A DNA stretch of 50,633 nt from Candidatus Mediterraneibacter stercoripullorum (GTDB taxonomy: Bacteria > Bacillota > Clostridia > Lachnospirales > Lachnospiraceae). The stretch lies in assembly GCA_019115765.1 (NCBI GenBank), contig DXCZ01000088.1:1-50633 (forward strand). The letters are read 5' to 3'. The notes beneath the pieces were generated by a model. That model was not told the DNA's origin. It ran no database searches and was given only the letters and a program-made list of their open reading frames with translations. This document shows positions 1 to 50,633 of this stretch, piece after piece. Each line of letters begins with the position of its first letter. Position 1 is the stretch's first letter. Position numbers and translations under genes: made by a program.

Positions 1-2
1 CG

Positions 3-95
3 GCGTCTGTGATCACTACCCGGAAGGGGGCGCTGCGGGTAATGCCCCGGCGGGAGGAGATAGAGGAGATGCTTGCAGGCGGCGCGGAAGTGTGA
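3..95 (+). CDS. C-terminal tail of a gene cut by the window edge
   Basis: An open frame runs in from the left edge and ends with TGA at 93-95. It gives about 30 residues rich in Arg and Glu, ending LAGGAEV. It lies 42 bp upstream of the HAD gene on the same strand. The protein cannot be identified from this tail, and it could also be chance open frame. Confidence 0.4.
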   Translation, partial: ASVITTRKGALRVMPRREEIEEMLAGGAEV

Positions 96-137
96 TAGCA
101 TTCTCTGGGAAAGAAAACGACCAGAGGAGTGCGTGGT

Positions 138-866
138 ATGATACGATCAGTAATCTTCGATATTGACGATACGATGTTTGACTATGGGTATGCCGACAAA
201 GCGGGGATGTCCGCGCTGCTGCGCTATACATCAGAACAGCTGTCCCTGGATTTGGAAATGGTAAGAGCGCGGATCGCCCAGGTACAGAGCAGGATCACAG
301 GACGTCTTGGAACAGACGATTCCGCCATACATAACCGCCTGATCCGTTTCCAGACTTTACTGGAGGAACTGGGGGTACCGGACTTCACCCATGCATTGAA
401 AATGTATCATGCATATTGGGATACCTTTATCGATGCGGTTATCCCCGAGCCGGGCTTCCGGGAGCTGGTGACTGCGCTCCGGAAGGCGGGTATTTCCATT
501 GGTGTGGGTACTGACATGACCGCATATATCCAGTACAAGAAGCTGGAGAAGCTGGATGTACTCCGGGAAATGTCCTTTATCGTCACAAGCGAGGAAGCTG
601 GCGTGGAGAAGCCCTCTTCCCCGTTCTTCCGGCTCTGTGTGGAGAAGGCCGGATGCGCTCCGGAAGAAAGTGTCTTTATCGGAGACAATATGAGAAAAGA
701 TGTAGAAGGAGCCTGCAGCGCGGGACTTCACGGTATGTGGTATCATCCGACCAGATTGGAGAAAGAAAATGAAGAAAGCAGCGGGTACCCGGTGATCAGG
801 TCGTATGAGGAATGCCTGAAGGATGGCAGGATATGTATGGGAGAGATGGTAATATACAATGAATAA
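138..866 (+). CDS. HAD-superfamily hydrolase (subfamily IA-like)
   Basis: This 242-residue protein is a probable cytoplasmic phosphatase of small phosphorylated substrates. The N-terminus carries HAD motif I as FDIDDT, followed by a helical cap (about residues 15-95). The later motifs are VGTDMT (motif II region), the Lys of GVEKPSS (motif III) and FIGDN with a following Asp (motif IV). This order and length fit YjjG/HAD-IA enzymes. A GTG at 129 lengthens the frame by three codons, but GAGGAG at 124-129 is best spaced for the ATG at 138. The gene ends overlapping the start of a tiny downstream ORF, which suggests translational coupling. The substrate cannot be told from sequence. Confidence 0.85.
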   Translation: MIRSVIFDIDDTMFDYGYADKAGMSALLRYTSEQLSLDLEMVRARIAQVQSRITGRLGTDDSAIHNRLIRFQTLLEELGVPDFTHALKMYHAYWDTFIDAVIPEPGFRELVTALRKAGISIGVGTDMTAYIQYKKLEKLDVLREMSFIVTSEEAGVEKPSSPFFRLCVEKAGCAPEESVFIGDNMRKDVEGACSAGLHGMWYHPTRLEKENEESSGYPVIRSYEECLKDGRICMGEMVIYNE

Positions 867-969
867 ACAGAAATGGCCTCGAGCATATCCGGATCAGACG
901 CCTTTCTATGAAGACGACCAGGCGTGGCTGAAGAGGAAACAGGAGGAAGAGAATGAAGGAAGAGGATAA
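859..969 (+). CDS. tiny overlapping ORF, 36 aa, unknown
   Basis: The ATG at 859 overlaps the last 8 bases of the HAD gene, and the frame runs to TAA at 967-969, past the start of the next gene at 953. The product would be a hydrophilic 36-residue peptide, with Trp and Pro residues early and a charged C-terminus (KRKQEEENEGRG). The double overlap suggests either a coupled small protein or a translational bridge. No family is recognised and no strong ribosome site of its own is seen, so it may not be a functional product. Confidence 0.35.
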   Translation: MNKQKWPRAYPDQTPFYEDDQAWLKRKQEEENEGRG

Positions 970-1510
970 TGTAAGTATTGTGTTTGATGCGGGAAAGGAA
1001 GCAGGAGTGCCGGCTGCTGAGAATCATATCGAGATAACGAGGGGACTTTTTGAAGAAGGGCGGCTCGTCCTGGTGAACCAGAACTACCGAAAATCAGTGA
1101 TGAAGCTTGCCTGCGTACTGGTCGTGATCATGATCGGGACTGCAGTCTGGATGATAGCTACGGGAGGCAGCCTGTTCTATCTGGCAGGAGAGCTGGTGTT
1201 CGTGGCTGCCCTCCTCATATGGCTGCTGGTTGTGCTCCCCAGGACCGGTGGGAAGCGGAAGTATCAGGCAATGGTGCAGAGCTCTGGCAGTACACCGGTC
1301 CGTACGACCCGCTTTTACAAGGATCACTTTGTCGTTGAGTCAGAGACGGGGAAGAAGACAAAGTTTCAGTACTCTGATATAGAGAAGGTATCAGAGAGCA
1401 GACATCTCTGGGTGCTGAGATGTAAAGGAAAGGCAGGTGTGCTGCTAAAGAAAGACGGATTTGTACAGGGGAGTATGGACACAGTGAAAGAGCTGGTGGA
1501 GTTCAGATAA
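953..1510 (+). CDS. YcxB-like membrane protein
   Basis: This 185-residue protein probably sits in the cytoplasmic membrane. Residues about 44-65 and 68-90 form two adjacent hydrophobic segments, separated by a GG turn. The C-terminal third (TRFYKDHFVVES through VKELVEFR) matches the pattern of the YcxB-like C-terminal domain, a small beta-rich domain of unknown role. The start at 953 follows AGGAGG at 941-946. It is the third cistron of a tight run with the HAD gene and the 36-residue ORF. The family assignment rests on the pattern of two membrane spans plus this C-terminal domain; no biochemical function is known for it. Confidence 0.6.
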   Translation: MKEEDNVSIVFDAGKEAGVPAAENHIEITRGLFEEGRLVLVNQNYRKSVMKLACVLVVIMIGTAVWMIATGGSLFYLAGELVFVAALLIWLLVVLPRTGGKRKYQAMVQSSGSTPVRTTRFYKDHFVVESETGKKTKFQYSDIEKVSESRHLWVLRCKGKAGVLLKKDGFVQGSMDTVKELVEFR

Positions 1511-1553
1511 GTAAAAATGATTTGACGTTTAAAACTGGCCCCATATCGGGCTG

Positions 1554-1581
1554 TTGACTTTCGGGTGACATTTGCTATAAT
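1554..1581 (+). promoter_or_regulatory. sigma-A type promoter
   Basis: TTGACT at 1554-1559 and a perfect TATAAT at 1576-1581 are separated by 16 bp. It lies about 45 bp after the YcxB-like gene and would start transcription near 1588, upstream of a structured stretch and of the YczE-type gene. Confidence 0.6.
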
Positions 1582-1587
1582 GTACTT

Positions 1588-1693
1588 AACAAGACAACTG
1601 GGATAGATAGATGAAGCCTATCCGTCCCGGGCAAGATGTTTAAACTATAAAAAGTAGTCGCTTATCCTGCCAAGATACGAGCGACTACTTTTT
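1588..1693 (+). ncRNA. candidate small structured RNA or leader
   Basis: About 105 nt lie between a good promoter and a strong intrinsic terminator, with no convincing ORF. The 5' half can fold as a hairpin pairing GGATAG (near 1601) with CTATCC (near 1618), plus a GGG/CCC extension. The 3' end is the terminator stem. It does not match any riboswitch consensus I can recall. It could be an independent sRNA, or a leader with an attenuator for the membrane protein gene starting at 1841. Confidence 0.4.
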
Positions 1694-1695
1694 CC
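1651..1695 (+). terminator. rho-independent terminator
   Basis: AAAGTAGTCGC at 1651-1661 pairs perfectly with GCGACTACTTT at 1681-1691 and is followed by further T residues. The stem lies downstream of the promoter at 1554-1581 and about 150 bp before the next gene. Confidence 0.75.
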
Positions 1696-1840
1696 GTTTA
1701 TCATAAAAACTTTTTACAAGAGTGATGATCGCGATGATCATTAGTACAAATGTAAATAAGTCGTTATTTCTATTATAGTGTGGTGAGATGATGATGAAAA
1801 GCGGAATGAATGTTAATTTGAGACAGGAGGGAATCAATGT

Positions 1841-2584
1841 ATGAGAAAACCGGTTTTCTTCCGGGTGTTGTTCTACGTGATCGGACTGCTTGTCCTGGCG
1901 CTGGGACTGACCCTGAATACGAAGACAGGGCTGGGCGTATCGCCGATCATATCGGTGGCATACAGCATTTCCGAGATCTTTGACCACAATTTTGGAAACA
2001 TGACACTGGCGCTGTACAGCGTGTTTGTGGTGATAGAGCTTGTGCTTCATATGATCCGAAGCAGAAAATATCGAAAAGAAATAAAACAGGTCGGGGAAGT
2101 GCTGGAGCATGCCGGCAAGACAGATCAGAAGCTGATCTTTCTGATGGATATTCTTCAGATTCCGTTGAGTCTGGTGTATACCCGCTTTCTGAATGTATTT
2201 TCGGCATTGATTCCGGAGTTTTATTCTGACGGAAAGAGCGGTGCAGGTGAGATGGCGGAGCGGGTGATCATTCTGATCATAGCGATCATCCTGACTGGAA
2301 TCGGTGCGGCCATGTCGCTGAACATGCGTATCGTCCCCAATCCGGGAGACGGGATCGTACAGGCCATTGCGGATACGATCCATAAAAGCGTGGGATTTAC
2401 GAAGAATTGTTTTGATCTGACAAATATCACAATCACCCTTGTCCTGAGCTTTGTGTTCGCCGGGCATCTGGTGGGCGTCGGCGTGGGGACAATCCTGGCT
2501 ATGATCGGCGTGGGACGGACCATTGCTGTGTTCAATCATTTTACATATGAGAGGATGAAAGAAATGGCGGGAGTGGAAGAATAG
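1841..2584 (+). CDS. YczE/YitT-type integral membrane protein
   Basis: A 247-residue hydrophobic protein with about five membrane-spanning stretches. The opening FYVIGLLVLALGLTLN followed by TKTGLGVSPI is characteristic of the YczE/YyaS/YitT group. In Bacillus, YczE is linked to processing of secondary-metabolite synthases, but the general function is unknown. A hydrophilic loop rich in Lys and Arg (about residues 72-92) separates the N-terminal pair of helices from the rest. AGGAGG at 1825-1830 supports the ATG at 1841. A shorter paralogue lies at 12431-13087, so the window holds two members of the family. Confidence 0.75.
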   Translation: MRKPVFFRVLFYVIGLLVLALGLTLNTKTGLGVSPIISVAYSISEIFDHNFGNMTLALYSVFVVIELVLHMIRSRKYRKEIKQVGEVLEHAGKTDQKLIFLMDILQIPLSLVYTRFLNVFSALIPEFYSDGKSGAGEMAERVIILIIAIILTGIGAAMSLNMRIVPNPGDGIVQAIADTIHKSVGFTKNCFDLTNITITLVLSFVFAGHLVGVGVGTILAMIGVGRTIAVFNHFTYERMKEMAGVEE

Positions 2585-2590
2585 GAGTTG

Positions 2591-2760
2591 TTGTCTTAGG
2601 GGTCCGGCGTGGAGGCAGCGTACTGCCCCGGCGGCCGCGCTTTCGCTCGGAGCATAGCGCAGCGGACACGTAAAGCCGCACAGGACGCGGCTTAAGTGCC
2701 GGCGCTCTGCTACGGGCCTTCGTGGCAGTATGCTGCCTCCACGCCTGGGCACTCAGACAA
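2591..2760. repeat. 170-bp multi-hairpin palindromic repeat, copy 1
   Basis: The outer arms 2606-2627 and 2724-2745 are complementary over 22 positions (21 Watson-Crick plus one G-T). Weaker pairing continues outward to TTGTCT/AGACAA at the ends. Inside is a GC-rich core, 2625-2727, with nested stems: AGCATAGCGC with GCGCTCTGCT, CGG(A)CAC with GTGCCG, and AAGCCGC with GCGGCTT. The 103-bp core differs at only about 3 positions from a second copy at 30089-30191, while the outer arms are quite different in sequence. It sits just after the YczE-type gene, with no ORF of its own. Confidence 0.85.
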
Positions 2761-2843
2761 GCGGGAACAGAATTGAAAACTGGAAAGTGTACATGAAGGC
2801 AGGTTGCGCCTCTTTTTCAAACGTAGTAAAATGAACCCAGGTT

Positions 2844-2908
2844 TATAAGTATGCGTATAAGTATGAGTATACTTATGTGTATGAGTATACTCATAATTAT
2901 GTGTATAT
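2844..2908. repeat. short-period TATAAGTATG-like repeat
   Basis: A low-complexity run repeats GTAT-rich units of 5-7 bp in both orientations (TATAAGTATGCG, TATAAGTATGAG, TATACTTATGTG, TATGAGTATACTC). It includes an internal palindrome pairing GAGTATAC with GTATACTC. It lies 40-100 bp upstream of the ATPase/nuclease gene at 2947 and so covers its likely promoter area. Copy number may vary between strains. Confidence 0.7.
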
Positions 2909-2946
2909 TTTAGGAAAGGTGCGTTTGGAAGGGAGGCGTTTTTGCA

Positions 2947-4605
2947 GTGAGAAAACCTTTGCCGATCGGCGTTGAGAATTTCAGGGAAATTATAGAAAAA
3001 GAATATTATTATGTTGATAAAACTCTTTTGATCAAGGACCTGATAGATCTTCGGAGCAAGGTGAATCTGTTCACCCGTCCCCGGCGGTTTGGAAAAACTT
3101 TGAATATGAGCATGCTCCGGTACTTTTTCGAAAAGAATGACGGCAGCAGGGAGTTGTTTGCCGGGAAGAAGATCATGGGAGCGGGGGAACGGTATATATC
3201 TGAGGTGGGACGATATCCTGTGATCAGCATATCTATGAAGTCCATGAAACAGGCAGATTATAAAAGTGCTTTTTATTGTCTGAAAGAAGAAATGGCGCGG
3301 GAATTTGAGCGACATTCAGCGGTGGCTGAAAAGTTAAATTCTGAAGAAAAACGTAATAAATATAATCGGTTCATTGACAGGACTGCAGATCCGGAAGAGT
3401 ACCTTACTGCTCTTCAGTTTCTGTCGGAGTGTATGAAAAATGAATGTGGGACGGGAGCGGTCATCCTGATAGATGAATACGACGTCCCTCTTGAAAATGC
3501 CTTTTTTAATGGCTTTTACAGGGAAATGGTGTCACTGGTCCGTTCTTTGTTTGAATCAGCACTTAAGACAAATGACGCTCTGGAGTTTGCTGTGGTTACA
3601 GGATGTCTGCGGATCAGTAAGGAGTCAATCTTTACCGGATTAAACAACCTCGCCATTATCTCCATTCTGGACAGCTCTTATGCGGAGCATTTTGGTTTCA
3701 CCCAGGAGGAAGTTGACCAGATGCTTGCGTATTATGGGCTGGAAGATAAGCGGGAGACTGTGCGGCAGTGGTATGACGGTTACAGATTCGGGCAGACAGA
3801 AGTGTATAACCCCTGGAGTCTTATCAATTATGTGAATTCTTTTTATAAGAATGATAATGCCTTGCCAAGACCCTATTGGTCCAATACCAGTTCCAACAGT
3901 ATTGTGCGTACTCTTGTGGATCGTGCGGATCTGTCGGTAAAGCAGGAGATAGAGTCGTTGATCGAAGGGGGGACGATCATAAAACCCATTCATGAGGACA
4001 TCACATATGAGGACATGGATTCTACTCAGGACAATCTGTGGAATTTCCTGTTTTTTACTGGATATCTGAAGAAGATCAGCGAACGACTGGAAGGCGAAAC
4101 GATCTATGTGGAGATGGCGGTGCCGAACAGTGAAGTGAGGTATATATACAAGAATTCTGTTTTACAGTGGTTTGAAAAGAAAACGGAGAAAAAGGATCTG
4201 TCTCCGCTTTATGAGAGCATCCTGAACGGCGACCGGGAGAAAATGGCGGAGATCCTGTCGGAGAATCTGATGGAGACGATCAGTTTTTATGATTATCAGG
4301 AGAGTTATTATCACGGATTCCTTGCCGGGATGTTGAAGAATATAGGCAATTATATCGTTTTATCAAACCGCGAGGCGGGAAATGGAAGACCGGATATCAT
4401 CCTGAAGTATCCAAGTGTCAGGGGGAAGGCTGTGATCCTTGAGATTAAAGTGGCGAAGACGTACCAGGATCTGGAGTTAAAATGCGATGAGGCGCTGAAA
4501 CAGATCGAGGATCAGAAGTATGAGGAACCGCTGCGACAGGAAGGATACAGTGATATCCTGAAATACGGGGTCGCTTTTTACAGAAAGGAATGTATGGTGA
4601 AGTAA
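2947..4605 (+). CDS. AAA-like ATPase fused to PD-(D/E)XK nuclease domain
   Basis: This 552-residue protein starts with GTG, with GGGAGG about 11 bases upstream. Residues 1-55 hold the P-loop-like sequence RPRRFGKT (44-51), and the Walker B-like segment ILIDEYD lies near residue 175. The C-terminal part carries GRPDIIL and AVILEIKV, the pattern of a PD-(D/E)XK nuclease fold. This order is that of the widespread clostridial and Bacteroides AAA-ATPase_like plus PDDEXK_9 family, often present in many copies per genome and of unknown role; mobile or defence-like behaviour has been suggested. It is preceded by a multi-hairpin repeat and a short-period repeat. The ATG of mazG overlaps its stop. Confidence 0.85.
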   Translation: MRKPLPIGVENFREIIEKEYYYVDKTLLIKDLIDLRSKVNLFTRPRRFGKTLNMSMLRYFFEKNDGSRELFAGKKIMGAGERYISEVGRYPVISISMKSMKQADYKSAFYCLKEEMAREFERHSAVAEKLNSEEKRNKYNRFIDRTADPEEYLTALQFLSECMKNECGTGAVILIDEYDVPLENAFFNGFYREMVSLVRSLFESALKTNDALEFAVVTGCLRISKESIFTGLNNLAIISILDSSYAEHFGFTQEEVDQMLAYYGLEDKRETVRQWYDGYRFGQTEVYNPWSLINYVNSFYKNDNALPRPYWSNTSSNSIVRTLVDRADLSVKQEIESLIEGGTIIKPIHEDITYEDMDSTQDNLWNFLFFTGYLKKISERLEGETIYVEMAVPNSEVRYIYKNSVLQWFEKKTEKKDLSPLYESILNGDREKMAEILSENLMETISFYDYQESYYHGFLAGMLKNIGNYIVLSNREAGNGRPDIILKYPSVRGKAVILEIKVAKTYQDLELKCDEALKQIEDQKYEEPLRQEGYSDILKYGVAFYRKECMVK

Positions 4606-5078
4606 TGACGAAGTTTGAGGAGTTTGAAAATATCATCGCCCGTCTGCGGGCGCCTGACGGATGTCCATGGGACCGGGCCCAGACTCATGCCAGCCTGAAA
4701 AAGACCTGTATCGAAGAGGCTGCCGAGGTGATCTGCGGGATCAATATCCTGGATCAGACCGGGGATTCGGACAATCTGAAGGAGGAGCTTGGTGACCTGC
4801 TCATGCAGGTTGTCCTCCATGCCCGGATCGCGGAGGAAGAGGGCTATTTTACCATGGACGATGTGATTCAGAGCATCAGCGATAAGATGATCCGCCGTCA
4901 TCCCCATGTGTTCGGCAGCGGAGACGGCCCTGGGGACGATGGATCGCAGGCCAGCTGGGACGCCATCAAGAAGCAGGAGAAGGCCGGAAAGGAATGGACC
5001 GAGGATTATCTGCCGGAGGCTTTCGAGGAGGCGAAGGAGCTGATCGACGCGGCGAAGAAGAGGAAGGGATTTCAGTAG
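4605..5078 (+). CDS. mazG: MazG-type nucleoside triphosphate pyrophosphohydrolase
   Basis: This 157-residue enzyme would hydrolyse NTPs or dNTPs to monophosphates and pyrophosphate, acting in housecleaning or alarmone control. The N-terminus FENIIARLRAPDGCPWDRAQTH is typical of single-domain MazG. The metal-binding pattern is seen as EEAAE (EExxE) followed by EELGD. The length fits one MazG domain rather than the 260-residue double-domain form. ATG 4605 overlaps the TAA of the upstream ATPase gene, implying coupled translation; an in-frame ATG at 4590 is possible but has no usable spacing to a ribosome site. A bidirectional terminator follows. Confidence 0.9.
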   Translation: MTKFEEFENIIARLRAPDGCPWDRAQTHASLKKTCIEEAAEVICGINILDQTGDSDNLKEELGDLLMQVVLHARIAEEEGYFTMDDVIQSISDKMIRRHPHVFGSGDGPGDDGSQASWDAIKKQEKAGKEWTEDYLPEAFEEAKELIDAAKKRKGFQ

Positions 5079-5194
5079 AGCGTATGCTTCATGACTGGAT
5101 AGTGAATCAAAATAACTTGAAGAAATCATTCATATGAATGCGGTTAATTTTCCGACAGGGGATAAAAAGGAACAGCGGGATTATGTAAACATGA

Positions 5195-5237
5195 AGAGCG
5201 GAGTTGAACTATAGGAGGCGCAACTCCGCTCTGTTTA
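5195..5237. terminator. terminator between convergent mazG and glgB
   Basis: AGAGCGGAGTTG at 5195-5206 pairs perfectly with CAACTCCGCTCT at 5221-5232. The + strand continues TGTTTAAATGTTTTT and the - strand has a weaker T-rich tail. It lies between the ends of mazG (+) and glgB (-), so it can serve both. Confidence 0.75.
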
Positions 5238-5271
5238 AATGTTTTTCTGATATTAAAAACCAGACTGTATT

Positions 5272-7122
5272 CTAGTTCTCTTCTATCAGATAATACTCTG
5301 CTGAGAATGGCTTCATAGATAATTCGAATATCCCGTCTTCCCCAGTGAGGATCTTGTCGTTCGTCTCTTCTGTTCCGCCGTATCCCTTCCATTCGCTTGT
5401 GAAGATCCGGCGGATTCTGGCTGCATCTGGAATCTCAACTGTATAGTCCGGCTGCTCTATGCCGGAGAAGTTGAAGAATGCGGCGATTCGTTCGCTTCTG
5501 CTGTTTTCGATTTTTCTGCCGGCAGCTCCGCTCCTGCCGTTGTTGCCGGGGGCCCCGCCGATACGCTCAAAGACGTAGATGCATCGTTCCTCTGCGTGGC
5601 AGTCCAGCCAGTGGAAACCGTCGGGATCGTAATCCTTTTCTGAAAAGGCGGGGTGGCTCTGATAGAAAAGGCTCAGATCTGTCATAAAACGGTGGAAATC
5701 CTGGTGGGCGGGATAAGCCAGCAGTCCCCAGTCCTGTTCCCGTTTCTCATCCCATTCCCGGAAGTGACCGATCTCATTTCCCATGAAGTTCAGCTTCTTG
5801 CCGGGGTGAGCGTACATATACATGTAAAATGCTCTTGCCTGCGGGAACTTCAGCTCATAATCTCCCCACATTTTCTGAAGGATCGTGGCCTTGCCGTGGA
5901 CGACCTCATCGTGGGAGAGGGGCAGCAGGTAGCGCTCGTCATAGTAGTAGGCCATGGAGAATGTCAGCTTGTGGTAAATGCCGCCGCGGAACAGAGGGTC
6001 TGTGCGGAAATAGTCCAGGGTATCGTTCATCCATCCCATGTCCCATTTGTAGTCAAAGCCCAGTCCGCCCTCTTCTGCCGGCGTTGTCACACCTGGGAAA
6101 GAAGTGGAATCCTCTGCTGCAAGGATAGCGTCGGGGTGGAGCTTTTTCAGTCCCTGGTTCATGTATTTCAGAAATTCAACGGCGTTAGGATTGACGCCCC
6201 GCTCCGGCGTGCCCTGCCAGTAGATGGCCCGGCTTATGGCGTCCATGCGCAGTCCGTCAATGTGGTATTCTGTAAGCCAGTAGTTTGCCGCAGACTGCAG
6301 GAAACTGCGGACCTCGCCTCTGGAATGCATAAAGTTGCAGCTGCCCCATTCGCTGTATCCGACTGCCGAGTGAGGATATTCATACAGGGACGTGCCGTCG
6401 TATTTTGCCAGCGCATATCCGTCTACCGCGAAATGCACCGGCACAAAATCAAGGATGATCCCGATGCCGTTTCGGTGGCAGGCGTTGACGAATGCCTTCA
6501 GCTGGTCTGCCGTACCGTACCGTGAAGTAGGGCTGAAGAATCCGGTGCCCTGATAGCCCCAGGACTCGTCACTGGGATACTCGTTCAGAGGCATGATCTC
6601 GATATAGTTATAGCCGTTTTCCTTTACATAGGGGATCAGGATGTCCGCCATCTCTTCGTAGTTATACCATGCGTCCGGCTCCTCAGAAGGCTTCCGGAAG
6701 GAGCCGAAGTGGATTTCGTAAATATTCAGCGGAGAATCGATATGACAGCTGCGTTTTCTCATCCATGCATCATCGTGGAAGTGATATGTCTTCATATCAC
6801 GGATAATGGACGCGGTGTTGGGGCGCAGCTCCATCCCATAACCGTAGGGATCGCAGTGGTCGATATACTGTCCGGACTGATCGTAGATCCGGTACTTGTA
6901 CATCATTCCCGGACGGGCATCCTGCGACGTGACCTCCCAGAAATTGCCATCGTGGACCTTCTCCATGGGAAGCTCCTCCCATTCGGTGAATTCTCCGATG
7001 ACGGATATTTTAGAGGCTGAGGGAGCGAAGGTGCGGAATACCACGCCGGCTGCGGTGACCTGAGCTCCCAGAAATCTGTATGCGTCGAAAATCTTTCCTG
7101 TGTAAAATCCGTAAAAATCCAT
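5272..7122 (-). CDS. glgB: 1,4-alpha-glucan branching enzyme
   Basis: A 616-residue GH13 enzyme that forms alpha-1,6 branches in glycogen. An N-terminal CBM48-like beta domain (about residues 15-105) precedes the barrel. The barrel shows FVPVHF (region I), GLRMDAIS with the nucleophile Asp294, LAAEDS with the acid/base Glu337, and LSHDEV with the transition-state His-Asp pair. The upstream AGGAGG on the minus strand sits 6-7 bases before the ATG. It is shorter than the 720-residue E. coli enzyme, as in many Firmicutes. No other glycogen genes are adjacent. The divergent TetR-family gene may control it, as similar inverted motifs lie in the shared promoter region. Confidence 0.93.
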   Translation of the reverse strand: MDFYGFYTGKIFDAYRFLGAQVTAAGVVFRTFAPSASKISVIGEFTEWEELPMEKVHDGNFWEVTSQDARPGMMYKYRIYDQSGQYIDHCDPYGYGMELRPNTASIIRDMKTYHFHDDAWMRKRSCHIDSPLNIYEIHFGSFRKPSEEPDAWYNYEEMADILIPYVKENGYNYIEIMPLNEYPSDESWGYQGTGFFSPTSRYGTADQLKAFVNACHRNGIGIILDFVPVHFAVDGYALAKYDGTSLYEYPHSAVGYSEWGSCNFMHSRGEVRSFLQSAANYWLTEYHIDGLRMDAISRAIYWQGTPERGVNPNAVEFLKYMNQGLKKLHPDAILAAEDSTSFPGVTTPAEEGGLGFDYKWDMGWMNDTLDYFRTDPLFRGGIYHKLTFSMAYYYDERYLLPLSHDEVVHGKATILQKMWGDYELKFPQARAFYMYMYAHPGKKLNFMGNEIGHFREWDEKREQDWGLLAYPAHQDFHRFMTDLSLFYQSHPAFSEKDYDPDGFHWLDCHAEERCIYVFERIGGAPGNNGRSGAAGRKIENSRSERIAAFFNFSGIEQPDYTVEIPDAARIRRIFTSEWKGYGGTEETNDKILTGEDGIFELSMKPFSAEYYLIEEN

Positions 7123-7138
7123 AATTTCCTCCTTAAAT

Positions 7139-7237
7139 GGACAACTGTCGTTTATTGCCGTATAATTATATTATCTGAGCGCGGGGAAGACGTCCACCGA
7201 CGATTTTGGAAATGTGTCGGAAAAACGACGGTTGTCT
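7139..7237. promoter_or_regulatory. candidate operators in the glgB/tetR divergent region
   Basis: GGACAACTGTCGTTT at 7139-7153 and AAACGACGGTTGTCT at 7223-7237 match in inverted orientation at 13 of 15 positions. The first lies just downstream of a minus-strand TATAAT-like box near 7160-7170 that would serve glgB. The second lies ahead of the TetR-family gene. The arrangement fits a regulator binding at both promoters; this is inference from position and symmetry. Confidence 0.4.
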
Positions 7238-7335
7238 GGAAAGTGTCGGATAATTCTGTGAGTGTGTGCGTGTGGGGAGAAATCGGGCGTATTGATATCA
7301 TGTATGACCAATTTATGGATCTGGAGGAGACAGAG

Positions 7336-7869
7336 ATGGATCTGAGAGTTGAGAAGACGGAGAAGGCTATTAAGAATGCATTTATTGAGCTGCGGGCCAG
7401 GAAGCCGCTGGAGAAGATTACGGTGAAGGAGCTGTGTGCTCTCGCATGTATCAATAAATCCACATTTTATTCTCACTATACTGACATTTATGCATTGTCA
7501 GAAGCAATTGAGAAAGAAACAGTGACTTCAATTATTAACAGCATTGAGAATCTGGAAGAGTATTCTCTCGATACGCTGGATGAATTTACCAGAGCGATGA
7601 GCATTGCTTTCATGTCCCAGAGTTCTCTGATTCGAATTTTATTTTCGGGAAAGGAACAGAACCATCTGGGACAGAGGATGGAACAGGAGCTGAAGCGGGT
7701 CATCTTCCGTAAGTATCCGGATCATAAGACGAATATCGAGACGAATATCTTCCTGTCATTTTGTATACAGGGAAGTTATCATGCGTTTCTGAATAATCCG
7801 GAGGCGGACGGGGAGACGTTTGTGAAGACGATAGAGAAGATTGTGAAATGTCTGCAGCCGATGCTGTGA
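7336..7869 (+). CDS. TetR/AcrR-family transcriptional regulator
   Basis: This 177-residue protein has an N-terminal helix-turn-helix (about residues 7-55). It reads TEKAIKNAFIELRARKPLEK, then ITVKELCALACINKSTFYSHYTDIYAL, the standard TetR recognition-helix pattern. The remainder is the ligand-binding helical domain. An open frame extends upstream to 7243, but GGAGGAG at 7323-7329 is ideally placed for the ATG at 7336. It is divergent from glgB and followed by an AlkZ-related gene 40 bp downstream. The ligand is unknown; the conserved inverted motifs in the shared upstream region are its likely targets. Confidence 0.85.
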   Translation: MDLRVEKTEKAIKNAFIELRARKPLEKITVKELCALACINKSTFYSHYTDIYALSEAIEKETVTSIINSIENLEEYSLDTLDEFTRAMSIAFMSQSSLIRILFSGKEQNHLGQRMEQELKRVIFRKYPDHKTNIETNIFLSFCIQGSYHAFLNNPEADGETFVKTIEKIVKCLQPML

Positions 7870-7909
7870 TGTTGCAGCAGGAATTATAGAAGGAAGGGAG
7901 AAATTGCAT

Positions 7910-8635
7910 ATGCCAAATGAATCGGGAGAGTGGATCATGCGCGGCTTGGACTGGGACAACCCGCTGCGGATCCGGACGCCGGAGGAGCTGATCCGGTATA
8001 TTGAACAGGTGGGATTCCTGCCGCTGTTCGCCAATGGAGCGGAAGGATTTTCCGTGGAAGATCATGTTTACCCATATGCATGGTGGACCGGCGATTCCGA
8101 ACAGGATCCCTGGGTGTGGCGGGAGATTATCGCCAGAAGCGGGCAGGCTGCCTATGGGAAATTCTTTGACAGGAAGGCAGGATTCATTTCCAGAGAATGG
8201 TTCCCGGTCTTCGCCAATTACAGGCGGGACGGGTATGATTTTGACGCCCGGTACGATGACGAGCTGGCCAGCAACCGGAGCAAGAAGATCATGGATCTGT
8301 TTGAGGACGAGAAGGAGCTGTATTCCTTTGAAGTGAAAAGTCAGGCCGGGTTCGGAAAAGGCGGAGAGAAGAATTTCGACGGCGTGATCACGGACCTGCA
8401 GATGCAGGGCTATATCCTGAACAGGGATTTCCGGAGAAGAAGGCGCAAAAAGGACGGCGTGGAATACGGGTGGCCTATCGCCGTGTATACGACGCCGGAG
8501 CATCTGTGGGGATACGAAGAGGTAACGTCGGCCTACAGGGAAGATCCGCAGAAATCTTTTGAACGGATAATGGAAAAGATTACAGAAGAGTTTCCGAAGG
8601 CTGAGGAAGGGCAGATCCGGAAGATGATTCGATAA
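7910..8635 (+). CDS. AlkZ-related conserved protein
   Basis: This 241-residue soluble protein begins RGLDWDNPLRIRTPEELI. It contains WWTGDSEQDPWVWREIIARSG followed by YGKFFDRKAGFIS, and a basic stretch RRRRRKK near residue 185. I recall this pattern from clostridial proteins annotated as related to the AlkZ DNA-glycosylase (winged-helix) group. Enzymatic activity is not established, and the match is from memory. The start at ATG 7910 fits AAGGAAGGGAG at 7890-7900; an upstream TTG at 7904 is less likely. It follows the TetR gene on the same strand, suggesting co-transcription, and a four-unit tandem repeat begins right after its stop codon. Confidence 0.55.
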   Translation: MPNESGEWIMRGLDWDNPLRIRTPEELIRYIEQVGFLPLFANGAEGFSVEDHVYPYAWWTGDSEQDPWVWREIIARSGQAAYGKFFDRKAGFISREWFPVFANYRRDGYDFDARYDDELASNRSKKIMDLFEDEKELYSFEVKSQAGFGKGGEKNFDGVITDLQMQGYILNRDFRRRRRKKDGVEYGWPIAVYTTPEHLWGYEEVTSAYREDPQKSFERIMEKITEEFPKAEEGQIRKMIR

Positions 8636-8637
8636 GA

Positions 8638-8701
8638 GCGGTATTATTTTCAAGCGGTATTGTTTTCGGGCGGTATTGTTTTCAGGCGTTATTATTTTCA
8701 A
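8638..8701. repeat. four tandem 16-bp units
   Basis: Four exactly adjacent 16-bp units start at 8638, 8654, 8670 and 8686. The consensus is GCGGTATTRTTTTCAR, with 1-3 changes per unit. It fills the gap between the AlkZ-related gene stop (8635) and the next gene. Each unit is TTATTTTC-rich downstream of a GC clamp, so a transcript would carry four repeated U-rich segments. Confidence 0.9.
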
Positions 8702-8736
8702 TAAGAGAAGAATTATTTATGTGGGAGGAAATGAGA

Positions 8737-9072
8737 ATGATCATTGAAGGAAATGAGAAAGAACTTGCTGCAATGAAAGAATTTCACAAGGGGAACCGCC
8801 AGGAGGGGCTCCGGCTCCAGGAAGAGTTCGCTGCACAGTTCCGCGAGGAATACAGGGACAAGGATCACTGTCCCTGTAAGAAAGCCTGTCGCTACCACGG
8901 CAACTGCAAGGAATGTGTGGCCATCCACAGAGCCCATCAGGAGCATGTGCCCAATTGTATGAGGCCTCTGCTGAATAAGAAGATAAAACTTTTATCCGAA
9001 CTGACGGAACATACTATTGCAAATGAGATCGAACCGCCGAAGGAAGTGCTGAGGAAAGAGTTTCAGGAGTAA
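8737..9072 (+). CDS. small Cys-cluster protein, unknown function
   Basis: This 111-residue hydrophilic protein has an N-terminal helix rich in Glu, Lys and Gln. It is followed by a Cys-rich segment, CPCKKACRYHGNCKEC, with a further His and a Cys (HVPNCMR) downstream. This CxC-x3-C-x5-C-x2-C pattern, with nearby His, suggests a zinc- or iron-binding knuckle. Similar small clostridial proteins are annotated as hypothetical or, misleadingly, LPS-related. ATGs at 8719 and 8731 precede it, but GGGAGGAA at 8723-8730 is best spaced for the ATG at 8737. No function can be assigned. Confidence 0.7.
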   Translation: MIIEGNEKELAAMKEFHKGNRQEGLRLQEEFAAQFREEYRDKDHCPCKKACRYHGNCKECVAIHRAHQEHVPNCMRPLLNKKIKLLSELTEHTIANEIEPPKEVLRKEFQE

Positions 9073-9091
9073 TCCGGCTCTTCTTTGCCCG

Positions 9092-9829
9092 TTATCTGTC
9101 CAGGATTTTTCTTACAATCTTTCCGTATTCCATGGGCTCTCTGTTTAGAAATGCCAGATGATTGTAACCGGGCTTTACGGCTATTTTTGCATCCGGATAC
9201 AGCTCTTTTACAACTTTGCTGTTAGTCTGGACATTGTCTTCATCTCCTCCGTACAGCAGGTACATGGGCTGGGTAACTCCCGGTTCCAGCTTGTAATCTG
9301 CCAGGAGCTTCGCGATCACGCGAAGGGAAGGTTTTGTAAGAGAGGTCCGGCAGACGTACTGTATCTCCGGCCAGTCTCCGCCATAGACTTTTCCCAGATC
9401 GCGGATGCTCTGGTCCTTGTCACCTGATGTTTTCATAAAATGGGAAAAGATCAGATAGATCGCTGCATGTACGATGGGCTTGTATTTTGAACGGTAGAAA
9501 TTGACCGCACCGTCGAGCAGCAGCTTCTTAATATGTAATGACGGATGCTTTGCCAGCCTGACAGCGAAGATGGTACCCATGGAAAGACCGATCACCAGCT
9601 CGAATTGAGTGGTGCCTCTGTCCTGAAGCATGCGGACCAGCTTTTCTGTCTGCTGTTCCAGACTTTCGAATTCATCAGAATCCGGATGAAAACCGTCCAG
9701 AGTCACACATACCATTCGATATTCGGGCAGTTCTTCTGCGAGTCTCCGGAAACATTCAGCGGCCATGAATACTCCGGGGACACATAAGACAGCCTTTCCG
9801 GTTTTATCTCCATATTCTTTAATAAGCAT
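9092..9829 (-). CDS. alpha/beta-hydrolase fold protein
   Basis: A 245-residue soluble enzyme of the alpha/beta-hydrolase superfamily. The nucleophile elbow GLSMG places the catalytic Ser at residue 83. The acid is likely in LYGGDEDN and the His in GYNHLAF near the C-terminus. The oxyanion region would be VPGVFMAA. An in-frame extension reaches 9937, but GGGAGG just upstream (minus strand, about 9837-9842) supports the ATG at 9829. It converges with the Cys-cluster gene, with only about 20 bp between the two stops. The substrate is unknown. Confidence 0.8.
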   Translation of the reverse strand: MLIKEYGDKTGKAVLCVPGVFMAAECFRRLAEELPEYRMVCVTLDGFHPDSDEFESLEQQTEKLVRMLQDRGTTQFELVIGLSMGTIFAVRLAKHPSLHIKKLLLDGAVNFYRSKYKPIVHAAIYLIFSHFMKTSGDKDQSIRDLGKVYGGDWPEIQYVCRTSLTKPSLRVIAKLLADYKLEPGVTQPMYLLYGGDEDNVQTNSKVVKELYPDAKIAVKPGYNHLAFLNREPMEYGKIVRKILDR

Positions 9830-10108
9830 TGTATCATCCTCCCATAGCCTGACGTTTATCTTTTGATATATATTGCGCTGCTGGTGTAATACAGTAAAGT
9901 ACCATATCAGGATAGCAGAATGGGGCGGGGCATTCAATTAACCGGGGCGTGACAATGAATGAAAAATGCAGGGGTGATGTGATTTCATGTGAATGGATGA
10001 ACAGTAACCATTGTGGAATTGATAGAGGTATCGAGAATCTTTTGCTTTGGATTAAGCAGAGAAATAAAAACACGAGAACATAACGTCCTATTCAAAATTT
10101 AAAATAAA
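9830..10108. other. gene-free stretch between hydrolase and hsp20 control region
   Basis: About 280 bp separate the hydrolase start from the CIRCE element. I see only a weak 42-codon frame at 9955-10083 without a good ribosome site. The minus-strand promoter of the hydrolase must lie in the left part. Confidence 0.4.
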
Positions 10109-10135
10109 TTAGCACTCGATCCTTGACAGTGCTGA
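10109..10135. promoter_or_regulatory. CIRCE (HrcA) operator
   Basis: TTAGCACTC at 10109-10117, a 9-bp spacer, then CAGTGCTGA at 10127-10135. This matches the CIRCE consensus TTAGCACTC-N9-GAGTGCTAA at 16 of 18 arm positions. It overlaps the -35 box of the hsp20 promoter, where HrcA repressor would block transcription at normal temperature. Confidence 0.9.
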
Positions 10136-10151
10136 TATCAGGTGCTATATT
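10123..10151 (+). promoter_or_regulatory. hsp20 promoter
   Basis: TTGACA at 10123-10128 and TATATT at 10146-10151 are spaced by 17 bp. The -35 box lies inside the CIRCE element. Transcription would start near 10158. Confidence 0.8.
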
Positions 10152-10157
10152 ACAACT

Positions 10158-10342
10158 AGAACAAAGGAAGAGGAACAAAAGGAACTGAAAAGGAAGTGAA
10201 AAGGTTCCGGAAGAAGCTCCAAATCCCGAGTTCCCTCAGCTTGCAACACTTGCGACAACTTCAAGAGTGCGTATGGCAGCCGTATGAAGCGGCTCATAAA
10301 AACTTATTTCTAATGTTTCAATAATGGAAGGAGTAATGACTT
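10158..10342 (+). other. long hsp20 5' leader
   Basis: About 185 nt of leader separate the predicted start from the ATG. The first half is purine-rich. A short hairpin, AGCCG with CGGCT near 10279-10294, lies about 50 nt before GGAAGGAG (10326-10333). There is no clear ROSE or fourU pairing with the ribosome site by eye, so a thermosensor is possible but unsupported. Confidence 0.35.
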
Positions 10343-10795
10343 ATGTTAATGCCGAGTATTTTTGGAGAGAATTTATTTGATGATGACTGGATGGATTTCC
10401 CGTTTGACAGAGATTTCTGGGGAAGAAAGAATCCACTTTATGGTAAAAATGCAAAGAATATCATGAAGACCGATATCAGGGAACATGATGCAGGATATGA
10501 ACTGGATGTGGATCTGCCGGGATTCAAGAAAGACGAGATTAACGTTGAACTTGATAACGGTTACCTGACCATTTCCGCATCCAAGGGACTGGATAAGGAC
10601 GAGCAGGATAAGAAAGGCAAATACATCAGGAAAGAGCGTTACGCAGGCGCTATGCAGAGAAGCTTCTATGTAGGCGATGCTATAACACAGGAAGATATCA
10701 AGGCTAAGTTTGAAGATGGTATCCTGAAACTAAGCATTCCGAAAAAGGACGCAAAAGCAGTTGAGACGAAAAAGACCATTGCTATTGAGGGATGA
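10343..10795 (+). CDS. Hsp20 / alpha-crystallin small heat-shock protein
   Basis: A 150-residue ATP-independent holdase chaperone that binds unfolding proteins in the cytoplasm. The short N-terminal arm (FGENLFDDDWMDFPF) leads to the alpha-crystallin domain from about residue 40. Typical strands include YELDVDLPGFKKDEI, LTISASKG and GILKLSIPKK; the C-terminal tail ends KTIAIEG. Lengths and motifs fit the Clostridium Hsp18 type. A CIRCE element overlaps its promoter, so it belongs to the HrcA regulon, as small heat-shock genes do in some clostridia. A strong terminator follows at once. The 159 bp right after its stop codon are duplicated at 12248-12406. Confidence 0.95.
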   Translation: MLMPSIFGENLFDDDWMDFPFDRDFWGRKNPLYGKNAKNIMKTDIREHDAGYELDVDLPGFKKDEINVELDNGYLTISASKGLDKDEQDKKGKYIRKERYAGAMQRSFYVGDAITQEDIKAKFEDGILKLSIPKKDAKAVETKKTIAIEG

Positions 10796-10829
10796 TCTTT
10801 CCCATAAGGGCATAAAACATAAGAAATGG

Positions 10830-10860
10830 GGTCCGGCACGTGAGATGCCGGGCCTTTTTT
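10830..10860 (+). terminator. hsp20 terminator
   Basis: GGTCCGGCA at 10830-10838 pairs with TGCCGGGCC at 10845-10853, followed by six or more T. An identical structure recurs at 12282-12312 inside the right repeat. Confidence 0.9.
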
Positions 10861-10908
10861 CGTAGAAAAGGGACAGGGCAAAATTCAATTTGGGACACAC
10901 TGAATTTC

Positions 10909-10951
10909 AATTGGGGACGTAGCAAAATCGGATTTTACTACGTCCCCAATT
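10909..10951. repeat. REP-like palindrome (second copy at 12361-12403)
   Basis: A 43-nt imperfect palindrome with 14-bp arms starting AATTGGGGACGTAG and an inner AAAATC/GATTTT stem. The preceding GGGACACACTGAATTT stretch together with GGGGAC arms resembles REP elements associated with IS200-like (RAYT) transposases, from memory. No transposase is present in the window. Confidence 0.65.
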
Positions 10952-11044
10952 GATTGATGTTTTTATCTGGGCATCCCATGAATTATCAATTTATGTGAAG
11001 ACAACGCAAAAATTAATATTGTCATATGGATAGTTGCAGAAAAA

Positions 11045-11086
11045 TGTGATAAACTCACAAATAAGTGATAATTATGTGTGTTCACA
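11045..11086. promoter_or_regulatory. TGTGA/TCACA dyads upstream of the DUF1016 gene
   Basis: TGTGA at 11045-11049 and TCACA at 11055-11059 form a dyad with a 5-bp spacer, and TGTGTTCACA follows at 11077-11086. The same half-site reappears within the gene as a 28-bp perfect palindrome at 11472-11499. Possible operator cluster of an autoregulating protein or a global regulator; inference only. Confidence 0.35.
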
Positions 11087-11182
11087 AAAGTTGCGGAGTG
11101 CACAGTAGACTGCAAAATAGTGCTTACTGTAAGTGAATAGAGAATGATAAGATTTCTGTCAGAAAATGAATTGAGGTGACTT

Positions 11183-12244
11183 ATGGAAAAATATTTGATG
11201 CCATATCAGGAAATTATTACGGATATTAAAAATATTATTTCTTCCGGCCGGGAGATGGCCTACGGCGCTTCCAATAAAGCGATGATTCTCACATATTGGA
11301 ACATTGGAAAACGAATTGTAGAGCAGGAACAAGGAGGAAAAGAGCGTGCGGAATATGGTAAGGGTCTCATTTCTGCATTATCAGAGACTTTAACACAAGA
11401 GTTTGGCCAAAATTATTCAAAGAGAAATCTTCACTATTACGTGAAATTTTATCAGTACTTTTCTGATGAGCAGATTGTGAACGCATGCGTTCACAATCTT
11501 AATTGGACGAAGATCAGGAGTCTTCTTCGTGTTACGGATGAAGATGCCCGTTATTGGTATATGAAAGAAGCTGTTAGTGAGGGCTGGAGTTCCAGAACGT
11601 TAGATCGAAATATCAGCACTCAATATTACTATCGACTTTTACAGGCACCAAAAAAAGAAGATGTGATTGAAGAAATGAAGCAGAAAACTGCAGAATACCA
11701 GAAAAACCAGTTTGAGTTAATTAAGAGTCCGGTTATTGCGGAATTTCTCGGTTTTAAGACGGAGGATTCATATCTGGAAGGAGATTTGGAATCTTCAATT
11801 CTTTCGCATATCCGTGATTTCTTGATGGAAATGGGGAGAGGATTTGCTTTTGTCGCAAGACAACAGCACATTATTACAGAAACATCGGATTATTTTCTTG
11901 ATCTTGTTTTTTACAATATTGAGTTGAAATGTTATGTGCTGATTGATCTGAAGATGGGAAAAATAACTCATCAGGATGTGGGGCAGATTGATATGTATGT
12001 GCGTATGTACGATGACCTAAAGCGCGGTCAGGGGGATAATCCGACTATTGGAATCCTTTTATGTTCAGAAACGGATGAAGATATTGCCAGATATTCGGTA
12101 CTCCACGATAATGACCGTCTGTTTATGTCAAAATATCTGACGTATCTGCCAACAAAAGAGCAGTTAAGGAATGAGATTGAGCGGCAAAAAGAAATCTTTT
12201 ATATGCAGCATCCAACTCTGCAAGATAAAGAGGATAAAAGATAA
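11183..12244 (+). CDS. DUF1016 (YhcG-like) PD-(D/E)XK nuclease family protein
   Basis: A 353-residue protein with the two-part layout of YhcG/DUF1016 proteins. The N-terminal helical region has AMILTYWNIGKRIVEQEQ, GLISALSETLTQEFG and SKRNLHYYVKFYQYF. The C-terminal region has the nuclease-like core DYFLDLVFYN, CYVLIDLKMGKITHQDVGQIDMYV. These proteins are probable DNA-processing nucleases found with mobile and defence genes; exact roles are not known. The ATG at 11183 follows GAGGTGA. The gene is AT-richer than its neighbours and is bounded by 159-bp direct repeats, indicating it arrived or was rearranged as a unit. A 28-bp perfect palindrome lies within the coding region. Confidence 0.85.
   Translation: MEKYLMPYQEIITDIKNIISSGREMAYGASNKAMILTYWNIGKRIVEQEQGGKERAEYGKGLISALSETLTQEFGQNYSKRNLHYYVKFYQYFSDEQIVNACVHNLNWTKIRSLLRVTDEDARYWYMKEAVSEGWSSRTLDRNISTQYYYRLLQAPKKEDVIEEMKQKTAEYQKNQFELIKSPVIAEFLGFKTEDSYLEGDLESSILSHIRDFLMEMGRGFAFVARQQHIITETSDYFLDLVFYNIELKCYVLIDLKMGKITHQDVGQIDMYVRMYDDLKRGQGDNPTIGILLCSETDEDIARYSVLHDNDRLFMSKYLTYLPTKEQLRNEIERQKEIFYMQHPTLQDKEDKR
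11472..11499. repeat. 28-bp perfect palindrome within the DUF1016 gene
   Basis: AGATTGTGAACGCA is followed directly by its exact reverse complement, with no spacer. It encodes part of the segment EQIVNACVHNLNW. The half-site TTGTGA/TCACAA also occurs upstream of the gene. Confidence 0.9.
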
Positions 12245-12247
12245 AAT

Positions 12248-12406
12248 TCTTTCCCATAAGGGCATAAAACATAAGAAATGGGGTCCGGCACGTAAGATGC
12301 CGGGCCTTTTTTCGTAGAAAAGGGACAGGGCAAAATTCAATTTGGGACACACTGAATTTCAATTGGGGACGTAGCAAAATCGGATTTTACTACGTCCCCA
12401 ATTGAT
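12248..12406. repeat. 159-bp direct repeat, right copy
   Basis: Matches 10796-10954 at 158 of 159 positions and begins 4 bp after the DUF1016 stop codon. It carries the second terminator copy (12282-12312) and palindrome (12361-12403). Its right end abuts a TATAAT-like box at 12408-12413 in front of the next gene. Confidence 0.95.
12282..12312 (+). terminator. terminator of the DUF1016 gene
   Basis: Same GGTCCGGCA/TGCCGGGCC stem and T run as the hsp20 terminator, present because of the 159-bp duplication. Confidence 0.88.
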
Positions 12407-12430
12407 GTATAATAGACTGGAAAGAAAGGA

Positions 12431-13087
12431 ATGATCAAATTGAACAAGTTACATATCACAATTCTGAAACGTTATCTTCTACTTCTGGTCGGTCTGTCGA
12501 TAATGGCTTTTGGGGTGGCCTTTTCGATCAAGGCCAGTCTTGGTACATCGCCGATTTCTAGTGTGCCTTATGTTTTGAGTCTGTTTACACCGCTTACGGT
12601 AGGAACGGCGACTATTACCATGCACTGTTTTTTTATCCTGATGCAGATACTGATCCTGAGGAAAAATTATCATTTTATCCAGCTCATGCAGCTTCCTATA
12701 GCGTTCTTCTTTGGGTATCTGACGGATTTTGGAGTGTGGGCCGTGCGGGGGATTTCTTATCATGCGTACTGGCAGCAGTGGATCCTCTGCCTGATCGGCA
12801 TCCTGCTGGTGGCTGTAGGAGTCAGCCTGGAAGTCAAAGCCGGAGTAGTAGTTCTGGCGGGGGAGGGGGTAGTCCTTGCTATCTGCCAGGTACTTCCGGT
12901 GAAGTTTGGTTATATGAAAGTCGGCTTTGATGTGACACTTGTTGTGATCGCATGTGTACTGTCTCTTGTTTTTACCCACCAGCTCCAGGGAGTGAGGGAA
13001 GGAACTGTGGCGGCAGCCATCATGGTCGGGCTGATCGCGAAGCAGCTTGGGAAAATCCTGAACCGCTGGAAACTGGAGGAAATCTGA
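12431..13087 (+). CDS. YczE-type integral membrane protein, paralogue 2
   Basis: A 218-residue membrane protein with about five hydrophobic spans. After a short basic N-terminus it reads YLLLLVGLSIMAFGVAF, then SIKASLGTSPISSVPYVLS, the same family signature as the protein at 1841-2584. It lacks the long hydrophilic loop of that paralogue. The ATG at 12431 directly abuts AAGGA; a TTG at 12440 (spacing about 9 from AGAAAGGA) may be the true start. It follows the right 159-bp repeat and probably has its own promoter at the repeat junction. Function unknown. Confidence 0.75.
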   Translation: MIKLNKLHITILKRYLLLLVGLSIMAFGVAFSIKASLGTSPISSVPYVLSLFTPLTVGTATITMHCFFILMQILILRKNYHFIQLMQLPIAFFFGYLTDFGVWAVRGISYHAYWQQWILCLIGILLVAVGVSLEVKAGVVVLAGEGVVLAICQVLPVKFGYMKVGFDVTLVVIACVLSLVFTHQLQGVREGTVAAAIMVGLIAKQLGKILNRWKLEEI

Positions 13088-13324
13088 TCCCAGTCTGTAC
13101 AATTCTGGCGCTCGGGAAAATGTGTGGACGGGAGCCGGAAGATGGATTCCCGTCCTCTTTGTGCGCGATACGCCCGGCAGGCGGACGCCATGCTTGCACG
13201 AGCGGGCATCCGACGGGCAACGGACAGTGAACGGCGCTGAGCCCGGAGCATTACAGTTCATGCAAGAATGACGATGTATCCCCCTGTTTCTGGGCACGGT
13301 GTGAACTGTAAGCCCCGGAGTAGG
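13088..13324. other. gene-free stretch with inverted repeats
   Basis: No convincing gene is seen. GACGGGA at 13127-13133 pairs with TCCCGTC at 13148-13154 and may end the YczE transcript. TTACAGTTCA at 13251-13260 and its exact complement TGAACTGTAA at 13302-13311 form a 10-bp inverted repeat with a 41-nt interior, possibly a REP-like or MITE-like relic. Confidence 0.5.
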
Positions 13325-13409
13325 TAAAAATCTTGAAAACGTGATAAAAAGGCTGTATAAAAATCTTGAAAACGTGATAGAATAACTATATAAAAATCTT
13401 GAAAACGTG
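13325..13409. repeat. three direct repeats at exact 33-bp period
   Basis: TAAAAATCTTGAAAACGTG occurs at 13325, 13358 and 13391. The first two copies continue with ATA. The third runs into GGAGGG, the ribosome site of the next gene. The 33-bp period equals about three helical turns, so bound proteins would face the same side. Each unit also contains a TATAAAAAT-like stretch that could act as a -10 region. Confidence 0.9.
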
Positions 13410-13421
13410 GAGGGAACAAGT

Positions 13422-14774
13422 TTGAAAAGAAAAATATACGATAAGTTCCTTGAATGGAAGCGTGAAGGTGCAGGAAAAACAGCTCTCTTGATCGATGGCG
13501 CGAGACGTGTCGGAAAAAGCTATATGGCAGAAGCGTTTGCAAGAGCTGAATACAAGTCTTATATAATGATTGATTTCAATAACACTCCGAATGAAGTGAA
13601 GGAGTTGTTTTATACTTATCTGAATGATCTGGATAACTTTTTTATGTATTTGTCGGCATTTTATAATGTGAAGCTCTATAAGCATGATTCTCTGATCATT
13701 TTTGATGAGGTACAGATGTTCCCGAGGGCAAGGGCGGCAATAAAATATCTGGTAGCTGACGGACGTTATGATTATATGGAAACAGGCTCCCTTCTTTCTA
13801 TAAAAAGAAATGTGCAGGATATAGTGATACCGTCAGAAGAGCGGCATATACGGATGTATCCCATGGATTTTGAAGAATTCCTGTGGGCTGTTGGAAACCA
13901 GACTATGATGCCTTTTATCGCAGCATGTTTTGAAAAGAAGCAGCCGTTGGGGCAGGCGCTTCACAGAAAGGCAATGGACTATTTCCGGCAGTATATGATT
14001 GTAGGGGGAATGCCGCAGGCAGTTGCCGAATATTCAGAATCCAGAGATTTTGACAGGGTGGATCGGATCAAACGGGATATACTGACACTTTATCGGGCAG
14101 ATGTTTCAAAATACGCGGAAGGATATGAAAGAAAGGTAGAAAGTATTTTTGATGAGATCCCGGCCCAACTGAGCAGACATGAGAAAAAATTCCGGCTTGC
14201 GTCTATAAGCCGGGAAGCAAGGCTGAGAGAATATGAGGATGCTTTTGCCTGGCTGGATGATGCCATGATCATCAACATCTGCTATAATTCCACAGAACCA
14301 AATGTCGGTCTGCGTATGAATATGGACAGAATGACGATGAAATGTTATATGGCGGATACGGGGCTGCTGATCAGCCATGCGTTTGACGAGAACGGTCTGG
14401 TATCGGAGGAAATATACAGGAAGCTTCTGTTTGATAAGTTGGAGATCAATAAAGGGATGATCCTGGAAAATATTGTCGCCCAGATGCTGACCGCATCAGG
14501 ACATAAGCTTTATTTTTACTCTAATCCGTCAAGAGAAGACTCCGAGGCGAGGATGGAGATAGACTTTTTGGTTTCCAAGAGTAAAGTGACGAGCCGACAT
14601 AATATCTCTCCAATAGAAGTGAAGTCGGGAAGTAATTATACTATAAGTTCTCTTAACAAGTTCCGCAGAAAATACAAGGAGCAGATGAATACCGCGTATG
14701 TGATCCACAAAAATGACTTGAGGACGGAGGATGAGATTGTTTATCTCCCTGCATATATGGTTCCCTGTCTGTAG
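13422..14774 (+). CDS. AAA ATPase with DUF4143 / PD-(D/E)XK C-terminus
   Basis: A 450-residue protein, probably starting at TTG 13422, seven bases after GGAGGG. A GTG at 13407 is an in-frame alternative but lies within the ribosome site. The P-loop GARRVGKS (residues 26-33) and the Walker B-like segment LIIFDEVQ mark the ATPase. A middle region with HIRMYPMDFEEFLWA and YMIVGGMPQAV is typical of the DUF4143 ATPase group. The C-terminus has MEIDFLVSK and ISPIEVKSG, the nuclease-like core. Such genes occur as solitary multicopy elements in gut bacteria; function unknown. An 8-bp hairpin with a TCCG loop (14795-14814) follows the stop. Confidence 0.85.
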   Translation: MKRKIYDKFLEWKREGAGKTALLIDGARRVGKSYMAEAFARAEYKSYIMIDFNNTPNEVKELFYTYLNDLDNFFMYLSAFYNVKLYKHDSLIIFDEVQMFPRARAAIKYLVADGRYDYMETGSLLSIKRNVQDIVIPSEERHIRMYPMDFEEFLWAVGNQTMMPFIAACFEKKQPLGQALHRKAMDYFRQYMIVGGMPQAVAEYSESRDFDRVDRIKRDILTLYRADVSKYAEGYERKVESIFDEIPAQLSRHEKKFRLASISREARLREYEDAFAWLDDAMIINICYNSTEPNVGLRMNMDRMTMKCYMADTGLLISHAFDENGLVSEEIYRKLLFDKLEINKGMILENIVAQMLTASGHKLYFYSNPSREDSEARMEIDFLVSKSKVTSRHNISPIEVKSGSNYTISSLNKFRRKYKEQMNTAYVIHKNDLRTEDEIVYLPAYMVPCL

Positions 14775-14779
14775 GAAGA

Positions 14780-14990
14780 CAGTTAGTATTTGTATCAATC
14801 CTTCCGAGGATTGAAGAGGATGACTTTTCCTTCAGCTATAAGATCATGAGAGGGCCGGCGACGTCGCAGAATGCGGTGAAGCTGCTGAAACTCGCAGGAT
14901 TTCCGGAGGAGATATTGGAAAAGTGCGAAGAGACAGATGAAACACTGGAAAAATCAAAGATTTCCTGCCAAAATGGGGAACGTAAAAGCG
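14780..14990 (+). pseudogene. probable MutS-family C-terminal remnant
   Basis: The frame at 14780-14990 encodes LPRIEEDDFSFSYKIMRGPA, then TSQNAVKLLKLAGFPEEILE. This strongly recalls the end of MutS-type ATPase domains (SYKI..G.A..NAI.LL.LAG.PEEI). No start codon, Walker motifs or upstream MutS sequence are present; the DUF4143-type ATPase gene lies immediately upstream. The frame stays open into dapL without a stop. Insertion or rearrangement appears to have removed the front part. Assignment is from pattern memory. Confidence 0.5.
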
Positions 14991-15049
14991 AGTGCACTCG
15001 GAAATTGCTGAGATTTCCGCGGTACCCATACAGGAAAGGAGACACGACG

Positions 15050-16246
15050 ATGCCAAAATTAAACGAGAACTATCAGAACTTAGAAGAGAGCTACCTGTTT
15101 GCAGAGATCGCAAGACGGGTTAAGGTATATGAGGAATCCCATCCGGACAACAAGATCATCCGTCTCGGGATCGGCGATGTGACAAAGCCGCTGACAAAGA
15201 AAGTGATCGCTGCCCTCCACGAGGCTGTGGATGAGCAGGCGGTGCCGGAGACGTTCAAGGGGTACGGCCCGGAGAAGGGATATGATTTCCTCAGGAACGC
15301 TATCTCCGATTATTATAGAAGAAACGGCGCGGAGGTGGACCCGGATACGGTCTTCATCTCTGACGGCGCGAAGAGCGACACGGGAAATATCACGGACCTG
15401 TTTGCAAAGGATAATGTAGTGTTGGTGCCGGATCCGGTGTATCCGGTCTATGTGGACACGAATATGATGGATGGAAGAAAGATCGTCTACATGAACGGGA
15501 CGGCGGAGAACAATTTCCTGCCTATGCCGGATGATTCCGTAATGGCAGATATGGTCTACCTGTGTTCCCCGAACAACCCGACGGGGGCGTGCTATAACAA
15601 AGAGCAGTTAAAAGTGTGGGTTGACTATGCGCTGAAGAACGACGCGGTCATCATGTTTGACGCGGCTTACGAGGCGTTCGTATCCGATCCGGAGCTTCCG
15701 AGGAGCATCTATGAGATCGAGGGCGCGAAGAAGTGCGCGATCGAGTTCTGCTCCCTCTCCAAGACGGCAGGATTTACGGGAACACGCTGCTCCTACACTG
15801 TGATCCCGAAGGAACTGGTATTCACAGCTTCCAACGGGAAAGAGATGTCCTTAAACGAGATGTGGAACAGAAGACACTCCACCAAGTTCAACGGGACGCC
15901 CTATATCGTCCAGCGCGCGGCTGCGGCTGTGTTCACGGAAGAGGGGATGGCGGAATGCATAGAGAATATCAACTACTATAGAGAGAACGCGAAGATCATC
16001 GCGGACGTCCTGAAGAAAAAGGATATTCCGTTTACGGGCGGAGTAAATTCGCCGTATATCTGGTTCCAGTGCCCGAACGTCATGGAGTCCTGGGAGTTCT
16101 TTGACTATCTGCTCAACAACGCGGAAGTGGTGGGGACGCCGGGAGCGGGATTCGGCGAGAATGGGAAATATTTCTTCCGCCTGACTGCCTTTGGACAGCA
16201 TGAGAGCACGAAAGAAGCTATGCGGAGATTTGACGAACTGTTTTAA
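15050..16246 (+). CDS. dapL: LL-diaminopimelate aminotransferase
   Basis: This 398-residue PLP enzyme makes LL-diaminopimelate from tetrahydrodipicolinate and glutamate, in one step towards lysine and peptidoglycan. The start MPKLNENYQNLEESYLFAEI is characteristic. It is followed by IRLGIGDVTKPL, GYGPEKGYDFLR, SPNNPTGACYN and the PLP-Lys motif SLSKTAGFTGTR. Length matches the family. The open frame extends upstream to 14846 and beyond, but that part is the MutS-like remnant; AGGAAAGGAGA just before 15050 fixes the start. Presence of DapL rather than the succinylase route fits Clostridia. A good terminator follows. Confidence 0.93.
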   Translation: MPKLNENYQNLEESYLFAEIARRVKVYEESHPDNKIIRLGIGDVTKPLTKKVIAALHEAVDEQAVPETFKGYGPEKGYDFLRNAISDYYRRNGAEVDPDTVFISDGAKSDTGNITDLFAKDNVVLVPDPVYPVYVDTNMMDGRKIVYMNGTAENNFLPMPDDSVMADMVYLCSPNNPTGACYNKEQLKVWVDYALKNDAVIMFDAAYEAFVSDPELPRSIYEIEGAKKCAIEFCSLSKTAGFTGTRCSYTVIPKELVFTASNGKEMSLNEMWNRRHSTKFNGTPYIVQRAAAAVFTEEGMAECIENINYYRENAKIIADVLKKKDIPFTGGVNSPYIWFQCPNVMESWEFFDYLLNNAEVVGTPGAGFGENGKYFFRLTAFGQHESTKEAMRRFDELF

Positions 16247-16267
16247 AAAATGAATATCTGGAGTGTA

Positions 16268-16306
16268 AATACCTGTTTTGCGATTTTTGCAGAACAGGTA
16301 TTTTTT
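16268..16306 (+). terminator. dapL terminator
   Basis: AATACCTGTT at 16268-16277 pairs with AACAGGTATT at 16293-16302, extended inside by TGC/GCA and followed by T residues. Confidence 0.85.
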
Positions 16307-16494
16307 ACCATTATTTTACAATCGTGATCCTTGGAATGAGGGTCGCTTTTTTTGTAAAAATGCAGTTTAACTGGACTTGGAAGATTATTTGTGTAGAAAA
16401 ACTACATAAAAAATATATGAAAATATACAATTTACAATCTGTAAATGCAGACAAAAATATATAAAAAGCATAAAAATAAAGGCGGATTTTCAAA

Positions 16495-16549
16495 TTAACT
16501 TAAAATTAATAATAGTGTGGATGCAATATTAACAATTCGTTTGTAGAAT
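16495..16549 (+). promoter_or_regulatory. possible Pho-box-like repeats and -10 of the ugp operon
   Basis: TTAACT at 16495, TTAATA at 16506 (11-bp period) and TTAACA at 16529 resemble the TTAACA-N5 repeats of Firmicutes PhoP sites. TAGAAT at 16544-16549 could be the -10. The rest of the 16307-16630 gap is AT-rich with no gene seen. Given that the operon handles phosphodiesters, phosphate control is plausible but unproven. Confidence 0.35.
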
Positions 16550-16630
16550 GCCTATTGCTGGTGTGAAAGCCGGCACGGTGTGAAAAAGTAAAATTTTCTG
16601 CGCGATCTCAAAAGTGAAGGAGAGAATAGA

Positions 16631-17767
16631 ATGTCTGAATTGCTTCTGAAAAATGTTTGTAAGATGTATGACAAGAAACAGTATGCGGTCCGGGATTTTT
16701 CGCTGAAGATTGAGGATGGGGAATTTGTGATCTTTGTAGGGCCGTCAGGCTGCGGAAAGTCGACGACGCTCCGTATGATCGCAGGGCTGGAAGAAATCAC
16801 GAGCGGAGAACTGTGGATCGACCAACAGCTCAGCAACTATGTAGAACCAAAAGACAGGGATCTGTCAATGGTATTCCAGAATTATGCGTTATATCCGCAG
16901 ATGACGATATATGATAATATGGCCTTTTCCCTTCAGATCAGAAAGGTTCCGAAGGATGAGATTGACAAACAGGTCCACTGGGCTGCGTCAGTCCTCGGCA
17001 TTGAGCATCTGCTGAAACAGAGACCCGGGGCTCTTTCCGGCGGCCAGAAACAGAGGGTGGCGATCGGAAGCGCGATCATGAGAAAACCGAAAGCCTTTCT
17101 TATGGATGAGCCTCTTTCCAATCTGGATGCGAAGCTGCGTGCCCAGATGCGTGTGGAACTGTCAGAGCTCCATAAGAGGCTGGGATCCACGATGATCTAT
17201 GTGACCCATGACCAGACCGAGGCTATGACGCTGGGGACAAAGATCGTCGTCATGAAAGACGGATTTATCAAACAGGCGGATACGCCCAAAGAGATTTACG
17301 AAAATCCGGCAGATCTTTTTGTCGCAGGGTTTATCGGATCTCCGTCGATGAATTTTATGGAAGGGACGGTCAGAAAGACTGACAAGGGAGCGGAATTCGT
17401 GCTGGTTTCAGGACAGAAACTTGAACTCCCGGCGGATAAGGCCAACATTCTCCTGGCAGAGTACGCGGATAAGAAAGTGATCATCGGAATCCGGCCGGAA
17501 CATTTTTCAACAGTTCCCCAGACTGCAGATCCTGATGCGGATTACTCAAGACGGAAACTGTCAGGAACGATCATAACAAGAGAAATGCTCGGAGCTGAGT
17601 CCATGTTTTATCTCAGAGAAAAGTCGGCAGGTGAGTATGCCGCCAGGCTTTCGGTTGAGACGCCCGGAAAAGGCGGGGAGACAATGTCTCTATATGTTGA
17701 TATGGATGAAGCGCACTTCTTTGATCCGGCAACAGAAAGAAATATTTTTTATGGAGGTAGGCAATGA
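16631..17767 (+). CDS. ugpC: ABC sugar/glycerol-phosphate importer ATPase (UgpC/MsmX type)
   Basis: A 378-residue nucleotide-binding subunit that powers a carbohydrate-type ABC importer on the inner face of the membrane. It has Walker A GPSGCGKST (37-45), the Q-loop in VFQNYALYPQM, the signature LSGGQKQRVAIG, Walker B AFLMDEPLSNLD and the switch His in VTHDQTEAM. The C-terminal OB-like (TOBE) region from about residue 240 is typical of the MalK/UgpC/MsmX group. Such ATPases often serve several importers, which matters here because the sugar importer at 34-37 kb has no ATPase gene. Its stop overlaps the start of the first permease by 4 bp (ATGA). Confidence 0.92.
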   Translation: MSELLLKNVCKMYDKKQYAVRDFSLKIEDGEFVIFVGPSGCGKSTTLRMIAGLEEITSGELWIDQQLSNYVEPKDRDLSMVFQNYALYPQMTIYDNMAFSLQIRKVPKDEIDKQVHWAASVLGIEHLLKQRPGALSGGQKQRVAIGSAIMRKPKAFLMDEPLSNLDAKLRAQMRVELSELHKRLGSTMIYVTHDQTEAMTLGTKIVVMKDGFIKQADTPKEIYENPADLFVAGFIGSPSMNFMEGTVRKTDKGAEFVLVSGQKLELPADKANILLAEYADKKVIIGIRPEHFSTVPQTADPDADYSRRKLSGTIITREMLGAESMFYLREKSAGEYAARLSVETPGKGGETMSLYVDMDEAHFFDPATERNIFYGGRQ

Positions 17768-18633
17768 AAGCATTATCAGAGAAATTAAAAGGTGGGAGCG
17801 CGTACTGTTATCTGATCCCCTGCTTCCTTATATTTGCAGTTTTCCTTTTTTATCCTTTCGTAAAGACAATCTACCTGAGCCTGTTCCTGACTGATAAGCT
17901 CGGGCAGGCAAAGGTGTTTGTGGGGGCAAGAAACTATATTGAGCTGCTCACGTCGTTCTCGTTTTATAACAGTTTGATCGTCACATTGGTCTTTGTGGTC
18001 ATCGTTGTGGTCGGAAGCATGCTCCTGGGACTGATCGGGGCGGTGCTGTGCAGCAAGGCGTTTCCGGGAATCCGGGCGTTCAGCACCTCCTATGCGCTCC
18101 CTATGGCCATTGCATCCAGCGGGGCGGCAATGATCTTCAAGATCATCCTCAACCCGACGATCGGTATCCTGAATAAGCTGACAGGACTGGACATAAACTG
18201 GATCGCGGATCCGAAATACGCGCTGATCTGCGTGGCTGTTCTTACCGCATGGCTGAACAGCGGCATCAACTTCCTGTATTTTTCAGCAGGCCTGGGAAAT
18301 ATTGACGAGTCGATCTACGAGAGAGCCTCGGTGGACGGTGCAAGCGGGATCCAGAAATTTTTCCGCCTGACGCTTCCGGGACTGAGCCCGATCATGTTTT
18401 ATACACTGGTGGTCAATATCATTCAGGCTTTTCAGTCTTTCGGGCAGATCAAGATCCTGACCGCGGGAGGTCCGGGAGAATCCACGAACGTTATTGTGTA
18501 TTCGATCTACAGGGACGCGTTTTTCAATTATAGATTCGGAAGCGCAGCCGCACAGTCGGTCGTGCTGTTCCTGATCATTATGGCGCTTACGCTTGTGATG
18601 TTTAAGATTGAAAAGAAAGGAGTCAAATATTAA
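17764..18633 (+). CDS. ugpA: ABC importer permease (UgpA/MalF type)
   Basis: A 289-residue inner-membrane permease with six hydrophobic spans. It has the MalF-like opening YCYLIPCFLIFAVFLFYPF and the coupling (EAA) loop YERASVDGASGIQKFFRLTLPGLSP, which docks on the ATPase. The late motif ILTAGGPGESTNVIVYSIY is typical for the first permease of this importer class. The start follows GGAGGTAGG and overlaps ugpC. Role: one half of the channel for glycerol-phosphate or phosphodiester uptake, judged from the neighbouring binding protein and phosphodiesterase genes. Confidence 0.88.
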   Translation: MKALSEKLKGGSAYCYLIPCFLIFAVFLFYPFVKTIYLSLFLTDKLGQAKVFVGARNYIELLTSFSFYNSLIVTLVFVVIVVVGSMLLGLIGAVLCSKAFPGIRAFSTSYALPMAIASSGAAMIFKIILNPTIGILNKLTGLDINWIADPKYALICVAVLTAWLNSGINFLYFSAGLGNIDESIYERASVDGASGIQKFFRLTLPGLSPIMFYTLVVNIIQAFQSFGQIKILTAGGPGESTNVIVYSIYRDAFFNYRFGSAAAQSVVLFLIIMALTLVMFKIEKKGVKY

Positions 18634-18634
18634 G

Positions 18635-19552
18635 ATGTCTGCTTTTAATAATACCATTACAATGGAACAAGGTGCATACAATGAAGCGGAAATCGCAAGG
18701 CTTCACAGCCTGATGAATGCCCGGGCTCTCAGAAAAAAGAGAATACGCAAGACAGTGCTTGTCGCTGTAAACATTATCTTTGCGCTGTTTATGCTGTTCC
18801 CGCTTCTGTATTCAGTCAGTGTGGCGGTTATGCCCGGCGATGAGCTGTTTACAATGGATATGAACCTGCTCCCGCAGAATCCTACCGTGGACAACTTTGT
18901 GCGTGCGTTCACGCAGGTTCCGCTGGTCCGCTTCATCCTGAACTCTTTCCTTGTGGCAGGATGCATCACCCTGGGACAGATCATCACCTGCTCCCTTGCG
19001 GCGTTTGCTTTTTCCTTCCTCGACTTTAAAGGGAAAAACCTGCTGTTTATGCTGGTTATGGCGACGATGATGGTCCCCGGGGAGGCGGTCATCATCTCAA
19101 ACTACCTGACAGTCAGCAGCCTGGGGATACTGGATACATATATTGTGCTGATCCTGCCTTCGCTGACTTCGGCAATGGGGATTTTCCTGTTCCGCCAGTT
19201 TTATATGACATTTCCGATCTCCCTGTATGAGTCGGCGAAACTTGACGGATGCGGCAACCTGAGATTTATCGTGAAGATATTGATCCCTCTTACAAAGTCA
19301 GCGATTGGCGCAATGGCAGTATACACCTTTATCAACGCCTGGAATATGTATATGTGGCCGCTGCTTGTTACGGGATCCGAGGAAATGCGTACGGTCCAGA
19401 TCGGTATCAGTATGCTGAACAGCGTTGACGCACAGTCTATCACGCTGATGATGGCAGGCGTCGTGGCGATCATCATCCCGTCCATGGTCATCTTTATCGT
19501 TGGCCAGAAACAGCTCATAAGCGGAATGTTCTCAGGGGCGGTGAAAGGCTGA
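18635..19552 (+). CDS. ugpE: ABC importer permease (UgpE/MalG type)
   Basis: A 305-residue second permease of the same importer. After a charged N-terminal tail it has six membrane spans beginning VLVAVNIIFALFMLFPLLYSVS. The EAA loop is YESAKLDGCGNLRFIVKILIPLTKSAI, and the C-terminus GQKQLISGMFSGAVKG is typical of the MalG/UgpE class. ATG 18635 lies one base after the ugpA stop, with AAGGAG 13 bases upstream. Alternative starts at 18608 (overlapping) and 18662 exist. The N-terminal tail is longer than usual for the family. Confidence 0.88.
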   Translation: MSAFNNTITMEQGAYNEAEIARLHSLMNARALRKKRIRKTVLVAVNIIFALFMLFPLLYSVSVAVMPGDELFTMDMNLLPQNPTVDNFVRAFTQVPLVRFILNSFLVAGCITLGQIITCSLAAFAFSFLDFKGKNLLFMLVMATMMVPGEAVIISNYLTVSSLGILDTYIVLILPSLTSAMGIFLFRQFYMTFPISLYESAKLDGCGNLRFIVKILIPLTKSAIGAMAVYTFINAWNMYMWPLLVTGSEEMRTVQIGISMLNSVDAQSITLMMAGVVAIIIPSMVIFIVGQKQLISGMFSGAVKG

Positions 19553-19652
19553 CCTGTTAATATAGCAACATTAATTTGCTTCCGGTCCGGTCAGCATCCC
19601 GCACGACGTTCCGGCGGTACGACACAAAAACAGAAAAGGAGAGAATGTATTT

Positions 19653-21062
19653 ATGAAAAGAAGAGTAATCGCATCCATTCTTGCCGCGGCAATGGCATTT
19701 TCCCTCGCTGCGTGCGGAAACACCGCATCCAACACAGCGGCAGGCGCAACCGCGGAGGGGGAAGAGAGCGCAGAAAGTGCCGGATCCAGCGTGATCACTG
19801 ACAACTTTAAAAATGTGGACACAAACGGCACAACCATTACTTTCTGGCATTCCATGGGCGGAGTGAACGGCGAGGCAATGGACTACCTGGTTAACAAGTT
19901 TAATGAAGAAAACGAGGACGGGATCACAGTTGAGTCAGTTTACCAGGGGGAATACGATGACACGATCAATAAGCTGAAAAGTGCCCAGATCGGAAATATG
20001 GGGGCGGACCTTGTCCAGATCTATGACCTCGGAACACGTTTTATGATTGATTCCGGATGGGTGATCCCGATGCAGGATATGATCGATGCGGACGGGTATG
20101 ATATTTCACAGATCGAGCCTAACGTTGCGGCATATTATACAACAGATGACGGAACGATGTACTCCATGCCGTTCAACTCATCTACGCCCCTTCTTTACTA
20201 CAACAAAGATATGTTTGAAGCGGCAGGGATCACTGAGGTCCCGGCCAGCCTTCCTGAGATCGCTGAGATCGGCGACGCCCTGATGGAGAAAGGCGGGGCC
20301 CAGGAAGTGATCGCGATCAGCATTTACGGCTGGTATTTTGAGCAGTTCCTCTGTAAGCAGGGGCTCAATATGGTGGACAATGGAAACGGCCGTGAAGCGG
20401 CAGCTACCAAGGTAGAATTTGACGAAAACGGCGGCGGGCTGAATATCCTGAATGCATGGTATGACCTGTATGAGAAAGGATATGCCCCGAATGTCGGACG
20501 TTCCGGAAGCGATACAGCTACGACAGACTTTACATCAGGGAAAGCTGCTATGATGCTTGCATCTACAGCCTCACTGAAGCAGGTCCTTGAAGACAGCGGC
20601 GGAAACTTTGAAGTAGGTACTGCTTACTATCCGGCAGTCAGCCCGGACGACAAAGGCGGAGTGTCCATCGGAGGCGCGTCTCTGTGGGCCCTGAACAACC
20701 AGGATGAGACAAAGGCGGCGGCAACATGGAAGTTTATCAAGTTCCTGATCTCTCCGGAGTCCCAGGCATACTGGAACGCCCAGACCGGATACTTCCCGAT
20801 CGTTACTGCGGCTCAGGAAGAGCAGACATTCAAGGACAACATTGCCAAGTATCCTCAGTTCCAGACAGCGTTGGACCAGCTTCATGATTCCACACCGGAA
20901 TCTGCAGGGGCGCTCCTGAGCGTATTCCCGGAATCACGTCAGATCGTCGAGACACAGATCGAGAATATGCTGAACGGAAATGTGACACCGGAAGAGGCTG
21001 TTGACAACATGGCCAGCGAGATCAATAAGACGATTGAAGAGTACAACCTGGTCAACGGTTAA
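19653..21062 (+). CDS. ugpB: ABC importer substrate-binding lipoprotein (UgpB-like)
   Basis: This 469-residue extracellular binding protein is anchored by a lipid. The signal peptide ends in LAAC (SIIASILAAAMAFSLAAC-like, Cys at about residue 21), followed by a Ser/Ala/Glu linker. The mature domain starts ITFWHSMGGVNGEAMDYLVNKF, and YQGEYDDTINKLKSA is reminiscent of UgpB, which binds glycerol-3-phosphate or glycerophosphodiesters. The stretch FTSGKAAMMLASTASL is also a common solute-binding feature. It is the fourth gene of the operon. The phosphodiesterase gene follows after a terminator, supporting a phosphodiester substrate over sugar. Confidence 0.87.
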   Translation: MKRRVIASILAAAMAFSLAACGNTASNTAAGATAEGEESAESAGSSVITDNFKNVDTNGTTITFWHSMGGVNGEAMDYLVNKFNEENEDGITVESVYQGEYDDTINKLKSAQIGNMGADLVQIYDLGTRFMIDSGWVIPMQDMIDADGYDISQIEPNVAAYYTTDDGTMYSMPFNSSTPLLYYNKDMFEAAGITEVPASLPEIAEIGDALMEKGGAQEVIAISIYGWYFEQFLCKQGLNMVDNGNGREAAATKVEFDENGGGLNILNAWYDLYEKGYAPNVGRSGSDTATTDFTSGKAAMMLASTASLKQVLEDSGGNFEVGTAYYPAVSPDDKGGVSIGGASLWALNNQDETKAAATWKFIKFLISPESQAYWNAQTGYFPIVTAAQEEQTFKDNIAKYPQFQTALDQLHDSTPESAGALLSVFPESRQIVETQIENMLNGNVTPEEAVDNMASEINKTIEEYNLVNG

Positions 21063-21089
21063 AAAATAAACTGCCGGATCCTGATTTTT

Positions 21090-21122
21090 AAAAGCGTGCC
21101 TGAAAAAATTCGGCACGCTTTT
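21090..21122 (+). terminator. terminator after ugpB
   Basis: AAAAGCGTGCC at 21090-21100 pairs perfectly with GGCACGCTTTT at 21112-21122. It probably gives partial termination. A TATAAT at 21147-21152 may start a separate transcript for the phosphodiesterase. Confidence 0.75.
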
Positions 21123-21184
21123 ATCCGTAAAAAAGGAAGACTGCTGTATAATAAAAAGTATGTACTATAAGGAGGAGCCATGAA

Positions 21185-21943
21185 ATGAAGAAAGTAAAGA
21201 TTTTTGCCCACCGGGGAGCGAGCGCCTATGCACCGGAAAATACGCTGGAGGCCTTCCGCCTTGCCATGGAGCAGGGAGCCGATGGGATCGAGATCGACGT
21301 TCAGCTGACAAAGGATAATGAACTTGTGGTGATCCATGACGAGACGGTTGACCGTGTCAGCAATGCAAAGGGGGCTGTGAGGGACTATACGCTGGAGGAA
21401 TTGAAAAAGATCCCCGTGCCAAATCATTTTGAACAGTATCCGGATGTGCGGATCCCTACGCTCCGGGAGGTGCTTGAACTGGTAAAGCCCGGAAAAATGG
21501 AGATTAATATTGAATTGAAGACGGGGATATACTGGTATCCCGAGATTGAGAAAAAGGTATTGGATCTGGTGAAGGAAGAGGGAATGGAAGAACGCATCAT
21601 CTATTCTTCTTTTAATCATTACAGTATACAGAAGATCAGGGAGATTGCCCCGGATGCGGAGACAGCCTATCTGATCGGAGATGTTATGCTTGACGTGGCA
21701 GAGTACACGAGGAAAACAGGGGTCAAAGGCATCCATCCGGCGCTGTTCCATGTCAAGATGGCGGATTTCCTTGAGGAATACAAAAAGAGCGGGCTTGCGG
21801 TCAGGGTATGGACAGTGAATGAAAAAGACCAGATGAGCTGGCTGATCCGGGAGGGCGTGGACGCAGTGATCACCAATTATCCGGACCGAGGGATAGAGGC
21901 GCGTGCGGAAGCGGAGGCAGAATTAGCTAATGATGAAAAATAA
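21185..21943 (+). CDS. ugpQ: glycerophosphodiester phosphodiesterase
   Basis: This 252-residue cytoplasmic enzyme splits glycerophosphodiesters to sn-glycerol 3-phosphate and an alcohol. It opens with FAHRGASAYAPENTLEAF and continues GADGIEIDVQLTKDNELVVIHDETVDR; these carry the conserved His, Glu, Asp and second His of the family. The late part shows VNIELKTG-like (INIELKTG) and VRVWTVNEKDQM, with VDAVITNYPD near the end. No signal peptide is present, so it acts after import. GGAGGAG at 21171-21177 supports the start. It overlaps the HAD-IIA gene by 14 bp. Confidence 0.93.
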   Translation: MKKVKIFAHRGASAYAPENTLEAFRLAMEQGADGIEIDVQLTKDNELVVIHDETVDRVSNAKGAVRDYTLEELKKIPVPNHFEQYPDVRIPTLREVLELVKPGKMEINIELKTGIYWYPEIEKKVLDLVKEEGMEERIIYSSFNHYSIQKIREIAPDAETAYLIGDVMLDVAEYTRKTGVKGIHPALFHVKMADFLEEYKKSGLAVRVWTVNEKDQMSWLIREGVDAVITNYPDRGIEARAEAEAELANDEK

Positions 21944-22745
21944 AAAACTGTTTCTGCTCGATATTGACGGAACCGTCTGTAAGGGAGAACAGCTGATCGG
22001 AGGCACACGCGAGTTCCTGTCATATCTGAAGAGCTGCGGCGGCCAGTTTGTTTTTATTACCAACAATGCCACGAAAAGCATTGCCGACTATATTGCTTCC
22101 TTCCAGAAAATGGGGATTCAGTCAGATTTTTCAAATTTTATCACTGCATCTTACGCAACAGTCCAGTATCTGAAGCAGCATCACAGCGGAGAACTGATCT
22201 ATGTTCTTGGGACCAGGTCTCTGCTACGGGAATTGAAACAGAACGGGATACGGGTTACGACAGACTGCGAGGACGGAGAGATCTCCTGCGTCCTGGTCTC
22301 CTATGACAATCAGCTGACCTATGAGAAAATTTCCGATACCTGCCAGCTTCTGGCCAGACGCCCGGATGTGGATTATATTGCAACCAATCCTGACTATGTC
22401 TGCCCAGTTGAATTCGGTTATGTGCCGGATTGCGGGTCCATCTGCGAGATGCTGGAGCATGCGGTAAAGAGGACTCCTTATTTTATCGGAAAACCGGAGA
22501 CAGCCATGGTGGAATTCGCTGTGAAGAAGAACCGCTTTACAAAAGAGGAAACCCTGATCGTTGGCGACCGGCTTTATACGGATATCCTCTGCGGAAAACG
22601 TGCTGGGGTGGAGACTGCCCTGGTGCTTACCGGGGAGGCTACGCGGGAGGAGGCGCAGCGGTCAGATGATCCGCCGGAATATATTTTTTCCTCCATTGAA
22701 GAACTGTTCCATGTCTGGGCGGATGAATCCGCTGCGAATATATAA
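21930..22745 (+). CDS. HAD-IIA phosphatase (NagD/PGP-like), candidate glycerol-3-phosphate phosphatase
   Basis: A 271-residue HAD hydrolase. It has motif I LLDIDGTV (Asp11/Asp13), the early FITNNATKS of the C2-capped subfamily IIA, the Lys of FIGKPE and the final motif IVGDRLYTDI. The family includes NagD, p-nitrophenylphosphatases, phosphoglycolate phosphatase and bacterial glycerol-3-phosphate phosphatases. Its start overlaps the phosphodiesterase gene by 14 bp, so the two are translated together. Inference: it may dephosphorylate the glycerol 3-phosphate made by its neighbour, yielding glycerol and phosphate; substrate specificity cannot be read from sequence. Confidence 0.85.
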   Translation: MMKNKKLFLLDIDGTVCKGEQLIGGTREFLSYLKSCGGQFVFITNNATKSIADYIASFQKMGIQSDFSNFITASYATVQYLKQHHSGELIYVLGTRSLLRELKQNGIRVTTDCEDGEISCVLVSYDNQLTYEKISDTCQLLARRPDVDYIATNPDYVCPVEFGYVPDCGSICEMLEHAVKRTPYFIGKPETAMVEFAVKKNRFTKEETLIVGDRLYTDILCGKRAGVETALVLTGEATREEAQRSDDPPEYIFSSIEELFHVWADESAANI

Positions 22746-22763
22746 GTAACTTTAGATTTCTAT

Positions 22764-23954
22764 TTATGCCCCGTAGTCCGATGGCTGCATTGGACTACGG
22801 GGCGTGCAGATCATAATTCCTGTTAAATAGCCTGAATCGTTAAAGCGAAATATCTCATAGCTGCCGGAATGCCCACTGAGCGTATAGCGGTATTCCTCAT
22901 CGTCTTCACCGGGATCCGGCTGCCCATATATGTCTATTACATCAGCCGGTCTTGACCAGCCCAGGCGGATGCCTCCGGGAAGGATCAGATCAGTCCCGGA
23001 AAAATCATAGTTTTCATAAGTGGCAGATAAGGTGCCGACCGTTCCGTCGGTAAGTGGGACGGCCTCTTTCGCTGCATTGTATACGGTGACAAAAAGGTTC
23101 TGTTTCCGGTCATTCGTAAGAGTGACGTTTGCACTGTCATAGGATGCATATGGACTGTCTGTCCCCTGAAGCTTCCTGGGGACATCCTGCCCCTCTTTAA
23201 TATACCATCCATTTGAGAAAAAATCAGAAAGAGACACAGGCAGCGAGTATACGGCATTGTTAATCTGGAGAGAAAAACTGCGCCAATCGTCCGGGAGGGA
23301 TGGAAGCGCCGGATATAACTTGTCAGCCTGTTCATCCAGGCTGGTTATGTATTCCAGAGAGAACAGTACCTCCGTATGCGGCAGATAGACTGCCTTGGCG
23401 CGCAGATCGCTATTTTCCTGCCAAAGCTTCTCGCCTTCCTCGTAAAGATCAGACGTCATGGATAAGATGTGATTCTCTCCATCCATGCCCACGCCTTCCA
23501 TAGAGAACGTCTCTTCCCCGTCATCTGTTGAATCCATGTCAAATCCCAATCTGTAAAGGTAGTCTGTTTTCGGATGTGACAAATATGGTATATCAAGAAC
23601 AAGCGTCCGCAGCAGAATGAATGAAAGCGCCAGACATGCCAGGATCCCGACAGCGCATCCTGCTTTCTTCAGGAGTATACCAACGCATCCTGCTTTTCCT
23701 TCTGTTAAAGTCACCGGCTTGCGGATGACCTGAATGAAAAAGATGACAGCCGCGAATGCCAGAACTACCACAATCGTCCGCCAGATCACCTCCTGCACAA
23801 ATCCGCTGACACCCATTACTGCGTCAGAACTGCCTAGGAAGGAATCCAGGAAAAATATGATCCCCACGAAAAGCAGCAGGGGTACTGCGAAAATAAGCAC
23901 CACCATGATATAGATCCAGTCAATACGATTTTTTTCAGGTCCTTCAGAACTCAT
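22764..23954 (-). CDS. unknown membrane protein with large extracytoplasmic domain
   Basis: A 396-residue protein with three hydrophobic segments near the N-terminus (about residues 14-36, 59-76 and 96-114). A mostly polar domain of about 280 residues follows. The last 70 residues include LPGGIRLGWSRPADVIDIYGQPD then EYRYTLSG, a short alternation of beta segments vaguely like BamE/SmpA-type domains, but I do not assign a family. It is the second gene of a minus-strand pair 12 bp after its partner, and probably a cell-surface or membrane-stress component. The last 12 codons are encoded by a perfect 12-bp inverted repeat. Confidence 0.65.
   Translation of the reverse strand: MSSEGPEKNRIDWIYIMVVLIFAVPLLLFVGIIFFLDSFLGSSDAVMGVSGFVQEVIWRTIVVVLAFAAVIFFIQVIRKPVTLTEGKAGCVGILLKKAGCAVGILACLALSFILLRTLVLDIPYLSHPKTDYLYRLGFDMDSTDDGEETFSMEGVGMDGENHILSMTSDLYEEGEKLWQENSDLRAKAVYLPHTEVLFSLEYITSLDEQADKLYPALPSLPDDWRSFSLQINNAVYSLPVSLSDFFSNGWYIKEGQDVPRKLQGTDSPYASYDSANVTLTNDRKQNLFVTVYNAAKEAVPLTDGTVGTLSATYENYDFSGTDLILPGGIRLGWSRPADVIDIYGQPDPGEDDEEYRYTLSGHSGSYEIFRFNDSGYLTGIMICTPRSPMQPSDYGA
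22768..22803. repeat. 12-bp inverted repeat in the last codons of a CDS
   Basis: GCCCCGTAGTCC at 22768-22779 and GGACTACGGGGC at 22792-22803 form a perfect hairpin with a 12-nt loop. It overlaps the coding sequence of the minus-strand membrane protein up to its stop. Neither strand shows a T run, so standard intrinsic termination is uncertain; it may protect or slow the 3' ends of both converging transcripts. Confidence 0.75.
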
Positions 23955-23966
23955 TTCATTTCTCCT

Positions 23967-24521
23967 TTACATTCTGATATCTTCGGGGATTTTTTTCCGC
24001 TTCGCGTTTTTACAACGGCGGAAGAGCATTCTGGCAATCAGTATGATTCCGATCGCTGCTGCTGAGGTGGATCCTGTAAACAGACAGAGCATCTCATTAT
24101 TCTTCCGGTAATACTCACTTACAACGTTTTCCGGTTTTTGGGGATCATATAAGAGATCTTGCCTTGCACCTGTCCAGATTTCGGTGTTCAGTTCCCCGAT
24201 CGTCTCCACACATCTGTCCGCAGAAGTGGTTTCCCTGATGTTTGTATTTTCCTTCCCGATCATCCATCTGCCATCTTTTGTGCGGTAACGGTATGTGATC
24301 ACTGTGAAATTATAAGCATCCCCGTCATCATCCAGTCCCATCCAACGCTCGATCTTTAACACTTCGCCTACAGAATGTTCTGTATAATTTATATTTTCTG
24401 CCACAAGTCCGACAGCCGTATAGATGAAGCAGCCAGCCCACATTACGATAAAAAGCATAATAAAAACCAAAAACGCAGACAATAACGAACGGGATATCCT
24501 TTTGATCTTATCTTTTATCAT
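23967..24521 (-). CDS. unknown membrane protein, DUF3592-like layout
   Basis: A 184-residue protein with a membrane span at about residues 11-35, a central polar domain, and a second span near residues 150-170 before a basic tail (RRCKNAKRKK). The polar part reads VGEVLKIERWMG and ITYRYRTKDGRW, a pattern seen in DUF3592-type proteins, in which two spans flank a small beta domain. A TTG start at 24551 is possible, but GAGGGAG just upstream favours the ATG at 24521. It is the first gene of the pair with the 396-residue membrane protein. Function unknown. Confidence 0.6.
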   Translation of the reverse strand: MIKDKIKRISRSLLSAFLVFIMLFIVMWAGCFIYTAVGLVAENINYTEHSVGEVLKIERWMGLDDDGDAYNFTVITYRYRTKDGRWMIGKENTNIRETTSADRCVETIGELNTEIWTGARQDLLYDPQKPENVVSEYYRKNNEMLCLFTGSTSAAAIGIILIARMLFRRCKNAKRKKIPEDIRM

Positions 24522-24730
24522 CTTCGAGGCTCCCTCTTGTGATAGTATCAATACTGCTCTGTTTGAAGCATAAACTATTTGTGTAAAATAAAATGTGAAG
24601 AACAGGTAAAATTTTTGTAATAGCAGGCAGACGCAAAATAATCCGATCCGAAAAAACTAATCTGTGCTATTGCCTGAGACGTACTGTTGGAGTATACTGG
24701 CACTATCGTACAAAACGGGGAGGAAACGAT

Positions 24731-25546
24731 ATGATACAGAGCGACTGCCACATGCACACAGAGTTTTCATCAGACAGCGAGGCACCCGTAAGGAGTATGA
24801 TTGAGGGCGCGATAAAGAAAGGGCTCCGGGAAATCTGCCTTACGGACCACTATGATAAGGACTATCCGCGGGTGCCGGATATCGAGGGGATTCCCTTTGT
24901 ATTCGACCCGGAGGAATACTGCCGCACTCTTGCCGGGCTGAAAGAAGAGTACAGCGACCGGATCACGGTCCGCACCGGGATCGAGATCGGGCTGCAGCCC
25001 CACCTGGGAGGATTTTACAGGGAGCTGACAGAAAAGTATCCTTTTGATTTCGTCATCGGTTCGGTCCATCTCGTACACGGGCTGGATCCTTACTACGGAG
25101 CGCTCTTTGAGGGCAGGACGGATGAGGAGGCTTACTCCGAGACGTTCCGGGAGACTCTGGCTGACCTGGAAGCAATTGACGGCTTTGACGTTCTGGGGCA
25201 TATTGATTATGTGGTCCGCTATGGGAAGGAAAAGGCAGCGCACTATTCTTACCATAGGTTTGCGGACGAGATTGACGAGATCCTTAAGAAAGTCATTGAG
25301 ATGGGAAAAGGGATTGAGCTGAACACGGGCGGATTCAAGTACGGGCTTGGATTTAGCAATCCCCATCCTGATATTATTAAGCGGTACCGGGAACTGGGCG
25401 GAGAGATCATTACCGTTGGGGCAGACGCCCATAAGCCAGAGCATATCGCATATGATTTTGATAAGGTGGAGGAGATACTGAGGGAATGCGGGTTTCGGTA
25501 TTATACGGTGTTTGAGGGGAGGAAGCCGGTCTTTCATAAGATTTAG
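24731..25546 (+). CDS. hisJ: histidinol-phosphatase of the PHP family
   Basis: This 271-residue PHP-fold phosphatase removes phosphate from L-histidinol phosphate in histidine synthesis. Metal ligands are visible: SDCHMHTEFSSDSE (His7, His9), LTDHYD, the Glu of TGIEIGL, IGSVHLVHG, VLGHIDYVVRYG and GADAHKPEHI. The length and order match HisJ/HisK of Firmicutes. GGGAGGA directly upstream supports the start. No other his genes are adjacent; solitary hisJ genes are common. A strong terminator follows. Confidence 0.88.
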   Translation: MIQSDCHMHTEFSSDSEAPVRSMIEGAIKKGLREICLTDHYDKDYPRVPDIEGIPFVFDPEEYCRTLAGLKEEYSDRITVRTGIEIGLQPHLGGFYRELTEKYPFDFVIGSVHLVHGLDPYYGALFEGRTDEEAYSETFRETLADLEAIDGFDVLGHIDYVVRYGKEKAAHYSYHRFADEIDEILKKVIEMGKGIELNTGGFKYGLGFSNPHPDIIKRYRELGGEIITVGADAHKPEHIAYDFDKVEEILRECGFRYYTVFEGRKPVFHKI

Positions 25547-25565
25547 CATCTGATATATGGGACAA

Positions 25566-25618
25566 AGAAGCAGGGACATGCGACCCGTGAATGGGCTGCA
25601 TGCCCCTGCTTCTTTTTT
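25566..25618 (+). terminator. terminator after histidinol-phosphatase
   Basis: A 16-bp stem (AGAAGCAGGGACATGC with GCATGCCCCTGCTTCT, one A-C mismatch) is followed by TTTTTT. Confidence 0.9.
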
Positions 25619-25811
25619 GAAGCATGGCAAAATGCATAAAAATAGTGAAAACAAATTGTTGTAATTGTACAAAACAAACAGAAGCTGTCCGGTTTTGACA
25701 GTGAATAAAGAGGGAAATGACAGAACAAAATGAAAGAAAATATATAAAATAAAAAGCGTAAACACGATCACAGAAAGAAATGTGATCAGAAAAGGAGAGA
25801 GGAGGAAATAT

Positions 25812-26883
25812 ATGAAGACACAGTGCCATAATCCATATCTTCCGCTGTATGAGCACATCCCGGATGGTGAACCGCATGTGTTTGACGGTCGGCTTTATGT
25901 ATTTGGAAGCCATGATATGGAAAATGGGAATGAATTCTGCGAGTTGGATTATGTGGCGTGGTCAGCGCCGGAAGGTATTACCTTTATTACTGCATCAAAT
26001 TCCAGGATTCCATCAACGTAGCCGTGTGCGATGAACCGGCAGGGGAGTATGAGTTTTATGGAAGGGTACACTATCCCGATGGAAGGGTGATGGCAGATAA
26101 TCAGCCTTATGATCCGTCGGTGATCTGCACGGAAGAAGGAAACTTTCTTTACTTCGGATTTGCCCCCTGCATTATCAATATCCCCAGATACAGAGGGCAG
26201 GATCTCAGAGGCGGAAGCGTGATCGTGAGCAACGGGGATGTGGGATACAAGGGGCGGTTGGAAGAAGAAAAACTGATGTCTGTAGGGAACGACCATGGAG
26301 GGCTGGTCAAGGTGAAAGACCAGTGGTACATATTCTATCACAGACACACATATATCAACCAGTATAACCGGCAGGGGTGCGCGGAGAGGGTATTTTTTGA
26401 CGAGAAGGGGAATATACCGCAGGTGACGATAACCACGAGCGGCATGAACCCGAAACCATTATCCGGAGATGCGTCATACCCGGCAGTGTATTGCTGCAAT
26501 CTGACAAACGGGCATATGGGAGCGCTGTCGTCCATTGGAAGAAGCAACCAGGAGGCAGACTTCCCTTATATGACCTGCGAGGACGGAGAACGTTTTATTA
26601 CAAATATAAAGGACGGGTGCATGGTCGGGTACAAATATATCAATCTGTCGGAAACACATCAGATAGAAGTGGTCTACCGTGCAGATGCAGACGGAGAGAT
26701 AGAGATATACACAGAGCCCGGAGGAGAAAAAAAGCGGGAATCCAGATTGAGGGAAGCTCCTGGTGGAAATGCGCCGGGGCGGCTGTCTCGTTTGATACGG
26801 AAAAAGAACTGTATCTGATCTACAGGGGAAGTGGATGCGTTTCACTTCTTACATTGAATCTGAAAGCACAGAGAGGAGAATGA
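25812..26883 (+). pseudogene. decayed GH43-type glycosidase gene
   Basis: A good ribosome site (GAGGAGGAAA) and ATG at 25812 begin HNPYLPLYEHIPDGEPHVFD then GRLYVFGSHD, the opening of GH43 xylosidase/arabinofuranosidase-like enzymes. After WSAPE near 25970 the match jumps to a second frame with GRYYLYYC, VAVCDEPAGEYEFYG and IFYHRHT, skipping about 50 residues normally in between. Near 26750 it shifts again to a third frame with GSSWWKCAGAAVSFDTEKELY, a CBM6-like end. So there is at least one internal deletion with frameshift, plus a second frameshift. An apparently intact ORF at 25958-26818 is only the middle piece. Confidence 0.85.
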
Positions 26884-28118
26884 AAATGAAAAGCGGAAAA
26901 CCTTCGTGGAAAGAAATCATCGCATTTGCAGTGGGGGACGGGGTATCAGACCTGGTTATGGGCAGTATCCTCGACAGGACGCACACCCGTTGGGGGAAAG
27001 CCCGGCCATGGATCTTGTGGACGGCGATCCCGATGGGGCTTGGCCTGGTGATCGTATTTACCATTCCGTCAGGACTGGGGGACGGTGCGAAGATGGCATG
27101 GGCGACGATAACATATATCCTGATGGCGGTTGTGATCTACACGGCATGAAATCTTGCTTACAATACATTGCTGTCCCTGGAAGCGCCGGATCCGAAAGAC
27201 CGTGTCCTGATGAGTTCGATACGTTTCTTCTTTACAATGGCAGTGGTACTTTTTATCAATTATAACGTAAACGGTCTGGTTGAGAAGGTTGGATAGACCG
27301 GGATGTCAGTGATCTTCGGTATCCTTGCCACAGTCCTGCTTCTTATCACATTCGCAGGGACAAAAGAACGGATCAATCTCGAAAAAAATACAGCCAAAGC
27401 CTCAGAAGAAGAGAAGATCAGTGTATGGGAATCGTTTCGTCTTCTGTTTAAAAACAAATATTTTCTTCTTGTGACAGTGATCTTTGTGGTAGACTATACT
27501 ATATTGGGAGTCAATAACGGGCTTAGGATCTATTATGCGAGAGACGTGCCTGGGAACGCTGCTCTGATGGGAACGCTGACGCTCTGCTTTATCCTTCCCA
27601 AGATGATCGGAAATCTGGTATTCCCATATGTGAACAAGTTCCTGGGAAAATGGAAAAGCCTGATGCTGGGATACGGGCTGGAGATTTTGGGGCTTGTGAT
27701 CATGGCAGTGACAGAAACTTCATTCGCGACGGCAGCGGCAGGTCTTGTGTGCCTGGGAATCGGCGGGATTCCGCACAATGCAGGATTGTTTGCGATGGTG
27801 GCGGACGTAATCGATTATGGTGAGTGGAAGACTGGCGTGCGCCTCGACGGGCTGACCAACTCGGTTACATCTTTTGGTATGAAAGTCGGAGCAGGCTTTG
27901 GATCTGCAATCGTCGGCTGGGGGCTGGCGTGGGCTGCCTATGATGGGCAGCTGGAAGCGCAGGCGGCAGCAACCGTTGCAGGGATAAAAGATGTGTTTAT
28001 ATTTGTACCCATCGTTCTGATCATTGTCGGTGCGATCGCCCTGTTTTTCTGCAATCTGGATAAGATTTATCCGCAGATAGCGAAAGGTCTGGAAGAGAGA
28101 AGAAATCAGAATAGTTAA
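26880..28118 (+). pseudogene. decayed GPH-family sugar transporter gene
   Basis: All parts lie in one frame. The ATG at 26880 leads to SWKEIIAFAVGDG, which is joined directly to VSDLVMGSILDRTHTRWGKARPW. The roughly 45-residue first helices between these motifs are missing. A TGA at 27147-27149 replaces a codon in YTA*NLAYNTLLSL, and a TAG at 27294-27296 interrupts VEKVG*TG. Further on, the sequence remains transporter-like to 28118. The family is glycoside-pentoside-hexuronide:cation symporters. The gene probably once imported the sugar or glycoside cleaved by the upstream GH43. Confidence 0.88.
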
Positions 28119-28132
28119 ACAGTCAAAGACAC

Positions 28133-28164
28133 GCTCCCGGTGCCCTTTTTATGGCATCGGGGGC
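28133..28164 (+). terminator. hairpin after the transporter pseudogene
   Basis: GCTCCCGGTGCC at 28133-28144 pairs with GGCATCGGGGGC at 28153-28164 (one G-T, one mismatch). No clear T run follows, so terminator activity is uncertain. Confidence 0.45.
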
Positions 28165-28216
28165 TTAACATCTTGGAGAGGACGGGCGGCTGTAAACACG
28201 GGGAAGGAGAGTTGGG

Positions 28217-29158
28217 ATGATATACACTGTCTATGAGACGATCGAAAGCAGCCGGACATTTCCGGTGAATATCTTTGTGGCTCCGATCGAGAACAGTACG
28301 TTTCACTGGCATAATGAATATGAGATGATAGGGATCTTGAAGGGAGGGATCCATATCCGTGTGGAGTCAGAATTGATCACCCTGAAGGAGGGGGATATCT
28401 TTTTGGTGAATCCACGGATGATCCACGCGATCCGGTCTTTAGCAGATAAGCCGAACCTGTGTATGATCCTCCAGATGAGCCCGGAGCTTTTTGATGTGGA
28501 AGAAAATGAACCTGGGAACGAGAAAAAAGATATGCGGTTCTACCTGGACAGCATAAGACCGGATGAAGCTCCGGAGTGTGGCTTTGGGTATTTTTACAGG
28601 AAACTGGCAGAACTGGTAAATGAATCGCTGAAAGATAATATGAATTCCCGTTTCCGTATCCGAGCGCAGGTCTGCGGGATAATAGCTGATTTGTTCGACT
28701 ATGCGGTTTATGATGTGCGTTTCCGGGATCCCGCGGCACAGAATCAACAGGAACTGGCGGTTTCTGTGATCGGGTATCTTGAAAAACATGTGGAAAATGA
28801 AAATGTGATGGAACAGTCCTGCCATGAATTCGGACTGAGCAGAAGGTCGTTAGACAGGATGCTCAAGGTGACGACCGGAGTTACGGGGAAGGAAATACTG
28901 GAGGATTTGCGCGTTGAGAAAGCGAAGGGCCTGCTTAAAAATACAGATAAGAATATGAATTATATCCTGGACAGCTGCGGTTTCGGATCGGAAAAGACTT
29001 TTTACCGGGTATTCCGCAGGGAGACAGGGCTGACGCCGAATGAATTCCGCCATAAAGGAAGGCTTGAGCAGTTGGAGCAATATGATGAGCAGCTGAAAGG
29101 CTATCTGGATTATGAAGTGTCAGAAGTGAAAGGCGCTCTGAAAAAAATCCTGGAGTAA
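28217..29158 (+). CDS. AraC-family transcriptional regulator with cupin sensor
   Basis: A 313-residue regulator. The N-terminal half is a cupin-like sensing domain (FHWHNEYEMIGILKGGIHIR, then LKEGDIFLVNPRMIHAI). A helical linker leads to the C-terminal double helix-turn-helix: HEFGLSRRSLDRMLKVTTGVTG, then ILDSCGFGSEKTFYRVFRRETGLTPNEF. This is the pattern of activators of sugar-utilisation genes. It follows the decayed GH43 and transporter genes and presumably once controlled them, yet its own frame is intact. The start follows GGGGAAGGAGAG. Confidence 0.88.
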   Translation: MIYTVYETIESSRTFPVNIFVAPIENSTFHWHNEYEMIGILKGGIHIRVESELITLKEGDIFLVNPRMIHAIRSLADKPNLCMILQMSPELFDVEENEPGNEKKDMRFYLDSIRPDEAPECGFGYFYRKLAELVNESLKDNMNSRFRIRAQVCGIIADLFDYAVYDVRFRDPAAQNQQELAVSVIGYLEKHVENENVMEQSCHEFGLSRRSLDRMLKVTTGVTGKEILEDLRVEKAKGLLKNTDKNMNYILDSCGFGSEKTFYRVFRRETGLTPNEFRHKGRLEQLEQYDEQLKGYLDYEVSEVKGALKKILE

Positions 29159-29206
29159 GGCGGAAAAAATGACAGCGGAACAAGGAAATAGGAGGGGGAA
29201 TGAAAA

Positions 29207-29677
29207 ATGAGAAAGAGAATTTTCAATATTTTAAAATATCTGTTTCTTGCGGTAGTATTTGCTGTACTTACTGTTGTCTTCTTCCGGCTGGAATATAGCT
29301 TGGATACGTCGGGACAGAAGAAATATCATCTGACTGTCGGGGCGGGGATGCTTACTGTTGTGTTCTTATATGCATGTGTATCCTGCTTTCGAGGTAAGTT
29401 TGACAGGGACGGTTATCGATTTGTTGTTGAGGATATATTTGCCATGAAAAGCGGAGGCTGTGTTGTTGTAGGTGTGGTTGCCGGATCAATGGAAGTGGGA
29501 GACAGAGTGGAGGTTCATGCGCAGAGTGGAAATGTGATCCGCACGAAGATCCGCGGCATTGAGATACGTGGACAGGCTGTGCCGGGGGCGGCAGATACGG
29601 CAGCTGCGGTCTGGCTGAAAAATGTAGAAGCGGAGGAACTGAAGCCAGGAGATGTGATTGTTTATGGAGGGAAATAA
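29207..29677 (+). CDS. membrane-anchored protein with EF-Tu domain 2-like barrel
   Basis: This 156-residue protein has two hydrophobic segments (about residues 10-28 and 43-62). A soluble C-terminal part follows: RFVVEDIFAMKSGGCVVVGVVA, GSMEVGDRVEVHAQSGN, RGIEIRGQAV, AVWLKNVEAEELKPGDVIV. This sequence follows the strand pattern of translation-factor domain 2 (as in EF-Tu: ED.F...G.G.VV.G.V..G...VGD.VE). No GTPase domain is present. Similar membrane-anchored versions occur in Clostridia as hypothetical proteins. The function is not known. It overlaps the next small membrane gene by one base (TAATG). Confidence 0.6.
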   Translation: MRKRIFNILKYLFLAVVFAVLTVVFFRLEYSLDTSGQKKYHLTVGAGMLTVVFLYACVSCFRGKFDRDGYRFVVEDIFAMKSGGCVVVGVVAGSMEVGDRVEVHAQSGNVIRTKIRGIEIRGQAVPGAADTAAAVWLKNVEAEELKPGDVIVYGGK

Positions 29678-30039
29678 TGGCTGCAATTCATTATGTTGAA
29701 CTGGACAGAACAATTAAGAAGAATCTGAAAGAAAAGAAATATTCCTCAAAAGAGCTGGGGCGGATCTATGAGAAACTGAAGCGTGATCAGGATAACAGAT
29801 GTACGGGATTTAGAAGAGCTGCCGTTACCGTATTTGTATGCATTATCGTCGTAAATCTCCTGATGCTTGCCACAGAGGCGGGCGGAGCGGCGATGCTGAT
29901 CAGCCTTATCTTCACACTGGTTATGGGATGCGGAGTGCTGGGTATTTCCTGGATCCTGACCATAGGACTCCTGAAAATGCAGTTCAATAGAGCGATTGAG
30001 CAGTACTATCCGGAGTTTATGGGGGTATACAGGCTTTGA
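29677..30039 (+). CDS. small membrane protein, unknown
   Basis: This 120-residue protein has a hydrophilic N-terminal helix (LDRTIKKNLKEKKYSSKELGRIYEKLKRDQDNR). Two membrane spans follow, at about residues 46-66 and 70-95. The ATG at 29677 shares its A with the TAA of the EF-Tu-domain-like gene, so the two are likely translated together. No family is recognised. The multi-hairpin repeat copy 2 begins about 20 bp after its stop. Confidence 0.6.
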   Translation: MAAIHYVELDRTIKKNLKEKKYSSKELGRIYEKLKRDQDNRCTGFRRAAVTVFVCIIVVNLLMLATEAGGAAMLISLIFTLVMGCGVLGISWILTIGLLKMQFNRAIEQYYPEFMGVYRL

Positions 30040-30057
30040 GGGGGAGTGCTGAGTTTT

Positions 30058-30221
30058 TCTCGGACGTCCGCCGCGAAGGAGCTGTGTTGCCCCGGCGGCC
30101 GCGCTTTCGCTCGGAGCAGAGCGCAGCGGACACGTAAAGCCGCAAAGGACGCGGCTTAAGTGCCGGCGTTCTGCTACGGGCCTTCGTGGCAACACAGCTC
30201 CTTCACGGCTGGGTACGGAGA
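30058..30221. repeat. multi-hairpin palindromic repeat, copy 2
   Basis: The core 30089-30191 (103 bp) matches 2625-2727 at all but about 3 positions. The outer arms 30071-30091 and 30188-30208 pair over 21 positions with one mismatch, but their sequence (CCGCGAAGGAGCTGTG...) differs from copy 1 (GGCGTGGAGGCAGCG...). In the core, one stem changes from AGCATAGCGC/GCGCTCTGCT to AGCAGAGCGC/GCGTTCTGCT, which keeps or improves the pairing. It lies after a membrane-protein operon. Confidence 0.85.
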
Positions 30222-30403
30222 CAGAACTGAACAGCTAACTGTAAGGTTGCGTTTCAGCGGAAAAGTATATATAAGTGGAAAAGAATATAAAAGGATACAA
30301 AAAGAATATAAATCCCTGATACACTGAAAACAGAAAGAAAAGATCCGGAGCAGACGGATCGAAGAACGGGATGCGAAACAGAATGCACATCGGAGGGGCG
30401 GAT

Positions 30404-31078
30404 ATGGGAATGAAGATATTGATCGTGGAGGATGACCGGCTTCTCTGCGAGGCGGTAAGCGACTACTTCACAGCAAAAGGGTGGCAGACAGATGAGGCTT
30501 ATGACGGCGAGACGGCGCTGGAGATGGTTGTGTCGGGGAATTACCAGATGGTCCTTCTGGATGTCATGCTTCCGGGCAGAGACGGATTTGCCGTATGCAG
30601 GGAAATCAGAAAATTAAGTGACGTGCCTGTGTTTTTCATCACCGCCCGGGTGCTGGAAGAGGACGAACTGAACGGATACGCTGCAGGGGCGGACGATTAC
30701 GTGACAAAGCCCTTTTCCCTCCCGGTGCTTCATGCCAAGGTAATGGCTATGATGAACCGGCTCCGCGGAGAGCGGCCGGGCGACCGGATCTGTGCTGGAG
30801 GCATCGAGGTGGATACACAGAGGAGGAAAGCCCTTGTAAACGGCGTGGAACAGAGCCTTCCGCCGAAGGAATATGAGATGCTGGTATTCTTTCTGGAGAA
30901 TCCCAATCGTACCTTTACAAGAGAGCTGCTGCTTATTCGTTTCTGGGGATATGACTTCGAGGGAAATGAGCGGGTCGTTGACAATCATATCAAGAAGCTG
31001 AGAAAAGTGCTCTCAGGCAGCCGGTGTGCCATCCGGACGGTCCGTCAGTCCGGCTACAGGATGGAGGTGTCGGTATGA
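30404..31078 (+). CDS. OmpR-family response regulator
   Basis: A 224-residue two-component regulator. The receiver domain has ILIVEDD, the phospho-acceptor Asp53 in VLLDVMLPG, a Thr in FITAR and Lys in VTKPFS. The C-terminal winged helix carries PPKEYEMLVFFLENPNRTFTRELLL, and VVDNHIKKLRKVL, RTVRQSGYRM. Several in-frame starts lie upstream (30371, 30383), but GGAGGGG at 30392-30398 best fits 30404 or 30410. It overlaps the kinase gene by 4 bp (ATGA). The target genes are unknown. Confidence 0.9.
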   Translation: MGMKILIVEDDRLLCEAVSDYFTAKGWQTDEAYDGETALEMVVSGNYQMVLLDVMLPGRDGFAVCREIRKLSDVPVFFITARVLEEDELNGYAAGADDYVTKPFSLPVLHAKVMAMMNRLRGERPGDRICAGGIEVDTQRRKALVNGVEQSLPPKEYEMLVFFLENPNRTFTRELLLIRFWGYDFEGNERVVDNHIKKLRKVLSGSRCAIRTVRQSGYRMEVSV

Positions 31079-32955
31079 AGACTCAGGAGAAGCAAAAAGC
31101 CCGGGAAGGGCGAAAAAATCAGGGAAAACGGAAATCGTATATACCGCCGGGGGTTTTCCGGAGGGTGATCCTGATATTCGGCGCGCTGTATGTGGGAAGC
31201 ATGGGACTTGCCACTGTGCTCGTGCAGCAGAAGTTCCGGCAGGATCATATGGAGTCTCTGGATAAGATCAGTGAATGGATAACGGACTATGCGTCAAGTG
31301 CGTTCCAGACTGATGAAGGCGGACAGATCCATGTGACCCGGGAAAGCGCGGGAAATGCTCTGAATTTTGTGTTGGCATCCTGTGTCAGGCAGGGAGAACT
31401 GCCGTATATGCTCTGGTCTGGAGCAGCGTGGGACGGGGATGGAGAGAAGATCGCTGAGAGCGGACCGGTTTTTGTAGGGTATGCGGCGAATCCGGAGAAA
31501 GAAGGAGAAGCCGAGATCTGGACAACACGTATAGACGAGTATCTGGCGGAAGAAGAACTGGATCAGCTGAGCGGATATTACTTTTTAAACCTTCAAGAAT
31601 CGAAATATAAGTATTCAGACGAATGGGAGGAGTATAGTATTTCGCCAAAGCTTACAACTGACGGTGAGTTGACGGCCATATCGGTCTCGCGCAGAAAATA
31701 TCAGCAGATGGATCAGGATGAAGCGGAAGAATGGACAGGCACGGCTATGAGCCTTCAGGAGGATGGGGAAGAGGAGCGGATATATAAAAAAATGGATCCG
31801 GAGGAGATCTGGAGATGGGATAATCCGCAGGTGTCTACGGACGAAGAATCTGAAGAAACAGATGAGTATGGAATTGCCAGGGCTTCCTTCTTAATTTCCG
31901 GTGGATATTTCCCAGGCCAGGATTCAGAAGTCAACCGCTGGCCGGAGTGGCGCCAGGATGAATACTTGAACAGCTTCCCGGACAGAATCAGGGAGACCGC
32001 TGAGTTCTGGCTCGGTGAGAATGACAGTCTCAGCTACACGGGAGCAGGACAAGAGCTGGAAAATGATGTTCCGGAGACAGAGGCGGATCTGACGATCCCT
32101 GTTTACTTTGACAATGCGGCCGATGATTCGGAAGAGACGGTCTGTACGCTGAAGCTTCGGATGACTTCTCACTCCTGGCTGGCGGCCATGGATTATATGC
32201 GGTATGTGTACCTGGGCGGTATTCTGCTTATGCTGGCTTGTATTGCCTATGTGCTGTGGATCTTGAATAAAAGCTACAGGAAGATGGCGGAAACAGAGCT
32301 GCAGAGACGAGATTTTACCAATGCCATGGCTCATGAGATGAAGACGCCTCTCAGTGTGATCCGGGGATTCGCAGAGAACCTGAAGGAGAACCCGGATACC
32401 GGAAAGAGGGATTACTATCTGGATCATATTATAGGACAGACGGAGGAGATGGACGGGACGGTAAAGGAGATGATCCAGGTATCCAGGATGGACAGCGGGG
32501 ATCTGCGGATGAGCAGGGAAAAGTTTTCTCTCAGTCAGCTTCTGGAAAAGGAGGCGGAAAGGCTGGAGTCCCGGGCAGAGGAAAGAGGAATTGACGTATG
32601 TCTCCGATGTACGGAAGAAATCATGATAGAAGGCGATCGGAATATGCTGGAAAAGGCCTTTCGCTGTCTGTTGGACAATGCGGTCAGTTACAACCGGAGA
32701 GGAGGCTGGATCTATATTACAGTGGACAGCGGAACGTGTGTGATAGAGAATACCGGGAATCTGATCCCGGAGGAGAATCTGTCCCGTATCGGCGAGATGC
32801 TCTGGACAGGACAGCGGGAGCGGGGTGCCGATGCGTATGGAGAGAAGCATCATGGAATGGGGCTTTATCTGGCTGGGCGGATATTCCAGATGCATGGGAT
32901 GAAGATGAAAGTGGAGAATATAGAAGAGGGCGTACGGGTGAGTGTGAGCTGGTAG
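31075..32955 (+). CDS. sensor histidine kinase
   Basis: This 626-residue membrane kinase starts with ATG overlapping the regulator stop. After a basic cytoplasmic tail there is one span (about residues 25-47), an extracellular domain of about 320 acidic residues, and a second span (about 375-400). The dimerisation domain has FTNAMAHEMKTPLSVIRGFAENL with His420. The ATPase domain shows FRCLLDNAVSY (N box) and HGMGLYLAGRIF (G box). The large acidic extracellular domain resembles no sensor I recognise. The cognate regulator is the upstream gene. Confidence 0.9.
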   Translation: MKTQEKQKAREGRKNQGKRKSYIPPGVFRRVILIFGALYVGSMGLATVLVQQKFRQDHMESLDKISEWITDYASSAFQTDEGGQIHVTRESAGNALNFVLASCVRQGELPYMLWSGAAWDGDGEKIAESGPVFVGYAANPEKEGEAEIWTTRIDEYLAEEELDQLSGYYFLNLQESKYKYSDEWEEYSISPKLTTDGELTAISVSRRKYQQMDQDEAEEWTGTAMSLQEDGEEERIYKKMDPEEIWRWDNPQVSTDEESEETDEYGIARASFLISGGYFPGQDSEVNRWPEWRQDEYLNSFPDRIRETAEFWLGENDSLSYTGAGQELENDVPETEADLTIPVYFDNAADDSEETVCTLKLRMTSHSWLAAMDYMRYVYLGGILLMLACIAYVLWILNKSYRKMAETELQRRDFTNAMAHEMKTPLSVIRGFAENLKENPDTGKRDYYLDHIIGQTEEMDGTVKEMIQVSRMDSGDLRMSREKFSLSQLLEKEAERLESRAEERGIDVCLRCTEEIMIEGDRNMLEKAFRCLLDNAVSYNRRGGWIYITVDSGTCVIENTGNLIPEENLSRIGEMLWTGQRERGADAYGEKHHGMGLYLAGRIFQMHGMKMKVENIEEGVRVSVSW

Positions 32956-32981
32956 AAATTGAGCGAGGGATTTGATCCGCG

Positions 32982-33020
32982 GGAGCAGGAGCGCTTTTTC
33001 AGCGCTCCTGCTCCTTTATC
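32982..33020 (+). terminator. terminator of the two-component operon
   Basis: GGAGCAGGAGCGCT at 32982-32995 pairs perfectly with AGCGCTCCTGCTCC at 33001-33014 (14 bp, 5-nt loop), followed by TTTATCTTTT. Confidence 0.92.
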
Positions 33021-33056
33021 TTTTATCCGTCCGCCTGAACTTTAAAATAATTATAA

Positions 33057-33087
33057 AATTCAAGTAATATAGGTGTTTAATTCAAGT
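33057..33087. promoter_or_regulatory. AATTCAAGT direct repeat (22-bp spacing)
   Basis: AATTCAAGT occurs at 33057-33065 and 33079-33087. The 22-bp distance is two helical turns, and the pair lies about 100 bp upstream of the mannoside operon. TCAAGT also occurs in the palindrome upstream of the LacI gene (38541-38561). Candidate regulator sites. Confidence 0.35.
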
Positions 33088-33189
33088 TAAAGTAATGTTA
33101 ATATTCATGTAGAACAAAACATAAGACAGAAAAAAGTGGTACAAGAAATGGTTAATATGTATATTATATGAAGAGTAGGTGAATTAGAA

Positions 33190-34146
33190 ATGGTAAAAAT
33201 AGCAAAAGATAATGAAATAAAAACGAAATCTGTAGATGAACTTTTGCTTGAATTTAAAAATTCGGAATTCAAAGATATATCAAGTAAAATCAAGTTTACA
33301 GGAATGGGGGAAGGAAAAGATGTTTATAATATCACTGCTCCATTTGAAAATGAAAATCAGACTTATATAGCAGGAAGAGTGGAGGCACGTGACAGTGAAC
33401 AGTCAGAAGTGGTCTTCTTTAAACAGTCGGGCGAGACATGGGAAGCAGACAAAAGTATGCCCCGGCTGCAGCTTCAGGATCCTTTTGTGACAAGGATCGG
33501 AGGCGAGCTGATCCTTGGAGGCGTTGAGATCTTTGACGATGTGGAAAAGCCGGGTACATGGAATTATCGTACTGTTTTTTACAGAGGCGCTTCCATAGCT
33601 GATCTGAAGAGGTTTACACAGGGGCCTGACCGGATGAAGGATATCCGGCTCTGCGGACTGCCGGACGGCAGCATCCTTGTGATGACGAGACCTCAGGGCG
33701 AGATCGGAGGACGTGGGAAGGTCGGATGTCTCATGATCCGTTCTCTGGAAGAGCTGAACGCTGAGAATATTGAGAAAGCTGATATCCTGGAAGGAATGTT
33801 TCTTCCGGAAGAATGGGGCGGATGTAACGAACTGCACCTGCTGAAAAATGGGAAGATCGGCGTCCTTTCTCATATTGCAAAATATGACGAAGAAGGAAAC
33901 AGGCATTATTATTCAACAGCATTCTGCTTTGATTATCGGACGGGAGAATATACCCCGATGAAGATCATTGCAGTCAGGGCAAACTTCCAGGATGGACCGA
34001 GCAAGAGAGATGACTTGAAAGATGTGATCTTCAGCGGCGGCCTGGTTCGTATGGAGAATGGAAAGGCACAGTTATACTGTGGTGTGAGTGATGTAGAAGG
34101 ACATACGATTACAATCTGTGATCCGTTTTTGCCCTTTGAAAAATAA
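33190..34146 (+). CDS. DUF1861 family protein (five-bladed propeller, GH130/GH43-like)
   Basis: A 318-residue soluble protein with repeated blade-like strands: VYNITAPFENENQTYIAGRVEARD, QDPFVTRIGGELILGGVEIFD, MKDIRLCGLPDGSILVMTRPQG, WGGCNELHLLKNGKIGVLSHIA and FSGGLVRMENGKAQLYCGVSD. These are typical of the DUF1861 group, predicted to adopt the same propeller fold as GH43 and GH130 enzymes. Activity is not established. As first gene of an operon with a sugar importer and GH130, a role on a beta-mannoside is likely. A weak ribosome site precedes the ATG. No signal peptide, so cytoplasmic. Confidence 0.7.
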   Translation: MVKIAKDNEIKTKSVDELLLEFKNSEFKDISSKIKFTGMGEGKDVYNITAPFENENQTYIAGRVEARDSEQSEVVFFKQSGETWEADKSMPRLQLQDPFVTRIGGELILGGVEIFDDVEKPGTWNYRTVFYRGASIADLKRFTQGPDRMKDIRLCGLPDGSILVMTRPQGEIGGRGKVGCLMIRSLEELNAENIEKADILEGMFLPEEWGGCNELHLLKNGKIGVLSHIAKYDEEGNRHYYSTAFCFDYRTGEYTPMKIIAVRANFQDGPSKRDDLKDVIFSGGLVRMENGKAQLYCGVSDVEGHTITICDPFLPFEK

Positions 34147-34175
34147 AAAAATTATAAACACAAGGAGGAAGTAGT

Positions 34176-35573
34176 ATGAAAATCAAAAAAGCAGCAGCAC
34201 TCTTTATGGCAGCGGCAATGACAGTGACGTCGCTGACTGCCTGCAGCAGCGGAGACGGAGGAAGCTCATCAGATGACGGGGGCTCATCATCAGGAACACT
34301 CACTGTAGAGTTCTGGACAGCTCCTCAGCAGGTTCAGTATGACTTCTGGGAGAGCAAGGCTCAGGCATTCAACGAGACAAAGACTCAGGTGAACGGACAG
34401 ACGATAGAGGTGAAAGTACAGATGATGCCGGAGTCACCGTCATCCGAAGCAGGAATCCAGAACGCGATTGCTACAGGTACAGCACCGGCGGTTTCCGAGA
34501 ACATTAACAGAGGATTCGCAGCTACACTGGCAGCATCTGATGCGGTTTATGACCTGTCTCAGGAAGACTGGTTCAACGAAGTGATCGAGGCGCGCCAGAT
34601 GGGAGATACCATGGACGGCTGGGCAATTGACGGAGGACAGTACGTACTTCCGGTTTATGTAAACCCGATGACATGGCAGTGGAACATGGATGGACTTAAA
34701 GTGTTCGGATATAGTGAAGCTCCGACAACGATCGCTGAATTTCAGGATATCATGTCTCAGTGGAATGACAAGAAAGACGAGCTTGAAGCTGTAGGAATCA
34801 CACATTCCTTCTACAGACCGTCACTGACACGTTCCGATCAGTACTGGGATCGCTGGTATGACTTTATGATGCCGTACGATGCGATTTCACAGGGCCAGTC
34901 CATTGTAGATGGTACAACACTGACCATGGATAAGGACAGTGCAGTGAAAGCAATGGAAGTGATCGGTACTTTTGGAAACACGATCCAGCAGGGAGAACTC
35001 TCCAGTATCTGGACAGAAGATGTACCGTCTGTACTTGTAACCATCAATGCACCGTGGGAGATCTCACTGTATCAGGAGAACAACAAGGTGTACGGAGAGG
35101 ACTATGTTTACGGACCGGCACTTGTTGAGAACGAAGGCGACACACCGTACTGCTTCGCTGATTCCAAGGGACTGACATTCTACAAGACAGATAACATTTC
35201 CGAGGACGAGCATCAGGGCGCTGTTGAATTCGTAAAATGGGTATACAATGCAGAAAACTCTGCTCAGACAGACTTGGAGTGGCTTGAGGCAACAATGATG
35301 CTTCCGGTTAGAGGAGACCTGAATGAAAACGAAACATTCACAAGCGTAATGAACGAAAGCCCAGAGCTGTCTGCACTGGCACAGTGGGTACCGTATGCAA
35401 TGCCGGGACTGGCAAGTGAAAAAGATGCCGATATCTGGACTGCATTTACAGAATCAGCCATGGCTCCGTATATGAACGAAGTGATGAGCGCAGAACCGGG
35501 CAATGCGCCGGATGCAACATCATACATTGAGGCAGGCATGGATGCAATGAAAACAGCAGGCGGACTTTCTTGA
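34176..35573 (+). CDS. sugar ABC importer binding lipoprotein
   Basis: A 465-residue lipoprotein. The signal peptide MKIKKAAALFMAAAMTVTS ends in TAC at residues 22-23, followed by a Ser/Gly/Asp linker. The mature protein begins LTVEFWTAPQQVQYDFWESKA with the later VWIDGGQYVLP-like part (WAIDGGQYVLPVYVNPMTWQWN). These features indicate a family-1 carbohydrate-binding protein. It lies between DUF1861 and two permeases. An 11-bp hairpin follows the gene and may favour higher expression of the binding protein than of the permeases. Confidence 0.9.
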   Translation: MKIKKAAALFMAAAMTVTSLTACSSGDGGSSSDDGGSSSGTLTVEFWTAPQQVQYDFWESKAQAFNETKTQVNGQTIEVKVQMMPESPSSEAGIQNAIATGTAPAVSENINRGFAATLAASDAVYDLSQEDWFNEVIEARQMGDTMDGWAIDGGQYVLPVYVNPMTWQWNMDGLKVFGYSEAPTTIAEFQDIMSQWNDKKDELEAVGITHSFYRPSLTRSDQYWDRWYDFMMPYDAISQGQSIVDGTTLTMDKDSAVKAMEVIGTFGNTIQQGELSSIWTEDVPSVLVTINAPWEISLYQENNKVYGEDYVYGPALVENEGDTPYCFADSKGLTFYKTDNISEDEHQGAVEFVKWVYNAENSAQTDLEWLEATMMLPVRGDLNENETFTSVMNESPELSALAQWVPYAMPGLASEKDADIWTAFTESAMAPYMNEVMSAEPGNAPDATSYIEAGMDAMKTAGGLS

Positions 35574-35585
35574 GCCGATATGAGG

Positions 35586-35624
35586 ACAGGCTGCACAGAC
35601 TTGTGATACAGGCGTGCAGCCTGT
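35586..35624 (+). other. intercistronic hairpin after the binding-protein gene
   Basis: ACAGGCTGCAC at 35586-35596 pairs perfectly with GTGCAGCCTGT at 35614-35624. There is no T run. In importer operons such stems commonly stabilise the 3' end of the binding-protein message, giving it excess over the permeases. Confidence 0.65.
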
Positions 35625-35647
35625 AATTGTAAGGAGAGTTGAAACGT

Positions 35648-36550
35648 ATGAAAGATAAAATGAAACTGAATCCCGGCAGAAAAAGGGGACTTGTCGGATG
35701 GCTTTTGAATGCGCCGTATCTTGCTTATTCCCTTATCTTTTTCCTGATTCCACTGATCTGGGCCGCATGGCTGTCAGTCATGGACTGGAACCTGATGTCA
35801 AAGGACAGAACTTTTGTCGGACTGGACAATTTTAAAGCATTGTTTTCGGATACCAGAGTGCAGGCAGCGTTTGTTAACTCTTTCAGATATCTGTTGCCGA
35901 TCGTTATCCTCTGTTTCCTTGGCGGACTTGTGATCGCGCTTCTGGTTTCCAAGCTGCCGGACAAGATCAAAGGATTTATAGCGGTACTGTTTTTCATTCC
36001 GTATCTGACTTCGGGAGTTGCAACTTCCGTTGTTGTTAAATACTTTTTTAACTATAACTCTGTATTCAATGAATTCCTGAGAGAGCATTTCAATCTGAAT
36101 GTGAACTGGCTGACTGATGAGAAGTTTGCTTTCTGGGTTATGGTGTTTATTGTTGTATGGAAGATGTCAGGCTATTATGCTCTGTTCATTCTGTCAGGTA
36201 TTGAGAGTATTGATGTGGAAGTAAATGAGGCGGCTGCTCTGGACGGCTCCTGCGGACTGCATAAGCTGATCCATGTGACGCTGCCGATGATCATGCCGAC
36301 ACTGACGACAGTCATCGTTCTGGCAACAGGACTTGCCTTCGGTATTTATACCGAGCCTTACCTGCTGACAGGCGGCGGCCCGAATCTGTCAACGACTTCC
36401 TGGCAGCTGGAGATCTACAATGCATCATTTACAAGATTTGAATCCGGCTATGGTGCAGCAATGGCTATCGCAAGTGCAATACAGATCTTCATTACCCTGC
36501 GTATCATTAACTTTATTACAGACAGACTAAACCGTAAGTTCGGTTATTAG
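35648..36550 (+). CDS. sugar ABC importer permease (MalF type)
   Basis: A 300-residue inner-membrane permease with six spans. A basic tail precedes VGWLLNAPYLAYSLIFFLIPLIW. The ATPase-coupling loop reads VNEAAALDGSCGLHKLIHVTLPMIMPTL, and the later YLLTGGGPNLSTTSWQLEIY is typical. ATG 35648 lies 11 bases after AAGGAG; a TTG at 35639 is too close. It works with the permease 14 bp downstream. No ATPase gene is in this operon, so a shared MsmX/UgpC-type ATPase, perhaps the one at 16.6 kb, is likely used. Confidence 0.9.
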   Translation: MKDKMKLNPGRKRGLVGWLLNAPYLAYSLIFFLIPLIWAAWLSVMDWNLMSKDRTFVGLDNFKALFSDTRVQAAFVNSFRYLLPIVILCFLGGLVIALLVSKLPDKIKGFIAVLFFIPYLTSGVATSVVVKYFFNYNSVFNEFLREHFNLNVNWLTDEKFAFWVMVFIVVWKMSGYYALFILSGIESIDVEVNEAAALDGSCGLHKLIHVTLPMIMPTLTTVIVLATGLAFGIYTEPYLLTGGGPNLSTTSWQLEIYNASFTRFESGYGAAMAIASAIQIFITLRIINFITDRLNRKFGY

Positions 36551-36564
36551 GGAGGGAAAAGCAT

Positions 36565-37392
36565 ATGAATAAAAAGAAGATCAGTGTTAAAACAGTAATC
36601 ATCACGATCATTACTTTGATCTTGCTGGCGATCTCTCTCTTCCCGTTTTACTATATGATCGTACAGTCTCTTACTTCATGGGACATGGTAGATAAGACCC
36701 TTGTTCCTTCCGGACTGACACTCAGAAGCTATGAATATCTGCTGGGAAGAGGAGGAGCAACGAATTCCATGATGTGGTTTAAAGCGCTGTGGAACTCCTT
36801 TGCTGTATCATTCCCGACTGCTGTGATCTCAGTTGTTGTTGGCCTTGCTATTGGATATTCCGTATCTAAAATGAAATTTAAAGGGGAAAGATTCATCATG
36901 AATACTCTTCTGTTCCAGATGTTCTTCCCGACGGTCATCCTGCTTGTTCCAAGATATATGATCACAAGATCACTGACGAACAGTTATGCAGGAATGATCC
37001 TGCCGCTGTGTATTTCCATATGGGCGGTCTTTATGTACATCAACTACTTCAAGACCATTCCGAACGATGTATTTGAAGCGGCAAAAATTGACGGTGCGGG
37101 CAATCTTAGGATACTGACCAGTATTGCCTTCCCGATCACAAAGTCAGTAACAACGATTGTATTCTTATCAATATTCATGCAGAGATGGAACGAGCTGATG
37201 TGGGATATGCTGATTTCACCAGATATCAATATGCAGACATTGAACGTGTTGATTTCTACACAGTTTAAACCGATGGGAGCTTTCCCGGGACCGATGTACG
37301 CTGCATCTGTTATTTTAACACTGCCGATCATCATTCTGTTCCTCTGCTTCTCGAAGTACTTTAAAGAGGGTATCAGTTTCATGCTGAAATAA
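36565..37392 (+). CDS. sugar ABC importer permease (MalG type)
   Basis: A 275-residue second permease. The first span begins ITLILLAISLFPFYYMIVQSL, the coupling loop is FEAAKIDGAGNLRILTSIAFPITKSV, and the end is KYFKEGISFMLK, all typical of the MalG class. GGGAGGG precedes the ATG. It is followed after 22 bp by the GH130 gene in the same direction. Confidence 0.9.
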   Translation: MNKKKISVKTVIITIITLILLAISLFPFYYMIVQSLTSWDMVDKTLVPSGLTLRSYEYLLGRGGATNSMMWFKALWNSFAVSFPTAVISVVVGLAIGYSVSKMKFKGERFIMNTLLFQMFFPTVILLVPRYMITRSLTNSYAGMILPLCISIWAVFMYINYFKTIPNDVFEAAKIDGAGNLRILTSIAFPITKSVTTIVFLSIFMQRWNELMWDMLISPDINMQTLNVLISTQFKPMGAFPGPMYAASVILTLPIIILFLCFSKYFKEGISFMLK

Positions 37393-37414
37393 TAATGTTG
37401 ACAGGAGAAAATAT

Positions 37415-38491
37415 ATGAAGATAAACAGATGTCCTATGAATCCTCTGCTCGTGCCTGAGGATGTGAAACCAAGCCGGCCTGATTTTAAGGTTGATGGTGT
37501 TTTTAATTGTGGTGTTGCAGAATACAACGGCGAGATACTGCTGATGTGCCGTGTTGCCGAGTCAGTGAAGTGTGATGATCCGGATGTGGTAAAGATTCCG
37601 ATTGTTGTAAATAAAGACGGACATGATGAGCTTGAGGTAGTAACCTATGTGAAATCCGAGCATCTGGAACTTGACTTTTCTGATTCAAGACATGTGGAGA
37701 AGGTGGAAAAGAAGAGAAAAAAATGCATTAACCTGACTTCTCTCTCTCACCTGAGACTGGCAAGAAGCAAAGACGGAATTCATTTTACTGTGGCGGATGA
37801 GCCGGCTATCTTCCCTTCTGCTGAAGAGGAAAGCTGGGGAATGGAGGATCCGCGGATCACTCAGATCGGAGATACTTACTATATCAATTATACATCCGTG
37901 ACAAAGAACGGACCTGCGACTTCACTGATCAGTACGAAAGACTTTGTGAATTATGAGCGCCACGGCATTATCTTTGCTCCTGAAAATAAGGATGTAACTA
38001 TATTCCCTGAAAAGATCGGGGGAAAATATGTAGCCTTTAACCGTCCGGTGCCCTGTGGCATCGGAGATCCGGAAATGTGGATCGCGAAATCACCGGATCT
38101 GATTCACTGGGGAGAGCAGAAGCATTTCTGCGGACTCTCAGGCGGATCTGAAGAAAGATGGGATAACGGCCGGATCGGAGGCGGAGCAGTTCCGTTTAAG
38201 ACAGACCGGGGCTGGGTGAAGATCTACCATGCGGCAGATAAGAATGACAGGTATTGTCTGGGCGCCTTCCTGCTGGATCTGGAAGATCCGTCGAAGGTGC
38301 TGGCGAAGACGTCGCAGCCGATCCTGGAGCCGGAAGAAGAGTATGAGATAAATGGATTCTTTGGCAATGTTGTGTTTACATGCGGATGCCTGGTGAAAGA
38401 GGATACGGTGACCATATATTATGGAGCCGCAGACGATAAGATCTGCCGGGCGGATATCCGTCTCGATGATATTTTTGCCGCTATGGAATAA
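37415..38491 (+). CDS. GH130 family mannoside phosphorylase or hydrolase
   Basis: A 358-residue cytoplasmic enzyme. The GH130 core is visible: CRVAES, LARSKDGIHFTVADEPAIFP, the catalytic Asp145 in MEDPRI, IGDTYYINYT, IGGKYVAFNRPVP, IWAKSPDLIHWG-like (MWIAKSPDLIHWG), RIGGGAVPFKTDRGWVKIYHA and a terminal VTIYYGAADDKICRA. The His in IYHA corresponds to a phosphate-contacting residue in phosphorylases, favouring phosphorolysis of a beta-mannoside to alpha-mannose 1-phosphate. The exact linkage (1,4 or 1,2) and partner sugar cannot be read here. Neighbours (importer, GH2 beta-mannosidase, mutase) support mannoside use. Confidence 0.88.
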   Translation: MKINRCPMNPLLVPEDVKPSRPDFKVDGVFNCGVAEYNGEILLMCRVAESVKCDDPDVVKIPIVVNKDGHDELEVVTYVKSEHLELDFSDSRHVEKVEKKRKKCINLTSLSHLRLARSKDGIHFTVADEPAIFPSAEEESWGMEDPRITQIGDTYYINYTSVTKNGPATSLISTKDFVNYERHGIIFAPENKDVTIFPEKIGGKYVAFNRPVPCGIGDPEMWIAKSPDLIHWGEQKHFCGLSGGSEERWDNGRIGGGAVPFKTDRGWVKIYHAADKNDRYCLGAFLLDLEDPSKVLAKTSQPILEPEEEYEINGFFGNVVFTCGCLVKEDTVTIYYGAADDKICRADIRLDDIFAAME

Positions 38492-38540
38492 GAAGCTATA
38501 TATTGAACCGCTGAAGTTTTTGTGGTTAAATAATAGTAAA

Positions 38541-38561
38541 ATCAAGTGAGAATCATTTGAT
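38541..38561. promoter_or_regulatory. candidate LacI-type operator
   Basis: ATCAAGTGA (38541-38549), GAA, TCATTTGAT (38553-38561): the arms are complementary at 8 of 9 positions. It lies about 85 bp upstream of the LacI-family gene, a usual place for an autoregulatory operator. Confidence 0.55.
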
Positions 38562-38576
38562 TTATAAAGTGAAAGT

Positions 38577-38615
38577 AACAGTTCAGCCTGCGCCATTTCT
38601 GCTGGCTGAACTGTT
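38577..38615 (+). other. 12-bp hairpin upstream of the LacI gene
   Basis: AACAGTTCAGCC at 38577-38588 pairs perfectly with GGCTGAACTGTT at 38604-38615. The loop is 15 nt and no T run follows. It could end the upstream transcript weakly or act in the leader of the lacI-type message. Confidence 0.55.
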
Positions 38616-38645
38616 ATAAATATATGCGGCAAGGGGCGGAAATTT

Positions 38646-39671
38646 ATGAGAAGAAAACGTGTGACAATGAAGGACATTGCAGAGAAGCTGGGGCTGTCGA
38701 TCAACGCTGTATCGCTAGCGCTGAATGACAGAGCCGGCGTGGGGGAAGAAACGAGAAAATCAATACTGGACACTGCGGAACAGATGGGGTATCTGGACCA
38801 GTCTCCCCAGTATATACAGACCTATTCGAATAAGAATATCTGCATTATGCTGAAGCACCGTTTTTTTCGAGATTTCAGATTTTATGGAAGAATACTTCTG
38901 GGGATCGAGGAAGAAGCGAAGAAATCAGGATACGATGTATTTATGAATTCCTTCGAAAAAGAGGAAATCCCTGCATGTGTGGAGAGCAGGAAGGTATCCG
39001 GCATTGTGGTGGTGGGAAAGATTGAAGACAGTTTTCTCACACGCCTGAAGGAATACGGGATACCGGTCATGCTTGTTGACCATGTATCTCTGGAAGAACC
39101 TACAGACTGCGTAACATCAGACAGCAGGCTCGGCGCTTACAAGATTACATCGTATATGCTGAGCAAGGGAATCACAAGGATCGGATACTTTGGCGATATT
39201 GAATATACGCCCAGTACGCTGGACCGTTTCCTGGGATATAAAGAGGCGATGCAGGACTATCTCCACCTGGGAACATTTAAGGAAAGCATGGCATATGTGG
39301 ACCGGTTTTCCGCCCTTGGCAATGTGGAGGACTATGTGATCAATCAGGATGCAGAAGGAATGTATGAGGCGTTTGAGAAAATCGAAGAAAAACCGGACGC
39401 ACTGTTCTGCTCCAATGACGAGCTCGCCGTCTTTCTGATGAAGACGCTTCAGGGAAAAGGCTATACGATTCCCGAAGATATAGGAATTGTAGGATTTGAT
39501 GATATTGAGCTGAGCAGTATTGTAAGCCCTGCTCTGACAACGGTGCATGTACCGAAGAAACTGATGGGGCAGAAGGCGATGCAGCGGCTTCTCCACCGCA
39601 TCTCGCATCCGGGCGGCGATATTGAGAAGGTCGTTATGGGAGTTGAGGTGGTAGAGCGCGAGTCCGTGTGA
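38646..39671 (+). CDS. LacI-family transcriptional regulator
   Basis: A 341-residue repressor or activator. The N-terminal helix-turn-helix reads VTMKDIAEKLGLSINAVSLALN and the hinge follows. The periplasmic-binding-like core includes SGIVVVGKI, VTSDSRLGAYKITSYML, PDALFCSNDELAVFLMKTL and IGIVGFDDIELSSIVSPALTTV. The Asn-for-Thr/Ser style of the recognition helix (SINAVSLALN) marks a subgroup common in Clostridia. It lies inside the mannoside locus, and a candidate operator and a hairpin precede it. The inducer is unknown. Confidence 0.92.
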   Translation: MRRKRVTMKDIAEKLGLSINAVSLALNDRAGVGEETRKSILDTAEQMGYLDQSPQYIQTYSNKNICIMLKHRFFRDFRFYGRILLGIEEEAKKSGYDVFMNSFEKEEIPACVESRKVSGIVVVGKIEDSFLTRLKEYGIPVMLVDHVSLEEPTDCVTSDSRLGAYKITSYMLSKGITRIGYFGDIEYTPSTLDRFLGYKEAMQDYLHLGTFKESMAYVDRFSALGNVEDYVINQDAEGMYEAFEKIEEKPDALFCSNDELAVFLMKTLQGKGYTIPEDIGIVGFDDIELSSIVSPALTTVHVPKKLMGQKAMQRLLHRISHPGGDIEKVVMGVEVVERESV

Positions 39672-39711
39672 TACTGTGTTTAATAAAAATGAAAAAGAAA
39701 AGAGGCAGATT

Positions 39712-41331
39712 ATGGAGCATTGGTGGAAAACAGCCGTTTTTTATCAGATATATATCCCCAGCTTCTGCGATGGAAATAATGACGGGATCGGAGACTTTGC
39801 CGGAATAAAATCCAGGCTCGGATACCTGAAGAAACTTGGCGTGAGCGGAATATGGCTTACGCCTTTTTATCCTTCGCCGAAAGTGGATCAGGGATATGAT
39901 ATTTCAGATTATTATGATATTGACCCAGACTATGGAACGATGGAAGACTTCGAGGCATTTATCGAAGAAGCGCACCGGCTGGGAATCAAGGTGCTCTCTG
40001 ACATCGTGATCAACCATACTTCAACGGAGCACAAGTGGTTCAAGGAATCAAGGAGTTCTGTGTCAGACCCGAAGAGAAACTGGTATATCTGGAAAAAGCC
40101 TGTTGACGGCAGGGAACCGAACAACTGGGAATCCTTCTTCGGAGAAAAAGCCTGGGAGTATGATGAGGCCACGCAGGAGTATTATTATCATTCCTTTGCA
40201 AAAGAACAGGTGGATCTGAACTGGGCTGAACCGGAAGTGAAGAAGGCGGTCTTTCAGATGCTGGATTTCTGGGCGGAGAAGGGAATCGACGGATTCCGTC
40301 TTGACGTGATCAACAACCTGACACTGACAGACTGCATGACGGACAATCCTTATGACAGTCAGGGAGAGCAGATCCATAAGTATGACGTGAACCAGCCGGG
40401 AATCCATGAATTTATGAAGGAACTGAAGGAGCATCTGAACAGAGACAGGAAGCTGTTCCTGATAGGTGAGATCAGCAGTGAGGATCTGGATGTGATCCGA
40501 TCTTTTGTTGGAGACGGGCAGCTTGATACAACCTTTAATTTCAATCTTGGAAGTATGGAAACATTCGACTTTCAGAAGTTTTATCACGAGCTGAAGAGGA
40601 TGGCGCAGCTGTATCAGGAAGATGATTATCCGACTATATTTTTCGGAAGTCATGATATGGCGAGGTTCCCCTCAAGATTTCAGTTTAATACCGATCAGGC
40701 GAAAAATCTGTTCACCTTGATGATGAGTTTCCGAGGGATTCCCTTTATATATTTTGGGGATGAGATTGGAATGGAAAACTACACATGCTATACTAGGGAT
40801 GATGCAAGGGACATCCAGGGTGTGATCGCATATGAACAGGCAAAAGCAGCCGGAAAAAGCGAAGAAGAGGCAATCCGGATCCTGAACCGGCAGTCCCGGG
40901 ATCATTCCAGAAATACTATGTACTGGGATGACTCCGCCTATGGCGGCTTCTCGCAGACAGCTCCCTGGATCAATTACCAGGAGCAGTCGGGACAGAGCGC
41001 GGCGGAACAGATGGAAGATCCGGAATCTCTGTATTCATATGTGTCAGAACTGGCCCGTATCCGGACCGGGGAGACTGTGCTGGCGGAAGGAAGCTGTGAT
41101 GTGGATTCGCCGCAGGACGGAGTGATCGTTCTGAAGAGGACTTACGGTGGAACACAGATATGGACGGTTGTGAACTTCTCCGGGAAGACATATGAGATGC
41201 AGAAGGAAGGCTGCTGGCGGGATGCTTCCGGTATCATGATCATGTCCCGGCAGGATACTGTGCAGGAAGAGGAAAATAAGCTGCTGATCCACGGGGAGAG
41301 CAGCGTAATGTGGAGGTATTGTGATGAATGA
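39712..41331 (+). CDS. GH13 alpha-glucosidase / oligo-1,6-glucosidase type
   Basis: A 539-residue cytoplasmic GH13 enzyme beginning WWKTAVFYQIYIPSFCDGNNDGIGD, typical of oligo-1,6-glucosidase and related alpha-glucosidases. It has SDIVINHTS (region I), GFRLDVINN with nucleophile Asp198, LIGEISS with acid/base Glu253 and FFGSHDMARF (region IV). A GTG at 39676 extends the frame, but AGAGG at 39701-39705 supports ATG 39712. An alpha-glucosidase in a locus otherwise devoted to beta-mannosides suggests the imported oligosaccharide or its product also contains alpha-linked glucose, or that the operon serves mixed substrates. The gene overlaps the mutase by 8 bp. Confidence 0.88.
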   Translation: MEHWWKTAVFYQIYIPSFCDGNNDGIGDFAGIKSRLGYLKKLGVSGIWLTPFYPSPKVDQGYDISDYYDIDPDYGTMEDFEAFIEEAHRLGIKVLSDIVINHTSTEHKWFKESRSSVSDPKRNWYIWKKPVDGREPNNWESFFGEKAWEYDEATQEYYYHSFAKEQVDLNWAEPEVKKAVFQMLDFWAEKGIDGFRLDVINNLTLTDCMTDNPYDSQGEQIHKYDVNQPGIHEFMKELKEHLNRDRKLFLIGEISSEDLDVIRSFVGDGQLDTTFNFNLGSMETFDFQKFYHELKRMAQLYQEDDYPTIFFGSHDMARFPSRFQFNTDQAKNLFTLMMSFRGIPFIYFGDEIGMENYTCYTRDDARDIQGVIAYEQAKAAGKSEEEAIRILNRQSRDHSRNTMYWDDSAYGGFSQTAPWINYQEQSGQSAAEQMEDPESLYSYVSELARIRTGETVLAEGSCDVDSPQDGVIVLKRTYGGTQIWTVVNFSGKTYEMQKEGCWRDASGIMIMSRQDTVQEEENKLLIHGESSVMWRYCDE

Positions 41332-43048
41332 AATGATAAGAGAGAGATATGAACTGTGGCTGAATGATCCGTATTTTGATGAGAAGACCAGAGCGGAGCT
41401 GAAGGCCATTGAACAGGATACGGCTGAGATCGAGGACCGGTTCTACCGGGATCTGGAGTTCGGGACGGGCGGTCTGCGGGGCGTGATCGGAGCCGGAACG
41501 AACCGGATGAATATCTACACAGTCAGAAAGGCGACCCAGGGACTGGCCAACTTCATTATAAAGGAAGGCACACAGGAGAAAGGTGTGGCGATTGCCTTTG
41601 ATTCCAGAAATATGTCACCGGAATTCGCACAGGAGGCAGCGCTGTGTCTGGCAGCGAATGGGATCAAAGCATATATTTTCCCGTCTCTGCGCCCTACCCC
41701 CATGCTTTCCTTTGCGCTCCGGGAGCTGAAGTGTACGGCCGGTATCGTTGTGACGGCCAGCCATAATCCGCCGGAGTACAACGGCTATAAGGTATACTGG
41801 GAGGACGGCGCCCAGATCACATACCCGAAAGATGAGCAGATCATCGGGGAAGTCAATGCGATCACGGATTACGCACAGGTGAAGATGACCACGAAGGAAG
41901 ATGCTGCGGCAGCAGGTCTGTACGAGGTGATCGGGGAAGAGATGGACGACCGCTATATGGCGGCGCTGAAGACGCAGGTCCTTCATCCGGATATCATCAA
42001 AGAAGAGGCAAAGAACCTGAAGATCGTCTATACACCGCTCCATGGAACAGGAAATATTCCGGTCCGCCGGATCCTGAAGGAGCTTGGATTCGAAAATGTT
42101 TATGTGGTAAAAGAGCAGGAACTGCCTGACGGAGACTTCCCCACAGTAAGTTATCCCAATCCGGAGGACAAGAAGGCATTCACACTTGCGCTGAAGCTGG
42201 CGGAAGAAGTGGACGCAGATATTGTGCTTGCCACGGATCCCGATGCGGACAGACTGGGTGTCTACGCAAAGGATACAGCTTCCGGAGAATATGTAGGCTT
42301 TACCGGGAATATGTCGGGAATGCTGATCCTGGAATATATCCTTTCCCAGAAGAAAGCCATGGGTATCCTGCCGGAGAACGGAGCTGTGGTCACAACCATC
42401 GTATCAGGAAAGATGGCCCGGAAGATCGCCGCTGCGTACCATGTGGATCTGATCGAGACACTGACCGGATTCAAGTATATCGGGGAGCAGATCAAATTCT
42501 TCGAACAGAACAAAGATCATGAATATCTGTTCGGATACGAAGAAAGCTACGGATGCCTGGTGGGAACCCACGCCAGAGACAAGGACGCCGTGGTTGCGGT
42601 TATGGCGCTGTGCGAAGTGGCTGCGTACTGCAAGAATCAGGGAATTACACTGTGCGACCAGATGAGAAATCTGTTTGAAACATATGGCTACTATAAAGAA
42701 GGATTATGTACTGTAACACGGAAAGGTCAGGACGGAGCAAAAGAGATTGCTGCCAAGATGGAGACGATCCGCAGCGAAGTCCCGAAGGAAATCGGCGGAA
42801 TGAAGGTAAAGCAGTTCCGTGATTACAGAGAAGATGTGACTCTGGACTGTGAGACGGGAGAAAAGAGACCCACAGGACTGCCCCGCTCCAACGTACTGTA
42901 CTTTGAATTGGAAGAGGAGGCGTGGTGCTGTATCCGTCCGTCAGGAACAGAGCCGAAGATTAAGTTTTATATGGGAGTCTGCGGCGCAGATGACGCGGAT
43001 GCAGATGAGAAGCTGGAAAAACTGACCGCTGCGGTACAAGAACTGTAG
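41324..43048 (+). CDS. phosphoglucomutase/phosphomannomutase family protein
   Basis: A 574-residue alpha-D-phosphohexomutase interconverting hexose 1- and 6-phosphates. The phosphoserine loop is TASHNPPEYNGYK, the metal loop DPDADRLG, the sugar-binding loop GYEESYGCLVG, and the phosphate loop IRPSGTEPKIKFY. The long form (about 570 residues) is the PgcA-like type of Firmicutes. GGAGG at 41312-41316 supports ATG 41324, which overlaps the GH13 gene end. In this locus it can convert mannose 1-phosphate (from GH130) or glucose 1-phosphate to 6-phosphates. Confidence 0.92.
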   Translation: MNEMIRERYELWLNDPYFDEKTRAELKAIEQDTAEIEDRFYRDLEFGTGGLRGVIGAGTNRMNIYTVRKATQGLANFIIKEGTQEKGVAIAFDSRNMSPEFAQEAALCLAANGIKAYIFPSLRPTPMLSFALRELKCTAGIVVTASHNPPEYNGYKVYWEDGAQITYPKDEQIIGEVNAITDYAQVKMTTKEDAAAAGLYEVIGEEMDDRYMAALKTQVLHPDIIKEEAKNLKIVYTPLHGTGNIPVRRILKELGFENVYVVKEQELPDGDFPTVSYPNPEDKKAFTLALKLAEEVDADIVLATDPDADRLGVYAKDTASGEYVGFTGNMSGMLILEYILSQKKAMGILPENGAVVTTIVSGKMARKIAAAYHVDLIETLTGFKYIGEQIKFFEQNKDHEYLFGYEESYGCLVGTHARDKDAVVAVMALCEVAAYCKNQGITLCDQMRNLFETYGYYKEGLCTVTRKGQDGAKEIAAKMETIRSEVPKEIGGMKVKQFRDYREDVTLDCETGEKRPTGLPRSNVLYFELEEEAWCCIRPSGTEPKIKFYMGVCGADDADADEKLEKLTAAVQEL

Positions 43049-43058
43049 GAGGACTTCA

Positions 43059-45500
43059 ATGCTGAAAACGGAAATCAATAAAAACTGGAGAATGCGAAGA
43101 GCCGATGAGTCCGGCTGGCAGCCGGCAGAAGTGCCGGGAACGGTTTACACAGACATGCTGCGAAACGGGCAGATAGAAGATCCCTACTGGCGGGATAATG
43201 CAGAGAGACTTCTGCCTCTTATGGAATATGATTATGAATATGAGACGGAATTTGAATGCAGTCCGGAATATATGGAATGTGAGGATGTCCTGCTCCGGTT
43301 TGAGGGAATCGATACCATTGCCGATATTTATGTTAATGGAAAACAAGTGGGAAATGCTTTCAATATGCACCGGATCTGGGAAATCCCTGTAAAGGAGCAT
43401 CTGTCTGCAGGAAACAACAGGCTTACCGTTAAGCTGCATTCCCCGCTGAGATATATCCGGGAGAAATTCGCAGAGTCACCGGTACTGGGCTCGGAGGACG
43501 CCATGGATGGTTTTGTCCATATCAGAAAGGCGCACTGCATGTTCGGCTGGGACTGGGGCGCCCATCTGCCGGATCAGGGAATCTTCCGACAGGTCTTTCT
43601 GCTGGGGAAAGAGAAGGAACGGATCCGGGAAGTGCGCATCCATCAGAAGCATATGGAGGACTGCGTGGAACTTGGACTTACTGTGCTGACAGATGGAACA
43701 GACAGGCCGGACTACCAGGTGACGATTACAGATCCGGAAGGAAACAGCCGCATTTACGAAAACAGCCCGGAGACGATCCGCATTGAGCAGCCCCGGCTTT
43801 GGTGGCCCAACGGGTTGGGAGAGCAGCCGCTGTATACGGTAAAGGTGGAACTGCTGGAAACGGAGAGCGAAGATGGCAGTACCAGGACGGCAGATACCTG
43901 GGAGAGACGGATCGGTCTTCGTACACTGACGATCCGGCGGGAGAAGGATGAGTGGGGCGAGAGCTTTGCCCATGAGATCAATGGAAGGACCGTATTTGCC
44001 ATGGGAGCGGACTATATTCCGGAGGATCACCTTCTGGGCAGGACAAGCAAAGAGCGGACGAGAAAGCTTTTGGAAGACTGCAGAGAGGCCAACTTTAATA
44101 CGATCCGTGTCTGGGGCGGCGGCTATTATCCGGAGGACTGGTTCTATGATCTGTGCGATGAACTGGGGCTGATGGTATGGCAGGACTTTATGTTCGCCTG
44201 TGGCTTATATGACCTGACGCCGGATTTCGAGGCAAATGTCACACAGGAATTCATTGATAATATCATCCGGCTCCGCCACCATGCGTCTCTTGCGCTGTGG
44301 TGCGGAAATAATGAGATGGAAATGTTTGTTGACCGGAGACTGTGGGTTACACAGAATTCCCAGGTGCGGGATTACCTGATCCTGTTCGAGCGGATCATCC
44401 CCCATGTACTGGAACAGTATGACCCGGATCATTTTTACTGGCCGGCGAGCCCTTCTTCCGGCGGTTCCTTTGATGAGCCCAATTCACCGGACCGGGGGGA
44501 TGTTCATTACTGGGATGTGTGGCATGGAGACAAGCCGTTTTCCGAATACAGGAAGTTCTATTTCCGCTATGTGTCAGAGTTTGGCTTCCAGTCCTTCCCC
44601 TGCCTGAGCACGGTGAAAACATTTACTCTGCCTGAGGACCGGAATATTTTCTCCTACGTAATGGAACGGCATCAGAGAAACGGCAGCGCTAATGGAAAGA
44701 TCATCAACTATATGCAGCAGACATATAAGTATCCGTCATCTTTCGATCTGGTACTTTATACTTCTCAGATGCTTCAGGCCGATGCCATCCGGTACGGAGT
44801 GGAACATTTCCGCCGAAACAGAGGCCGATGCATGGGCGCCATCTACTGGCAGCTGAACGACTGCTGGCCGGTAGCTTCCTGGTCATCGGTTGACTATACG
44901 GGAAGATGGAAAGCACTGCACTATTTTGCCAGACGTTTCTTTGCCCCGGTCATGATTTCATGCGAAGAGGAAGGATGGCTTACCCGGGAAATCAGTATGA
45001 ACTGGGAGCATTTCAAAGTGGAGCCGTCAATCCGCCTGAATGTGGCGAACGAGACATTTCAGCCGGAACAGCTGCAGGTAATATGGGCGGTGAGAAACGC
45101 GGATGGAAGTGTGCTCCGTGAAGAAAAAGAAGAGATTACGGTAGAGGCGCTGGCCTCCTGCTGGCTGGAGAAGACAGAGCTGCCGGATCTTGATGTTATG
45201 AACGAGTATGTAAGCTACGAAGCACGAAAAGACGGAGAAATCATCTCTTCCGGAACCGTAATCTTTTCCCTGCCCAAGTATTTCAAATATAAGGATCCTC
45301 AGCTGTCCTGCCAGGTGCAGGGCGATGAGATCATCGTAAAAGCACAGGCTTATGCCCGGGGCGTGGAAATCCGCAATGAAGACGAGACGCTGACCCTCTC
45401 CGACAACTACTTTGATATGAACGCTGGAGAAAAGCGGGTAAAAATCCTGCGGGGAGAACCAAATGGTCTGAGTATGAGAAGCGTTTATGATATTAAGTGA
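43059..45500 (+). CDS. GH2 beta-mannosidase
   Basis: An 813-residue cytoplasmic exo-beta-mannosidase. The N-terminal sandwich reads WRMRRADESGWQPAEVPGTV and the jelly-roll region contains DTIADIYVNGKQVGNAFNMH. The barrel carries FNTIRVWGGGYYPEDWFYDLCDELGL, the acid/base Glu419 in LWCGNNEMEMF and the nucleophile Glu507 in VSEFGFQSFP. The NE pair and overall length fit the beta-mannosidase branch of GH2 rather than beta-galactosidases. It is the last gene of the mannoside locus, 10 bp after the mutase. It would remove terminal beta-mannose from imported oligosaccharides. Confidence 0.92.
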   Translation: MLKTEINKNWRMRRADESGWQPAEVPGTVYTDMLRNGQIEDPYWRDNAERLLPLMEYDYEYETEFECSPEYMECEDVLLRFEGIDTIADIYVNGKQVGNAFNMHRIWEIPVKEHLSAGNNRLTVKLHSPLRYIREKFAESPVLGSEDAMDGFVHIRKAHCMFGWDWGAHLPDQGIFRQVFLLGKEKERIREVRIHQKHMEDCVELGLTVLTDGTDRPDYQVTITDPEGNSRIYENSPETIRIEQPRLWWPNGLGEQPLYTVKVELLETESEDGSTRTADTWERRIGLRTLTIRREKDEWGESFAHEINGRTVFAMGADYIPEDHLLGRTSKERTRKLLEDCREANFNTIRVWGGGYYPEDWFYDLCDELGLMVWQDFMFACGLYDLTPDFEANVTQEFIDNIIRLRHHASLALWCGNNEMEMFVDRRLWVTQNSQVRDYLILFERIIPHVLEQYDPDHFYWPASPSSGGSFDEPNSPDRGDVHYWDVWHGDKPFSEYRKFYFRYVSEFGFQSFPCLSTVKTFTLPEDRNIFSYVMERHQRNGSANGKIINYMQQTYKYPSSFDLVLYTSQMLQADAIRYGVEHFRRNRGRCMGAIYWQLNDCWPVASWSSVDYTGRWKALHYFARRFFAPVMISCEEEGWLTREISMNWEHFKVEPSIRLNVANETFQPEQLQVIWAVRNADGSVLREEKEEITVEALASCWLEKTELPDLDVMNEYVSYEARKDGEIISSGTVIFSLPKYFKYKDPQLSCQVQGDEIIVKAQAYARGVEIRNEDETLTLSDNYFDMNAGEKRVKILRGEPNGLSMRSVYDIK

Positions 45501-45636
45501 TGGTGAAAATAAGCATAAAATAATGGAAAAAATAAACACACTGTGGATAAAATTTCATAATCAGAGTAAGTTTGTTGATAAGTGCAATAATCACATATAA
45601 ATGGCTGCACATGATAAAACGATATGATATGGCGAG

Positions 45637-45695
45637 GGCATCCAAAGCAGAAAATACCGAGAAAAACGGGAAAGTGCTGCTTCGGATGCCTTTTC
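45637..45695 (+). terminator. terminator of the mannoside operon
   Basis: GGCATCCAAAGCAG at 45637-45650 pairs with CTGCTTCGGATGCC at 45677-45690 (one mismatch), followed by TTTT. The rest of the 45501-45806 gap holds no gene. TATAAT at 45763-45768 is a likely -10 for the SulP gene. Confidence 0.8.
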
Positions 45696-45806
45696 TGCGA
45701 AAAGGGAACGTGGTAAGATAAGAAAGAGAATCTGTGGAGAAACGAAACATAGACAACTGTATTATAATAGTGAATATCATGACTGAGAGGAGCAGAAACG
45801 GGAATA

Positions 45807-47960
45807 ATGAAAATACGATTTTTTCCTACTTTGAGAAACTATAAAAAGGAGTATCTGGCAAAAGATATTTTCTCCGGTGTTATTATTGCTGCGGTATCCA
45901 TTCCTATATCTATGGGGTATGCACAGATTTCGGGGCTTCCGGCAGCTTATGGGCTGTATGGATCACTGCTTCCGATTCTCTTTTTCGCATTGTTTTCAAC
46001 ATCCCGGCAGTTTATATTCGGTGTGGACGCTGCGCCCGCGGCAATTGTGGGAGCAGCTCTGGCGGCTCTTGGGATCGGTGCCGAAAGCAGCGAGGCCATG
46101 CAGTATGTGCCGGCTATTGCGCTGGCTGCGGGATTGTGGCTGCTGCTATTTTATTTTCTTCATGCGGACCGGATCGTAGACTTTATTTCTACGCCGGTTA
46201 TGGGAGGGTTTATCAGCGGGATCGCTGTGACGATCATTCTGATGCAGATTCCAAAGCTTCTGGGCGGCTCTGCGGGAACAGGCGAGCTTCTGGAGCTGCT
46301 TCACCATCTGGCTGAGGCAGCGCTCCATATAAACGGGATTTCTCTGATCCTCGGTATTCTGGCGCTTGCGCTCCTGATCGCCGGGAAACGTCTGATCCCG
46401 AAATTCCCCATGGCGGCAGCTGTTATGGCAGCAGGCGTCTGCCTGACTCTGTTTTTCCATATTGATGATTATGGCGTGACGCTTCTGGCACAGGTAGATA
46501 CAGGGCTTCCCGGATTCTTTCTGCCGGATTTCGCGCAGCTTAATCTTACGGCGGTGGCCGGACGGGGCCTGATGGTAGCTGTTGTCGTCATGGCGGAAAC
46601 CCTTCTTGCTGAAAATAATTTTGCCTCTAAGAATGGATACAGCCTGGATGACAGACAGGAAATTCTGGCGTGCGCAGCAGGAAATATCGCCTCGGCAGCC
46701 GTCGGATGCTGTCCTGTCAACGGAAGCATTTCCCGTACTTCCATGAATGAACAATACGGGGGACAGACTCAGGCAGTGTCTCTGACAGCAGGAATCGTGA
46801 TGGCTGTGATCCTGATGTTTGCCACGGGATTTATCGGATATCTGCCGGTTCCGGTTCTGACAGCAATCGTGATATCAGCGCTGATGAATGTTGTGGAGCT
46901 CCATCTGGCGGTCCGCCTGTTTAAAGTGAGCAGACAAGAATTCCTTATTTTTATGGCGGCATTTGTCGTTGTGCTTTTCCTTGGAACGATTTATGGCGTT
47001 GTAGCAGGAATCCTTCTCTCCTTTGTAGCTGTGATCATAAAGGCAACGAATCCGCCCAGACATTTCCAGGGAATGATACCGGGAAAACAGGAATTTTATG
47101 ATCTGGACCGGAACCGGTCAGTGTGGCCGGTGAAAAATGTACTGATCTACCGGTTCAATGAAAACCTGTTTTTTGCTAATATCAAGATCCTTCAGAAAGA
47201 CATTGAAAATAACATCAAAGAAGATACACAAGCAGTCATTTTGGATGCGGGAGCCGTCAACAGCATTGATATTACGGCGGCGGACAGTCTGGCTGCTCTG
47301 GCGGACAGAATGAAGAAGCAAAAGATCAGATTTTACATAACCGAACATTCCCGCAATGTGAACGATCAGTTCAGAAAGCTTGGCATCGGCTGGCTGATCC
47401 AGGAGGGTATGGTCAGGAGAACCATTGTTTCCGCACTTTACGATATGGGAATGAAGGAGCCGTTCCCTCTGGATATTCCAGAGAGCGAGATGGAAAAGGT
47501 GAGGAGAAACCTTTACTTTGCCCTGTCTCCGGAGGAAGAAAATTCGCTGGAAGAGTTTGCGTGGGCATTTGGGCCGGATGCAGTGCGGGAGATCGAGAGA
47601 CAGGTAAAATCGATCGTCGAACAGATACACGGTATTTCGGATCTGGAAGAGCTGTCGGAGGCAGGACTGGAAGAAAAACTGCAGTACTGGCATTCACTTG
47701 GCCCGCTGGACGAGGATGAACTGCTTAGAAGACTGGAACTTCATATTGATGATCTTCCAGGTGAATTGAAAGAAAACAGTACCCTTGTGGTCAGACTGAT
47801 CGAGCGGAGGAGAAGAGTGCTGCGCGACAGAATATTAAGAGAACATCCGAATATCAGAGAACATTTGAATGAAAAAAGAGATATTCTGGAACAGCGTTTG
47901 AAAAAGCAGAATCCGGAAGGAATACGAAAGCTCCATAAGCTGGAAAACCAAAATAGATAA
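45807..47960 (+). CDS. SulP-family anion transporter with STAS domain and long C-terminal extension
   Basis: A 717-residue membrane protein. The N-terminal part has the SulP signature FSGVIIAAVSIPISMGYAQISGLPAAYGLY and 10-12 spans up to about residue 410. A STAS domain follows (about 440-555: VLIYRFNENLFFANIKIL, AVILDAGAVNSIDITAADSL). About 150 further residues after the STAS domain form a highly charged, probably helical tail (SEMEKVRRNLYFALSPEEEN, RLIERRRRVLRDRILREHPN). This tail is not usual in SulP proteins. The family moves sulfate, bicarbonate or organic anions. The alarmone synthetase gene follows after 34 bp. Confidence 0.88.
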   Translation: MKIRFFPTLRNYKKEYLAKDIFSGVIIAAVSIPISMGYAQISGLPAAYGLYGSLLPILFFALFSTSRQFIFGVDAAPAAIVGAALAALGIGAESSEAMQYVPAIALAAGLWLLLFYFLHADRIVDFISTPVMGGFISGIAVTIILMQIPKLLGGSAGTGELLELLHHLAEAALHINGISLILGILALALLIAGKRLIPKFPMAAAVMAAGVCLTLFFHIDDYGVTLLAQVDTGLPGFFLPDFAQLNLTAVAGRGLMVAVVVMAETLLAENNFASKNGYSLDDRQEILACAAGNIASAAVGCCPVNGSISRTSMNEQYGGQTQAVSLTAGIVMAVILMFATGFIGYLPVPVLTAIVISALMNVVELHLAVRLFKVSRQEFLIFMAAFVVVLFLGTIYGVVAGILLSFVAVIIKATNPPRHFQGMIPGKQEFYDLDRNRSVWPVKNVLIYRFNENLFFANIKILQKDIENNIKEDTQAVILDAGAVNSIDITAADSLAALADRMKKQKIRFYITEHSRNVNDQFRKLGIGWLIQEGMVRRTIVSALYDMGMKEPFPLDIPESEMEKVRRNLYFALSPEEENSLEEFAWAFGPDAVREIERQVKSIVEQIHGISDLEELSEAGLEEKLQYWHSLGPLDEDELLRRLELHIDDLPGELKENSTLVVRLIERRRRVLRDRILREHPNIREHLNEKRDILEQRLKKQNPEGIRKLHKLENQNR

Positions 47961-47994
47961 GAAACAATCTTTGAAAAAACTAAAGTAGGTGTGG

Positions 47995-48987
47995 ATGATG
48001 ATATCTTTAAATGATTACTTATATTCAGGAGATACGGTATTGAAAATACTGAAAAAATATGCCCGGGATCTGGAAATTTCAGCAGAAGAAAATCACAACG
48101 AGGTGGACCGGATACATGTCATCTTCCTGAAACGAACTTCAGACCTGCTGGAACACAATGATTTCCTGACGGCACAGTCACAGAAAATCCGGGAGTTTTA
48201 TAAGTACATGGCAAAGGAATACGCCAATCTCTCTTTTACCTTTAAAGGAAGGATCAAATCCCTGATCCGCGCGGAAACAAAATTCAACGGTTATATTGTG
48301 GAATACATCTATGATTATTATACCGCACATGGAGTCTGTCCGCCTCTGGAAGAATTGAAAAAGAAGCTGGATGGTTTCAGAGATCTGATCGCATACCGCA
48401 TTGTCATATCTATGCCAAAGTGCCATGTCAGTGATGACAGAGAACGGGAAAAAGAGGAAATCCGTAACCTGTACGCCATTGCAAATGTTATGAAAGGGTT
48501 CCTCGAAAAGCAGGGATTCCGCGCAGAGCCGGCCCTTGGTGTAAAGGAGAGCACCTCCCCGCTGCTGAGCGACGCGGTGCGCCCCTATTACAGAGATTAT
48601 ATCTGCCATGCAGAACGAGACGGATACAGGTCTTTGCATATAACATTTTTTGACGAGAGCGCGAAATGCTATATGGAAATGCAGCTCCGCACCAAGCAGA
48701 TGGACGACATCGCGGAGATCGGCCCGGCAAATCATCTGGGATACGAGAAAAAACAGGAGAGCGAACGCGCCAGAAGAGACAGTATCCCAGTGGGAGAGAA
48801 CATCTATTTTGACGAGGCATATGAAAGAGTCAGAAAACTGCAGGAACTGGACCTGGCAAAAGTAGATGTGAATATGTTCTCGGCTGTAAATAACAGTCTT
48901 ATGAATGACGGATGCGGACTGTACCGGGGGAGGCTGATCCTGCCGTATGAGCATCTGTCCAGATTCCAGAATGATCTGATCGATTAG
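47995..48987 (+). CDS. RelA/SpoT-domain (p)ppGpp synthetase, no hydrolase domain
   Basis: A 330-residue protein. An N-terminal helical region precedes the synthetase domain (about residues 80-265): FKGRIKSLIRAETKF with the ATP-binding RxKS, the metal Asp in FRDLIAYRIVIS, the GTP-side Tyr in DGYRSLHITF and EMQLRTKQMDDIAEIGPANHLGY. These residues match active synthetases, so it likely makes (p)ppGpp or a related nucleotide. There is no HD hydrolase or TGS/ACT region. It is larger than RelP/RelQ. ATG 47995 (or 47998) follows AGGTGTGG; a GTG at 47989 is also in frame. It is co-directional with the SulP gene. Confidence 0.85.
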   Translation: MMISLNDYLYSGDTVLKILKKYARDLEISAEENHNEVDRIHVIFLKRTSDLLEHNDFLTAQSQKIREFYKYMAKEYANLSFTFKGRIKSLIRAETKFNGYIVEYIYDYYTAHGVCPPLEELKKKLDGFRDLIAYRIVISMPKCHVSDDREREKEEIRNLYAIANVMKGFLEKQGFRAEPALGVKESTSPLLSDAVRPYYRDYICHAERDGYRSLHITFFDESAKCYMEMQLRTKQMDDIAEIGPANHLGYEKKQESERARRDSIPVGENIYFDEAYERVRKLQELDLAKVDVNMFSAVNNSLMNDGCGLYRGRLILPYEHLSRFQNDLID

Positions 48988-49005
48988 GCAGGAATCTGTG
49001 GCGTC

Positions 49006-49055
49006 AGAGCCCGTGGAGCCTTATTTTATAAGGTCTCTGCGGGTTCTGTCTTTTT
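49006..49055 (+). terminator. terminator after the alarmone synthetase
   Basis: AGAGCCCGTGGAGCCTTAT pairs imperfectly with ATAAGGTCTCTGCGGGTTCT around a TTT loop, then GTCTTTTT. A long stem of about 18 pairs with a few mismatches. Confidence 0.8.
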
Positions 49056-49119
49056 GTCTGGGAGTGTCAAAAATCGTTAATTTTTGCGGGAATAGTGTGG
49101 TAAAATCGTGAGATGTTAA

Positions 49120-49148
49120 TTGTGACAGTAGTCGGTAAATAATATAAT
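49120..49148 (+). promoter_or_regulatory. promoter of the antitoxin remnant
   Basis: TTGTGA at 49120-49125 and TATAAT at 49143-49148 are separated by 17 bp. It precedes the truncated antitoxin ORF, whose ribosome site GGGAGG is at 49165-49170. Confidence 0.55.
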
Positions 49149-49177
49149 ACGACTATAAAAAGACGGGAGGTATGATT

Positions 49178-49267
49178 ATGTCTTCAATACAAGAAGCTAT
49201 TCGTCCATCAGCAGATCTGAGAAATCATTACAGTGAAATATCGAGGCAGATGTTGAAGGAGAAATAA
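49178..49267 (+). pseudogene. truncated Phd/YefM-type antitoxin
   Basis: A 29-residue ORF beginning SSIQEAIRPSADLRNHYSEISRQ, the usual N-terminus of Phd/YefM antitoxins (DNA-binding part), stops after MLKEK. Intact homologues are about 80-95 residues and carry the toxin-binding tail. The promoter and ribosome site look good. The tail missing here would normally neutralise the toxin encoded next. Confidence 0.6.
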
Positions 49268-49268
49268 C

Positions 49269-49391
49269 ATGAAATACACAGTTGTTCGTACTGATATGGC
49301 AGATGAGCAGATCTGTAAGAGTATCTTTTATATTAATGAGAATTTTGGCTCAGAAGTTGCATTGCAGAAATTGGATGAGTTAGAAGCTTGA
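49269..49391 (+). pseudogene. truncated RelE/ParE-type toxin
   Basis: A 40-residue ORF immediately after the antitoxin piece: KYTVVRTDMADEQICKSIFY, then INENFGSEVALQKLDELEA. This resembles the first 40 residues of RelE/ParE toxins, which normally run to about 95-105. TGA ends it at 49389-49391, after which the reading frame shifts and no clear toxin core remains. Together with the antitoxin stub it marks a dead toxin-antitoxin module. Confidence 0.6.
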
Positions 49392-49499
49392 CAGTATAGA
49401 GAAGATTTATGACAGGCTGGACGGTAGAAAAATTTTTTTAAAGAGAATTGGATACAGCAAAAGTTCTCCGCAACCTGCAAAGTGGTCAGCATTCCGATG

Positions 49500-49777
49500 C
49501 CGATGGAAGCCATTGAGGGAATATGGGCTGCGTGAGCCGGAGTTCAGTGATATGGAGATTGGATTTCGCATCAGCCTCTATTGCAATACAGAGGATGCGC
49601 TGGGAGATACCACCCAAGGTGCTGAAAAAACTACCCAAGCTATCCAAGACGCTACCCAAGGTACCACCTAAGTTAGGCTGACGGAAAAAGATAAGAACGT
49701 ATTGGCGGTAATCAAAGAGCAACAGAATATAGCTAAACACTGTTTCGCCAATTGGTCATTAAACTTACCAGTTGGCG
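49500..49777 (+). pseudogene. C-terminal remnant of an AlbA-domain/divergent-AAA regulator-type gene
   Basis: One frame reads REYGLREPEFSDMEIGFRIS followed by a Thr/Gln-rich stretch (TTQGAEKTTQAIQDATQGTT) and stops at 49669-49671. After a frameshift, LTEKDKNVLAVIKEQQNI follows to 49777. This order (LREPEF, TTQ repeats, then a winged-helix start) recalls the tail of ATP-binding AlbA_2/HATPase_c_4 proteins. The main domain is absent. Assignment from memory. Confidence 0.45.
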
Positions 49778-49783
49778 TATAGA

Positions 49784-50101
49784 TTAAGGCGGGATATCCA
49801 CAAGAGGATATCCCGCCTTATTGCTAAAGCTTAAAATATCTGCATGTGTTCCTGTATCAACAAGCGTAAGTGTTAGAATGTCATTTTCAATCAGATAGAC
49901 CAGAAGCCAGTCCGGTTTAATATGACATTCACGAAAACCTTTAAATTTGCCGCTTAATTCGTGATCTCGATATTTTGCTTCGAGTTGTTTTCACTGACGA
50001 AGTACATCAACAACATTGTTGAGAAGCGAAAGATCCAGACCACGTTTTTTCATGAGTTTATAACTCTTTTTATAAGCGGTGGTGAATTTTACTGTATACA
50101 T
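49784..50101 (-). pseudogene. YafQ-type toxin with in-frame nonsense codon
   Basis: The frame starts ATG at 50101, directly after the DinJ stop. It encodes MYTVKFTTAYKKSYKLMKKR, then GLDLSLLNNVVDVLRQ, and is cut by TGA at 49991-49993. Beyond it the same frame continues KQLEAKYRDHELSGKFKGFR, ECHIKPDWLLVYLIENDILT, LTLVDTGTHADIL, the conserved YafQ body with its catalytic-type His residues. Family members have a Gly at the stop position (GGA to TGA would explain it). So the toxin is probably inactive unless read through. Confidence 0.85.
49785..49820. terminator. strong bidirectional hairpin
   Basis: TAAGGCGGGATATCC at 49785-49799 pairs perfectly with GGATATCCCGCCTTA at 49806-49820 (15 bp, 6-nt loop), with T-rich flanks. 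It is the 3' end for the remnants on the + strand and for yafQ on the - strand. A second hairpin, GCCAATTGGT with ACCAGTTGGC, lies at 49747-49776. Confidence 0.75.
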
Positions 50102-50374
50102 TTATTCTTCAAGTGCCTTCAGTAGTTCATCCATGCTGGTGTATCCCTTGACGTCAGGATTGCGGGAAATACGTCTGGCTTCATTCATAGCGTCAAGTGT
50201 GCGCTGACTGTAGTGAGGCATTTCGACATTAAACGGAAGCCCTCCTCTGAGAACGCATTGATGAAGGAACAGATTGACCGCACTGGACATATCTAAGCCA
50301 AGTTCATTAAATAAAGCTGTGGCCTGTTTTTTTATGTCTGCATCAATTCTAATTTGTGTAGGTGTGGTAGACAT
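50102..50374 (-). CDS. dinJ: DinJ/RelB-type antitoxin
   Basis: A 90-residue antitoxin with an N-terminal ribbon-helix-helix: TPTQIRIDADIKKQATALFNELGLDMSSAVNLFLHQCVLRGGLPF. A tail follows that binds the YafQ toxin (ARRISRNPDVKGYTSMDELL). The upstream in-frame ATG at 50407 lacks a ribosome site; GGCGGTGAT favours 50374. The stop is directly followed by the yafQ start codon. In the usual modules it represses its own promoter and neutralises the toxin, but the toxin here carries a nonsense codon. Confidence 0.9.
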   Translation of the reverse strand: MSTTPTQIRIDADIKKQATALFNELGLDMSSAVNLFLHQCVLRGGLPFNVEMPHYSQRTLDAMNEARRISRNPDVKGYTSMDELLKALEE

Positions 50375-50604
50375 ATAATCACCGCCTTTCAAATATATTT
50401 TATCCATTATGATTTACAATGTCAATCAAAATAGCAATTATATGAAAAATGGCAGATGCCAGAGAAGTTTTGCAGGATGACAGAAAGATTGCAGTACAGA
50501 AGAACTTTAAAATAGTAATACTAAGTGCGTTGTGCAGGCGACAACAAAATGCAAATATGATAGAATAGAACATATATTAAACAATCTACGGCAGGGGTGA
50601 CCAT

Positions 50605-50633
50605 ATGCTGATTTATGAAGGAACAAAAGACAA
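50605..50633 (+). CDS. start of a gene cut by the window edge
   Basis: GGGGTGA at 50594-50600 precedes ATG 50605 and the first residues MLIYEGTKD. This opening recalls DUF2075-type helicase-like proteins (MIIYEGTK...), but nine residues are too few to be sure. A TAGAAT-like box lies near 50562. Confidence 0.35.

What the first reader, a model, noticed from the sequence alone, without database searches (positions are those of the whole stretch)
2591..2760. Two copies of a multi-hairpin element share a core but have different, still self-complementary, outer arms
Copy 1 (2591-2760) and copy 2 (30058-30221) share a 103-bp GC-rich core with about 3 differences. The outer 21-22-bp arms are unrelated in sequence between copies yet complementary within each copy. 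Core changes also preserve pairing (AGCATAGCGC/GCGCTCTGCT versus AGCAGAGCGC/GCGTTCTGCT). Covariation in the arms implies that structure rather than arm sequence is kept. It could be a mobile element that inserted into pre-existing palindromes, a structured RNA, or a hairpin-DNA recombination substrate. Both copies lie just after stop codons of membrane-protein genes.
Basis: seen in the sequence. Interest (0 to 1): 0.8.

Follow-up and report, generated by a model that had tools for sequence, protein, structure and literature searches.

The report
Jumping DNA hairpin in gut bacteria
The two repeats belong to a large family of mobile hairpin-forming elements scattered next to gene ends in one family of gut bacteria, and their two arms change together as if the DNA itself, not an RNA copy, has to fold.

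Summary
Both copies belong to a ~189-nt family (called R1 here). The window's genome has 47 full-length copies and about a dozen shorter ones. Matches occur in 43 of 58 genus genomes and 84 of 397 family genomes. A class-wide search gave 11 of 391, all 11 in the same family. No match in phage or plasmid records, no exact-core match in viral contigs, and no Rfam family reaches threshold.

Arms covary strongly: 42 of 47 pairs have both-side changes across 42 chosen copies. Many loop positions are nearly invariant. G·U pairs are rare and no commoner than A·C mismatches (61 to 57). SRP RNA of the same bacterial family gives 119 to 8, the T-box leader beside the ileS copies 33 to 2. That favours Watson-Crick pairing of DNA over RNA folding.

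A sister species has contiguous sites without R1 for 5 of 11 tested copies; two of these lie in hairpins. Best reading: a non-autonomous mobile DNA-hairpin element, REPIN/MITE-like, enzyme unknown. RAYT genes were tested and are not near it. An inverted pair lies upstream of ileS in 19 species.

The parts
2579..2773 (+). R1 copy 1, whole element (model 2582-2770 plus about 3 nt each side, the usual extent in other copies)
2606..2627 (+). R1 copy 1, 5' arm (variable, pairs with 2724-2745)
   Evidence: sequence; fold; pairing
2628..2723 (+). R1 copy 1, conserved three-way-junction core (mini-hairpin GC-TTTC-GC, internal loops, apical loop)
2724..2745 (+). R1 copy 1, 3' arm
30043..30237 (+). R1 copy 2, whole element (model 30046-30234 plus about 3 nt each side); same site filled in the sister species
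30070..30091 (+). R1 copy 2, 5' arm
30092..30187 (+). R1 copy 2, conserved core
30188..30209 (+). R1 copy 2, 3' arm

Best explanation
R1 is a non-autonomous mobile DNA element of Lachnospiraceae that must form a DNA hairpin (single-stranded or cruciform) to be mobilised. An enzyme acting in trans is proposed to recognise the long arm plus the conserved asymmetric core, and to place the element at gene ends, sometimes at existing hairpins. Shown: a dispersed family; imperfect inverted ends (like TTACTGTTCA...TGAACAGTAA); a length too short for a transposase; filled and empty sites between two species; Watson-Crick covariation with no excess of G·U over A·C; near-invariant loop positions. Inferred: the DNA hairpin is the recognised form; a trans-acting recombinase exists; hairpins are a target. 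At ileS an inverted pair is found in 19 species and may have acquired a local role (inferred).
For: Copy number and spread. Covariation: A1, 24 of 57 pairs and 121 cells with both-side change against 13.1 and 44.1 in shuffles; A4, 42 of 47 pairs and 491 cells against 34.3 and 149.9. DNA-type pairing, G·U to A·C with columns mainly G·U left out: 42:36 (own genome), 61:57 (family-wide), 5:18 and 28:23 (ileS pair, R1 sense); RNA controls 33:2 (T-box, same loci) and 119:8 (SRP, 30 genera). Mobility: sites without R1 spanned by one alignment in G042 for L013, L010, L004, L030, L005; the L013 site is also without R1 in G003, G043 and G051. Hairpins: the L013 and L030 empty sites fold at -14.0 and -13.5 kcal/mol across the junction. 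Position: in 20 of 45 G000 copies the left end is within 20 nt of the stop codon of a same-strand gene; in 6 the right end is within 20 nt of a convergent stop.
Against: No enzyme was found. RAYT-like genes have no R1 nearby. The composite end motif CTAAACAGCC has 12 matches in the own genome; the ~620 nt read beside 7 of them show no coding element, which does not exclude a longer one. Three of five empty sites fold weakly (-2.6 to -6.2) and no background control for hairpins at gene ends was run. The empty sites are not base-precise: identities 76-92%, with up to about 30 nt unaligned at the junction. No consistent target duplication. Copies lacking parts of the core exist. One core pair is G·T in all 30 own-genome copies. 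The sense-orientation bias (20 to 6) would also fit an RNA-level effect. Family-wide copies were found with models that reward this core.
Confidence: 0.5

Rival explanations
1. A palindromic MITE-like repeat whose arms are kept complementary by template switching or gene conversion between arms or copies, with no selection for a hairpin as such.
For: Explains Watson-Crick-only covariation and the lack of strand bias; the mechanism is proposed for stems of RNA genes (PMC8794818, passages read). Some shared sites hold very different R1 variants in the two species although their flanks are about 92% identical (L065/L202: 14 double and 7 single pair changes; L222/L217: 11 and 9), which looks like replacement of whole elements.
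Against: Such correction should erase asymmetric bulges and internal loops, yet these hold many of the invariant positions across genera. Core columns average 96% identity against 83-85% in the arms among own-genome copies, which suggests selection on the core.
Confidence: 0.25
2. A structured RNA: a 3'-UTR or leader element, or a dispersed small RNA acting as folded RNA.
For: Covariation with conserved loops is the usual sign of RNA. Copies often sit just after stop codons, more often in sense (20 to 6), and in the ileS leader next to a T-box.
Against: G·U pairs are about as common as A·C mismatches in R1, but about 15 times commoner in the T-box and SRP controls. In the ileS leader one copy is sense and the other antisense. 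No Rfam match reaches threshold; only weak hits below threshold, mostly to generic hairpin models.
Confidence: 0.15
3. A REPIN or REP moved by a RAYT (tyrosine transposase).
For: REPINs are extragenic hairpins with compensatory changes (PMC3116915, passages read). Long Y1 genes of RAYT type (label recalled) occur in 37 of 58 genus genomes, and R1 also occurs as inverted pairs.
Against: None of 20 long-Y1 loci contains R1 at E<=1. In three of the four scanned for inverted repeats, GGGACGTAG palindromes are present instead. R1 lacks a short GTAG- or CGTC-tagged unit.
Confidence: 0.05
4. Ordinary transcription terminators that look alike.
For: Position after stop codons; GC-rich hairpin.
Against: No U-tract follows either window copy; 96% core identity across 30 sites; recent empty sites; three-way junction.
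Confidence: 0.03

Closest known systems
REPIN / REP elements with RAYT (PMC3116915; passages read)
   Same: High-copy, extragenic, hairpin with compensatory changes, no own gene, inverted doublets
   Different: R1 is ~189 nt with a conserved three-way-junction core; no R1 in 20 long-Y1 loci tested; no GTAG tag
MITEs and palindromic repeats such as ERIC, NEMIS/Correia and RUP (recalled; small mobile repeats reviewed in PMC2229807, search listing only)
   Same: Short inverted ends, imperfect palindrome, intergenic, filled and empty sites
   Different: No parent transposon or consistent target duplication found; a conserved non-palindromic core kept in many genera of one family
Integron attC sites and IS200/IS605 end hairpins (recalled)
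   Same: Folded DNA recognised by structure plus extrahelical bases, arm sequence free to vary
   Different: No integron integrase or R boxes sought here; R1 is longer and appears to be itself the mobile unit
Candidate structured RNAs of human microbiomes (PMC8040213; passages read)
   Same: Covarying stem, intergenic, some palindromic candidates there
   Different: R1 shows no excess of G·U and is mobile; whether it is one of the 3161 listed candidates was not checked (supplements not readable here)

Membership tests
REPIN/REP with RAYT | RAYT gene flanked by copies of the repeat | tested here: not met
   0 R1 hits (model R2) at E<=1 in 20 long-Y1 loci of about 3-4 kb; other palindromes in 3 of the 4 loci scanned
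REPIN/REP with RAYT | Short REP unit (20-40 bp) with GTAG or CGTC tag | tested here: not met
   R1 ends are like TTACTGTTCA...TGAACAGTAA; size and tags from the title and abstract of PMC3733652 (search listing)
MITE | Inverted ends, short length, no ORF | tested here: met
   Imperfect inverted ends and about 195 nt; mechanical ORFs that cross the window copies (e.g. 1685-2752 and 29746-30195, minus) run antisense into the neighbouring gene
MITE | Target-site duplication | tested here: inconclusive
   33 of 67 copies used: direct repeats of >=6 nt at 5 against 0.96 expected with 14-nt flanks (mean length 0 of 1000 permutations as high); not significant with 20-nt flanks (397 of 1000)
MITE | Autonomous partner with the same ends | tested here: inconclusive
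   12 CTAAACAGCC sites in an assembly rated 89% complete; about 620 nt read beside 7 of them, one of which lies in a gene; no coding element seen
MITE | Presence/absence at orthologous sites | tested here: met
   5 of 11 tested G000 sites are spanned by one alignment and lack R1 in G042
Structured cis-regulatory RNA / Rfam family | Match above gathering score | tested here: not met
   0 matches for the window; sub-threshold hits only in E-value mode for copy 1
Structured cis-regulatory RNA / Rfam family | Strand-specific pairing with G·U tolerance | tested here: not met
Integron attC | Tyrosine integrase IntI and R-box half sites | not tested
   No search made
Group II intron, IS200/IS605 or IS110 derivative | Derived from a known mobile element end | tested here: inconclusive
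   No Rfam intron match in the window or in one composite; IS110 not searched; IS200-like TnpA genes exist in the genus but were not compared with R1 positions

The most novel reading that the evidence does not exclude
Lachnospiraceae carry an undescribed hairpin-DNA recombination system. Its substrate is a ~140-195-nt folded DNA with a conserved three-way junction and extrahelical loops, its targets include hairpins at gene ends, and its enzyme is unknown. One inverted pair has been domesticated between the T-box and the start codon of ileS.
Probability: 0.3. Interest if true: 0.82.

Novelty: new variant of a known kind. Interest (0 to 1): 0.62.

Why it matters
Covariation is normally read as proof of functional RNA. 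R1 looks like a case where strong covariation with conserved loops is kept at the DNA level, and the ratio of G·U pairs to A·C mismatches separates it from two RNA controls. That test could be applied to other candidate structured RNAs of gut bacteria. If R1 is a folded-DNA substrate, an unknown recombinase shapes gene ends in a common family of gut bacteria.

Tried and rejected
RAYT as mobiliser: long Y1 genes (246-309 aa) occur in 37 of 58 genus genomes, but none of 20 fetched loci contains R1. Presence/absence was loosely associated (long Y1 in 31 of 43 R1-positive and 6 of 15 R1-negative genomes, counted by eye; partial genes not counted); I do not rely on it.

Phage, plasmid or viral origin: no match (exact core only for viral contigs). 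Known RNA family: none at threshold. Larger transposon: a ~600-nt composite of R1 plus further hairpins, ends TGGCTGTTTAG...CTAAACAGCCA; in the one scanned, no ORF lying wholly inside exceeds 120 aa, and ORFs there are mechanical.

In-print check: searches listed no paper that I recognised as describing this element; I opened five papers in all (PMC8040213 by DOI, before it appeared in a listing). PMC8794818, PMC3116915, PMC2267715 and PMC8040213 were read only as found passages; in PMC3733652 the five taxon terms tried had no occurrence.

Possible bias: family-wide copies were found with a model that rewards the core. R1 was built from the best 30 of 40 BLAST hits; A4 is 42 hand-picked copies. 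Mafft misalignment inflates 'other' mismatches in the A4 arms. My gene caller is crude codon usage. With mainly-G·U columns kept, the ileS counts are G·U 24 to A·C 18 and 45 to 23, and the T-box 115 to 2. In the flank test 34 of 67 copies were dropped (composites, nested copies, orthologous duplicates). SRP used the best 30 of 56 matching genomes.

Full report
1. Observation. The two repeats are real and fold far better than shuffled sequence (-113.9 and -111.7 kcal/mol, z -7.0 and -7.9). Between the two copies 8 of 22 arm pairs changed on both sides and stay Watson-Crick. They belong to a family, R1. A BLAST of the core found 40 copies in the window's own genome (71 candidates, 40 scored, 40 matches). 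A covariance model (R1, from 30 of these) found 47 full-length copies and about a dozen shorter ones, on both strands and on many contigs (150 of 865 candidates scored; hits on the reverse strand of the same palindrome are not counted).

2. Distribution. 43 of 58 genus genomes have R1, with 1 to 45 matches (45 candidates scored per genome). In the family, 84 of 397 genomes match (73 of 334 genera; strict filters and 6 candidates scored, so a lower bound). With a second model from 42 diverse copies (R2), 11 of 391 genomes of the class match, all 11 in the same family; of the 16 same-family genomes shown, 11 match. One relative, G042, has contig lengths equal to those of the Mediterraneibacter MAG BRZ_HT bin23. 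There is no match in phage or plasmid records and none to the exact core pattern in viral contigs. No Rfam family reaches its threshold.

3. Anatomy. Ends are like TTACTGTTCA...TGAACAGTAA; homology between non-orthologous simple copies typically stops about 3 nt beyond the 189-nt model. Inside lie an outer helix, a variable ~20-bp arm and a three-way junction with a 2-bp mini-hairpin. Many loop positions are near-invariant (around ACGYAGCGG, the UAA internal loops and the AAA-rich apical loop, which a few copies extend). Among 30 own-genome copies the core averages 96% column identity, the arms 83 and 85%, the ends 72 and 75%. Ten shortened copies were read. In at least seven copies R1 is the first hairpin of a ~600-nt composite with further hairpins and ends TGGCTGTTTAG...CTAAACAGCCA, and in L006, L009 and L014 (the same site as L248) it seems, by eye, to sit inside the stem of that composite's large hairpin.

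4. Covariation. Own genome: 24 of 57 pairs show both-side changes (shuffled mean 13.1, 0 of 500 as high), and slid partners give 6-9. Family-wide: 42 of 47 pairs (shuffled 34.3) and 491 cells against 149.9; slid partners give 29-31 pairs and 117-173 cells.

5. RNA or DNA? A G·U pair is tolerated in RNA; on the other strand it is an A·C mismatch. With columns whose commonest pair is G·U left out, G·U to A·C counts are 42:36 (own genome, 30 copies), 61:57 (family-wide, 42 copies), 18:12 (its core helices), and 5:18 and 28:23 (the two ileS copies, 19 species each, read in R1 sense). RNA controls: T-box leader at the same ileS loci 33:2 (15 of 19 loci where its start was found by string match), SRP RNA of 30 genera of the same family 119:8. 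With those columns kept the ileS figures are 24:18 and 45:23 and the T-box 115:2. So pairing is kept as Watson-Crick without clear preference for either strand. I read this as DNA-level constraint or DNA-level correction, not RNA folding. The conserved asymmetric loops argue that correction alone is not enough.

6. ileS. Of 26 distinct loci examined, 19 genomes have an inverted pair (sense copy, then antisense copy) between a T-box-like leader and the ileS start codon, one (G036) has a single copy beside ileS, and six are not at ileS or have no hit. The T-box match was made in one locus (61 bits, below Rfam's gathering score). G003 has only these two R1 matches. On the ileS-sense strand A·C exceeds G·U in the first copy (18 to 5) and about equals it in the second (28 to 23), so there is no sign of RNA-level selection on that transcript.

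7. Mobility. Joined flanks of 11 own-genome copies were searched in G000 and G042. Five are spanned by one alignment without R1 in G042: L013, L010, L004, L030, L005 (identities 76-92%; junctions not base-precise). L018's site holds a different hairpin module there, and L019's holds an R1 remnant. L002 and L025 matched on one flank only; L028 and L072 found no match. Of the G042 copies in the query, L204 lacks R1 in G000 together with about 125 nt of flank, and L203, L205 and the half-covered L208 gave only a partial flank match in G000. For L013 three further species have alignments across the site without R1 (65-67% identity), so insertion in the window's lineage is the simpler reading. The G042 site of L013 is a strong hairpin whose apex R1 appears to replace, and the L030 site is also a hairpin; the other three fold weakly, and no background control was run. 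With 14-nt flanks both direct and inverted repeats are mildly enriched; with 20-nt flanks only inverted ones. Several shared sites carry strongly different R1 variants in the two species.

8. The window copies. Copy 2 is at a site that is filled in G042 (97% over 850 nt, three uncompensated changes in the element). Copy 1 is not: 24 other loci carrying relatives of the upstream gene contain no R1 at E<=0.01, and the downstream sequence differs, so no clean empty site is available for copy 1.

9. Context. In G000, of 45 copies (43 with both neighbours callable; the ileS pair not included), the left end is within 20 nt of a same-strand stop codon in 20 and the right end within 20 nt of a convergent stop in 6 (one copy has both); 6 lie between divergent genes. 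In G042, 8 and 0 of 22; some of these are orthologous to G000 copies.

10. Verdict. A real, widespread mobile hairpin family that I did not find described in my searches. I file it as REPIN/MITE-like in how it works, not as a member of either: the RAYT test failed, and the MITE tests for parent and duplication are inconclusive. The enzyme is the missing part.

Noticed in passing
window 10796-10954 and 12248-12406: Two 159-nt repeats (99% identical) with a GGGGACGTAG palindrome flank a YhcG/DUF1016 nuclease gene (11183-12244). Similar GGGACGTAG palindromes occur beside RAYT-like genes in three of four loci scanned, so this looks like a true REP family.
   Followed up: partly
L341 (G000:C121), L340 (G000:C108) and 18 other loci: RAYT-like long Y1 transposase genes of 246-309 aa, one or two per genome, in 37 of 58 genus genomes (counted by eye).
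   Followed up: partly
L210 2002-2610, L206, L008: A ~600-nt composite of several hairpins; three examples of 612-624 nt fold at about -350 kcal/mol. It has a k-turn-like internal loop (label recalled), and L008 is a diverged variant with a similar fold.
   Followed up: partly
window 13325-13423: Three tandem 33-nt repeats (TAAAAATCTTGAAAACGTGATA...) just upstream of and reaching into the start of an AAA/DUF4143 ORF (13407-14774).
   Followed up: no
window 2847-2910: AT-rich inverted repeat (GTATAAGTATGAGTATAC-like) between R1 copy 1 and an AAA-ATPase/PDDEXK_9 gene (2947-4605); DNA matches to this gene's start occur in many genus genomes and at two more places in this one.
   Followed up: no
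G167:C21:12391-12947: Three R1 copies in direct tandem in another genus of the family.
   Followed up: no
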